Of a stretch of DNA of 33,396 nucleotides, positions 1-33,396 are shown one piece after another; the first letter of the stretch is position 1, and each line of letters opens with the position of its first letter. Under the pieces are notes generated by a model. That model was given only the letters and a program-made list of their open reading frames with translations, searched no databases and was not told the origin of the DNA. Origin of the DNA: a virus; IMG/VR virus record IMGVR_UViG_3300032275_000012, positions 1 through 33,396 of that record. One strand, given 5' to 3'. Both the position numbers and the translations under genes were made by a program.

Positions 1-134
1 CTGAAATTAAAGATTGAAAAATTCCAATCTTTAAAATCTATATTGAATACTGTATCCTGAAAGTTTTTATTTTTAATTTTATCTTTAGGAACTATCTTTA
101 ATAATTCTCTAAACATTTCTCTTTTTGTTTTCAT
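1..134 (-). CDS. Hypothetical protein, 3' end outside window
   Basis: An open minus-strand frame starts at ATG 134-132 and runs off the left edge after 44 codons (begins MKTKREMFRELLKIVP). The start follows an A-rich leader, as for other genes here. It is lysine-rich and has no motif I recognise. It is the last visible gene of the leftward set, separated from the previous gene by two small hairpins. An overlapping ATG five bases upstream is followed at once by a stop, which supports 134 as the start. It is partial, so no function can be given. Confidence 0.6.
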   Translation of the reverse strand, partial: MKTKREMFRELLKIVPKDKIKNKNFQDTVFNIDFKDWNFSIFNF

Positions 135-159
135 TTCATTGTTTTGTTTTATATCCTAC

Positions 160-201
160 CAGAAGTTAAACCTTCTGCTTTCGATAAGTGTAATTCACTT
201 A
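160..201. repeat. Two adjacent short inverted repeats
   Basis: CAGAAG (160-165) pairs with CTTCTG (172-177), and TAAGTG (185-190) pairs with CACTTA (196-201), each around a 5-6 nt loop. They fill the gap between two leftward genes. There is no clear T-run on either side, so these could be RNA-processing or weak termination structures rather than a standard terminator. Confidence 0.4.
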
Positions 202-214
202 GATAAGATATTTG

Positions 215-379
215 TTAATAGTTAGAACTTATGTTTTCATTTGTTTCTATAAAGTCTGTATAATTATCTATATCATCTAATAGATTAGATACTGTTTTTA
301 TAGAAAAGATAAGAAATGCAATAACCATTAAAAATACGGTTATTAATCCCATAATCATCAAATAGGTAATTTCAATCAT
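215..379 (-). CDS. Small single-pass membrane protein, 54 aa
   Basis: This short frame begins MIEITYLMIMGLITVFLMVI and has one strongly hydrophobic stretch (about residues 5-27), then a polar acidic tail ending SSNY. The start lies only 4 bp beyond the stop of the gene at 384-659, so the two are probably co-transcribed. The topology predicts an N-terminal anchor with a short soluble tail, but no family is recognised. Small anchored proteins like this are common in phage early or host-takeover modules; that is context, not evidence of function. Confidence 0.65.
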   Translation of the reverse strand: MIEITYLMIMGLITVFLMVIAFLIFSIKTVSNLLDDIDNYTDFIETNENISSNY

Positions 380-383
380 TGTT

Positions 384-659
384 TTATTCTTTTGTTAGTT
401 TATATTCAAATAAATCATATTCATTAAGTAATGACAATAATTCATCTATCTTTAATTTGTTTATATTGTAATTAGACATAGTAACTAATTTAGAAGCATG
501 TAATGAGCTATCTAATGTAGGAATGTCGATACTTAGTCCATTAGATAATCGTCCATCTAATTGAGCCTTTCTAGCTTCTCTTCTAAGATATGATAGCATC
601 TGGAATCTATTAGCTATTATCTTTTCATAGAAAGAATCTTTTGTTTTTTCTAATATCAT
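384..659 (-). CDS. Hypothetical protein, 91 aa
   Basis: The start at 659 follows an AT-rich leader with no Shine-Dalgarno sequence. The protein looks soluble and mostly helical: a basic N-terminal half (around YLRREARKAQ, residues 24-33) and an acidic, leucine-rich C-terminal half (ELLSLLNEYDLFEYKL). I see no membrane segment and no known motif. It is the first gene of a leftward pair with the 54-aa membrane protein, and a TATATTTTAC box about 40 bp upstream could be its promoter. Confidence 0.7.
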   Translation of the reverse strand: MILEKTKDSFYEKIIANRFQMLSYLRREARKAQLDGRLSNGLSIDIPTLDSSLHASKLVTMSNYNINKLKIDELLSLLNEYDLFEYKLTKE

Positions 660-697
660 ATATTTATTGTATAGGATTTATTACTTGATAATCAATA

Positions 698-707
698 GTA
701 AAATATA
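698..707 (-). promoter_or_regulatory. Possible -7 promoter box
   Basis: The minus strand reads TATATTTTAC, one base from the TAnnTTTG box of Bacteroidota promoters and close to the TATATTTAC boxes at 5,059 and 11,141. It lies about 40 bp upstream of the start at 659. No -33 TTTG is seen at the right spacing, so the call is tentative. Confidence 0.3.
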
Positions 708-796
708 GTCAGTTATGTTTATATTTTCGTTAGGGGCAATACTGCTTCTGTGTTTCATAGCAAAGTTTCGTTTAAAATTAATCAAAAATGCCATCG

Positions 797-1042
797 CTAT
801 AAGTAACCGAAATGAGATGCAACGATTTCACCTATTGCTCCTAAATCACCTTCTTTGTATTCAGGCATATTTTCATCGTAAAACACAGCAATTTTATTAT
901 CTAAATCGTTGTATTTTCGTTCGATATTTTCAAGCATTTTCGCTGCTTCAATTATTCCTCCATATAACTTAAATGCTGCATCTGCATCACTTAATATCAT
1001 TCCTCCTTTTAAAATTTCTTCTAATGTTTTTGATAATTGCAT
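797..1042 (-). CDS. Hypothetical protein, 81 aa, with strong Shine-Dalgarno site
   Basis: The protein (starts MQLSKTLEEILKGGMILSDA) is acidic and mainly helical, with a likely coiled stretch around residues 33-50 (AAKMLENIERKYNDLDNK). No family is recognised. The unusual feature is the start: a full AAGGAGG lies 6 nt before the ATG, whereas nearly every other gene in the window has an A-rich leader. It is cut off from the next leftward gene to the right by a terminator at 1,210-1,268, so it must have its own promoter. CGTTAG occurs on both sides (728-733 and 1,128-1,133). Together these suggest a cassette-like import from another genome. Confidence 0.7.
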   Translation of the reverse strand: MQLSKTLEEILKGGMILSDADAAFKLYGGIIEAAKMLENIERKYNDLDNKIAVFYDENMPEYKEGDLGAIGEIVASHFGYL

Positions 1043-1048
1043 AATTTG

Positions 1049-1055
1049 CCTCCTT
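1049..1055 (-). promoter_or_regulatory. Canonical Shine-Dalgarno site AAGGAGG
   Basis: AAGGAGG with a 6-nt spacer to the ATG at 1,042. Bacteroidota genes and the rest of this phage generally lack such sites, so this one marks the gene at 797-1,042 as different in origin. Confidence 0.75.
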
Positions 1056-1209
1056 AAAATATTAAAAATTTATGTTCGTTTTCAACCAATCATTTGTGCT
1101 ATTTTCCGCACTGTTTTTACACGCAACCGTTAGACACAATAAAATTATTGCACCAATTCAAGTTTATCGTGGATGAATAAATTCTTTATGCATATAATTA
1201 GTATTAAGT

Positions 1210-1268
1210 AAAAAACTATTAGGTACTTTGAAACAGTTAAAATAACAATCTCATTTTCCTAATAGTTT
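1210..1268 (-). terminator. Rho-independent terminator, leftward
   Basis: AAACTATTAGG (1,213-1,223) and CCTAATAGTTT (1,258-1,268) form a perfect 11-bp stem with a 34-nt loop. On the minus strand the stem runs into a T-tract (complement of 1,210-1,215). It lies 33 bp beyond the stop of the gene at 1,301-1,588 and ends the leftward unit that starts near 3,079 or 2,618. Confidence 0.7.
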
Positions 1269-1300
1269 CTAACTAACAAAACAATGAAAAACAAATATCG

Positions 1301-1588
1301 TTATTTATTAATTATTTTTAATGGGTCTTCCCATTCTTTATATACCTTATTCCCTTTAGTATCATTTTCTAATGGAATAATATTAGTATTGTTAATAATG
1401 CTATTTAAGCTATCAATTACTAGTACTTGATTATCGTAAGTATTTCTAAGATTAAAGTTACTACATTTCTGCATTCCTATTATAAGTAAAAGTATTACAA
1501 TAGTAATTACATATAGTATTCCATTTGTAGTCTTCAAGGTCTGATTCATATTATCAGATTCCTTATAAATGTATTTATCTTTTTCCAT
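1301..1588 (-). CDS. Small membrane-anchored protein, 95 aa
   Basis: The N-terminal 23 residues are polar. A single hydrophobic helix (about residues 24-40, ILYVITIVILLLIIGMQ) is followed by a soluble, Asn-rich domain with a probable short coil (VLVIDSLNSIINN). The order (short N-tail, one helix, soluble tail) is that of a type II membrane protein and would fit an inner-membrane spanin, but this gene is far from the rightward lysis block, so no role is claimed. It is 12 bp downstream of the alanine-repeat gene and is the last gene before a leftward terminator. Confidence 0.7.
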   Translation of the reverse strand: MEKDKYIYKESDNMNQTLKTTNGILYVITIVILLLIIGMQKCSNFNLRNTYDNQVLVIDSLNSIINNTNIIPLENDTKGNKVYKEWEDPLKIINK

Positions 1589-1600
1589 GTTATTGTTGTT

Positions 1601-2248
1601 TTAAAGATTATTATCTTTTAATAAAGATAATCCATAGTTTAAAATTTTGATTTTCATAGCATCAGCAGCCTTAGCAGCAGCATAAGCAGCAGCATCAGCA
1701 GCATCAGCAGCTTTAGCAGCATAAGCAATAGCATAAGTAGCATAAGTAGCAGCATCAGCAGCATAAGTAGCAGTATCAGCTGCATTAGCAGCCTTAGCAG
1801 CAGCCTTAGCAGCATAAGTAGCGGCATAAGCAGCATAAGTAGCATAAGCTGCATCAGCAGCATAAGCAGCAGCATAAGCAGCATCATCAGCAGCATCAGC
1901 AGCCTTAGCCGCCTTAGCAGCATAAGCAGTAGCCTTTTTATTTTTATTACTTGGATCACTTATGCAAAGTTTAGCAGCCTCTATTGCTAATCTAGGCTTG
2001 TTATCATTAGGATATTTCTTTTCAAATATATCAATTACTTGTTCCGCAGCGAATACTGCATAAGATACATATTGATTGTATTCCATAATGTGAACAATAA
2101 GCCAATTTGCCCATTCTAACTTATCTTTTTTAATAAGCTTTTCTATGAAATCAATAGAATCTAAATCTAAATATCCATTATTAGAAACATATTCTAATTC
2201 TTCTTCACAGACTTTTTTTTCTATTAAAAATTCTTTTGTTATTCTCAT
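1601..2248 (-). CDS. Alanine-repeat protein, Imm-5-like type, 215 aa
   Basis: The first ~100 residues form an ordinary soluble domain ending with AAEQVIDIFEKKYPNDNKPR followed by LAIEAAKLCI. This resembles the 'CAEHVLPxFExxYPxDxRPRxAIEAAR' signature of proteins annotated as putative Imm-5-like immunity proteins, whose C-terminal part is also alanine-rich helix. Here residues ~105-198 are almost pure A, K, D, Y and T in a pattern such as AAKAADAA, then a normal C-terminus (MKIKILNYGLSLLKDNNL). In that family the function is assigned by association with toxin loci, not by general biochemistry, so a protective role is only a possibility. The repeat is coded by near-identical triplets and may change length by slippage. 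The frame is intact. Confidence 0.75.
   Translation of the reverse strand: MRITKEFLIEKKVCEEELEYVSNNGYLDLDSIDFIEKLIKKDKLEWANWLIVHIMEYNQYVSYAVFAAEQVIDIFEKKYPNDNKPRLAIEAAKLCISDPSNKNKKATAYAAKAAKAADAADDAAYAAAYAADAAYATYAAYAATYAAKAAAKAANAADTATYAADAATYATYAIAYAAKAADAADAAAYAAAKAADAMKIKILNYGLSLLKDNNL
1657..1935 (-). repeat. Degenerate triplet repeat coding for poly-alanine-type tract
   Basis: On the plus strand the stretch is built from AGC-A-containing units such as GCAGCATCAGCA and GCATAAGCAG (GCT/GCA/GCC alanine codons with interspersed AAG, GAT and TAT codons on the minus strand). It lies wholly inside the frame of 1,601-2,248 and opens long shadow frames on the same strand. Confidence 0.85.
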
Positions 2249-2264
2249 TGTTTTGTTTTTTAGT

Positions 2265-2414
2265 TTATTCTTCGTTTAATATATCTTTTACTACTTTGTC
2301 TATATAGGACAAGTCTTTTGTCTCACTTACTATAAATACTTCATGCTCTACATTATCTTGTAGCTCTACATTAAGAGCATCAGTATCTTTCCAGATTATT
2401 AATTGTTCTATCAT
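2265..2414 (-). CDS. Small acidic protein, 49 aa
   Basis: The frame starts MIEQLIIWKDTDALNVELQD and ends VKDILNEE. The stop of the preceding gene (2,418) is only 3 bp before this ATG, and the next gene starts 16 bp after its stop, so it sits tightly in the leftward operon. The product is acidic and soluble, with alternating hydrophobic residues (EVFIVSET) suggesting a small alpha/beta fold. No family is recognised. Confidence 0.65.
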   Translation of the reverse strand: MIEQLIIWKDTDALNVELQDNVEHEVFIVSETKDLSYIDKVVKDILNEE

Positions 2415-2417
2415 AGT

Positions 2418-2618
2418 TTATTTACAATTAAAATAATGTACATAATAGCTAACAAAAAATTGTAGAATTAAAGCTACATAAAGTATAGCGCAAATCCCAT
2501 ATGTAAGAGACAAATTATCTTCAATACCTAAATAATCTAAAAATTTAGTTATTTGATAAGCTAACCATATAACAATTACTAATCCGATTAGAATTACAAC
2601 AACACTTAAAAATATCAT
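2418..2618 (-). CDS. Small two-pass membrane protein, 66 aa
   Basis: Two hydrophobic segments are plain: residues ~2-22 (IFLSVVVILIGLVIVIWLAY) and ~38-58 (LTYGICAILYVALILQFFV), joined by a short polar loop with acidic residues (LGIEDN). No charged catalytic motif is present. It heads a tight cluster with the 49-aa, alanine-repeat and anchored proteins, followed by a terminator. Its size and topology fit a holin-like or superinfection-type membrane protein, but nothing in the sequence decides this. Confidence 0.65.
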   Translation of the reverse strand: MIFLSVVVILIGLVIVIWLAYQITKFLDYLGIEDNLSLTYGICAILYVALILQFFVSYYVHYFNCK

Positions 2619-2767
2619 AGTTATTATTTTTTAAATTATTAAATTAAACACTAAATTAAACGATTTAAGACATTCAATACACAAAGCTATATAAACATAT
2701 CACTAATAAGATTAAAATAGCATAGCAATCGCCGAATACGATAAATATATTATTAGAAACTATATGA

Positions 2768-3079
2768 TTATATTTCATTAATAGACATATAATAAATATA
2801 CATAAGGTCATGTACATCTACTACTTCTTCTAAAGGCATAGAACAATATCTTTTATTTTTAGCAAACAACATTATAATACTACCATTATATATACTATAC
2901 ACTATACAGTCTTTCATTATACCTGTTTTTACATTAGCAAATTCAATAGCAAATGTTTTAGACTTATTAATATAAGAATCTCCTATATCCATCTTTAATC
3001 GAAAGCTTTTATATATCTCTTCTCTTAACTCTTTCCTTAGCTTATCAAGATTCTTACGAAAATACTCATGTGTTTTCAT
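2768..3079 (-). CDS. Hypothetical protein, 103 aa
   Basis: The N-terminus is highly charged and helical (MKTHEYFRKNLDKLRKELRE, residues 1-20). The rest is a mixed alpha/beta region with several aromatic residues (DLMYIYYMSINEI at the end). There is no membrane segment and no known motif. It lies at the left edge of the large non-coding stretch, with an exact TATATTTG box about 110 bp upstream. A 149-bp gap separates it from the next leftward gene. Confidence 0.7.
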   Translation of the reverse strand: MKTHEYFRKNLDKLRKELREEIYKSFRLKMDIGDSYINKSKTFAIEFANVKTGIMKDCIVYSIYNGSIIMLFAKNKRYCSMPLEEVVDVHDLMYIYYMSINEI

Positions 3080-3189
3080 ACAATATTATTTAAAATTAAT
3101 TACTACTACCTACACCATTCAACTTACCCTATTTTCGCCAAGCATACAAAGTATAAAATTATTACTCACCATATACATACACATATACC

Positions 3190-3197
3190 CAAATATA
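3190..3197 (-). promoter_or_regulatory. -7 promoter box TATATTTG, leftward
   Basis: The minus strand gives TATATTTG, an exact match to the Bacteroidota TAnnTTTG box, in the leader of the gene at 2,768-3,079. No TTTG is found 19-21 bp upstream, so only half of the promoter signature is present. Confidence 0.4.
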
Positions 3198-3416
3198 ACA
3201 TAAACAACTTATATATACACCACATATTGCCATATTACCAAATCTTAAACCAGACAACATCACCGCTTCATGACTATACACACTCTACATGCCTTGTCAA
3301 TACTGAAAATAATGAAATGTGTTCTAGTAACTGCATGTGTATCACATCTTTACAAGAGCGCAAACATACAATATTTTTTTAAATTTATACTAATAAGAGT
3401 AAAAATATTTGTAAAA

Positions 3417-3430
3417 AGGATGGGGTTGGA
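3417..3430 (-). promoter_or_regulatory. CCAACCCC motif, copy 1
   Basis: The minus strand reads TCCAACCCCATCC and then a T-rich stretch. The CCAACCCC core is shared with 4,650-4,657 and 6,015-6,022. The next leftward gene starts 340 bp away at 3,079. Confidence 0.4.
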
Positions 3431-3605
3431 GTATGTGTGAGACAAGAGAGGATAAAAATGACAAAAAGCTGTAATGAGTATTAGTAAGTTACAAAGGTTT
3501 TTTGAAATTTGGCGATATGTAGGAATGGGTTTGTTTTGTCGGGGATAAATTAGACTTATTAACTAATAGTCAAGTACATAATTTTTTTGATATTTTCAGA
3601 CTTTG

Positions 3606-3617
3606 TCAAGCAGTTAC
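3606..3617 (+). repeat. Direct repeat TCAAGCAGTTAC, copy 1
   Basis: This 12-base sequence recurs exactly at 5,172-5,183, also in non-coding DNA. Both are preceded by GACTTTGT within 50 bp. Its role is unknown. Confidence 0.5.
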
Positions 3618-3864
3618 GTGTTTGGTAAAAATATACCTTATTATATATGGGATGATATGTGTAAAGCATGTTTTTAAATTTTGGATATTATGGGCAAAGT
3701 TAAGGAAAGAAAATTCTATGCGATTCTCATTTGAGCTTTTACACGTTAGACATGTTGTAATCAATGCTTTAACGTTTTAAAAAGGTCATTATAATTTTTC
3801 AATCTAGGCGACATACTACCGTATAATTACACGGATAATATTGTAATATGTTAGTTATTAGAAA

Positions 3865-3911
3865 ATTAAAAACCCTATAAGAATACTATTGCTAATACAG
3901 ATATAGGGTTT
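3865..3911 (-). terminator. Rho-independent terminator, leftward
   Basis: AAACCCTATA (3,870-3,879) and TATAGGGTTT (3,902-3,911) make a perfect 10-bp stem with a 22-nt loop. On the minus strand the stem continues into TTTTTAATTTTC. It lies about 120 bp beyond the stop of the gene at 4,029-4,595. Confidence 0.7.
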
Positions 3912-4028
3912 AAGTGTGGTGTCGTAAATATTTAAAAAGGAAAAGAACGTGGTGTAAAGATACTATATAATATATAAGTATGCAATAGGGGATGTAAAAA
4001 AGATATACCTATATATAATAAGGTGTGG

Positions 4029-4595
4029 TTACAGGTCAGAGTAGTTTATGAGAGTCTTTACTTTGGTAGTTGCTATCGTAAGGTTGTCGTCAAAAGATAC
4101 TGAACTTTTTAATGCTTCAATAGAGTCATGTAATTTAAAACACTGATTAGATATTCCATTGCGATTAATTTTAATGGCAAAGTACTTCTTTACTATAGTA
4201 TATTTATCCAAGAGAACAGGTATAGTATTGATATGATTAAGATACTTAAATATGTTACTATTAGCGGCCTCTTCTGTTTCAAAGAACTTAGATTGTATAT
4301 CAAAGCCATTATTCCTATATAGATTTATCCATAATCGTATCTTATCTTCTGGGATTGAAGAGCTAGTGTCATTGAGAGGGACTCTCATATACAGCTCTAT
4401 ACTAGGATGGTTAATTAATGCTCCGCTATCAGTTAGCTCATATAAACCATACCCATTACGCCCCACCACTGATCCAGCTAATGTGCTGTGGCTATATGTG
4501 TATATATGCCCATCTTTATCATACGCAGGTTCTCCTGATTTAAATCGTTTCATATCGAAAGGGTCATATCCTTTTGGAGTCTTATTGTCATTCAT
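4029..4595 (-). CDS. Phage-type hypothetical protein, 188 aa
   Basis: The N-terminal ~75 residues contain YDPFDMKRFKSGEPAYDKDG and, later, GLYELTDSGALINHPSIELY. This matches the layout of a very common phage module, 'PFDLExAxAGxPVxTRDGR ... DLFM', which I know only as hypothetical. The C-terminal ~110 residues are mixed and carry no motif I know. There is no membrane segment. It is preceded by a CCAACCCC motif about 50 bp upstream and followed by a terminator, so it seems to be its own unit, possibly extended by the HNH gene upstream. Confidence 0.75.
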   Translation of the reverse strand: MNDNKTPKGYDPFDMKRFKSGEPAYDKDGHIYTYSHSTLAGSVVGRNGYGLYELTDSGALINHPSIELYMRVPLNDTSSSIPEDKIRLWINLYRNNGFDIQSKFFETEEAANSNIFKYLNHINTIPVLLDKYTIVKKYFAIKINRNGISNQCFKLHDSIEALKSSVSFDDNLTIATTKVKTLINYSDL

Positions 4596-4641
4596 AATAA
4601 TTGGTTATTTAGTTATTAAATTAATATTAGAGACTATTATA

Positions 4642-4658
4642 AAGAAGAGGGGGTTGGG
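4642..4658 (-). promoter_or_regulatory. CCAACCCC motif, copy 2
   Basis: The minus strand reads CTCCCAACCCCCTCTTC, then TTTATAAT. The core is 55-62 bp upstream of the start codon at 4,595. That leader has no TAnnTTTG box, so this motif may stand in for the promoter. AAGAAGAGGGGG on the plus strand recurs at 6,247-6,258. Confidence 0.45.
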
Positions 4659-4666
4659 AGTAAGGA

Positions 4667-5041
4667 TTAGTTCATATTGCCAAATACAATATGTTTCATA
4701 AAGTCTTTATACAGTTGATATATGTATATTTCCTTTATATTAGCAATGAACAGGCTATAGTCCTTGTTGCCCTTCATCTTAGCACATGTACTACATAGAG
4801 GAATGCAATTGTCTTTAGTATATCCTATAGCAATATCTTTAATCGCTAAAGTGATATTATTACCTTTATTGACAGTACCACAGCAATCACATACATTATC
4901 ATATATACCAGAATACTCTTCCATAGACAAGGTAAAGGGTAATCCTTTCTTATTTGCTAAGTATTGTAAATGGACATATCCTATTGGAGGATTAACAGTT
5001 TTTATTGCCTTAGATCCTTTATTAGTCTTTTTAGTTTTCAT
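4667..5041 (-). CDS. HNH-like endonuclease, zinc-binding, 124 aa
   Basis: Two CxxC pairs (C51/C54 in CDCCG and C83/C86 in LCSTC) frame a stretch ending GYTKDNCIPLCSTCAKMKGN. This matches the C-terminal half of phage HNH proteins of the 'GYTxDNxxxxCxxCNxMK' type: a zinc-bound beta-beta-alpha metal fold with the conserved Asn (N78). The usual first His/Asp position is unclear (KDIAIGY), so activity is not certain. A basic N-terminal tail would fit DNA binding. Such genes are often free-standing mobile nucleases in phages. It has its own -7-like box (5,059-5,067) and lies close to a second nuclease gene on the other strand at 6,345. Confidence 0.75.
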   Translation of the reverse strand: MKTKKTNKGSKAIKTVNPPIGYVHLQYLANKKGLPFTLSMEEYSGIYDNVCDCCGTVNKGNNITLAIKDIAIGYTKDNCIPLCSTCAKMKGNKDYSLFIANIKEIYIYQLYKDFMKHIVFGNMN

Positions 5042-5058
5042 TGTCGTTGATTTATGAT

Positions 5059-5067
5059 GTAAATATA
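5059..5067 (-). promoter_or_regulatory. -7-like promoter box TATATTTAC
   Basis: The minus strand gives TATATTTAC 18 bp upstream of the HNH-like gene start. The same nine bases form the -7 box of the better promoter at 11,117-11,149. No -33 element is seen at the right distance. Confidence 0.4.
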
Positions 5068-5171
5068 GGGTAAAATAATGATTAAAAATAGGTCAATTAA
5101 AAAAAGTGTCAAAAGCCCTGTTTTTCGAGACTTTGTAATTGATAATCAATAAGATAAGTCTGTAATGAGAA

Positions 5172-5183
5172 TCAAGCAGTTAC
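5172..5183 (+). repeat. Direct repeat TCAAGCAGTTAC, copy 2
   Basis: Exact second copy of the 12-base sequence at 3,606-3,617. It lies in the gap downstream of the 5,368-5,961 gene. Confidence 0.5.
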
Positions 5184-5324
5184 ACGGTCTATAATCTACA
5201 TATTTTAGCATTAGAAAATAGACAGTCTATAATAAGCATTTTATAAGATTTAAAGAGAAGAAAAACAAATCTTGATGGTAGGTGATACTATGGAATTGGT
5301 CTGGAGAATAGTATTGTTTGAAAC

Positions 5325-5347
5325 AAAAAGAAGTTCAGGGAACTGAA
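5325..5347 (-). terminator. Rho-independent terminator, leftward
   Basis: TTCAG (5,334-5,338) and CTGAA (5,343-5,347) close a 4-nt loop. On the minus strand the hairpin is followed by CTTCTTTTTG. It lies about 20 bp after the stop at 5,368. Confidence 0.55.
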
Positions 5348-5367
5348 TCCCCAAACCTCTTTAAATG

Positions 5368-5961
5368 TTATTCAACGTCATCTAACGCTGCTTCGACTTT
5401 CTTAGAACTCTTCTTGCTTGCAGGAGCTGGTTCGTTGCTTGCAGGAGCTTTACGAGGAGCTGGCATAGCAGTTTTGTTTGTAAGTAGTTCTTTAAGAAGG
5501 TTAGCAGCTAAATCCTTAGAAAGCTCAGCAACCATGCAACCGCCACGAGCTTTATCAGCTGCTAATTCTGCATCGTATGCTGATGTCTCAGGTACGATAT
5601 TGTTGTTGCTAGTGATAGTCATGTCGCAACCATCACCGAGCATCCCAATAGGTACTGTTGTGAAATGTAAAGGATAACCAGTAAGCTCATCTTCCTTGTA
5701 GTAATCTCCTTTAGCAGCACGAATAGATTCTAGTTCCGATTCTTGTAGAGCCTCAAATTCAGCAGAAGACATCGTAGGATCTGGTTTGGTAAATAAGATA
5801 TGCACATAGCTTTTTACCATCTTAGAATGATGTTGCTTGTTGAATGCTTTGGTAGCTGTTGAATGCTCAGAAGTAGGAAGAGTAGATAGAATGCTCTTTA
5901 GTTCTTGGCTTAATTCAAAAGGAAGAACGTTAATTGTACGAAGTCTTTTAGAAGTAATCAT
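5368..5961 (-). CDS. Unknown soluble protein, 197 aa, possibly highly expressed
   Basis: The first ~160 residues look like a globular alpha/beta domain (RTINVLPFELSQELKSIL near the start; LHFTTVPIGMLGDGCDMTI at about 97-115). Then comes a low-complexity Ala/Pro/Lys linker (APRKAPASNEPAPASKKS, residues 168-185) and an acidic tip (AALDDVE). The globular-domain, linker, acidic-tail layout recalls DNA-binding proteins such as SSB, but the tip lacks the final PF and no fold is recognised. Its DNA is richer in G+C and uses Ala and Gly codons more than its neighbours, consistent with high expression or different origin. It has its own terminator and a CCAACCCC motif ~55 bp upstream. Confidence 0.75.
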   Translation of the reverse strand: MITSKRLRTINVLPFELSQELKSILSTLPTSEHSTATKAFNKQHHSKMVKSYVHILFTKPDPTMSSAEFEALQESELESIRAAKGDYYKEDELTGYPLHFTTVPIGMLGDGCDMTITSNNNIVPETSAYDAELAADKARGGCMVAELSKDLAANLLKELLTNKTAMPAPRKAPASNEPAPASKKSSKKVEAALDDVE

Positions 5962-6000
5962 AATGATTGATTTAAATTATTAATAAATAAAAAGTAAATT

Positions 6001-6054
6001 GTCGTATATAAGAAGGGGTTGGGAATGCCGTATATACATTAATCGCCGTATATA
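6001..6054. repeat. Three direct repeats of CGTATATA
   Basis: GTCGTATATA (6,001-6,010), GCCGTATATA (6,027-6,036) and GCCGTATATA (6,045-6,054) lie 40-95 bp upstream of the start at 5,961. They could be operator sites or iterons; the spacing (26 and 18 bp) is uneven. Confidence 0.5.
6008..6024 (-). promoter_or_regulatory. CCAACCCC motif, copy 3
   Basis: The minus strand reads TTCCCAACCCCTTCTTATA. The core (6,015-6,022) is 54-61 bp upstream of the start at 5,961, the same distance as copy 2 from its gene. No TAnnTTTG box is present in this leader. Confidence 0.45.
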
Positions 6055-6344
6055 TACTTATCATGCACTATGCCATTCTTCTTACGGTATTAATACCTAG
6101 AACAATTAATTATTTTACACTACACATATCCTTAGAAACACTATTCTACAGAACATGCTTTTTTCTACCATAGAAAACCTAAAATAATTAATATACCTAA
6201 TACACCAGATTCAGAAAATATTGCCACCAGGGGGTAGCCACCCAGTAAGAAGAGGGGGGGGGATAGCTAGACAGGACCCTTGTCTTTATGCTTCCCATAC
6301 TTGTTTTTCATGTTAGATATCCCTATCTTTATAAAAAATATAAT

Positions 6345-7154
6345 ATGAGAAACAGAAATCCCTTATGTGGTATTTATAGTATATTATGTATTTTAAATAA
6401 TAAAGTTTATGTAGGTTCTTCTACTGATATAAGGCATCGTTGGTGTCAGCATAGGCATAGTTTAAATAAGATGTTGTTTTCTAATATTCATCTACAAAAT
6501 GATTATATTTTATATGGGAAAGATAATTTCATATTTTCTGTATTAGAATTATGTAATAATGATTCCTTGTTAATTTACGAGAGTAAGTGGATGACTTTAT
6601 TAAATTCCAGGAATAGTTTATATGGATATAATATAATGGATTCTTTAAATGGCAATGTTATTATAGAGAATGTAAATGCTAGTAAAGTAAAGTTATCTTT
6701 TGTATATTGTATAGATAAAATTACTGGTGATATCGTAAAAGGTTATAGAAAAGATCTTGAGTTATATTTTAATTCTAATTATAAACGTCTAAGTGAATGT
6801 TTGCAGTATTGGCATAAGTATAATAAGAACTGCCATAAGTCTTATAATGGATATATTTTTGTGTGTGAATATGATTATGATGTTTCTTTTGACTATGTGA
6901 ATTATAAAAGACCTGTAAAAGTAAAAGATAGTAGAGAAAAGATTAAAAAAGACATAATACCATATTCGGACAGGAATCTGTTTAGAGTATCTGTTATTGC
7001 TTGCGATAAGATTACTAATGTTGAATACGCCTATAATTCTATTGCAGAATGTTCTTTGTTATTAGGGCTAATGAAAAGAAAGGTTTATGAGGCATTAAAA
7101 TTTCCTTACATGCAAAGAAGTCATCATGGATATTATTTTAAAAAGGCATTATAA
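6345..7154 (+). CDS. GIY-YIG homing-type endonuclease, 269 aa
   Basis: From the chosen start, GIY is at residues 9-11 and YVG at 22-24, followed by the helix with R30/R32 (STDIRHRWCQHRHSL) and the conserved acidic residue E79 (IYESKWM). This is a complete GIY-YIG catalytic domain. The remaining ~180 residues are basic and aromatic and include repeats of the kind that bind DNA (NVEYAYNSIAECSLLLGLM near the end, like NUMOD/IENR modules). I prefer ATG 6,345 over the upstream ATG at 6,288 because the catalytic core begins at once and an A-rich leader precedes it. It is the only rightward gene in the leftward arm, which suggests insertion. Such nucleases copy themselves into uninfected alleles in mixed infections. 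Confidence 0.85.
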   Translation: MRNRNPLCGIYSILCILNNKVYVGSSTDIRHRWCQHRHSLNKMLFSNIHLQNDYILYGKDNFIFSVLELCNNDSLLIYESKWMTLLNSRNSLYGYNIMDSLNGNVIIENVNASKVKLSFVYCIDKITGDIVKGYRKDLELYFNSNYKRLSECLQYWHKYNKNCHKSYNGYIFVCEYDYDVSFDYVNYKRPVKVKDSREKIKKDIIPYSDRNLFRVSVIACDKITNVEYAYNSIAECSLLLGLMKRKVYEALKFPYMQRSHHGYYFKKAL

Positions 7155-7235
7155 AAAGATGTAATGTATGTTTCATATAGTCGTTATGTAGAAGATAATC
7201 TATGATGTTTAGCGGGTGTGGGTGTGTATGAAATG

Positions 7236-7263
7236 GAAAAGCCTAGTTAATTACTCTAGGCTT
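7236..7263 (-). terminator. Terminator between convergent genes
   Basis: AAGCCTAG (7,239-7,246) and CTAGGCTT (7,256-7,263) form a perfect 8-bp stem around a 9-nt loop. The T-run is better on the minus strand (CTTTTCC), where it ends the leftward operon 36 bp after its last gene. It may also stop the rightward GIY-YIG transcript. Confidence 0.65.
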
Positions 7264-7298
7264 CAATTTGCAAATATGGAAGTGTTGTTATTGGGTTG

Positions 7299-7469
7299 TT
7301 AGATATAAGCTTGATTTTTTAATTCTTTTCTTACGTGTTTCTCTATAGCAATAATATATTCTATGTATCCTTGTTTGCCGGTAGCTGCTACTAATGGAGG
7401 ACTTCCTATTGTGTAGAATATTCCTGATAGCAACTCTTTTTCTAATTCAGCTCTACGATCTATTTCCAA
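7299..7469 (-). CDS. Small hypothetical protein, 56 aa, TTG start
   Basis: The frame has no ATG, so the start is inferred as TTG at 7,469, just after an in-frame stop. The product reads as real protein: an acidic helical start (EIDRRAELEKELLSGI), then SPPLVAATGKQGYIEYIIAI and a basic end (HVRKELKNQAYI). It is 21 bp downstream of the previous gene in the operon, and a terminator follows. No family is recognised. A sequencing or start-site alternative cannot be excluded. Confidence 0.5.
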   Translation of the reverse strand: MEIDRRAELEKELLSGIFYTIGSPPLVAATGKQGYIEYIIAIEKHVRKELKNQAYI

Positions 7470-7490
7470 TTGTTACATAATTTCATTATA

Positions 7491-7940
7491 TTAATTAACA
7501 ATAACAATTTTATCTATAAATTCAATTGGGGTGCAATTAAATTTTTCAGATAAGTTACATATCGCCATTGCTCTGTTTTTTTCTTTAGTGAGTCCTATTT
7601 TTCTTTCAATTTCAACAAATAGACCATTAACTTTTATTGAAGATAAAGTTATTTTTGAAATATCCATAAGTCCTGGTTCGCATTCGATACACCAAAAATC
7701 ATTATAATCTTCTGTTGATTCTTTTGGCTTTATAATTTCCTTGTAATAGAATTCTACTTTTTTAAAGTCCAATAAAGCTACATAATAATTATCTTCACAA
7801 TCAAAATCATATCCACTTTTAAAAGATTTTGAATGTTCACAATTTGGGAACGCTTCTATAACTTCCTCAGAACAAAGAAAAAATACAAGTTCTGATAATT
7901 CAGAAACTTCTTTGGAAGCTATTTTGTTTTTATCTTCCAT
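7491..7940 (-). CDS. Hypothetical protein, 149 aa
   Basis: I start this at the ATG at 7,940 (MEDKNKIASKEVSELSELVF), two bases after the stop of the upstream gene, rather than at the ATG at 8,000, which would overlap that gene by 58 bp. The protein is acidic and soluble. It has several Cys residues (C-rich parts LCSEE, FPNCEHSKSF and FWCIECEPG) that do not form a clear zinc pattern. The C-terminal third is a basic/hydrophobic alpha region (IGLTKEKNRAMAICNLSEKF). No function is suggested by the sequence. Confidence 0.7.
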   Translation of the reverse strand: MEDKNKIASKEVSELSELVFFLCSEEVIEAFPNCEHSKSFKSGYDFDCEDNYYVALLDFKKVEFYYKEIIKPKESTEDYNDFWCIECEPGLMDISKITLSSIKVNGLFVEIERKIGLTKEKNRAMAICNLSEKFNCTPIEFIDKIVIVN

Positions 7941-7942
7941 AA

Positions 7943-8311
7943 TTAATCTTTTATAAGTTGTTCTATTAGGTAGATACTTCCTCTTTCGACTATAGGGCAA
8001 ATTAATTGTTTAATTAGTTCTTTTTGCTCATCACTCATGATAGGCTTCATAGGTTGTATTATTTGCCCAGTATCTATCATAATAAGAATATTCTTTTTAT
8101 TATTTTTTACCGACTCCTCTAATGAGGTTGTATTAAACCATATTACACTAAAATCATCTGGCTTTGTCTTTAGTAATTCTGTTACCTTTTCAATCATTAA
8201 TTGTTCATGTTCTTCTAATGGACTTCTACAATCATTAAGAACTTCTTTATCAGTCTCTAGTGTAGTATTTACATGTTCCTTCTTTCTGAATAACTGTTTA
8301 AATATGTTCAT
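7943..8311 (-). CDS. Hypothetical protein, 122 aa
   Basis: A basic N-terminus (MNIFKQLFRKKEH) leads into an acidic helical stretch (LEEHEQLMIEKVTELLKTKP), a beta-like segment (DDFSVIWFNTTSLEE) and a hydrophobic helical C-terminus (ELIKQLICPIVERGSIYLIE). There is no membrane segment or known motif. One base separates its start from the stop of the upstream gene, and two bases follow before the next start, so it is firmly in the operon. Confidence 0.7.
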   Translation of the reverse strand: MNIFKQLFRKKEHVNTTLETDKEVLNDCRSPLEEHEQLMIEKVTELLKTKPDDFSVIWFNTTSLEESVKNNKKNILIMIDTGQIIQPMKPIMSDEQKELIKQLICPIVERGSIYLIEQLIKD

Positions 8312-8312
8312 A

Positions 8313-8567
8313 TTATTTTAAGTTTTTAAATGAATACTCTTGTGTTATAATAGTGAAAGAATAATTACAATGGAATGATCCATCTTTATATTTTACCTTT
8401 ATAGGTTTCTCTACAACTTCTTTAATATGGACCTTTACAATATGTATTATCTTACATTCCCAGTTATGTTTTATGTATGTAAAGGTATGTGATAGATCGG
8501 TATTACATTTTACTGTGGTAGTACCAAAAAATCTTTTAATCTTCCTTATTCTTCGGAGACAACGCAT
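8313..8567 (-). CDS. Small basic protein, 84 aa
   Basis: The N-terminus is very basic (MRCLRRIRKIKRFFGTTTVK). The rest looks like a small beta-rich domain (KIIHIVKVHIKEVVEKPIKV, then SFHCNYSFTIITQEYSF). It overlaps the upstream gene by 32 bp, so the true start may be further in, although no good internal ATG exists. The basic character would fit nucleic-acid binding, but this is only a guess. Confidence 0.6.
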   Translation of the reverse strand: MRCLRRIRKIKRFFGTTTVKCNTDLSHTFTYIKHNWECKIIHIVKVHIKEVVEKPIKVKYKDGSFHCNYSFTIITQEYSFKNLK

Positions 8568-8865
8568 GGTAAGTTATTTTATGTTTAGTATTAAGCATTA
8601 TATAAGAGCGTAAATTTATGGAAGGCTTATCAGCCATTCCTAGTTCTACTACATGGTCTTGCCATTCTAGTGTAAGGTATTTAGGAAGTTTATTTTCTAT
8701 GTCGAATATAATGTCGTTAACAGAAAAGTAGTACTGAGTAGCGAATATAGCTATCTCTCCTACATGGTCTGCTACCCATCCATCAAACTCTAAATCATGT
8801 TTCTTAGAAAACTTATTTACGTATGCGTTACATACATCTTCGTATTCTGTCAGTAATATACTCAT
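8536..8865 (-). CDS. Conserved Bacteroidota mobile-element protein, 109 aa
   Basis: The central stretch KKHDLEFDGWVADHVGEIAI and then FSVNDIIFDIENKLPK...LEWQD matches a short family often found in Bacteroidota phages and plasmids ('LEFxGWVxDxxGEIxxFxDxxxxFxDIxxDI...P...WQD'). I know of no function for it. It starts with an ATGA overlap to the upstream gene. The C-terminus (NLRSYIM...KITYHAL) is also typical of that family. The match is from memory of the pattern. Confidence 0.75.
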   Translation of the reverse strand: MSILLTEYEDVCNAYVNKFSKKHDLEFDGWVADHVGEIAIFATQYYFSVNDIIFDIENKLPKYLTLEWQDHVVELGMADKPSINLRSYIMLNTKHKITYHALSPKNKED

Positions 8866-9242
8866 GATATGTTTAGTTGTTTGATTAAAGTTTTTAGTTC
8901 ATTATAATTCTTTATAGTACCATGAAATAACTGATAATGGTTATATGTAGTAATCTTTATTACATGTGAATCGAAAGATGTTTCTAAGTAGAAGTCTTTA
9001 TACTTATACAATGTCTCTGCCTCTCTACATTTATAGAACTTGAATTCTAGTTCTTCTATATCTTGTAGGTCAAGATATTTTACTCTTGTCCTTTTAGTTT
9101 CTAAGAGAATGTCTCTATTGACATTAAATATCTCATCTTTAAACTTGCCATTATCTTTTATCTTAGTTATCATTGCTTGGTATCTAAATCCATGATGAAA
9201 TTCAGATAATTCAGGGATGTAGTAAAGCGGATTTGTTTCCAT
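8862..9242 (-). CDS. Conserved phage hypothetical protein, 126 aa
   Basis: The order YIPELSEFHHGFRYQ (residues ~8-22), then TKRTRVKYLDLQDIEELEFK (about 49-68) and a beta-rich C-terminal part matches a small family frequent in Bacteroidota phages ('P.isEF.vGFEyE ... lRVKYLDxeDIEslG'). Its role is unknown. It is translationally coupled by a 4-bp ATGA overlap to the gene after it. The upstream gap of 10 bp leaves no room for a promoter. Confidence 0.75.
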   Translation of the reverse strand: METNPLYYIPELSEFHHGFRYQAMITKIKDNGKFKDEIFNVNRDILLETKRTRVKYLDLQDIEELEFKFYKCREAETLYKYKDFYLETSFDSHVIKITTYNHYQLFHGTIKNYNELKTLIKQLNIS

Positions 9243-9252
9243 ATTGATTATT

Positions 9253-9423
9253 TTAGTTTTTATTTATGTTAGAAATTAATTGTTCTACCTTCTCTCTATC
9301 ATCATAAGAGTTATGTACGACCATTATATCTCCATTCTCCAATATCTCTATCTTTGGGTTACATGCACATGTAGTACTTTCTTCATGTGTTTTTATATCG
9401 TTTACAGGAAGAATATGTGTCAT
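9253..9423 (-). CDS. Small conserved phage protein, 56 aa
   Basis: The sequence starts MTHILPVNDIKTHEESTTCA and continues CNPKIEILENGDIMVVHNSY. This is the pattern of a common phage family ('hViPlNDlxeHexSxxCxCxPxxxxenGxxVxHnaxDxRE'), with the C-x-C and the final D-x-R-E (DDRE, residues 41-44) present. The two Cys and two His could bind a metal. The start overlaps the stop of the upstream gene as ATGA. No function is known to me. Confidence 0.75.
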   Translation of the reverse strand: MTHILPVNDIKTHEESTTCACNPKIEILENGDIMVVHNSYDDREKVEQLISNINKN

Positions 9424-9629
9424 TTTGATAAGTCATTAACTTGAAGTTTATCTGCATACATACGTTGTAGTTTGAGTTTATTTTCATAAGTTAAGTATCT
9501 TCCATATATCTCAAATAGTTCTCTTAGAGGCATCAAGTCTTCTAATAGAGCATCTTCTACATATAAGAATAGATTATCTACATCCTCCTTTGACAAATGA
9601 TTTATATATGTAGTATAATTGGTTCCCAT
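9420..9629 (-). CDS. Small acidic helical protein, 69 aa
   Basis: The protein is helical and acidic in its centre (KEDVDNLFLYVEDALLEDLM) and ends with a basic helix (LTYENKLKLQRMYADKLQVN). It is linked to both neighbours: its ATG overlaps the upstream stop (TAATG) and its stop overlaps the next ATG (ATGA). No known family. Confidence 0.65.
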   Translation of the reverse strand: MGTNYTTYINHLSKEDVDNLFLYVEDALLEDLMPLRELFEIYGRYLTYENKLKLQRMYADKLQVNDLSK

Positions 9630-9871
9630 TAATATTTATTTTGAATAAACTTTTTAAACTGATTAGCAACAGACTCATGTAACTTAGTAGATACTGGATG
9701 AGATTCTGGCTTTCCTAATATCTTATTGTACATCATACATTGAAAATCTATTGCTATCTTAGAACATAGAGAAGATACCTGCATAGTGCAAGTATCTATA
9801 TCTAAGCTCCCATCTTCTGAAGATATACTCTTAAGTATAATGTCTTCAAATGCTTTTTCTAATTCTTTCAT
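9629..9871 (-). CDS. Small hypothetical protein, 80 aa
   Basis: A helical, mildly acidic protein with three cysteines spread through the middle (DTCTMQVSSLCSKIAIDFQC). The pattern does not fit a zinc finger. The C-terminus is basic (NQFKKFIQNKY). It lies 14 bp after the SSB-like gene and shares a one-base stop/start overlap with the next gene, so it is likely made with them. No function is evident. Confidence 0.65.
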   Translation of the reverse strand: MKELEKAFEDIILKSISSEDGSLDIDTCTMQVSSLCSKIAIDFQCMMYNKILGKPESHPVSTKLHESVANQFKKFIQNKY

Positions 9872-9885
9872 CTTCAGTTATTTAA

Positions 9886-10236
9886 TTAGAAAGGCAAATC
9901 AAATTCGGCATCCCCTTCATTAATATTTATCTGTTTCATTAATGTTTCAGATTCTTTATTATAATCTACTATAGGTTCTTTTGGATCAACAGTAGTTAAA
10001 GGTGTGGCTAATGGAGTAGGTGTTGCCATGTCAATAGCACTTACTTCTCTCTTCTTAGAAATAAACCCTCCAAAAAAGTTCTCCTTAGAGCCTTGCTTTA
10101 CATATAAACATATATCATGTATCTCACCATTTAACTTTACTGAGCCTTTATAATCTGGATGCTTATCACTAGTCTTAAATTTATTAATAAATAAGATAAG
10201 ATTGTTTTCGTTTAGGTCTAATTTAAATTCTGCCAT
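9886..10236 (-). CDS. SSB-like protein with acidic C-terminal tip, 116 aa
   Basis: The first ~65 residues look like one small beta-barrel (LILFINKFKTSDKHPDYKG, then SVKLNGEIHDICLYVKQGSK). This recalls short phage proteins with an OB-like or DUF736-like domain. A Pro/Thr-rich flexible linker follows (TPTPLATPLTTVDP), and the protein ends EGDAEFDLPF. An acidic tail closing in a hydrophobic-Pro-Phe tip is the hallmark of single-stranded DNA-binding proteins, which use it to recruit replication partners. Size and layout fit a compact phage SSB. It is second in the operon, 4 bp after the ribbon-helix-helix gene. The OB fold itself is inferred, not shown. Confidence 0.65.
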   Translation of the reverse strand: MAEFKLDLNENNLILFINKFKTSDKHPDYKGSVKLNGEIHDICLYVKQGSKENFFGGFISKKREVSAIDMATPTPLATPLTTVDPKEPIVDYNKESETLMKQININEGDAEFDLPF

Positions 10237-10240
10237 TTTA

Positions 10241-10423
10241 TTATTCTTTTTTAGTGTTATTAGAAGATAATGATTGTTCTATTAGAAACTCTGCTTGTTT
10301 CCCTATAGTACGTTTATTTGCCTTTGCTAAGGACTTAATCTTATTGTATAGATTAACATCTCTAGTTACTATACGAATTTCGTTTTGTTTTTCCATTTGC
10401 AATGATACAACTCTTTCCAACAT
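10241..10423 (-). CDS. Ribbon-helix-helix-type DNA-binding protein, 60 aa
   Basis: A single beta-strand (NEIRIVTRDV) precedes two helices (LYNKIKSLAKANKRTIGKQA, then EFLIEQSLSS). This is the size and order of Arc/CopG/MetJ-type repressors, which bind DNA as dimers through the strand. An internal ATG at 10,396 (MEKQNEIRIV) would put the strand at the very N-terminus, as is typical, and a TAATATTTGG box overlapping 10,427-10,436 would favour that shorter form. It is the first gene of the leftward operon and next to the divergent control region, so self-regulation or control of both arms is plausible. Confidence 0.65.
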   Translation of the reverse strand: MLERVVSLQMEKQNEIRIVTRDVNLYNKIKSLAKANKRTIGKQAEFLIEQSLSSNNTKKE

Positions 10424-10524
10424 ATTCCAAATATTATGATATTTATTTAAAAACTATTTCTATTTAACATAATATTAAAGTTATTCACAAAACAGGCAAT
10501 TTATCAACAATTAGTCATGCGAGC

Positions 10525-10555
10525 TTGGAAAATTCGGCGTGAAATTGTAGCTTTG
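10525..10555 (+). promoter_or_regulatory. Bacteroidota-type promoter, TTG-N20-TAGCTTTG
   Basis: TTG (10,525-10,527) is followed after 20 bp by TAGCTTTG (10,548-10,555), an exact TAnnTTTG -7 box at the standard 19-21 bp spacing. Transcription would begin near 10,562, where the hairpin series begins. There is no ORF behind it. Confidence 0.5.
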
Positions 10556-10559
10556 TCGT

Positions 10560-11107
10560 GCCTGTGAGCTTAGCAGTTGTTAGCAGGCAGAGCGAGGTGA
10601 TCGAAAGTACTGACATCAGACTGACATCAAGCTCTCACGAACTCAAAGATACCTTCTTTTCTTTGCAGTTGTTTGAGAGCTCAGTTCCTGAAACCCTGAT
10701 ACACAGACTCTGTTACTTACTAACTAATAATAACTAAAAAATTAATTACGAAGTAATAATCAGAACTAAGCATCTCTCTAGGAGATGCGTACTACAGAAG
10801 ATCTGCTTAGCAGAAATAAGAGTCCCCCAAAATAAAAATAAAGGGGACGGTTCGCAAAAAGGTTCTTTTCTTTCTCACAAGGAGAAAGAGTAAAATAAGA
10901 GAAGATAAGCTAGAATGATTCTGTTACGTTTTTATTTTCCAGTTAGAATTTAGATTGAAAAAGAAATGTTCATGAAAATAGAAACAGAAGGAATTAATTT
11001 TAGAAAAGATATGTACTAAACAAAAGAAGCAACTCCACTCATGACTCAACTGCGTATAGGTTATGAGAAGCAAGAAAAGACTCACCTTAAACAGTGGGTC
11101 TTTTTTT
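10560..11107 (+). ncRNA. Candidate structured non-coding RNA, about 550 nt
   Basis: A promoter-like pair at the left and a strong terminator at the right enclose a stretch without a credible gene. Hairpins seen: 10,559-10,589 (TGCCTG/CAGGCA); 10,630-10,681 (AGCTCTCA/TGAGAGCT, with inner AAC/GTT and AAAG/CTTT pairs); 10,770-10,788 (GCATCTC/GAGATGC); 10,802-10,814 (TCTGC/GCAGA); 10,822-10,848 (GTCCCC/GGGGAC); 10,869-10,889 (TCTTTCTC/GAGAAAGA); and the terminator. The first 120 nt are unusually G+C-rich, a common sign of structured RNA in AT-rich genomes. I cannot match it to a known class such as GOLLD or ROOL. A 5' part that controls replication or packaging is possible. Some hairpins may instead be DNA-level sites. 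Confidence 0.5.
11075..11107 (+). terminator. Strong rho-independent terminator, rightward
   Basis: AAAAGACTCAC (11,075-11,085) pairs with GTGGGTCTTTT (11,094-11,104), 11 bp with one G-U, around an 8-nt loop, followed by a T-run to 11,107. No rightward gene precedes it, which is a main argument for an RNA gene here. Confidence 0.75.
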
Positions 11108-11116
11108 ATATTCAAA

Positions 11117-11149
11117 TTTGTAATATGTAAACTTATATAGTATATTTAC
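11117..11149 (+). promoter_or_regulatory. Promoter of the rightward arm, TTTG-N20-TATATTTAC
   Basis: TTTG (11,117-11,120) and TATATTTAC (11,141-11,149) are 20 bp apart, the Bacteroidota -33/-7 layout with one change in the -7 box. The first rightward gene starts 24 bp further on. Confidence 0.6.
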
Positions 11150-11172
11150 TTCTCAATTAAAAATATTTATAT

Positions 11173-11418
11173 ATGTGCAATACTAAAAGAGAAGAAACTG
11201 TACTCACTTCGGAAGAGATAGAAAAAAGGAAAAAGGATTTAATGGAATATTATGAAGAACAACTTCCATTATTAAGACTTCAACATGAATCTGAGAAGTT
11301 ACAATCGGATATAGAAGAATTTAGGTTACGTGCCTTTGCAGCAAGTGTAAGATTATCCCAACTTATGCAAGGACCTAAAGAAGAAAAAGAAGAAGAGACT
11401 AAAGAAGAAGCTAATTAA
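11173..11418 (+). CDS. Small coiled-coil protein, 81 aa
   Basis: The first gene of the rightward arm codes for a highly charged, helical protein. Residues ~10-65 form a likely coiled coil (EEIEKRKKDLMEYYEEQLPL, then LRLQHESEKLQSDIEEFRLR), and the tail is acidic with EEKEEE repeats. Small proteins of this type (…YYEEQLPLL…) recur near structural genes in Bacteroidota phages, but I know no function. The start is 24 bp after the predicted -7 box. Confidence 0.75.
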   Translation: MCNTKREETVLTSEEIEKRKKDLMEYYEEQLPLLRLQHESEKLQSDIEEFRLRAFAASVRLSQLMQGPKEEKEEETKEEAN

Positions 11419-11436
11419 TTTTACATTTAACCAACA

Positions 11437-11868
11437 ATGGCAAAAGTTAATTTGGTTGACAAAAAGATACAGTTGGGTTTAGGAGAAATCGTAAAGTACC
11501 AACTGTTATCTTATTGTTATTTCAACAAGATAGTATTAAGTAATTTTGATATAGATTGTTTAACAGTTCTTGCATTACATAAAGAAGCTCCAGAATTATC
11601 TAAGTTCTGTTCTTACATGGCAGAGATAAGGCATAATATCAAGATGAAGACATGGAATAGTGAGAAGACTAAGAAATTATCAGAATCTCCTGACCCTTCA
11701 ATACAATCTGTTAGAAATATCTTATTAAGAGCAGAAAAATATGGATTAATAATAAAAGGGAAGAAGCATCCAAGAAAAGTAAAGATTAATGATAGTTTAA
11801 ATATTCAAACTACAGGAAATATATTATTAAATTATAAGGTCATATATGTTGATACCAAAGAAGCATAG
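11437..11868 (+). CDS. Conserved basic protein, 143 aa, DNA-binding-like
   Basis: A basic protein (pI clearly high) of mixed helices. The middle has VRNILLRAEKYGLIIKGKKH (residues ~95-114), which looks like a recognition helix and wing of a winged-helix domain. Its gene overlaps the IHF-like gene by 23 bp, so the two are co-translated. Its place before the IHF-like gene suggests a DNA-related job, but no family is recognised with confidence. Confidence 0.7.
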   Translation: MAKVNLVDKKIQLGLGEIVKYQLLSYCYFNKIVLSNFDIDCLTVLALHKEAPELSKFCSYMAEIRHNIKMKTWNSEKTKKLSESPDPSIQSVRNILLRAEKYGLIIKGKKHPRKVKINDSLNIQTTGNILLNYKVIYVDTKEA

Positions 11869-12256
11869 TGAGATAGTTAAACAACTAGCAAACGAGTTAT
11901 CTTTAGATGAAGAGTTAGTACAAGATGTAACTTCTTTCTATTGGAAAAATATACGACAAAACGTATCTAATTTAACTCATGAGAGAATAACGATAAGAGG
12001 TCTTGGAGATTTTAGGATAAAGAGAAAGAAAGTTCAAGAATTATTAGACAAGTACAATAGCATGTTATCTAAGTTTAATTGTTCTAACTACAGATATATG
12101 AAGACATATGAAGAGATGAAGAATATGGTTGATGACCTTAATCACGTAAAAGATAGTTACGATAAGGATATGCAAAGGCTGATAGAACATAAACGAAAAA
12201 GAAAAGAAGATGAAAGTAAAATTTCTAAAATACAAGATAATCAAAGTATGGAATAG
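11846..12256 (+). CDS. IHF/HU-like DNA-bending protein, 136 aa
   Basis: The N-terminal ~62 residues follow the HU/IHF plan: two helices (HSEIVKQLANELSLDEELVQ, then DVTSFYWKNIRQ) and the beta segment ITIRGLGDFRIKRKKV (residues 48-63), where the 'GLGxF' turn is the family signature. The usual DNA-embracing arm is missing or replaced, and the C-terminal half is a long charged coiled coil (EEMKNMVDDLNHVKDSYDKD). IHF-like proteins of this shape are conserved in crAss-like phages near the packaging and structural genes. It overlaps both neighbours (23 bp upstream, 47 bp downstream). Confidence 0.75.
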   Translation: MLIPKKHSEIVKQLANELSLDEELVQDVTSFYWKNIRQNVSNLTHERITIRGLGDFRIKRKKVQELLDKYNSMLSKFNCSNYRYMKTYEEMKNMVDDLNHVKDSYDKDMQRLIEHKRKRKEDESKISKIQDNQSME

Positions 12257-12530
12257 TAAATGGAATATTCTTTCTGGATTTATAAATTTTATATTTAGAA
12301 AGGTTAGGATAGAAAAGATCGCTAAGGAAAGAATATCTATTTGCAGAAGTAATAAATGTGGTTATTATGATAAAGATAGTTCTATGGATAAATCTATAGG
12401 CAATTTAGGACAAGAATCATGTGGAGCATGTGGATGTGTAATTTCTATAAAAACCAGATGTTTAGAAGTGTCATGTGGCATGGAAGATATAGATAAATTA
12501 CCTTTATGGCAAAAATATGATAAAATATAA
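12210..12530 (+). CDS. Zinc-ribbon-type phage protein, 106 aa
   Basis: Cys residues occur at C45, C50, C71, C74, C76, C84 and C89, in ICRSNKCGYYD and CGACGCVISIKTRCLEVSCG. The pattern fits the small phage family 'C..C...C.....CG.CGC.l..Ktr....CPl..W' seen near structural genes in Bacteroidota phages. It should hold one or two zinc ions. The N-terminus is basic, with a weakly hydrophobic part (WNILSGFINFIF). The start overlaps the IHF-like gene by 47 bp; a later start is possible. No activity is known. Confidence 0.7.
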   Translation: MKVKFLKYKIIKVWNSKWNILSGFINFIFRKVRIEKIAKERISICRSNKCGYYDKDSSMDKSIGNLGQESCGACGCVISIKTRCLEVSCGMEDIDKLPLWQKYDKI

Positions 12531-13308
12531 AAACAATAAGTATTTAGATATAGAAGACAATTCTGAATGGACAAGCGTTTCTGATGCAATAGAGATGTTT
12601 AAAACTCCATTTGACAAGATAACGTCTTCAATAAAACAATCTAATACTAAGAAGTCTAAATGGTATGGAATAGCACCTGAGAAAATAAGAGAGTGTTGGG
12701 ATAGAGAATCTGCTAATGGAAAGATAAAAGGGATAGAGTATCACAAACAGAAATGCTCTTCTAGTAGACGTCTTTCTATCTTAGAAAAAGAAGGAAGATA
12801 TATTAACATAATATCTCCAGAATCTAAAGATGAGGTGATGTATGCGAAAGATCAGAAGTTTGATGAAGGTATATACTTAGAAAATATAATATACTTGAAA
12901 TCATTAAGATTATGCGGAAGAGTAGATAAGTTTGAGATAATAGATAATATCTTAAATATAGATGAATATAAAACATATAAAGAACTAAAGAAGGAGTCAT
13001 TTGAAAGATGGGATGGTAAGGTAAGGATGTTACATTGTTGTCGTAATTTAGAGGATTGTAATTATAATCATGCAGCATTACAGTTAAGCTTATATGCCTA
13101 TATAATACAAAGGAATAATCCTTCATTATATATTGGAGACTTGACAATACAACATGTATTATTTGAGGTAGCATATAACGATCAATATGGTTATCCTGTA
13201 TATAAGAAAGATGAAAATGATGATTATATAGTAAAAGAAGTTATTCCCTATAAAGCTGAATACATGAAAGAAGAAGTTAAAAACATATTAAATTATATCA
13301 AAAGATGA
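12517..13308 (+). CDS. PD-(D/E)XK nuclease, RecB/Cas4-like, 263 aa
   Basis: The catalytic core is visible: GRVDKFE (D137), then LNIDEYKT (E150-Y-K152, the (D/E)XK pair) and the downstream helix AALQLSLYAYII (Q189xxxY193), the RecB motif. These are the metal-binding and catalytic positions of RecB-family exonucleases and Cas4. The first ~100 residues are less typical (EWTSVSDAIEMF). It overlaps the zinc-ribbon gene by 14 bp and the next gene by 4 bp (ATGA), and is two genes before terL. A role in processing DNA ends for recombination or packaging is likely. No CRISPR is nearby, so a Cas4 role is not suggested. Confidence 0.8.
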   Translation: MIKYKNNKYLDIEDNSEWTSVSDAIEMFKTPFDKITSSIKQSNTKKSKWYGIAPEKIRECWDRESANGKIKGIEYHKQKCSSSRRLSILEKEGRYINIISPESKDEVMYAKDQKFDEGIYLENIIYLKSLRLCGRVDKFEIIDNILNIDEYKTYKELKKESFERWDGKVRMLHCCRNLEDCNYNHAALQLSLYAYIIQRNNPSLYIGDLTIQHVLFEVAYNDQYGYPVYKKDENDDYIVKEVIPYKAEYMKEEVKNILNYIKR

Positions 13309-13817
13309 TTCCAGATATATTCAACATAGAAAAAGGTAAGATAGTTATTAATATCAATTGCCTTCTTGTTCCTGAATTAAAAGCCGTACATGATAAGTAT
13401 AATGATCCTATACCTGCATTTAGTTTTCTACATTATATGTACACGGTAAAAGCTCCTTACTGTAATATTATAGAAGAAGATAAAGAAGAAGTGTTATTAC
13501 ATGACTTTCCGGGAGAATATACATTAGAAGATGATGTAATGATAAATGCAATGAAGAAGATAGAAGAACTATACATATCTCCATCGTACAGGTATTATCT
13601 TGACAATAAAATATTATTAGAAAAGTTAGGAAAATTTGCTAGGACTGAATCCATCTCTACAGGTAAAGATGGAACATTCTCTACATTTATAATGCAAGCT
13701 AAGTCAGCAGGAAGTACGATACTTGAATTTAAGAAATTAGAAGAAACTATATTAAAAGAGTTATCGGAAGAGATAATAAAGGTACGAGGAAATTCAAAAA
13801 CAGCTTATGATCAATAG
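13305..13817 (+). CDS. Conserved protein before terL, 170 aa
   Basis: The start reads MIPDIFNIEKGKIVININCL and is followed by LVPELKAVHDKYNDPIPAFS and YTVKAPYCNI. This pattern is one I associate with a conserved phage gene next to the large terminase; its role is not known to me. The C-terminal ~75 residues are helical and charged. Its position, overlapping terL by 11 bp and the nuclease by 4, would fit a small terminase-like or packaging partner, but no helix-turn-helix is visible, so I do not name it. Confidence 0.7.
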   Translation: MIPDIFNIEKGKIVININCLLVPELKAVHDKYNDPIPAFSFLHYMYTVKAPYCNIIEEDKEEVLLHDFPGEYTLEDDVMINAMKKIEELYISPSYRYYLDNKILLEKLGKFARTESISTGKDGTFSTFIMQAKSAGSTILEFKKLEETILKELSEEIIKVRGNSKTAYDQ

Positions 13818-16002
13818 TGAATTTTATACAGATATACCATGTTATAATAATGGAATATGGGAAACTGTAACGTTTGATTCTCATAACGAATTTAGAGATT
13901 ATGTATTAACTTTATTTAAAGAACCAGGGAAGTATCAATTTAACGATACTTCTTTGCTGTTTAATGAACAAGCATTAAAGTTCAGAAAAGATAAAAGATA
14001 TTGCGACTACATAGATAGTAGTAAAGATTTTATTAGTTATTGGGATAATGAGAAAGAGAAGTGTAGGAAGGGATGTATCTTTAAGGACAATAAACATGAA
14101 TGGTATCTTCCACGAGATTATTATATGTGGATTAATTATTTGCCAATAAACCTTAAAGACAAAGGTAAATTAGATTTCGTAGATGTATGGGATAGTCAAT
14201 ATCATTTAGCATTATATGAATTATTAGCGGAATTACATTTCAAACAATCTGCTGTTGTAAAGAAAAGACAATTTGGAGTGTCTTTTTATCATACTGCTAA
14301 ATTGATAAATCAGATATGGTTTGAAGAATCTGTTATATTAAAGATGGGTGGTACGTTAAAAACATTCGTTGAGAATAGCTGGAAATTCTTAGAAGAATAT
14401 AGGTCGTTTCTAAATAATAATACTGCATGGTATCGTCCGATGAATCCAGGGAAAGAAGGAAAATGGCAACAGCAAGTAGAGGTAAATGAAAATGGGAAAA
14501 AATGGAAAAAAGGACTCAAGGGAAGTCTTGAGTACGTTACGTTTGATAAGAGTCCCACGAGTGGAGTCGGAGGTGCGATTAAGTATTTTTTTCATGAGGA
14601 ATCTGGAGTAGCTCCAAAAATGGATAAGACTGTGCAATACATGATTCCTGCAATGACATTAGGAATGATAACTACAGGGATGTTTATAGCAGCAGGTTCT
14701 GTAGGAGAGTTAAAGGACTGTGAACCTTTAAGAAAGATGATTTACTATCCTAAAGAAAATTCAGTATATCCTGTAACGAATAATCTCATGGATGAGAATG
14801 GAAGTATATCAGAAACAGGATTATTTATTCCAGTACATTGGTCAATGCCTCCTTATATAGATAGATATGGAAATTCTTTAGTAGATGAGGCATTAGAAGC
14901 AATTACTGTAGAAATGGAAATATGGAAGAAAGAAATTACAAGTCCATCTAGTTATCAGTTAAAAGTATCGCAGAATCCAAGATACTTATCAGAAGCATTT
15001 GACTATAGAGAAGAATCTAAATTCCCATTACATTTAGTAAAATCACAACAACGAAGAATAGAAGATAAGCAATATCCTTACGAGACGATAGACTTAAAAA
15101 GAAATGATACAGGAGGTATAGAAGTTATAAAATCAAACAAGTTGCCTATTGAGGAATTTCCTATAAAGATGACATTAGAAGACAAGAGAGGTATTATAGT
15201 GGTATGGGAAAGACCGGAAAAAGAACTTCCATTTTTATCGTACTTTGCTAGTGTCGATCCGGTAAATAAAGGGAAAACGAATTCCTCTGAATCACTATGT
15301 TCTATCTTTGTATATAAAAGACCTATAAACAGAACTAGACATAATTCTTTAGATAAAGAAGTGTTTGTAGAAAAAGATAAAATAGTGTGTTCATGGACAG
15401 GTAGGTTTGATGATATAAAAGACACTAATGAACGACTAGAGATGATTATAGAATGGTATAATGCGTGGACATTAGTAGAAAGTAATGTTCCAACATTTAT
15501 AACTTATATGATTGGTAAGAACAAACAGAAATATCTAGTGCCTAAGAATCAGTTTTTGTCAACAAAAGATTTAACTAATGCATTTGGATTACAAGAATAT
15601 GGATGGTATAACTCAGGAACTACATTTGAAGACAATATATTGCCGTACTATATAGAATATCTATCTGAGATTATAGATACTACACAACTTGAAGATGGCT
15701 CTATAATGAAAAAGACTTATGGTATAGAAAGGATTCCGGATATAATGGTAATAAAAGAAATGATAGCATATAGGAAAGGATTAAATGTTGATAGATTAAT
15801 TGCCATAGTATCATTAATAGCATTTGCAAAGATTCAATTGGCTAATATAGGAGCTAGTAAGGTTACTGAATATGAGAATAAAAATTTGGAAAAGACAAAA
15901 AATATGTATAAATTAAATACGTCTGCATTTAGACATGTAGGGAATAATAATTATCATAGTACAAATACTCCAAATAGAAATCCTTTTAAAAATCTAAAAT
16001 AA
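13807..16002 (+). CDS. terL: Terminase large subunit, 731 aa
   Basis: This is the packaging ATPase-nuclease that pumps DNA into the procapsid through the portal. ATPase domain: a Walker A-type loop at 151-160 (VKKRQFGVSF) in which the usual GK[ST] lysine is absent and K152/K153 precede the RQ, as in displaced-lysine terminases; a Walker B-like strand with catalytic acids at 258-267 (IKYFFHEESG); and a coupling motif at 293-300 (FIAAGSVG). RNase H-like nuclease domain: D484 (ASVDP), E558 (LVESN) and D662 (NVDRLIAI) give the three metal ligands. The length matches crAss-like TerL proteins (about 700-750). It overlaps the upstream gene by 11 bp, and the portal follows directly. Confidence 0.93.
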   Translation: MINSEFYTDIPCYNNGIWETVTFDSHNEFRDYVLTLFKEPGKYQFNDTSLLFNEQALKFRKDKRYCDYIDSSKDFISYWDNEKEKCRKGCIFKDNKHEWYLPRDYYMWINYLPINLKDKGKLDFVDVWDSQYHLALYELLAELHFKQSAVVKKRQFGVSFYHTAKLINQIWFEESVILKMGGTLKTFVENSWKFLEEYRSFLNNNTAWYRPMNPGKEGKWQQQVEVNENGKKWKKGLKGSLEYVTFDKSPTSGVGGAIKYFFHEESGVAPKMDKTVQYMIPAMTLGMITTGMFIAAGSVGELKDCEPLRKMIYYPKENSVYPVTNNLMDENGSISETGLFIPVHWSMPPYIDRYGNSLVDEALEAITVEMEIWKKEITSPSSYQLKVSQNPRYLSEAFDYREESKFPLHLVKSQQRRIEDKQYPYETIDLKRNDTGGIEVIKSNKLPIEEFPIKMTLEDKRGIIVVWERPEKELPFLSYFASVDPVNKGKTNSSESLCSIFVYKRPINRTRHNSLDKEVFVEKDKIVCSWTGRFDDIKDTNERLEMIIEWYNAWTLVESNVPTFITYMIGKNKQKYLVPKNQFLSTKDLTNAFGLQEYGWYNSGTTFEDNILPYYIEYLSEIIDTTQLEDGSIMKKTYGIERIPDIMVIKEMIAYRKGLNVDRLIAIVSLIAFAKIQLANIGASKVTEYENKNLEKTKNMYKLNTSAFRHVGNNNYHSTNTPNRNPFKNLK

Positions 16003-18777
16003 ATGGAAGTTTTTAATGCACTTGATTTAGCATCAGGTAAAAAAGCAAAAGCTAACAGATTGGCTAATCTAACACAACCAATACAATTTTTACCAGAATC
16101 AGAAAAGGATGAAGAATGGTGTAGTCATAATATAGATTGGGGAGAATGGAACGGATTAAAACAAATTCGCAAATCAGCTTCAAGATTATTAAAGAATTAT
16201 AAATTAGCAAAAGGAATTATAGATAAATCTGATTATGTATCTCAACAAGATAATGAGATGAAGGATTTAATAGATACCATAACACAGGAAGATGTGTCTG
16301 CATTGGAGTTAAGATTCTATCCCATTATTCCTAATATTATAAATACAATGGTCTCTGAATTTTCAAAAAGAAATACTAGAGTTGTATTTATGGCTGTAGA
16401 TGAATTTACTCATAATGAGATGCTAGAAAGTAAGAGAATGCAAGTAGAACAGATATTGCTGACTATAGCAGAACAAAAGATGTTATCTAATCTACTTGGA
16501 CAAGGAATGGACATGAATGACCCTGAATCTCAAAAGATGATTCAAGAAAAATTGAATCCTGAAAACTTAAAAACATTACCAGAAATCCAACAGTTTTTTA
16601 ATAAAGACTATAAAGCGATATGTGAAATATGGGCACAGCATCAGCATAAGATAGATGTTGAACGATTTGGCATGGACGAATTAGAGGACAGAGGATTTAG
16701 AGATTCATTAATTGCGGATAGAGAGTTTTGGCATTTTAAGATGATGGAAGATGATTATGATATAGAATTATGGAATCCTATAACTACATTCTATCATAAA
16801 TCTCCAGATGCACGATATATCTCACAAGGTAATTGGGTAGGAAGAATAGATATGATGACGATTGCAGACGTTGTTGATAAATATGGTTATTTGATGACAC
16901 AAGATCAATTAGAATCATTAGAAGCTATTTATCCGGCACGTTCAGCAGGTTATGCCGTAGCAGGATTCCAAAATGATGGAAATTATTATGATGCTACTAA
17001 GTCTCATGATTGGAATACTAATATGCCAGGATTAGCATATAGACAATATATGTCAATGTGGGATAACTCAGCAGCTCCAGGTGGAGATATTATAAATCAG
17101 ATAATGTCAGAGAATGAAGATTATGCTCCATTAGGTTCTGCTTTCTTATTGAGAGTAACTACATATTATTGGAAAGGTCAAACAAAAGTAGGTTATCTAA
17201 CAAAAATAGCAGAAGATGGAAAGACTACTATAGCGATAGTAAGTGAAGATTATAAGATATTAGACAAACCAATATATGATACTAGACTAGTTAAGAATAA
17301 GACTAAAAATAATTTACTATTTGGGGAACATGTAGATTGGATATGGATAAATAAGGTATATGGTGGAGTAAAGATAGGTCCAAATAGACCTAGTTTCTGG
17401 GGAATGAATAATTCTGGAGGGGTTAATCCTATGTATCTAGGAATAGATAGCAATAAGATAGGTCCATTAAAATATCAATTTAAAGGAGATACTTCTCTTT
17501 ATGGATGTAAACTACCTGTAGAAGGAGCAGTATTTTCAGATAGAAATACACGCTCATCTTCATTAGTAGATATGATGAAACCTTCTCAATTAGGTTATAA
17601 TTTAGTAAATAATCAAATACAGGACATTCTAATAGATGAATTAGGTACTGTATTATTACTAGACCAAAATGCTTTACCTCAACATTCAATGGGAGAGGAT
17701 TGGGGAAAGAATAACATGGCAAAAGCTTATGAGGCAATGAAAGTATTTGGAATGTTACCATTAGACACATCTATTACTAATACTGAGAATGCTATGAATT
17801 TTCAGCATTTTCAGCAATTAAATTTAGAACAGTCTCAAAGATTAATGTCTAGGATACAGTTAGGAATACATTTTAAACAACAATGTTTAGAGATAGTTGG
17901 AATAACTCCACAGAGATTAGGACAGCAAATAGGACAGACTAATACAGCTACAGGAATAGAGCAAGCGGTAACAGGCTCTTACGCTCAAACCGAACAATAT
18001 TTTATACAACATTCAGATTACTTAATGCCTAGAGTACATCAAATGAGAACTGACTTAGCTCAATATTATCATTCTACAAAACCATCTTTTAGATTACAGT
18101 ACATGACTTCGGCAGAAGAGAATATTAATTTCAAAATAAATGGAACAGATTTATTGACAAGAGATATTAATATTTACTGCACTACCAAAGCTAATTATAG
18201 AGCCATGACAGAACGGATTAAAGAGATGGCTATGGGAAACAATACATCTGGAGCTACAATAGCTGATATAGGGAATATCATGCAATCAGAATCATTAACA
18301 GAAGTTAATAATGTATTAAAAGCAATAGAGAAGAAAGCTTCTGAAAATGCTCAGATGGAACAAGCAAATAAAGAAAAATTACAACAGATGGAAATTGAAT
18401 ATAAGATAAAGGAAAAACAACTTCAATTAGACCATGATGCATTAGAGAAAGAAAAAGATAGAAGGAAAGACATATTAGTGGCAGAGATACGTGCAGCAGG
18501 TTATAGTGCGATGCAAGATATGGATAAGAATAATCAAAATGACTTCTTAGACTTTATAAAGATGAAAGAGGGAACGCAGGAGTTTCAGGAATCTATGAAT
18601 CTACAAAATGTAAAAACACAGAATCAGGTGGATCAAGTATCTGAAAACGCTACCATACAAAGAGAGAAAATGGCTACTCAGATGAAATTAAAAGAAATGG
18701 ACATGAATATTGCAAGAGAAAATAATAGGATAGTTAATCAGAAAAAAATAGAAAAACAGAATAATAAGAGCAAGTAG
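16003..18777 (+). CDS. Portal protein, 924 aa
   Basis: The portal is the dodecameric ring at one capsid corner through which DNA passes and to which the terminase docks. Evidence is position (start directly after the terL stop), length typical of the large Bacteroidota-phage portals, and a core stretch around residues 500-640 with KLPVEGAVFSDRNTRSSSLV and then NNQIQDILIDELGTVLLLDQ, which I recognise from portals of this group. The C-terminal ~150 residues form a long coiled coil (KEKLQQMEIEYKIKEKQLQL) like the barrel/crown extension. The first ~200 residues are helical and charged. It is intact, without frameshift. Confidence 0.9.
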   Translation: MEVFNALDLASGKKAKANRLANLTQPIQFLPESEKDEEWCSHNIDWGEWNGLKQIRKSASRLLKNYKLAKGIIDKSDYVSQQDNEMKDLIDTITQEDVSALELRFYPIIPNIINTMVSEFSKRNTRVVFMAVDEFTHNEMLESKRMQVEQILLTIAEQKMLSNLLGQGMDMNDPESQKMIQEKLNPENLKTLPEIQQFFNKDYKAICEIWAQHQHKIDVERFGMDELEDRGFRDSLIADREFWHFKMMEDDYDIELWNPITTFYHKSPDARYISQGNWVGRIDMMTIADVVDKYGYLMTQDQLESLEAIYPARSAGYAVAGFQNDGNYYDATKSHDWNTNMPGLAYRQYMSMWDNSAAPGGDIINQIMSENEDYAPLGSAFLLRVTTYYWKGQTKVGYLTKIAEDGKTTIAIVSEDYKILDKPIYDTRLVKNKTKNNLLFGEHVDWIWINKVYGGVKIGPNRPSFWGMNNSGGVNPMYLGIDSNKIGPLKYQFKGDTSLYGCKLPVEGAVFSDRNTRSSSLVDMMKPSQLGYNLVNNQIQDILIDELGTVLLLDQNALPQHSMGEDWGKNNMAKAYEAMKVFGMLPLDTSITNTENAMNFQHFQQLNLEQSQRLMSRIQLGIHFKQQCLEIVGITPQRLGQQIGQTNTATGIEQAVTGSYAQTEQYFIQHSDYLMPRVHQMRTDLAQYYHSTKPSFRLQYMTSAEENINFKINGTDLLTRDINIYCTTKANYRAMTERIKEMAMGNNTSGATIADIGNIMQSESLTEVNNVLKAIEKKASENAQMEQANKEKLQQMEIEYKIKEKQLQLDHDALEKEKDRRKDILVAEIRAAGYSAMQDMDKNNQNDFLDFIKMKEGTQEFQESMNLQNVKTQNQVDQVSENATIQREKMATQMKLKEMDMNIARENNRIVNQKKIEKQNNKSK

Positions 18778-18900
18778 AAATATGGTATAGTCATATACTG
18801 TCAAAAAAAAAATATTCAAAAGTTCTAAAAAGTAAATTTTTGTAGTTTATTCTTACAATTTTAATTATATTATTAATGTGCTATAAAACCAATAAGCAAA

Positions 18901-20163
18901 ATGGAAACAAAAAAACCAACAGAGAAAGAAACAACAACAGTAAAAGAAGTGGAATTTAATCTTGATGAATTTTTAAGTCCTACAGGCGAGGATGTTCTTG
19001 TCCCTAAAGAAGAAAATAAAAATTTCTTCAAAAGGGATGCGATAGATTTATCATTTTTAGATAAAGAACTAGAAAATAAAGCATCTAATAAAACAATAGA
19101 AACCGAGCCAAATAATATAGGTAAGACTGAAAAAGCAAGTGATGTTATAGATAAGATAGTAGAGGAAGGATTATCTGATTTGTCAGACTTATTGGACGAA
19201 GCTTCTAATACTAAAGGCAGAACAAAGATAGATAAGAACGGTTTAATAGAGTTAACTACAAAGTTAATAGAAAAGAAAGCATTAATTCCTTTTGATGATG
19301 ACAAACCATTATCAGAATATAGTATTGCAGATTTTGAGGAGTTATTAGAATCTAATATGCAAGAGAGAGAAAGAAAAATAAGAGAACAGACTCCTATAGA
19401 TTTCTTTGATTCTTTACCGCAGGAGATGCAATATGCAGCAAGTTATATTGCAAATGGTGGTCAAGACTTAAAAGGATTATTTAGAATGTTGGCTCAATCA
19501 GAAGAAGTAAAATCTCTTGATGTCAAAAACGAATCAGACCAAGAAGTAATAGTAAGGAACTATTTATCTGCTACTAATTTTGGAACAGAAGATGAAATAC
19601 AAGAAGAAATAGATGCTTGGAGAGATAGAGGAGAATTAGAGTCTAAGGCAAATAAGTTTAAACCAAAGTTAGATAGTATGCAAGAACAAGTAATTGCATC
19701 CAACTTGGAGAAACAGGCATTAAAACAAAAACAACAACAAGAACAGGCTAATAAATATATGCAAAACGTATATAAAACATTAGAACCTGGTGAGATAAAT
19801 GGAATAAAGTTGCCAAATAAAGTAAGAGATATGTTATATGCAGGATTAGTTCAACCTTCATATAATTCAATAAATGGCAAACAGACTAATCTATTAGGTC
19901 ATTTATTAGAGAAACATCAATTTGTTGAGCCTAATCATGAGTTAATAGCAGAGGCATTATGGCTATTGGCAGACCCTAAAGGATATAGAGAAGAGGTTAA
20001 GAATAGTGTCAATAAGGAAGTAGTAGAAAAAACTATCAGACAATTAAAGACAGCAGAGAAAGACAAAAAACAAAGTTCTATAATTAATGACGAAGAGGAC
20101 GAAAGAAAGGCAGAGAATAGATTGCCGAGACCAAGTAAAAACTTTTTTAAGAGACAAATATAG
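18901..20163 (+). CDS. Scaffold-like protein between portal and capsid, 420 aa
   Basis: The protein is very acidic at the N-terminus (residues 1-100) and has long helices. A Gln/Lys-rich coiled coil lies at ~255-295 (EQVIASNLEKQALKQKQQQE), and the tail is basic (RPSKNFFKRQI). Its position between portal and major capsid gene, size and composition are those of a capsid scaffold or of the crAss-like virion protein encoded there. The basic C-terminus is what scaffolds use to touch the capsid. No protease motif is visible. Assignment is by context and composition. It starts 123 bp after the portal in an AT-rich leader. Confidence 0.65.
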   Translation: METKKPTEKETTTVKEVEFNLDEFLSPTGEDVLVPKEENKNFFKRDAIDLSFLDKELENKASNKTIETEPNNIGKTEKASDVIDKIVEEGLSDLSDLLDEASNTKGRTKIDKNGLIELTTKLIEKKALIPFDDDKPLSEYSIADFEELLESNMQERERKIREQTPIDFFDSLPQEMQYAASYIANGGQDLKGLFRMLAQSEEVKSLDVKNESDQEVIVRNYLSATNFGTEDEIQEEIDAWRDRGELESKANKFKPKLDSMQEQVIASNLEKQALKQKQQQEQANKYMQNVYKTLEPGEINGIKLPNKVRDMLYAGLVQPSYNSINGKQTNLLGHLLEKHQFVEPNHELIAEALWLLADPKGYREEVKNSVNKEVVEKTIRQLKTAEKDKKQSSIINDEEDERKAENRLPRPSKNFFKRQI

Positions 20164-20194
20164 ATTTAAGAATAATAATTAAAAACAAAGTAAA

Positions 20195-21820
20195 ATGGCA
20201 ACACCAGTATTGAATAATGGTTATTTATTTCGAGATAATACCATGCAAGCAAGCTCTCATTTAGATTCTTATCATTTGAGAAATATGTTAAAAGACGCAG
20301 AACCTGATGATATGGGTCCAGTAGATATTTGGGCAATGTCTCATAAAGTAGAGATGCCTTTATATCAACTATCTTCTTTTAGCGGGAAGAATACTATAAC
20401 GGTAAAAAATATAAATGGAGAATTTAAGTGGACTACTCCTGTTTCGCAAGAATTACCTTTTATAGTAGAAGATATTGAACCTTCAAATACTAAAAAAGGT
20501 ATTGATGGACAAATCTTCAAAATAAAATTAAGCAAAAGAGAATTCGGTCATGGTGAGATTATTACTTATGACAAAATGAATGGACTAGAGTTATTTATTA
20601 CTGCTGATGATATATTGCCGTTGAGTGATGGTGCTATCTATACAGTGCAGTTAGTAAACAAAGAAAATAGTGCATATTTAGATAATAAATATCTTGCTAA
20701 TGGAACAAAGATGTTTAGTGTTGGTTCTGCAAAAGGAGAGTATGGCGAGAAATGGTCAGACATTACAGTAAAGGCGGGTTCAAGAGAATATTATAATTTT
20801 GTTGGAGGTTCTTCTGCACATACTTCATATAGCATTTCTAATAAGGCAGATTTAATGCTTAAAGGAGGAATGAATGCTGATGGTACTATTCCTATTAATG
20901 AGATATGGAAAAACTATGATAAGAATATAGATCCTTCTATTACCAAATTAGAAGAGATAGCTTCAAAGATGGGTCCAGATTATATGAAAAGGGCTATACA
21001 AAATGGAACATTGTCAAGAAGTTTTATTACATCATTAGAAGCTGCTCACTTATCAAAGATTGCTACAAATATCGAATCTTATTTGATGTGGGGGAAAGGT
21101 GGTTCAATTAATCAAGATGGTCCAGAGAGAATTAGATTATCAGTAGGTCTTTGGAAACAGTTAGATAATACATATAAAACTGTATATAATAAAAATGGTT
21201 TTTCTTTGGAATTGTTCAGAGGAGCACTATATAATTTTTATGCAGGTAGAGTAGATTTTAAAGGACCAGATCCAAACCGTCAGATTATCGTTCAAACTGG
21301 TATGGGCGGAATGAGATTAGTAAATGAAGCTATTAAGAAAGAAGCAGTAAATTCAGGATTAGTAATACAAGGTGCTGCAAATAATGGTATAGGTGCCATT
21401 ACTGGTCAGGGCATGGATTTGAATTTTGGATTTGCATTTACAAGTTATACAATACCATTCTTAGCGAATGTGAAATTTGTAATTAATCCAGCATTCGATA
21501 ATCTACAGACAAATGACATTGAAAATCCTATCATTGACGGAAACCCATTATCATCATATTCTTTTATCATATTTGATATTACTGCTAATGGTAATGATAA
21601 TATCTATCTATTGAAAAAAGAATGGGATCATCAATTGAACTGGTTCTATCAAAACGGTACTATGGATTATATGGGACGTACACAAGGATTTGCTTCTTCT
21701 GGAGACTTCTCAGGATATAAAGTTAAAATGGAACAATCTATGCCAGCTATCTGGGTCAAAGATCCAACGAAAATACTAAAGATAACTATGAAAAACCCAA
21801 TTACTTTGGGATCTTTCTAG
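20195..21820 (+). CDS. Major capsid protein, HK97-fold type, 541 aa
   Basis: The sequence and length fit the main shell protein of crAss-like phages. Supporting features: the gene follows a scaffold-like gene; it starts with a short N-arm (MATPVLNNGYLFRDNTMQAS) and HKVEMPLYQLSSFSGKNTIT; the E-loop-like region includes GQIFKIKLSKREFGHGEIIT; and a terminator follows directly, as expected for the most abundant virion protein. The middle contains many short beta turns and the ends are compact, without signal or membrane parts. Calling it the capsid rests mainly on gene order and size; a structure model would confirm the HK97 fold. Confidence 0.85.
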   Translation: MATPVLNNGYLFRDNTMQASSHLDSYHLRNMLKDAEPDDMGPVDIWAMSHKVEMPLYQLSSFSGKNTITVKNINGEFKWTTPVSQELPFIVEDIEPSNTKKGIDGQIFKIKLSKREFGHGEIITYDKMNGLELFITADDILPLSDGAIYTVQLVNKENSAYLDNKYLANGTKMFSVGSAKGEYGEKWSDITVKAGSREYYNFVGGSSAHTSYSISNKADLMLKGGMNADGTIPINEIWKNYDKNIDPSITKLEEIASKMGPDYMKRAIQNGTLSRSFITSLEAAHLSKIATNIESYLMWGKGGSINQDGPERIRLSVGLWKQLDNTYKTVYNKNGFSLELFRGALYNFYAGRVDFKGPDPNRQIIVQTGMGGMRLVNEAIKKEAVNSGLVIQGAANNGIGAITGQGMDLNFGFAFTSYTIPFLANVKFVINPAFDNLQTNDIENPIIDGNPLSSYSFIIFDITANGNDNIYLLKKEWDHQLNWFYQNGTMDYMGRTQGFASSGDFSGYKVKMEQSMPAIWVKDPTKILKITMKNPITLGSF

Positions 21821-21863
21821 GACATAGTTAATTAGATAGTTTTAGAATAGCAAAATGAAAATT

Positions 21864-21897
21864 AAAGGGAGATTACTTGTTAGTCTCTCTTTTTTTT
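21864..21897 (+). terminator. Rho-independent terminator after the capsid gene
   Basis: AGGGAGATTA (21,866-21,875) pairs with TAGTCTCTCT (21,881-21,890), 10 bp with two G-U, around a 5-nt loop, followed by eight T. It ends the packaging and capsid operon. Confidence 0.8.
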
Positions 21898-21908
21898 ATT
21901 ATATTAAA

Positions 21909-21918
21909 TATATGTATG
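21909..21918 (+). promoter_or_regulatory. Possible -7 box before the decoration/fibre gene
   Basis: TATATGTATG lies 23 bp upstream of the start at 21,942 and just after a terminator. It differs from TATATTTG by one base. No -33 element is clear, so the call is weak. Confidence 0.25.
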
Positions 21919-21941
21919 TATAACCTTTAAAACAAAATATT

Positions 21942-23036
21942 ATGTCAATAGCAACATTAGATTATTTGCAACCTACATCTCCAGATGTAAATATAAGTAT
22001 TGCAACAAAAGCAGGAAAATATAACCAAGCTACGTTAGCTAGATTTGCTCATGTAAACTTAGTAATAGATAAAGTAAATGAGATTATAACTTCTGTAGGA
22101 GCTGATGGTTATCAAGGATTGATAGATGCAACAGATCCATGTCCAATAGGATTAAAAGGATGGTATTGGAGAGTAGATACAGGAGGACAGTTTGCAACAG
22201 ATGGTCCACTTGTAGAATCAGGAGACCAGATTATATGTACTAGTGACAATGCAGCAACAGGTGTATGGTCTGTAAAAGGAAGTAGCTTTATGATTGTACA
22301 GAAAAATATGGTATCATCAACTGCTACTATATTAAGAACAGGTACTAGTGAATCTGATTTTGTAAGTCCAAAAACATTAGCAGATGCAGGACTAGCTTTT
22401 GCCACTAATAACATATTGACTTTATCTGGTGGAACAAATGCACAATTAGCATTAACAGCAACCACTGGTTCAAAAGGATTTGCAGTAACAAGCACAGCAC
22501 AAACACAGAATGATTTAAATACTATTAGTACTTCTACAGCAGTAACTACATCAGCTTTAATGAAAGCATTAGATGTAACAATGGTAACTACTGGAGTCTC
22601 TACAAATAACATGATAGAAGTAGCAAGATACACTTTATCATCAGAAGTTAAAAATGGTCAATGGGTAAATGCTGTATGTGCAAAGATAGATTTTGGAGCA
22701 ACAGGATATGTTACAGGAGTAGCAGGAGTAGTATGTGCCGAGTTAGATATGCCGACAACAACACCAGTAGGATTAGCCGGTACATATACTTGTTTTGAAG
22801 CAGAGTTGAATATGGCAGGATTAAGTGGTGGAGTACCTATATCTGCAATGTCGGTAAGTGTATGGGGAGCACATGCAACAGATTTTGACACTAATGGATA
22901 TTTATTTGATATATCTGGAGTAACTTATGGTGCAGGTGGAGTATTTGGAAGTAATTCTGATACAGCTACACGTTCACTAAGAATAAGAGTTAATGGTACT
23001 CCATATTACATTATGGTAGCAGAAGCAACAGCATAG
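21942..23036 (+). CDS. Capsid decoration or head-fibre protein, 364 aa
   Basis: The protein is rich in Ala, Thr, Gly and Val and almost free of charged clusters, typical of a beta-rich virion surface protein. The N-terminal part (ATLARFAHVNLVIDKVNEI) looks like a virion-attachment helix, followed by WSVKGSS and VSPKTLADAG, patterns common in phage fibres. The C-terminal ~140 residues repeat beta-strand-like segments (VCAELDMPTTTPVGLAG, VSVWGAHATDFDTNGYLF). It stands alone between two terminators directly after the capsid gene, which fits a decoration or head-fibre product made in bulk. It is not a catalytic enzyme by sequence. Confidence 0.65.
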   Translation: MSIATLDYLQPTSPDVNISIATKAGKYNQATLARFAHVNLVIDKVNEIITSVGADGYQGLIDATDPCPIGLKGWYWRVDTGGQFATDGPLVESGDQIICTSDNAATGVWSVKGSSFMIVQKNMVSSTATILRTGTSESDFVSPKTLADAGLAFATNNILTLSGGTNAQLALTATTGSKGFAVTSTAQTQNDLNTISTSTAVTTSALMKALDVTMVTTGVSTNNMIEVARYTLSSEVKNGQWVNAVCAKIDFGATGYVTGVAGVVCAELDMPTTTPVGLAGTYTCFEAELNMAGLSGGVPISAMSVSVWGAHATDFDTNGYLFDISGVTYGAGGVFGSNSDTATRSLRIRVNGTPYYIMVAEATA

Positions 23037-23045
23037 ATATAATTT

Positions 23046-23079
23046 AGTGTCCCATATTAATAGTATGGGATACTTTTTT
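23046..23079 (+). terminator. Rho-independent terminator, rightward
   Basis: AGTGTCCCATA (23,046-23,056) pairs with TATGGGATACT (23,064-23,074), 11 bp with one G-U, around TTAATAG, then a T-run to 23,079. Confidence 0.8.
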
Positions 23080-23082
23080 ATT

Positions 23083-23090
23083 TATATTTG
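23083..23090 (+). promoter_or_regulatory. -7 promoter box TATATTTG
   Basis: An exact TAnnTTTG match between a terminator and the gene start at 23,112. The leader reads TATATTTGTA, then ATAATC and ACCAATAAA. The same TATATTTGTA and ACCAATAAA pair occurs at 29,920. The -33 element is not clear because the terminator occupies that place. Confidence 0.5.
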
Positions 23091-23111
23091 TATATAATCA
23101 AAACCAATAAA

Positions 23112-23609
23112 ATGAAATTATCTGAATTAATTAGTCTTTATACTAACTTAAAGATTTGTGAAACTCTAAATGGTAAATCCGAGAACATTACTAAGTTTTT
23201 ATATGGAATAGTAAGGAATATCATTCTTATAGAACCAGAAATAAAGGTATATGAAATAGTATCTGCATTTACTAAAGAATATATAGAGTATGATAAAAAT
23301 AGAGTAGAATTGTGTAAGCATCATTCAAATAAGGATGGAAATGGGAATCCTATTATTAAAAATAATATATATGACATATTGGATATAGACGGTAATATGA
23401 AAGAAGATTTTATAAAAGATTTAGAGAAGTTAAATAAAGATAATAAAAGTGTAATCGACTATAGGGAAAATCAATTATTAGAAATAGAAAAACTTAAAGA
23501 AGAAGAAATAGAGATAGAATTATATAAAATCAAATTAGGATATATTCCTGAAGATATATCAAAGCATGTAGGTTTGATGAAGAGTATAATGTGTATTATC
23601 GAAGAATAA
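23112..23609 (+). CDS. Conserved small phage protein, DUF1617-like, 165 aa
   Basis: A helical, charged protein with KITKFLYGIVRNIILIEPEI-like layout (residues ~24-44), followed by YIEYDKNRVELCKHHSNKDG and a coiled, acidic C-terminal half (LLEIEKLKEEEIEIELYKIK). This order (two helices, 'Y.e..k.rvelc..ya.kDe.Gnp', acidic end) is that of a small phage family resembling DUF1617; its role is unknown. I choose ATG 23,112 over 23,088 because the longer form overlaps the promoter box, and the shorter begins MKLSELISLY after an A-rich leader. Confidence 0.7.
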   Translation: MKLSELISLYTNLKICETLNGKSENITKFLYGIVRNIILIEPEIKVYEIVSAFTKEYIEYDKNRVELCKHHSNKDGNGNPIIKNNIYDILDIDGNMKEDFIKDLEKLNKDNKSVIDYRENQLLEIEKLKEEEIEIELYKIKLGYIPEDISKHVGLMKSIMCIIEE

Positions 23610-23630
23610 GAACAGTTTAAAAATATTATT

Positions 23631-23948
23631 ATGAGTATAGGTAATTTAAAAGATAGTGGAGGTAAGGGTACTAATTATCCTTTTCAGTTAAAAGTATTAC
23701 AGTTGTTAGGTCAGATAGTAACAATGGTAAGTGGTGGAACTCCATCATTATATTGTGATATAATAGCAACTGCCGGACAAACGGTATTTATACCACCTAA
23801 CTTCTCTTTAGCAGTAGGAGAAGTTCCATTAGTATTAGTAAATGGTATAGCACAACCTAATGGATGGACAGTGCCTATTTTAGATGCTTTAACTTTTAGT
23901 CCTGATCCATTATTTGCAGGTGGAGAACATATCGTAATAATAAAATAA
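23631..23948 (+). CDS. Small virion/fibre-type protein, 105 aa
   Basis: It starts MSIGNLKDSGGKGTNYPFQL, a signature I recall at the N-terminus of many small virion-associated proteins of Bacteroidota phages ('MSiGNLKDyGnKGnNfPyQL'). The helical start (residues ~15-35) is followed by a beta-sheet domain (YCDIIATAGQTVFIPPNFSL). No membrane or signal part is present. It ends one base before the large fibre gene, so it probably works with it, for example as an attachment or capping part. No enzyme motif is visible. Confidence 0.65.
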   Translation: MSIGNLKDSGGKGTNYPFQLKVLQLLGQIVTMVSGGTPSLYCDIIATAGQTVFIPPNFSLAVGEVPLVLVNGIAQPNGWTVPILDALTFSPDPLFAGGEHIVIIK

Positions 23949-23949
23949 T

Positions 23950-26900
23950 ATGAAGAAGATAATATTGCTTATAACAATAATGACATTATCTGTATTAGGA
24001 TATAGTCAGATAACAAGACTGAACATATATTCTATTAAGGATTCAACTACAGTATTTGGAATAGAATTGCCAAGATATACTACTATATTAAATAATTTAG
24101 ACGGTAAGTTATGGCAGTTAACAGCAAATGCAATATCTACAAAGACATTAGAAACATCTACTAAGAGATTAATAGGTGGAGGTGGAAGTGGAGGAGTTGA
24201 AGTAGATCCTATATATGCAGGAGATTCTGTTAATATAGTTTGGTTTTCTGACTTAATTAATATTATACCATTATCAGATACATTGAGTTGGTTAGAACCA
24301 GTTATTTCTATTAGGAATTATACTGCATGTACGAGTGGAGATTCATTAGAGCGATATATAGCATTAACAACAGGAAGCGGATGGACAGCGAATAGAGTCT
24401 ATGAATGTAATGGAGCTTCATGGATTGAAACGATTCCAGTGGCAGGAAATGCTATAACAGTAATAGATTCGGGAAAAGTTTATGTATATAACGGTAGTTC
24501 TTGGATAGTCCAATTAACTACTAATTACTGGGTTAAAACTTATGGGAATAAACTATTTAATACTAATGGTGGCGATGTTGGCATAAACAAAACTAATCCT
24601 ACAGCAACATTAGATGTTAATGGAACTATTAGAAGTAGTTTGCCAATGTATCCAGCCGCATTATATATATCTGGAAAGATGTATCAAAATGGAGATAGTA
24701 TAACAAGCTTTAATACAAATAAACTTACAATATCTTCGGGTATTAATTCTGGAAATACGGCTTATATATCAATGAGAACAAATAATGGCAACACTGCCAC
24801 TACCGAACGCTTTAGAATAACTGCAAATGGAAATTTTTTATATCGAAATGTTAATTCTACAACAGGAGCAACCAGGTTCGCTGTATTTAATGGTGATAGT
24901 CTTAAATGGCAAACTGTAACGTTATCTAATTACTTATTATATTCAGATACTGCATCTTTAGTGGGAACTAAATATTATATTAATTCTCAAATTGCATCCA
25001 ATAAGTTTTGGAGCAGAAATATTTCAAAAATTTACCCAACAACATTAACAGATAGTGTAGGAATAGGGACTAATTCGCCGACTGCAAGATTGCACGTTAA
25101 AGGCTCAGTAGCAAATTCAACAGCGTATGCGGAAAAAGTAGATAATAGTTCTAATCAAAAACTATTATACGTAAGAAATGATGGACAAATAGAGTTTAAA
25201 AATTATACGTTTCCTATTGCTGATGGTGCAATTAATCAAGTATTAAAAACAAATGGTAGTGGCACATTAGGATGGGCAACTGCTACATGGCAACAAGATA
25301 GTTTGTTGCGTAAATCAGATGGCACAGTACTCTTCACAACATTCCCAAATGATTCTTCAATTAAAGCAGGAAAGGGAGCGTTAAAATATGTTGTAACAGG
25401 TAATGGTAACGCTGCATTTGGTTATAATGCAGGGAGTGGATTAATTAATCATACCAAGAATTATTCGTCGTATTTCGGCATTAACTCTGGCATTTCTGAC
25501 ACATCAGATTATAACAACATGTTTGGTTACGAATCTGGATTACATAACCTATCTGGACATGATAATTTATTTTTCGGGTATAAGTCTGGATATGCTAATA
25601 CGACAGGTTACCAGAATGTTTATATTGGAAACAACTCTGGATTAAAAGGAGTTGGAAATTATTCAAATGTATTTATTGGGAATAACACAGGAAAAGATAG
25701 TACTAGTATTTTTTCATCTGTATTAATTGGTGAGAGCGCGGGCATTCATGCAAAGAATTCATTAATATCAATTGGGGCTAATTCGGGGTCGTGGACAACT
25801 GGAAATTCAAATACTTATGTGGGGGTGAGTAGCGGGCAATTGAACACTACTGGTCGTGATAATACTTATTTTGGTGCTTCCGCCGGAATTACTGGAGTTG
25901 TTGCAAGTTTTTGTACATTAATAGGCTCATCATCAGGATATGCAAATTTAGGCAATTATAATAGTGCCCTAGGATATAGAGCATTATTTGCAAACACTTC
26001 TGGGACTCATAATTTAGCGTTAGGGCACGAAGCTTTATTTGCAAATACAACAGCTACAGAGAATGTGTCTGTTGGCGACAACTCTTCGCATTCATTAAAT
26101 GCAAGTTACAACACGGTAGTTGGCACATTTGCAAATAATGTCGGAACAGGAACGAGTAATACATTAGTTGGGAATAGAGTTATGTTTGAGGCATCTGCTG
26201 GCACATATAACGCCATGTTTGGATTCAAATCAGGAACTGGAAACAGTGGAAGTTATAATGTGTTCATGGGGTCGCAAACTGGTTATGCCACAGCAGCAGG
26301 TTCAAGAAATATTTTCATAGGATATAAGGCAGGTTACTCTAATACAGGCTCTGATTCAATTGTTATGGACAATGAGGATAATAGAGCTAATCCTTATTTC
26401 TCGGGTAATATGTCCACTCATAAAATGAGAATTAACGCTACGATTGATTGTCCTCGTGGTGTAACAACAGATATGACTGCTCTTAACTTAACAGGCTCGA
26501 TTAACGACTTTTATCAAACTAATATACAAAATACGAGCACAGGCACAGGTGCTCAAGCTGGGTACTCAGCTACAGCAGATAATGGAACTGCTACGACTAA
26601 CTTTATGTGGATGGGAATAAATAATTCTACATATAATAATCCACAACCCTATAATGTTGGAAGTGCTGGAGATGGTAATATCCTTAGTCTTTATAATAAC
26701 TTGTGCATTGCTAATGGTTCGGCAGGAAAAGGTATATACTTTTACACTGGTGGTACTGCAACAAGCAATAGGAGAGCTTTTTTAGATAGTTTAGGTTTGT
26801 TTGGAATAGGACAATTAGCCCCAACTGCAAGTTTACACGTTAAAGGTTCAGGTGCTACAAGTGCAACTTATAGTTTAAAAGTAGAGAATAGTTCAAATGC

Positions 26901-27393
26901 AAATTTACTAAGTGTAAGAAATGATGGTAATGTGATAATAAGTGGTTTACTATCTGCGAAGAACCCTCATTCAATATTATACCTAACGGGTGCAACGTAC
27001 AGTATTAATCAAGGGGTTAACGATACGACCAAACTAACGCCTACATACGTAACAAAAGAAGCCAACAACATGACAATAGTTTCTAATGCTGCAAGAGTAG
27101 ATTACGCAGGAGCTTATGTAGTTTCTTTCTATTTTTCTGGTTATGCCGCAAATGGAGATGACTACGAAGTAATCCCAAGAGTATTAAGAGGAGCTAGCTA
27201 CTTACCCATAAGCGCAGATGCTAAATGCTTATTTCATGGAGATGGTGCTAACGACCCTGATAGTAATGGTTGGAGGTGGTATCTTGATGATTTGCAAGTG
27301 AACGATCAGATATCGGTGGCAATAGTGAATAAACAGACTGCTGATTATACTTTCGTTGAGATACAATTTGACTGTGAATATAAGATAGAATAA
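23950..27393 (+). CDS. Giant fibre-like protein with signal peptide and YadA-like repeats, 1147 aa
   Basis: Residues 1-20 form a Sec signal peptide (MKKIILLITIMTLSVLGYSQ), an unusual start for a tail fibre. Next come low-complexity beta segments (to ~375) and a repeated LHVKG module (~380-415, again ~959-995). Residues ~470-810 hold a head-stalk repeat of the YadA/trimeric-adhesin kind: units like NMFGYESGLHNLSGHDN, NLFFGYKSGYANTTGYQN, NVYIGNNSGLKGVGNYSN. The last ~130 residues (ending FDCEYKIE) resemble a C1q/TNF-like jelly-roll tip. Repeats of this type make trimeric fibres for host binding; a C-terminal tip would contact the surface. No chaperone domain (endosialidase type) is seen. The secretion signal suggests either capture of a host surface adhesin or export of the protein. 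Confidence 0.8.
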   Translation: MKKIILLITIMTLSVLGYSQITRLNIYSIKDSTTVFGIELPRYTTILNNLDGKLWQLTANAISTKTLETSTKRLIGGGGSGGVEVDPIYAGDSVNIVWFSDLINIIPLSDTLSWLEPVISIRNYTACTSGDSLERYIALTTGSGWTANRVYECNGASWIETIPVAGNAITVIDSGKVYVYNGSSWIVQLTTNYWVKTYGNKLFNTNGGDVGINKTNPTATLDVNGTIRSSLPMYPAALYISGKMYQNGDSITSFNTNKLTISSGINSGNTAYISMRTNNGNTATTERFRITANGNFLYRNVNSTTGATRFAVFNGDSLKWQTVTLSNYLLYSDTASLVGTKYYINSQIASNKFWSRNISKIYPTTLTDSVGIGTNSPTARLHVKGSVANSTAYAEKVDNSSNQKLLYVRNDGQIEFKNYTFPIADGAINQVLKTNGSGTLGWATATWQQDSLLRKSDGTVLFTTFPNDSSIKAGKGALKYVVTGNGNAAFGYNAGSGLINHTKNYSSYFGINSGISDTSDYNNMFGYESGLHNLSGHDNLFFGYKSGYANTTGYQNVYIGNNSGLKGVGNYSNVFIGNNTGKDSTSIFSSVLIGESAGIHAKNSLISIGANSGSWTTGNSNTYVGVSSGQLNTTGRDNTYFGASAGITGVVASFCTLIGSSSGYANLGNYNSALGYRALFANTSGTHNLALGHEALFANTTATENVSVGDNSSHSLNASYNTVVGTFANNVGTGTSNTLVGNRVMFEASAGTYNAMFGFKSGTGNSGSYNVFMGSQTGYATAAGSRNIFIGYKAGYSNTGSDSIVMDNEDNRANPYFSGNMSTHKMRINATIDCPRGVTTDMTALNLTGSINDFYQTNIQNTSTGTGAQAGYSATADNGTATTNFMWMGINNSTYNNPQPYNVGSAGDGNILSLYNNLCIANGSAGKGIYFYTGGTATSNRRAFLDSLGLFGIGQLAPTASLHVKGSGATSATYSLKVENSSNANLLSVRNDGNVIISGLLSAKNPHSILYLTGATYSINQGVNDTTKLTPTYVTKEANNMTIVSNAARVDYAGAYVVSFYFSGYAANGDDYEVIPRVLRGASYLPISADAKCLFHGDGANDPDSNGWRWYLDDLQVNDQISVAIVNKQTADYTFVEIQFDCEYKIE

Positions 27394-27410
27394 TTTAATT
27401 AAATAAAAAT

Positions 27411-27803
27411 ATGAAAACAATAATTTTAATTGCCTCAATGTTAATTTGTTCAGTGATTGTTAGTGCTCAAATTAACCCAAATAATAACATGAAAAAACTT
27501 ATTATTAACGAAAAAGTTCATTTTGAAGATGACAGCTTAACAAGTTGTTATGTTGTGATTGATGAAAGTGTTCATTACGGTAGCTCGATGACGTCTACAG
27601 TTACATTATTCACTTATAAAAATAAAAATAAAGTAATAAAAAATAAGAATTATTATTTAAACGTAGATGAAATTCCTAAGGTAATAGAAATTAGCTTAAC
27701 TAACTCATTGTCTAATTATAATACTAAGATTGCCGAAATTGTTAAGGCGAAGTTATTAATACTTAACCCTACGTGGAATACTGCTAATATAACTATTGAA
27801 TAA
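27411..27803 (+). CDS. Secreted small protein with signal peptide, 130 aa
   Basis: The N-terminus MKTIILIASMLICSVIVSAQ is a clear Sec signal peptide in the Bacteroidota style (cleavage near AQ). The mature part is beta-rich and hydrophilic (NNMKKLIINEKVHFEDDSLT, VTLFTYKNKNK) and has no known motif. It follows the fibre gene by 17 bp, which also has a signal peptide, so the two are probably made together and may act together outside the cytoplasm. Adaptor, inhibitor or surface-modifying roles are all open. Confidence 0.75.
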   Translation: MKTIILIASMLICSVIVSAQINPNNNMKKLIINEKVHFEDDSLTSCYVVIDESVHYGSSMTSTVTLFTYKNKNKVIKNKNYYLNVDEIPKVIEISLTNSLSNYNTKIAEIVKAKLLILNPTWNTANITIE

Positions 27804-27804
27804 T

Positions 27805-28020
27805 ATGGAATCAATACTAGAAAGCTTGTTTCAATTAAGATACTTAGCGATAGCTGTAGTATTAGTAATTACATTAATGGGCATTGCATCAATATTTAAG
27901 CCTAAGTTCCCATTAAGTAGAGTAATAACCATAGGAGGTATTATATGCTTTCTTTATATGGTATTGTTCGTTTTAAGTCTATTGTTTTTTGCAGTATATA
28001 ATTCAATTAAAAGCATGTAA
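27805..28020 (+). CDS. Small two-pass membrane protein, 71 aa
   Basis: Two long hydrophobic helices (residues ~12-34, YLAIAVVLVITLMGIASIF, and ~43-65, GGIICFLYMVLFVLSLLFF) are joined by a basic loop. I start at ATG 27,805, one base after the stop of the secreted protein, rather than the overlapping upstream ATG at 27,796. Its size and topology fit a holin or pinholin-type protein, and it opens a run of membrane proteins before the endolysin. Which member is the actual holin is not shown by sequence. Confidence 0.65.
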   Translation: MESILESLFQLRYLAIAVVLVITLMGIASIFKPKFPLSRVITIGGIICFLYMVLFVLSLLFFAVYNSIKSM

Positions 28021-28023
28021 AAC

Positions 28024-28485
28024 ATGATATACCTTTGGCTAACATCAATAATAATTTGGATAATCTTTGCTTATTTCGACAGTAAGTTCGAGAAGAAAGA
28101 AGATTATCATTTTGCAAGTGCTTTATTTACTTGTTTAGTAGCGTTTTTATTTCCTTTTACAATGGTGTTTTTAAATACCGACATTGTAAATTATTACGAA
28201 GGAGTAAAATTTGCAATAACTTTGACGAGTAGTTTCCGCTTAAGTTTAGGGTTAATTTGTTTATTACTAATTAAAATATGTTCTATTCCATTTATAATAT
28301 TAACAATTAAATGGATAGTATTTGATCCTGCACGCAATAAGTTTATGGGTCAGGATTATTTTTATTATGGAGATAATCCTAAACCTGTAGCAAGAGGGAA
28401 TATGGATAGAATGTTCGGAAAATATCAGTTTATAATCAAATGGATTTTGTTAATATTGTCAATAATACTTTCAATATATTACTAG
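28024..28485 (+). CDS. Polytopic membrane protein, 153 aa
   Basis: Four hydrophobic segments: ~1-19, ~32-54, ~70-103 and ~136-152. Between the third and fourth is a soluble loop (KWIVFDPARNKFMGQDYFYY, then DNPKPVARGNMDRMFG). This loop, with 'FDP..N...G...fYyG...k..DR', is one I recall in small Bacteroidota-phage membrane proteins of unknown role. It is 3 bp from the preceding gene and one base from the next, so it is part of the lysis-region operon. Function unknown; a holin or antiholin role is possible. Confidence 0.65.
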   Translation: MIYLWLTSIIIWIIFAYFDSKFEKKEDYHFASALFTCLVAFLFPFTMVFLNTDIVNYYEGVKFAITLTSSFRLSLGLICLLLIKICSIPFIILTIKWIVFDPARNKFMGQDYFYYGDNPKPVARGNMDRMFGKYQFIIKWILLILSIILSIYY

Positions 28486-28486
28486 T

Positions 28487-28894
28487 ATGAAATGGTACTT
28501 TAACTTAACTGCACGGAGACAGATTACAATAGCTGTATTAATATTCGTATTAACAGGATTAATAGGATATGCTGCAATGGCAATAGTTAATGGAGTAAGT
28601 AAGATAAGTAAAGTAACTGAATTAGAAAAAGAGGATTCTTTAATAAAAGATAAAATCAAGACACTAGAAGATTGCTATAAGGAACAGAAAGATAAGAGCA
28701 TTGAACTTAATACTGAAATATGTAAAAGTTTAGGATATATTAATTCCAAATTAGATACTTTACAGACAGGATTTAATGATTTTAAGGAAAAACAATATAA
28801 ATACAATAAAAGATTATCTGAAGGCAATAACGTATTATTACGTAGCTTAGATGACATTTTTAACATAAGAAGATTGACAAGTAATAACAATTAA
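28487..28894 (+). CDS. Spanin-like anchored coiled-coil protein, 135 aa
   Basis: A short basic N-tail (MKWYFNLTARRQ) leads into one membrane helix (~13-35, ITIAVLIFVLTGLIGYAAMA). The rest (~40-115) is a long charged coiled coil (ELEKEDSLIKDKIKTLEDCY). This is the plan of an inner-membrane spanin (Rz-like), which spans the periplasm to help break the outer membrane at lysis. No outer-membrane lipoprotein partner with a lipobox is seen nearby. It lies between two membrane proteins and just before the holin-like gene, which supports a lysis role. Confidence is in topology, not in homology. Confidence 0.6.
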   Translation: MKWYFNLTARRQITIAVLIFVLTGLIGYAAMAIVNGVSKISKVTELEKEDSLIKDKIKTLEDCYKEQKDKSIELNTEICKSLGYINSKLDTLQTGFNDFKEKQYKYNKRLSEGNNVLLRSLDDIFNIRRLTSNNN

Positions 28895-28907
28895 AAACAA
28901 AGAAATC

Positions 28908-29273
28908 ATGAAAAAAACAAGTGTATTTGTAAAAGGGTTAATAATGGCAATAGTAGGATTTGTTGCTAACTATATTGGAAATACTGATAGTTCGTTAATT
29001 GATTGGGCGTATATGGGAATTGCCACAGGAATATTCACAGTAATTTATTTAATTACGAATTTCACGTTCCCATCAATATCAGTAGCAGGAGTACTAGACC
29101 TAAGAGACATGCTTAAAGGAGTGTTGTTAGCAGGAGCAATGGCAATTTCAGATATTATAGCATCAGTATCAACAGCAAAAGATATTGATTGGAAATTAAC
29201 ATTAATGGCAGCAATAATCGCTATGCTTGGATATTTGAGTAAAACTATTGTAGGTACAGGAAAAGCAAAATAA
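28908..29273 (+). CDS. Holin-like protein, 121 aa
   Basis: Four hydrophobic segments (residues ~8-23, ~31-52, ~68-86 and ~96-113: GLIMAIVGFVANYIG, MGIATGIFTVIYLITNFTFP, LKGVLLAGAMAISDIIASV, LTLMAAIIAMLGYLSKTIVG), a short basic start and a basic tail (GTGKAK) fit a holin. The stretch NFTFPSISVAGVLDLRD is like 'NFxFPS.s...l.l.D' in Bacteroidota-phage membrane proteins near endolysins. It is followed by a terminator and then the endolysin. It would make the inner-membrane holes that time lysis. Confidence 0.65.
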   Translation: MKKTSVFVKGLIMAIVGFVANYIGNTDSSLIDWAYMGIATGIFTVIYLITNFTFPSISVAGVLDLRDMLKGVLLAGAMAISDIIASVSTAKDIDWKLTLMAAIIAMLGYLSKTIVGTGKAK

Positions 29274-29290
29274 GTTGTTTAAATAAAAGT

Positions 29291-29334
29291 ACCTCCCATG
29301 CCTCTTTACAATGCACACTTGGGAGGTCTTTCCT
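29291..29334 (+). terminator. Hairpin with T-rich tail, probable terminator
   Basis: ACCTCCCA (29,291-29,298) pairs with TGGGAGGT (29,320-29,327), with an inner TGC/GCA pair, followed by CTTTCCTT. The T-run is imperfect. The endolysin start lies 4 bp beyond, so some read-through or a processing role is likely. Confidence 0.55.
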
Positions 29335-29337
29335 TAA

Positions 29338-29916
29338 ATGCTATATAATATGTTTACTAAAGAACAAATATTAAAAACAATAGGAGATAAAGGATATTCT
29401 TTAGATAAAAGAATAGGTTATCCTAATCTCGTAGGAGTACGTTTTTTAACTAAGATTAATTCATTTGATGATGAATTATATGTTTTAACTTATGACAATA
29501 GTGGAGATATAGACATAGAAAAATATTCTATTACAACAGATCCAGGTTTATATGCTATACATCATACAATTAATCCTAAAGGTACTGCAATTATTGTTCC
29601 TGGGTTTTATAAAGACTTATGGACATTTGGATTACATAAGGGAAAGTATAAAGCATTTGTGCAGTTAAATAAAGTATCAGTATATAGAGACAATAATAAA
29701 GATAGTGTTTATGATTTAATCCCAGAAACAATAGATAATGGTATCTTTGGAATAAATCTACATAAGGCAGGATTGACTTCTATTGTAGTTGACAATTGGA
29801 GTTATGGATGTCAAGTATTTAAAAATTCTGATGATTTTGATAAAGTGCTTAAACAGGCAGAATCAAGTGGGTATAATAAATTCAATTATATTTTATTAAA
29901 TAATATTGATATATAG
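29338..29916 (+). CDS. Endolysin, L,D-transpeptidase-like fold, 192 aa
   Basis: The C-terminal half holds GINLHKAG (H142) and VDNWSYGCQVFKNSDDFDKV (C158), then the family end FNYILL. This 'H...W-S-x-G-C-Q' pattern is the catalytic His/Cys of YkuD-like L,D-transpeptidase-fold enzymes; phage members are taken as peptidoglycan hydrolases. The N-terminal ~60 residues are a less clear domain (KTIGDKGYSLDKRIGYPNLV). It lacks a signal peptide, so it would need the holin to reach the wall. It follows the holin-like and spanin-like genes. A start at 29,350 (MFTKEQ) is nearly as good. The assignment as a hydrolase rather than a cross-linker is inferred from context. Confidence 0.7.
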   Translation: MLYNMFTKEQILKTIGDKGYSLDKRIGYPNLVGVRFLTKINSFDDELYVLTYDNSGDIDIEKYSITTDPGLYAIHHTINPKGTAIIVPGFYKDLWTFGLHKGKYKAFVQLNKVSVYRDNNKDSVYDLIPETIDNGIFGINLHKAGLTSIVVDNWSYGCQVFKNSDDFDKVLKQAESSGYNKFNYILLNNIDI

Positions 29917-29919
29917 TAT

Positions 29920-29927
29920 TATATTTG
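29920..29927 (+). promoter_or_regulatory. -7 promoter box TATATTTG
   Basis: An exact TAnnTTTG match 25 bp before the start at 29,952. TATATTTGTA and ACCAATAAA also occur together at 23,083. No -33 TTTG at 19-21 bp is seen. Confidence 0.5.
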
Positions 29928-29951
29928 TACAATAACCAATAAATTTAAAAC

Positions 29952-30956
29952 ATGACATCAATTGAGCAAACTGTTAATGCAACTGGCATTAAAATAAAAG
30001 CATACTGTGATCCTACTAAATCTAATTTAGGATTAGAGAAATACGACCAAGCAATATTCCCAGGAGTATGTCATAAGGAACAATTATCTTTATATGAAAA
30101 CAACGGAGTAAAGAGATATATCACAGGACTAAATGAATTTGCTCCTGATGTTAAATTAATCTCAGACCCTGAAAAGAGAGAAGCTAAGATTAAAGAGATA
30201 AGAACTGTTGTTGCTCAATTAGAGAAAGAATTAGCTTCTAATATATTGAATATAGAAGATGCAGATTTTTGGAATAAGGTAGTTCTACTTAAACCTAACA
30301 ATGAAGATTTTTGGGGAAAGATAGAAATTGAATGTAGAAATGAAGATGTTATATTAGATATAAAGAAAAATCCATTTGACTTAATAAAATATTATGCGAT
30401 AGAAGCAGGTGGATTTGACATGATATCTAAAAGTTATGATGAGATTAAAAGTTCTCCTAATCCTCCTAAGTTTTATTTAGAGAAAGACATAAGTACCATT
30501 TCTTCTAAATTAGAAATAACTAAACTTAAAAATAAAGCATTAGCAGAATTAGAGAAATTATATAATAAACACCAGAATAAATTATTTTATGTATGTAAGG
30601 TAGTAGATGGTAATAGTGTTCAGTATAAGAAATCTACTCCAAATGATATCATGTACAATAACATGGATAATTTTATAAATGGTAAGGGAGTAGAATCTAA
30701 TATTAGACGTGCAGTAACTGCTTTCAATGATGCTGCAAATTCTGATATGGAATTATTAAAAATACGTTCTTTAATAAAAGATGCTACGTTTTATCATATA
30801 TTAAAGACTAAGTCTGATGGTTTTATTTGCCACATGAAATCTGGAGCATTATTAGGAAGAAATGTATCTGATTGTATAGAGTTCTTAAAGAATCCATTAA
30901 ATGATGCAGTATTAGCAGACGTTACTAAGGCAGTAGAAGAATATTGGAATATTTAA
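29952..30956 (+). CDS. Conserved structural-type protein, 334 aa
   Basis: The protein is helical and charged, with KAYCDPTKSNLGLEKYDQAI near the start and a coiled stretch at ~175-205. A C-terminal region (ESNIRRAVTAFNDAANSDME, then LKTKSDGFICHMKSGALLGR) reads like a conserved domain. I know it only as a conserved gene of this phage group, next to the ring-like gene 10 bp downstream. A virion protein made late is the likely reading. It has its own promoter box and no signal or membrane part. No catalytic motif is apparent. Confidence 0.65.
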   Translation: MTSIEQTVNATGIKIKAYCDPTKSNLGLEKYDQAIFPGVCHKEQLSLYENNGVKRYITGLNEFAPDVKLISDPEKREAKIKEIRTVVAQLEKELASNILNIEDADFWNKVVLLKPNNEDFWGKIEIECRNEDVILDIKKNPFDLIKYYAIEAGGFDMISKSYDEIKSSPNPPKFYLEKDISTISSKLEITKLKNKALAELEKLYNKHQNKLFYVCKVVDGNSVQYKKSTPNDIMYNNMDNFINGKGVESNIRRAVTAFNDAANSDMELLKIRSLIKDATFYHILKTKSDGFICHMKSGALLGRNVSDCIEFLKNPLNDAVLADVTKAVEEYWNI

Positions 30957-30966
30957 ATAAATAGTC

Positions 30967-31671
30967 ATGTTAAATAATACTATCATATTAAAGGTTAAAC
31001 AGAGGTTGAATAAACTAGATAGTCAGGATTATGACAATTTAGAAAAGTGGCAAATAATCGAAGCCTTTAATAAAGGAATGGTAGATTGGTGCAGAAGGAA
31101 CTTACATGGTCTTAATATAGTAAAAGAAGGGGACGAACAATCTACTAGGAGAATAGATGACTTACAGGTATTATTAACAACTACTACACCTTTACTTACA
31201 AAGAGAGGTAATTATTACGAAACTGATTTATTGCCAGAAGATTATTTACAATGGAAGAGATTGTCTGTATCAGCTAAGAATGATTGTTGCATAGACCCTA
31301 GACCAATGAAAGTATATATGACAGAACAGGGAAACTTAGATATAGTATTGTCAGATAAGAATAAGCAACCAAATTTTGAATGGGCAGAGACATGTGCTAC
31401 CCTTGGAGGTAATAAGGTACAAATATATACAGATGGAACATTTGAAATAGTAAATCCAATATTGACATATTATAGACAACCAAGAAGAATTGCTATTGCA
31501 AACGAACAAGATCCATATACATTTCAAATATCTCAGGTAGATGTAGAAAGTGAATTTAAGGATGATTTGAATGAGTTATTTATAATGGAGGCTGAAAAGA
31601 TTATAAGTGGAGATCTAGAATCTGCTAATCAGACACAAATAAGTACACAATCTGTAGAAAATGACAATTAA
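30967..31671 (+). CDS. Ring/tail-connector protein candidate, 234 aa
   Basis: The N-terminal helical part (RLNKLDSQDYDNLEKWQIIE, residues ~12-31) is typical of head-tail connector proteins, in which 'D...i......a......R...' helices stack in a ring. A central beta region carries LPEDYLQWKRLSVSA, then ILTYYRQPRRIAI (~162-174), the 'YYRxP' stretch I recall from the crAss-like ring protein family. The end is acidic (NELFIMEAEKIISGDLESAN), again as in connectors. It belongs to the last structural block. Assignment as ring protein 1 is an inference. Confidence 0.65.
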   Translation: MLNNTIILKVKQRLNKLDSQDYDNLEKWQIIEAFNKGMVDWCRRNLHGLNIVKEGDEQSTRRIDDLQVLLTTTTPLLTKRGNYYETDLLPEDYLQWKRLSVSAKNDCCIDPRPMKVYMTEQGNLDIVLSDKNKQPNFEWAETCATLGGNKVQIYTDGTFEIVNPILTYYRQPRRIAIANEQDPYTFQISQVDVESEFKDDLNELFIMEAEKIISGDLESANQTQISTQSVENDN

Positions 31672-31676
31672 TTATT

Positions 31677-32237
31677 ATGGATGATAAAAGAAAATTAAAA
31701 GATGTTTCTGCTGAAACTATAAAGAGGACTCCTACAGTAACTGGAAAGAATCCTTTATTGTCAGATGATTTATTGAAATATGTAAATTATCGAATAGAGC
31801 AAGAAGAGATGTCTTCAAGATTATATCTTTCTATGTCTTTATGGTTAAACAATAAAGGATATATGGGTGCTTCTAAGTTATGGAAGACATATTCTGAGGA
31901 AGAACAAAAACATGCAGATTGGTCTAAGCATTACTTATTAGCAATGGGAGTACAGCCAACAACATGTACATTAAACGCTCCACAACAATCATTTTTAGAC
32001 TTACCAGATATTATAAGAAAGTCATTTGACCATGAAATAGAAATATCTATACAATGTAAAGATTTAGCTACAGAAGCTTTAAAGAAAGCTGACCATTTAT
32101 TATATTCTTTAGCATTATTGTACTGTAAAGAACAGATAGAAGAATGTGATAAACTTCAAACTTACTTAGATAAGTTAGATGCTTTCGGAACAGATAAGGT
32201 AGCGTTAAGATTATTAGATAATGAAATGGGACAATAA
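31677..32237 (+). CDS. Ferritin (bacterial non-haem type), 186 aa
   Basis: From about residue 26 the sequence aligns along its length with bacterial ferritins such as E. coli FtnA. All ferroxidase-centre ligands are present by position: E43 (QEEMSSRLYLSM), E76 and H79 (SEEEQKHA), E120 (DHEIE), Q153 and E156 (EQIEE). It should oxidise Fe(II) and store iron as a 24-mer cage. An N-terminal extension of ~25 residues is not part of ferritin. The gene lies inside the structural block, 5 bp after the ring-like gene, not in a host-takeover region. Roles could be protection from oxidative stress, iron capture for the host, or a particle-linked function. It is an auxiliary gene not required for a basic phage. 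Confidence 0.85.
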   Translation: MDDKRKLKDVSAETIKRTPTVTGKNPLLSDDLLKYVNYRIEQEEMSSRLYLSMSLWLNNKGYMGASKLWKTYSEEEQKHADWSKHYLLAMGVQPTTCTLNAPQQSFLDLPDIIRKSFDHEIEISIQCKDLATEALKKADHLLYSLALLYCKEQIEECDKLQTYLDKLDAFGTDKVALRLLDNEMGQ

Positions 32238-32271
32238 TTTGGAAAATATAAAAATGTTTATTATATTATAA

Positions 32272-32279
32272 TATGTTTA
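32272..32279 (+). promoter_or_regulatory. Possible -7 box TATGTTTA
   Basis: A TAnnTTTA sequence lies 24 bp upstream of the start at 32,303, in an AT-rich leader with the inverted repeat TATTATA/TATAATA just before it. No -33 element is found. Confidence 0.25.
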
Positions 32280-32302
32280 TATATTAATTAAAAAATAAAA
32301 TT

Positions 32303-33396
32303 ATGGCTTATTTTAATCATGCGTTTAAAATGGTGTTTCTAGGTACACACCAAACAGCTGCCGAAGCTTTTGTAGGCGGAGCAGGAACAGCTTTGACACA
32401 AGCTGGTATTGATACAGGATTTGTGACTTCTACTTATACTACAAACGGTGGTACTGGTGGAGGTAGAAGACTGACTACGGCAGATTTACAGTCATTTGGT
32501 ATGGGCGTAGGTTCTTTTGCGTTTTTTGCTAAAGACACTTATCAAATTGTAAATACAGCAGATTTAAGCGGAAGACGTTGTTGCCCTTTAATTCTTGCTA
32601 GTGCTTCATTGATTCTTACAGACAAGTTAAATCCTTTTGCAGGAGGTTATCAAGAATCTACAAAATCAAAATACATTAATCCTAAATATATACAGAAGGT
32701 ATATAAAGTAGAATCATGTACTCCACAGCAATCAGTAACAAGTATTGGAACAACTCCATATACTAAACAAACAGTAGGAGTAGTAGCTACAGTAAATACA
32801 TTAGTAGGTGGAACTGGATATGTAACAGCTACAACTTATGCTACAACTGGAGGTTCTGGAACTGGTGCAACGTTAACAGTAACAGTTGGAGGTGCGGCTG
32901 CATCTGCTATTGATGCGGTAGCGACAGCTTCATTAAGTGCTGGTGGTACAGGTTATGTAAATGGAACTTATTTTAGTATTGGAGGTACAGGAACAGGAGC
33001 TTCTTTTGCCTGTACTGGAAACGGTAACATATTAAGTGCAATTGGTTCTGTTGCTACTGGTGGAACAGGATATACAGTAGGAGATGTATTAGTTTTGGCA
33101 GGAGGTAATGCAAACGCTACCGTAACAGTAGCAACTGTAAGTACTACTGGTGGAGTTATTACAGCCGTAGCTATTTCTGATGCAGGAACAGGATATTCAG
33201 TTGGAGACGTATTAACAATAGTAGGTGGTCAAGATGATTCTACTGTAACAGTAGCAACTATTACTGCTATGATTGGTGCAGATACCGCATGTTGTTTTAA
33301 TTTTCTATGTGGAGAAACTTATTATCTACGTGTAGATGTAAAAGGTTCGCCAGTATTAAGAACCCTTAATCATCAAGCATATCAAAATATTCCTGC
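32303..33396 (+). CDS. Virion-type protein with glycine-rich repeats, 5' part (364 codons in window)
   Basis: The frame starts MAYFNHAFKMVFLGTHQTAA after an A-rich leader and is open to the window edge. The N-terminal ~165 residues are a compact domain with RRCCPLILASASLILTDKLN and YINPKYIQKVYKVE, a layout I recall in conserved virion proteins of this phage group. Residues ~168-315 hold four units built on GGTGYxVGDVLxxxGG (around 32,807, 32,942, 33,058 and 33,180), then the first-domain type resumes (CCFNFLCGETYYLRVDVKGS). The repeat block looks inserted in a surface loop. The C-terminus is outside the window. A decoration, sheath-like or auxiliary role cannot be told apart. Confidence 0.7.
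   Translation, partial: MAYFNHAFKMVFLGTHQTAAEAFVGGAGTALTQAGIDTGFVTSTYTTNGGTGGGRRLTTADLQSFGMGVGSFAFFAKDTYQIVNTADLSGRRCCPLILASASLILTDKLNPFAGGYQESTKSKYINPKYIQKVYKVESCTPQQSVTSIGTTPYTKQTVGVVATVNTLVGGTGYVTATTYATTGGSGTGATLTVTVGGAAASAIDAVATASLSAGGTGYVNGTYFSIGGTGTGASFACTGNGNILSAIGSVATGGTGYTVGDVLVLAGGNANATVTVATVSTTGGVITAVAISDAGTGYSVGDVLTIVGGQDDSTVTVATITAMIGADTACCFNFLCGETYYLRVDVKGSPVLRTLNHQAYQNIP
32807..33240 (+). repeat. Four glycine/threonine-rich repeat units
   Basis: Coding repeats of about 116-135 bp, each beginning with GGTGY or AGTGY and mostly ending with a GG-turn. Units 3 and 4 share GYxVGDVL. They form a beta-helix-like or Ig-like insertion in the last gene of the window. Confidence 0.7.

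Follow-up and report, generated by a model that had tools for sequence, protein, structure and literature searches.

A candidate structured non-coding RNA between the divergent gene arms of a crAss-like phage contig

GOLLD RNAs are phage-borne and are often located near tRNA genes. Together with ROOL, they represent large phage RNAs that assemble into cages of RNA alone, with no function known; the expression of GOLLD goes up during lysis (PMC12286853). The window analysed here, that is, the whole 33,396-base virus contig IMGVR_UViG_3300032275_000012, which is probably a fragment of a phage genome, contains a structured stretch between two divergent gene arms, and an earlier note on this DNA proposed that a ~550-nt RNA, recalling those of the GOLLD/ROOL kind, is made there before the rightward operon. 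The structure predictions and sequence comparisons described below make it reasonably probable that this stretch encodes a stand-alone, heavily structured, lineage-specific phage RNA of about 550 nt.

The contig and the gap between its arms

Protein comparisons indicate that the contig originates from a crAss-like (Crassvirales) phage. The rightward arm encodes the crAss-like terminase (phrog_6681, E 1.1e-58) and portal protein (phrog_6547, E 3.5e-86) that define this assignment, and a major head protein is also encoded rightward; the top annotated terminase matches are Crassvirales records, e.g., cr55_1 (25% identity over 92%). Terminase relatives were found in 289 stretches of IMG/VR, and the best 80 of the 289 are 53–58% identical, so there is no close relative to compare; a terminase search of GTDB found no relatives. 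The first leftward ORF of the ORF list (10,241–10,423, − strand), the start of which may be internal, also yielded no relatives when used as a query. It is followed by a gene for a homologue of single-strand DNA-binding protein (SSB; 9,886–10,236, − strand; phrog_18154, E 1.4e-5), and the relatives found with SSB, 30–65% identical over parts of the protein, do not have the candidate RNA. The rightward operon begins with a gene encoding 81 amino acids (11,173–11,418, + strand), which has homologues in 15 terminase loci. The gap between the arms comprises 749 nt and contains the candidate RNA.

The leftward arm also includes a rightward gene for a GIY-YIG homing endonuclease (6288–7154, + strand). 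No tRNA genes were found in the window. A weak match to isrG RNA (1677–1882, − strand; 31.5 bits against a cut-off of 100) lies inside a 215-aa ORF (1601–2248), coincides with a G+C peak and is probably a coincidence. A match to abiF RNA (RF03085; 29,292–29,327, + strand; 42.5 bits, cut-off 37) precedes an endolysin-like gene (29,338–29,916; phrog_3000, phrog_33083); no Abi_2 gene was found in the window and no abiF RNA match in the 50 relatives searched. The abiF antitoxin RNA acts in trans against its toxin (PMC12373285), so an orphan phage copy could act on host AbiF as a decoy.

Predicted fold and coding potential

The candidate RNA occupies positions 10,556–11,107 of the + strand. The minimum free energy (MFE) of the + strand over 10,560–11,107 is −140.2 kcal/mol, compared with −113.4 ± 6.3 kcal/mol for shuffled sequences (z −4.28; 0 of 100 shuffles as stable), and the z-score of the 548-nt strand barely changes, to −3.92, when the terminator hairpin is left out; the − strand of the same region gives −1.95. 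With the pooled s.d., the candidate reaches z −4.79, against a minimum of −4.18 among 115 background windows of the same size taken from the same contig, and is the most extreme of the 116. The structure is concentrated in 10,600–10,862: the 150-nt windows starting from 10,601, 10,701 and 10,751 have z-scores of −4.4, −4.7 and −5.1, exceeding all 444 background windows (minimum −4.3), while the fold of 10,855–10,990 is ordinary (z −0.76).

Computation gives the + strand a chain-like fold, with hairpins in a row and one junction that joins three of them. The predicted fold contains at least eight hairpins, where at least six had been counted earlier, and includes the compound 10,630–10,681 stem recognised at that time. 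Counting from the 5′ end, it comprises a 5′ hairpin in a G+C-rich domain (10,559–10,589); the compound stem, to which the fold adds an outer 6-bp extension (10,619–10,686; z −3.63 for 10,618–10,690, with 1 of 200 shuffles equally stable); a long A+T-rich hairpin corresponding to inverted repeat I2 (10,711–10,758); a multi-branch element (10,763–10,853), where a GAACU/GGUUC stem closes three hairpins (10,770–10,788, 10,802–10,814 and 10,822–10,848; z −4.84 for 10,755–10,862, 0 of 200 shuffles); and a hairpin ahead of the terminator (11,038–11,067), all on the + strand.

The stretch 10,525–11,107 is non-coding under three genetic codes. Its best reading frame scores 0.121 log units per codon, the phage genes having a median of 0.339 and a 5th percentile of 0.148. 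Recoded genes (TAG=Q or TGA=W) were rejected, as neither table opens the frames usefully; codon scores and both recoded tables thus agree with the previous remark that there is no good ORF. The rise in G+C content, put earlier at ~48%, is real: it amounts to 46% over 10,556–10,705 versus the average of 31%, and fewer than 1% of the 150-nt windows (0.75%) are as G+C-rich.

Ends of the candidate RNA and alternative readings

The −7 box of Bacteroidota promoters is TAnnTTTG. A pattern match revealed the promoter-like pair TTG-N20-TAGCTTTG of the Bacteroidota −33/−7 type, which the earlier note had listed, at 10,525–10,555 (+ strand), and TTG-N19..21-TAnnTTTG occurs only this once on both strands of the 33 kb. 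The pair is weak evidence by itself, because shuffles of the whole window give 3.3 ± 1.9 such matches; the chance of a match on the + strand of the 749-nt gap is about 1%, and, as a promoter of the RNA, the pair is suggestive by its place only.

The 3′ end of the candidate RNA carries an intrinsic terminator (11,072–11,107, + strand; −15.4 kcal/mol), as would a free-standing RNA. Described previously as an 11-bp terminator with a 7-T tail, it is a real terminator with T7, but its core consists of seven pairs, followed by A-U pairs extending into the T tail. Directly downstream, the rightward operon has a conserved promoter-like element, TTTAAAT-N8-TTTAAAC-N8-TATATTTG (11,111–11,148, + strand), recognised by matrix, alignment and sites in relatives. 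The alignment of the rightward-operon starts of relatives contained one conserved block, directly before the first gene (L020:2309, L031:309, L046:2314, L222:10540 and others), and the matrix made from relatives scored 24.8 bits at 11,111 (best of 12 shuffled windows, 9.4). The end of the element fits the Bacteroidota −7 box, and its place and sequence suggest a promoter, perhaps a late one. The matrix also picked out a second, weaker site at 3398 on the − strand, which is a possible leftward promoter; at 11.9 bits, it exceeds the 9.4 bits of the best among the 12 shuffled windows.

A hairpin with a T run is present upstream of the conserved element in 17 of the 17 distinct loci examined that have this element. 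The terminator stems of relatives have different sequences (ATCCAGGTA/TATCTGGAT, ACCCAACTAG/CTGGTTGGGT and GCCCTTAGA/TCTAAGGGT, compared with GACTCAC/GTGGGTC in the window), and the hairpin is kept at the same place; such compensatory change indicates that the terminator is selected, which implies that rightward transcription reaches it. As was pointed out earlier, no rightward gene precedes the terminator: the ORF list contains no credible one between 7154 and 10,525, and, therefore, the transcription keeping the terminator useful would be that of the candidate RNA. The selected terminator thus suggests a transcript from the gap and is the best indirect evidence for it. In most relatives, however, rightward genes lie ahead of this terminator–promoter boundary, whereas in the window only the candidate RNA does; the terminator could be an inherited operon boundary and is therefore no independent proof of the RNA.

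If the gap does encode a stand-alone RNA, host RNA polymerase, carrying the housekeeping sigma factor of Bacteroidota, would start near 10,560, at the promoter-like pair, and termination at 11,072–11,107 would free the RNA. The terminator would also shield the next promoter from that transcription, with the virion operon starting at ~11,155, and, during infection, the product would function in the cell as a stable, structured RNA, as is presumed of GOLLD in the phages that carry it.

A rather unlikely reading, though the one that survives best among the alternatives, is that the gap encodes no functional RNA and is a regulatory spacer, holding promoters for both directions as well as the terminator of an earlier operon. 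A rightward operon since lost would then have left the hairpins as debris or processing signals, or they would belong to a longer antisense transcript that starts in the leftward arm and runs rightward. The latter is made possible by a perfect sigma-70 consensus, TTGACA-N18-TATAAT (12/12), which is unusual for a Bacteroidota phage and points rightward within the leftward arm (9,590–9,619, + strand). The spacer would also account for the rightward genes directly preceding the same boundary in relatives, for the ordinary fold of 10,855–10,990 and for the failure to find a homologue, but the strand bias and the z-scores of −4 to −5 in 10,600–10,862 go well beyond a terminator, leaving the terminator out hardly matters to the z-score, and neither codon scores nor Pfam searches recognise a gene remnant.

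It is improbable that the gap functions as DNA, serving as a replication origin between the divergent arms with its palindromes, DnaA box and A+T-rich stretch. The sole match to TTWTNCACA in the window, TTATTCACA (10,481–10,489, + strand; one found, 5.1 expected by chance), does lie within a stretch of 22% G+C near the SSB gene, and the skew changes its sign around the gap; yet there is only one box and no iteron of at least three copies, the skew change also tracks gene direction, and the preference of the structure for the + strand is needless for a DNA element. A decayed gene or gene fragments would be a very improbable reading: a 52-nt stretch at 10,957–11,006 (+ strand) matches the gene for QueE in Cellulophaga phage phiST (83%, E 4e-4) in the same reading frame, but it is a tiny scrap spanning 7% of the region, the complete QueE found no match in the window by tblastn, there is no Pfam match and the remaining frames look non-coding.

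The stand-alone RNA is preferred because its structure is beyond chance on one strand, the region is non-coding and has a promoter-like site and a kept terminator, and because structured non-coding regions recur near the junction in related phages (GOLLD, the L069 stretch and Culoivirus). Strand-biased structure, lack of coding, the promoter-like site and the selected terminator, accordingly, all speak for the RNA that the earlier note had placed before the rightward operon. On the other side, no homologue was found in the collections searched, the promoter match carries little weight by itself, the terminator doubles as the inherited operon boundary, and the GOLLD RNAs of relatives are leftward and lie several kb from the rightward operon, in a different slot.

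Comparison with structured RNAs of related phages

A blastn search with the region against phages and plasmids revealed no match at 1e-5 and short matches only at E ≤ 10, and Rfam gave nothing credible for it. Matches of three 16–17-mers in IMG/VR lacked surrounding similarity, and a 24-mer had no match in GTDB genomes. The single-sequence covariance models R1 and R2, run on ~1.3 Mb of relatives, recovered the window, with no other hit better than E 0.7, nhmmer found no homologue, and the 50 relative records searched contained no convincing one; at such a distance these negatives are not strong, as a non-coding RNA may be unrecognisable between phages with 57%-identical terminases.

Other structured RNAs were found near the junction. 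The contigs 3300042295_000443 and 3300010157_000040 have in common a 936-nt non-coding stretch that is 94% identical, most of their other aligned DNA being 69–86% identical, and one pattern taken from this stretch led to further contigs. RNAalifold, applied to the leftward strand of five distinct members (66–94% identical), gave −204 compared with −87 ± 7 for shuffled columns; both sides had changed in 80 of the 232 pairs, and 53 of the 1160 cells were unpaired. The Rfam GOLLD model scored 88 bits on this RNA (E 5e-23) and 115–122 bits on other members (E 1e-33 to 7e-35); these values are below the Rfam cut-off of 150 and, therefore, standard annotation misses these RNAs. Both the model scores and the strong covariation indicate that the RNA common to these related contigs is a divergent GOLLD. 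In 3300010157_000040, its identification relied on sequence identity together with the family profile, the Rfam model giving no score at E ≤ 0.01. The Rfam model places GOLLD near the junction in five contigs, and the family profile in more; in L163:6232–7091 (+ strand), L198:5574–6438, L222:1680–2545, L224:2759–3632 and L217:3486–4358 (all − strand), the assignment rests on the Rfam model, the family profile and covariation. L222 also contains the virion-operon start, and its GOLLD is located ~2.3 kb into the leftward arm, close to a tRNA-Arg.

In another relative, a structured non-coding stretch (L069:340–790; z −5.34) with repeated AAACAAAGAGTAA / AGAGTAGCCCT units lies between a leftward gene and the same rightward operon, directly before the latter. 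In Culoivirus, cr55_1 (L193:700–1270) and cr1_1 (L195:1580–2130) share a 550-nt non-coding stretch, 92% identical, which is structured on the leftward strand (z about −6) and adjoins the divergent junction. Comparison of all these junction stretches with the window RNA revealed no resemblance.

At E ≤ 10, the GOLLD model (RF02032), that of the conserved 3′ domain, matched neither 10,200–11,300 nor any other part of the window, and the ROOL model of Rfam found none at E ≤ 10 in the region and at E ≤ 2 in the window; the Rfam check suggested earlier thus did not bear out membership in either family. A covariance model made from the 3′ domains of crAss-like GOLLDs scored 6.3 bits on the window (E 1.8, filters off), nhmmer with the GOLLD family profile found nothing there at E ≤ 10, and the strand is opposite. 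That the RNA is a GOLLD or ROOL too divergent for present models to detect is therefore a far-fetched reading, even though the kind of phage is the same, the size and the arm junction are similar and GOLLD is present in relatives. The analogy with GOLLD is well chosen as to place and type, given the divergent GOLLD near the junction of several relatives, but not as to membership.

A more tentative proposal is that the window contains a new class of large phage RNA and that the crAss-like arm junction is a site where unrelated large structured RNAs replace one another, GOLLD in some lineages and others elsewhere; if true, this would point to a shared job for them. Should the RNA be transcribed, it would found a new RNA family of a known kind, comparable with GOLLD and ROOL in its working at most as a large structured phage RNA, and, should crAss-like phages reserve a place for varied large RNAs, comparison and deletion in cultured phages would make their function testable. 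Two by-products are usable: the divergent GOLLD group of crAss-like phages under the Rfam cut-off and the conserved promoter-like element of their virion operons.

Like GOLLD, which occurs in related crAss-like contigs near the divergent arm junction, the window RNA would be a large structured phage RNA, but it matches GOLLD neither in sequence nor by covariance model, and it is rightward, while the GOLLDs of relatives are leftward. GOLLD is often longer than 800 nt (PMC12286853), compared with 550 nt here. As to the usual setting of GOLLD, the window comes from a phage, and no tRNA gene was found in it. ROOL resembles the window RNA as a large phage RNA with many hairpins; it differs in that the Rfam search at E ≤ 10 gave no match to it and, again, in the window having no tRNA. 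The inter-arm stretch of Culoivirus likewise has several hundred structured non-coding bases by the divergent junction, but it has no sequence similarity to the window RNA, is structured on the leftward strand and is not annotated as RNA. With the crAss-like virion-operon boundary described here, the window (11,072–11,148) shares the hairpin, the T run, the TTTAAA-type element and the first gene, and the difference lies upstream, where relatives have rightward genes and the window has the candidate RNA.
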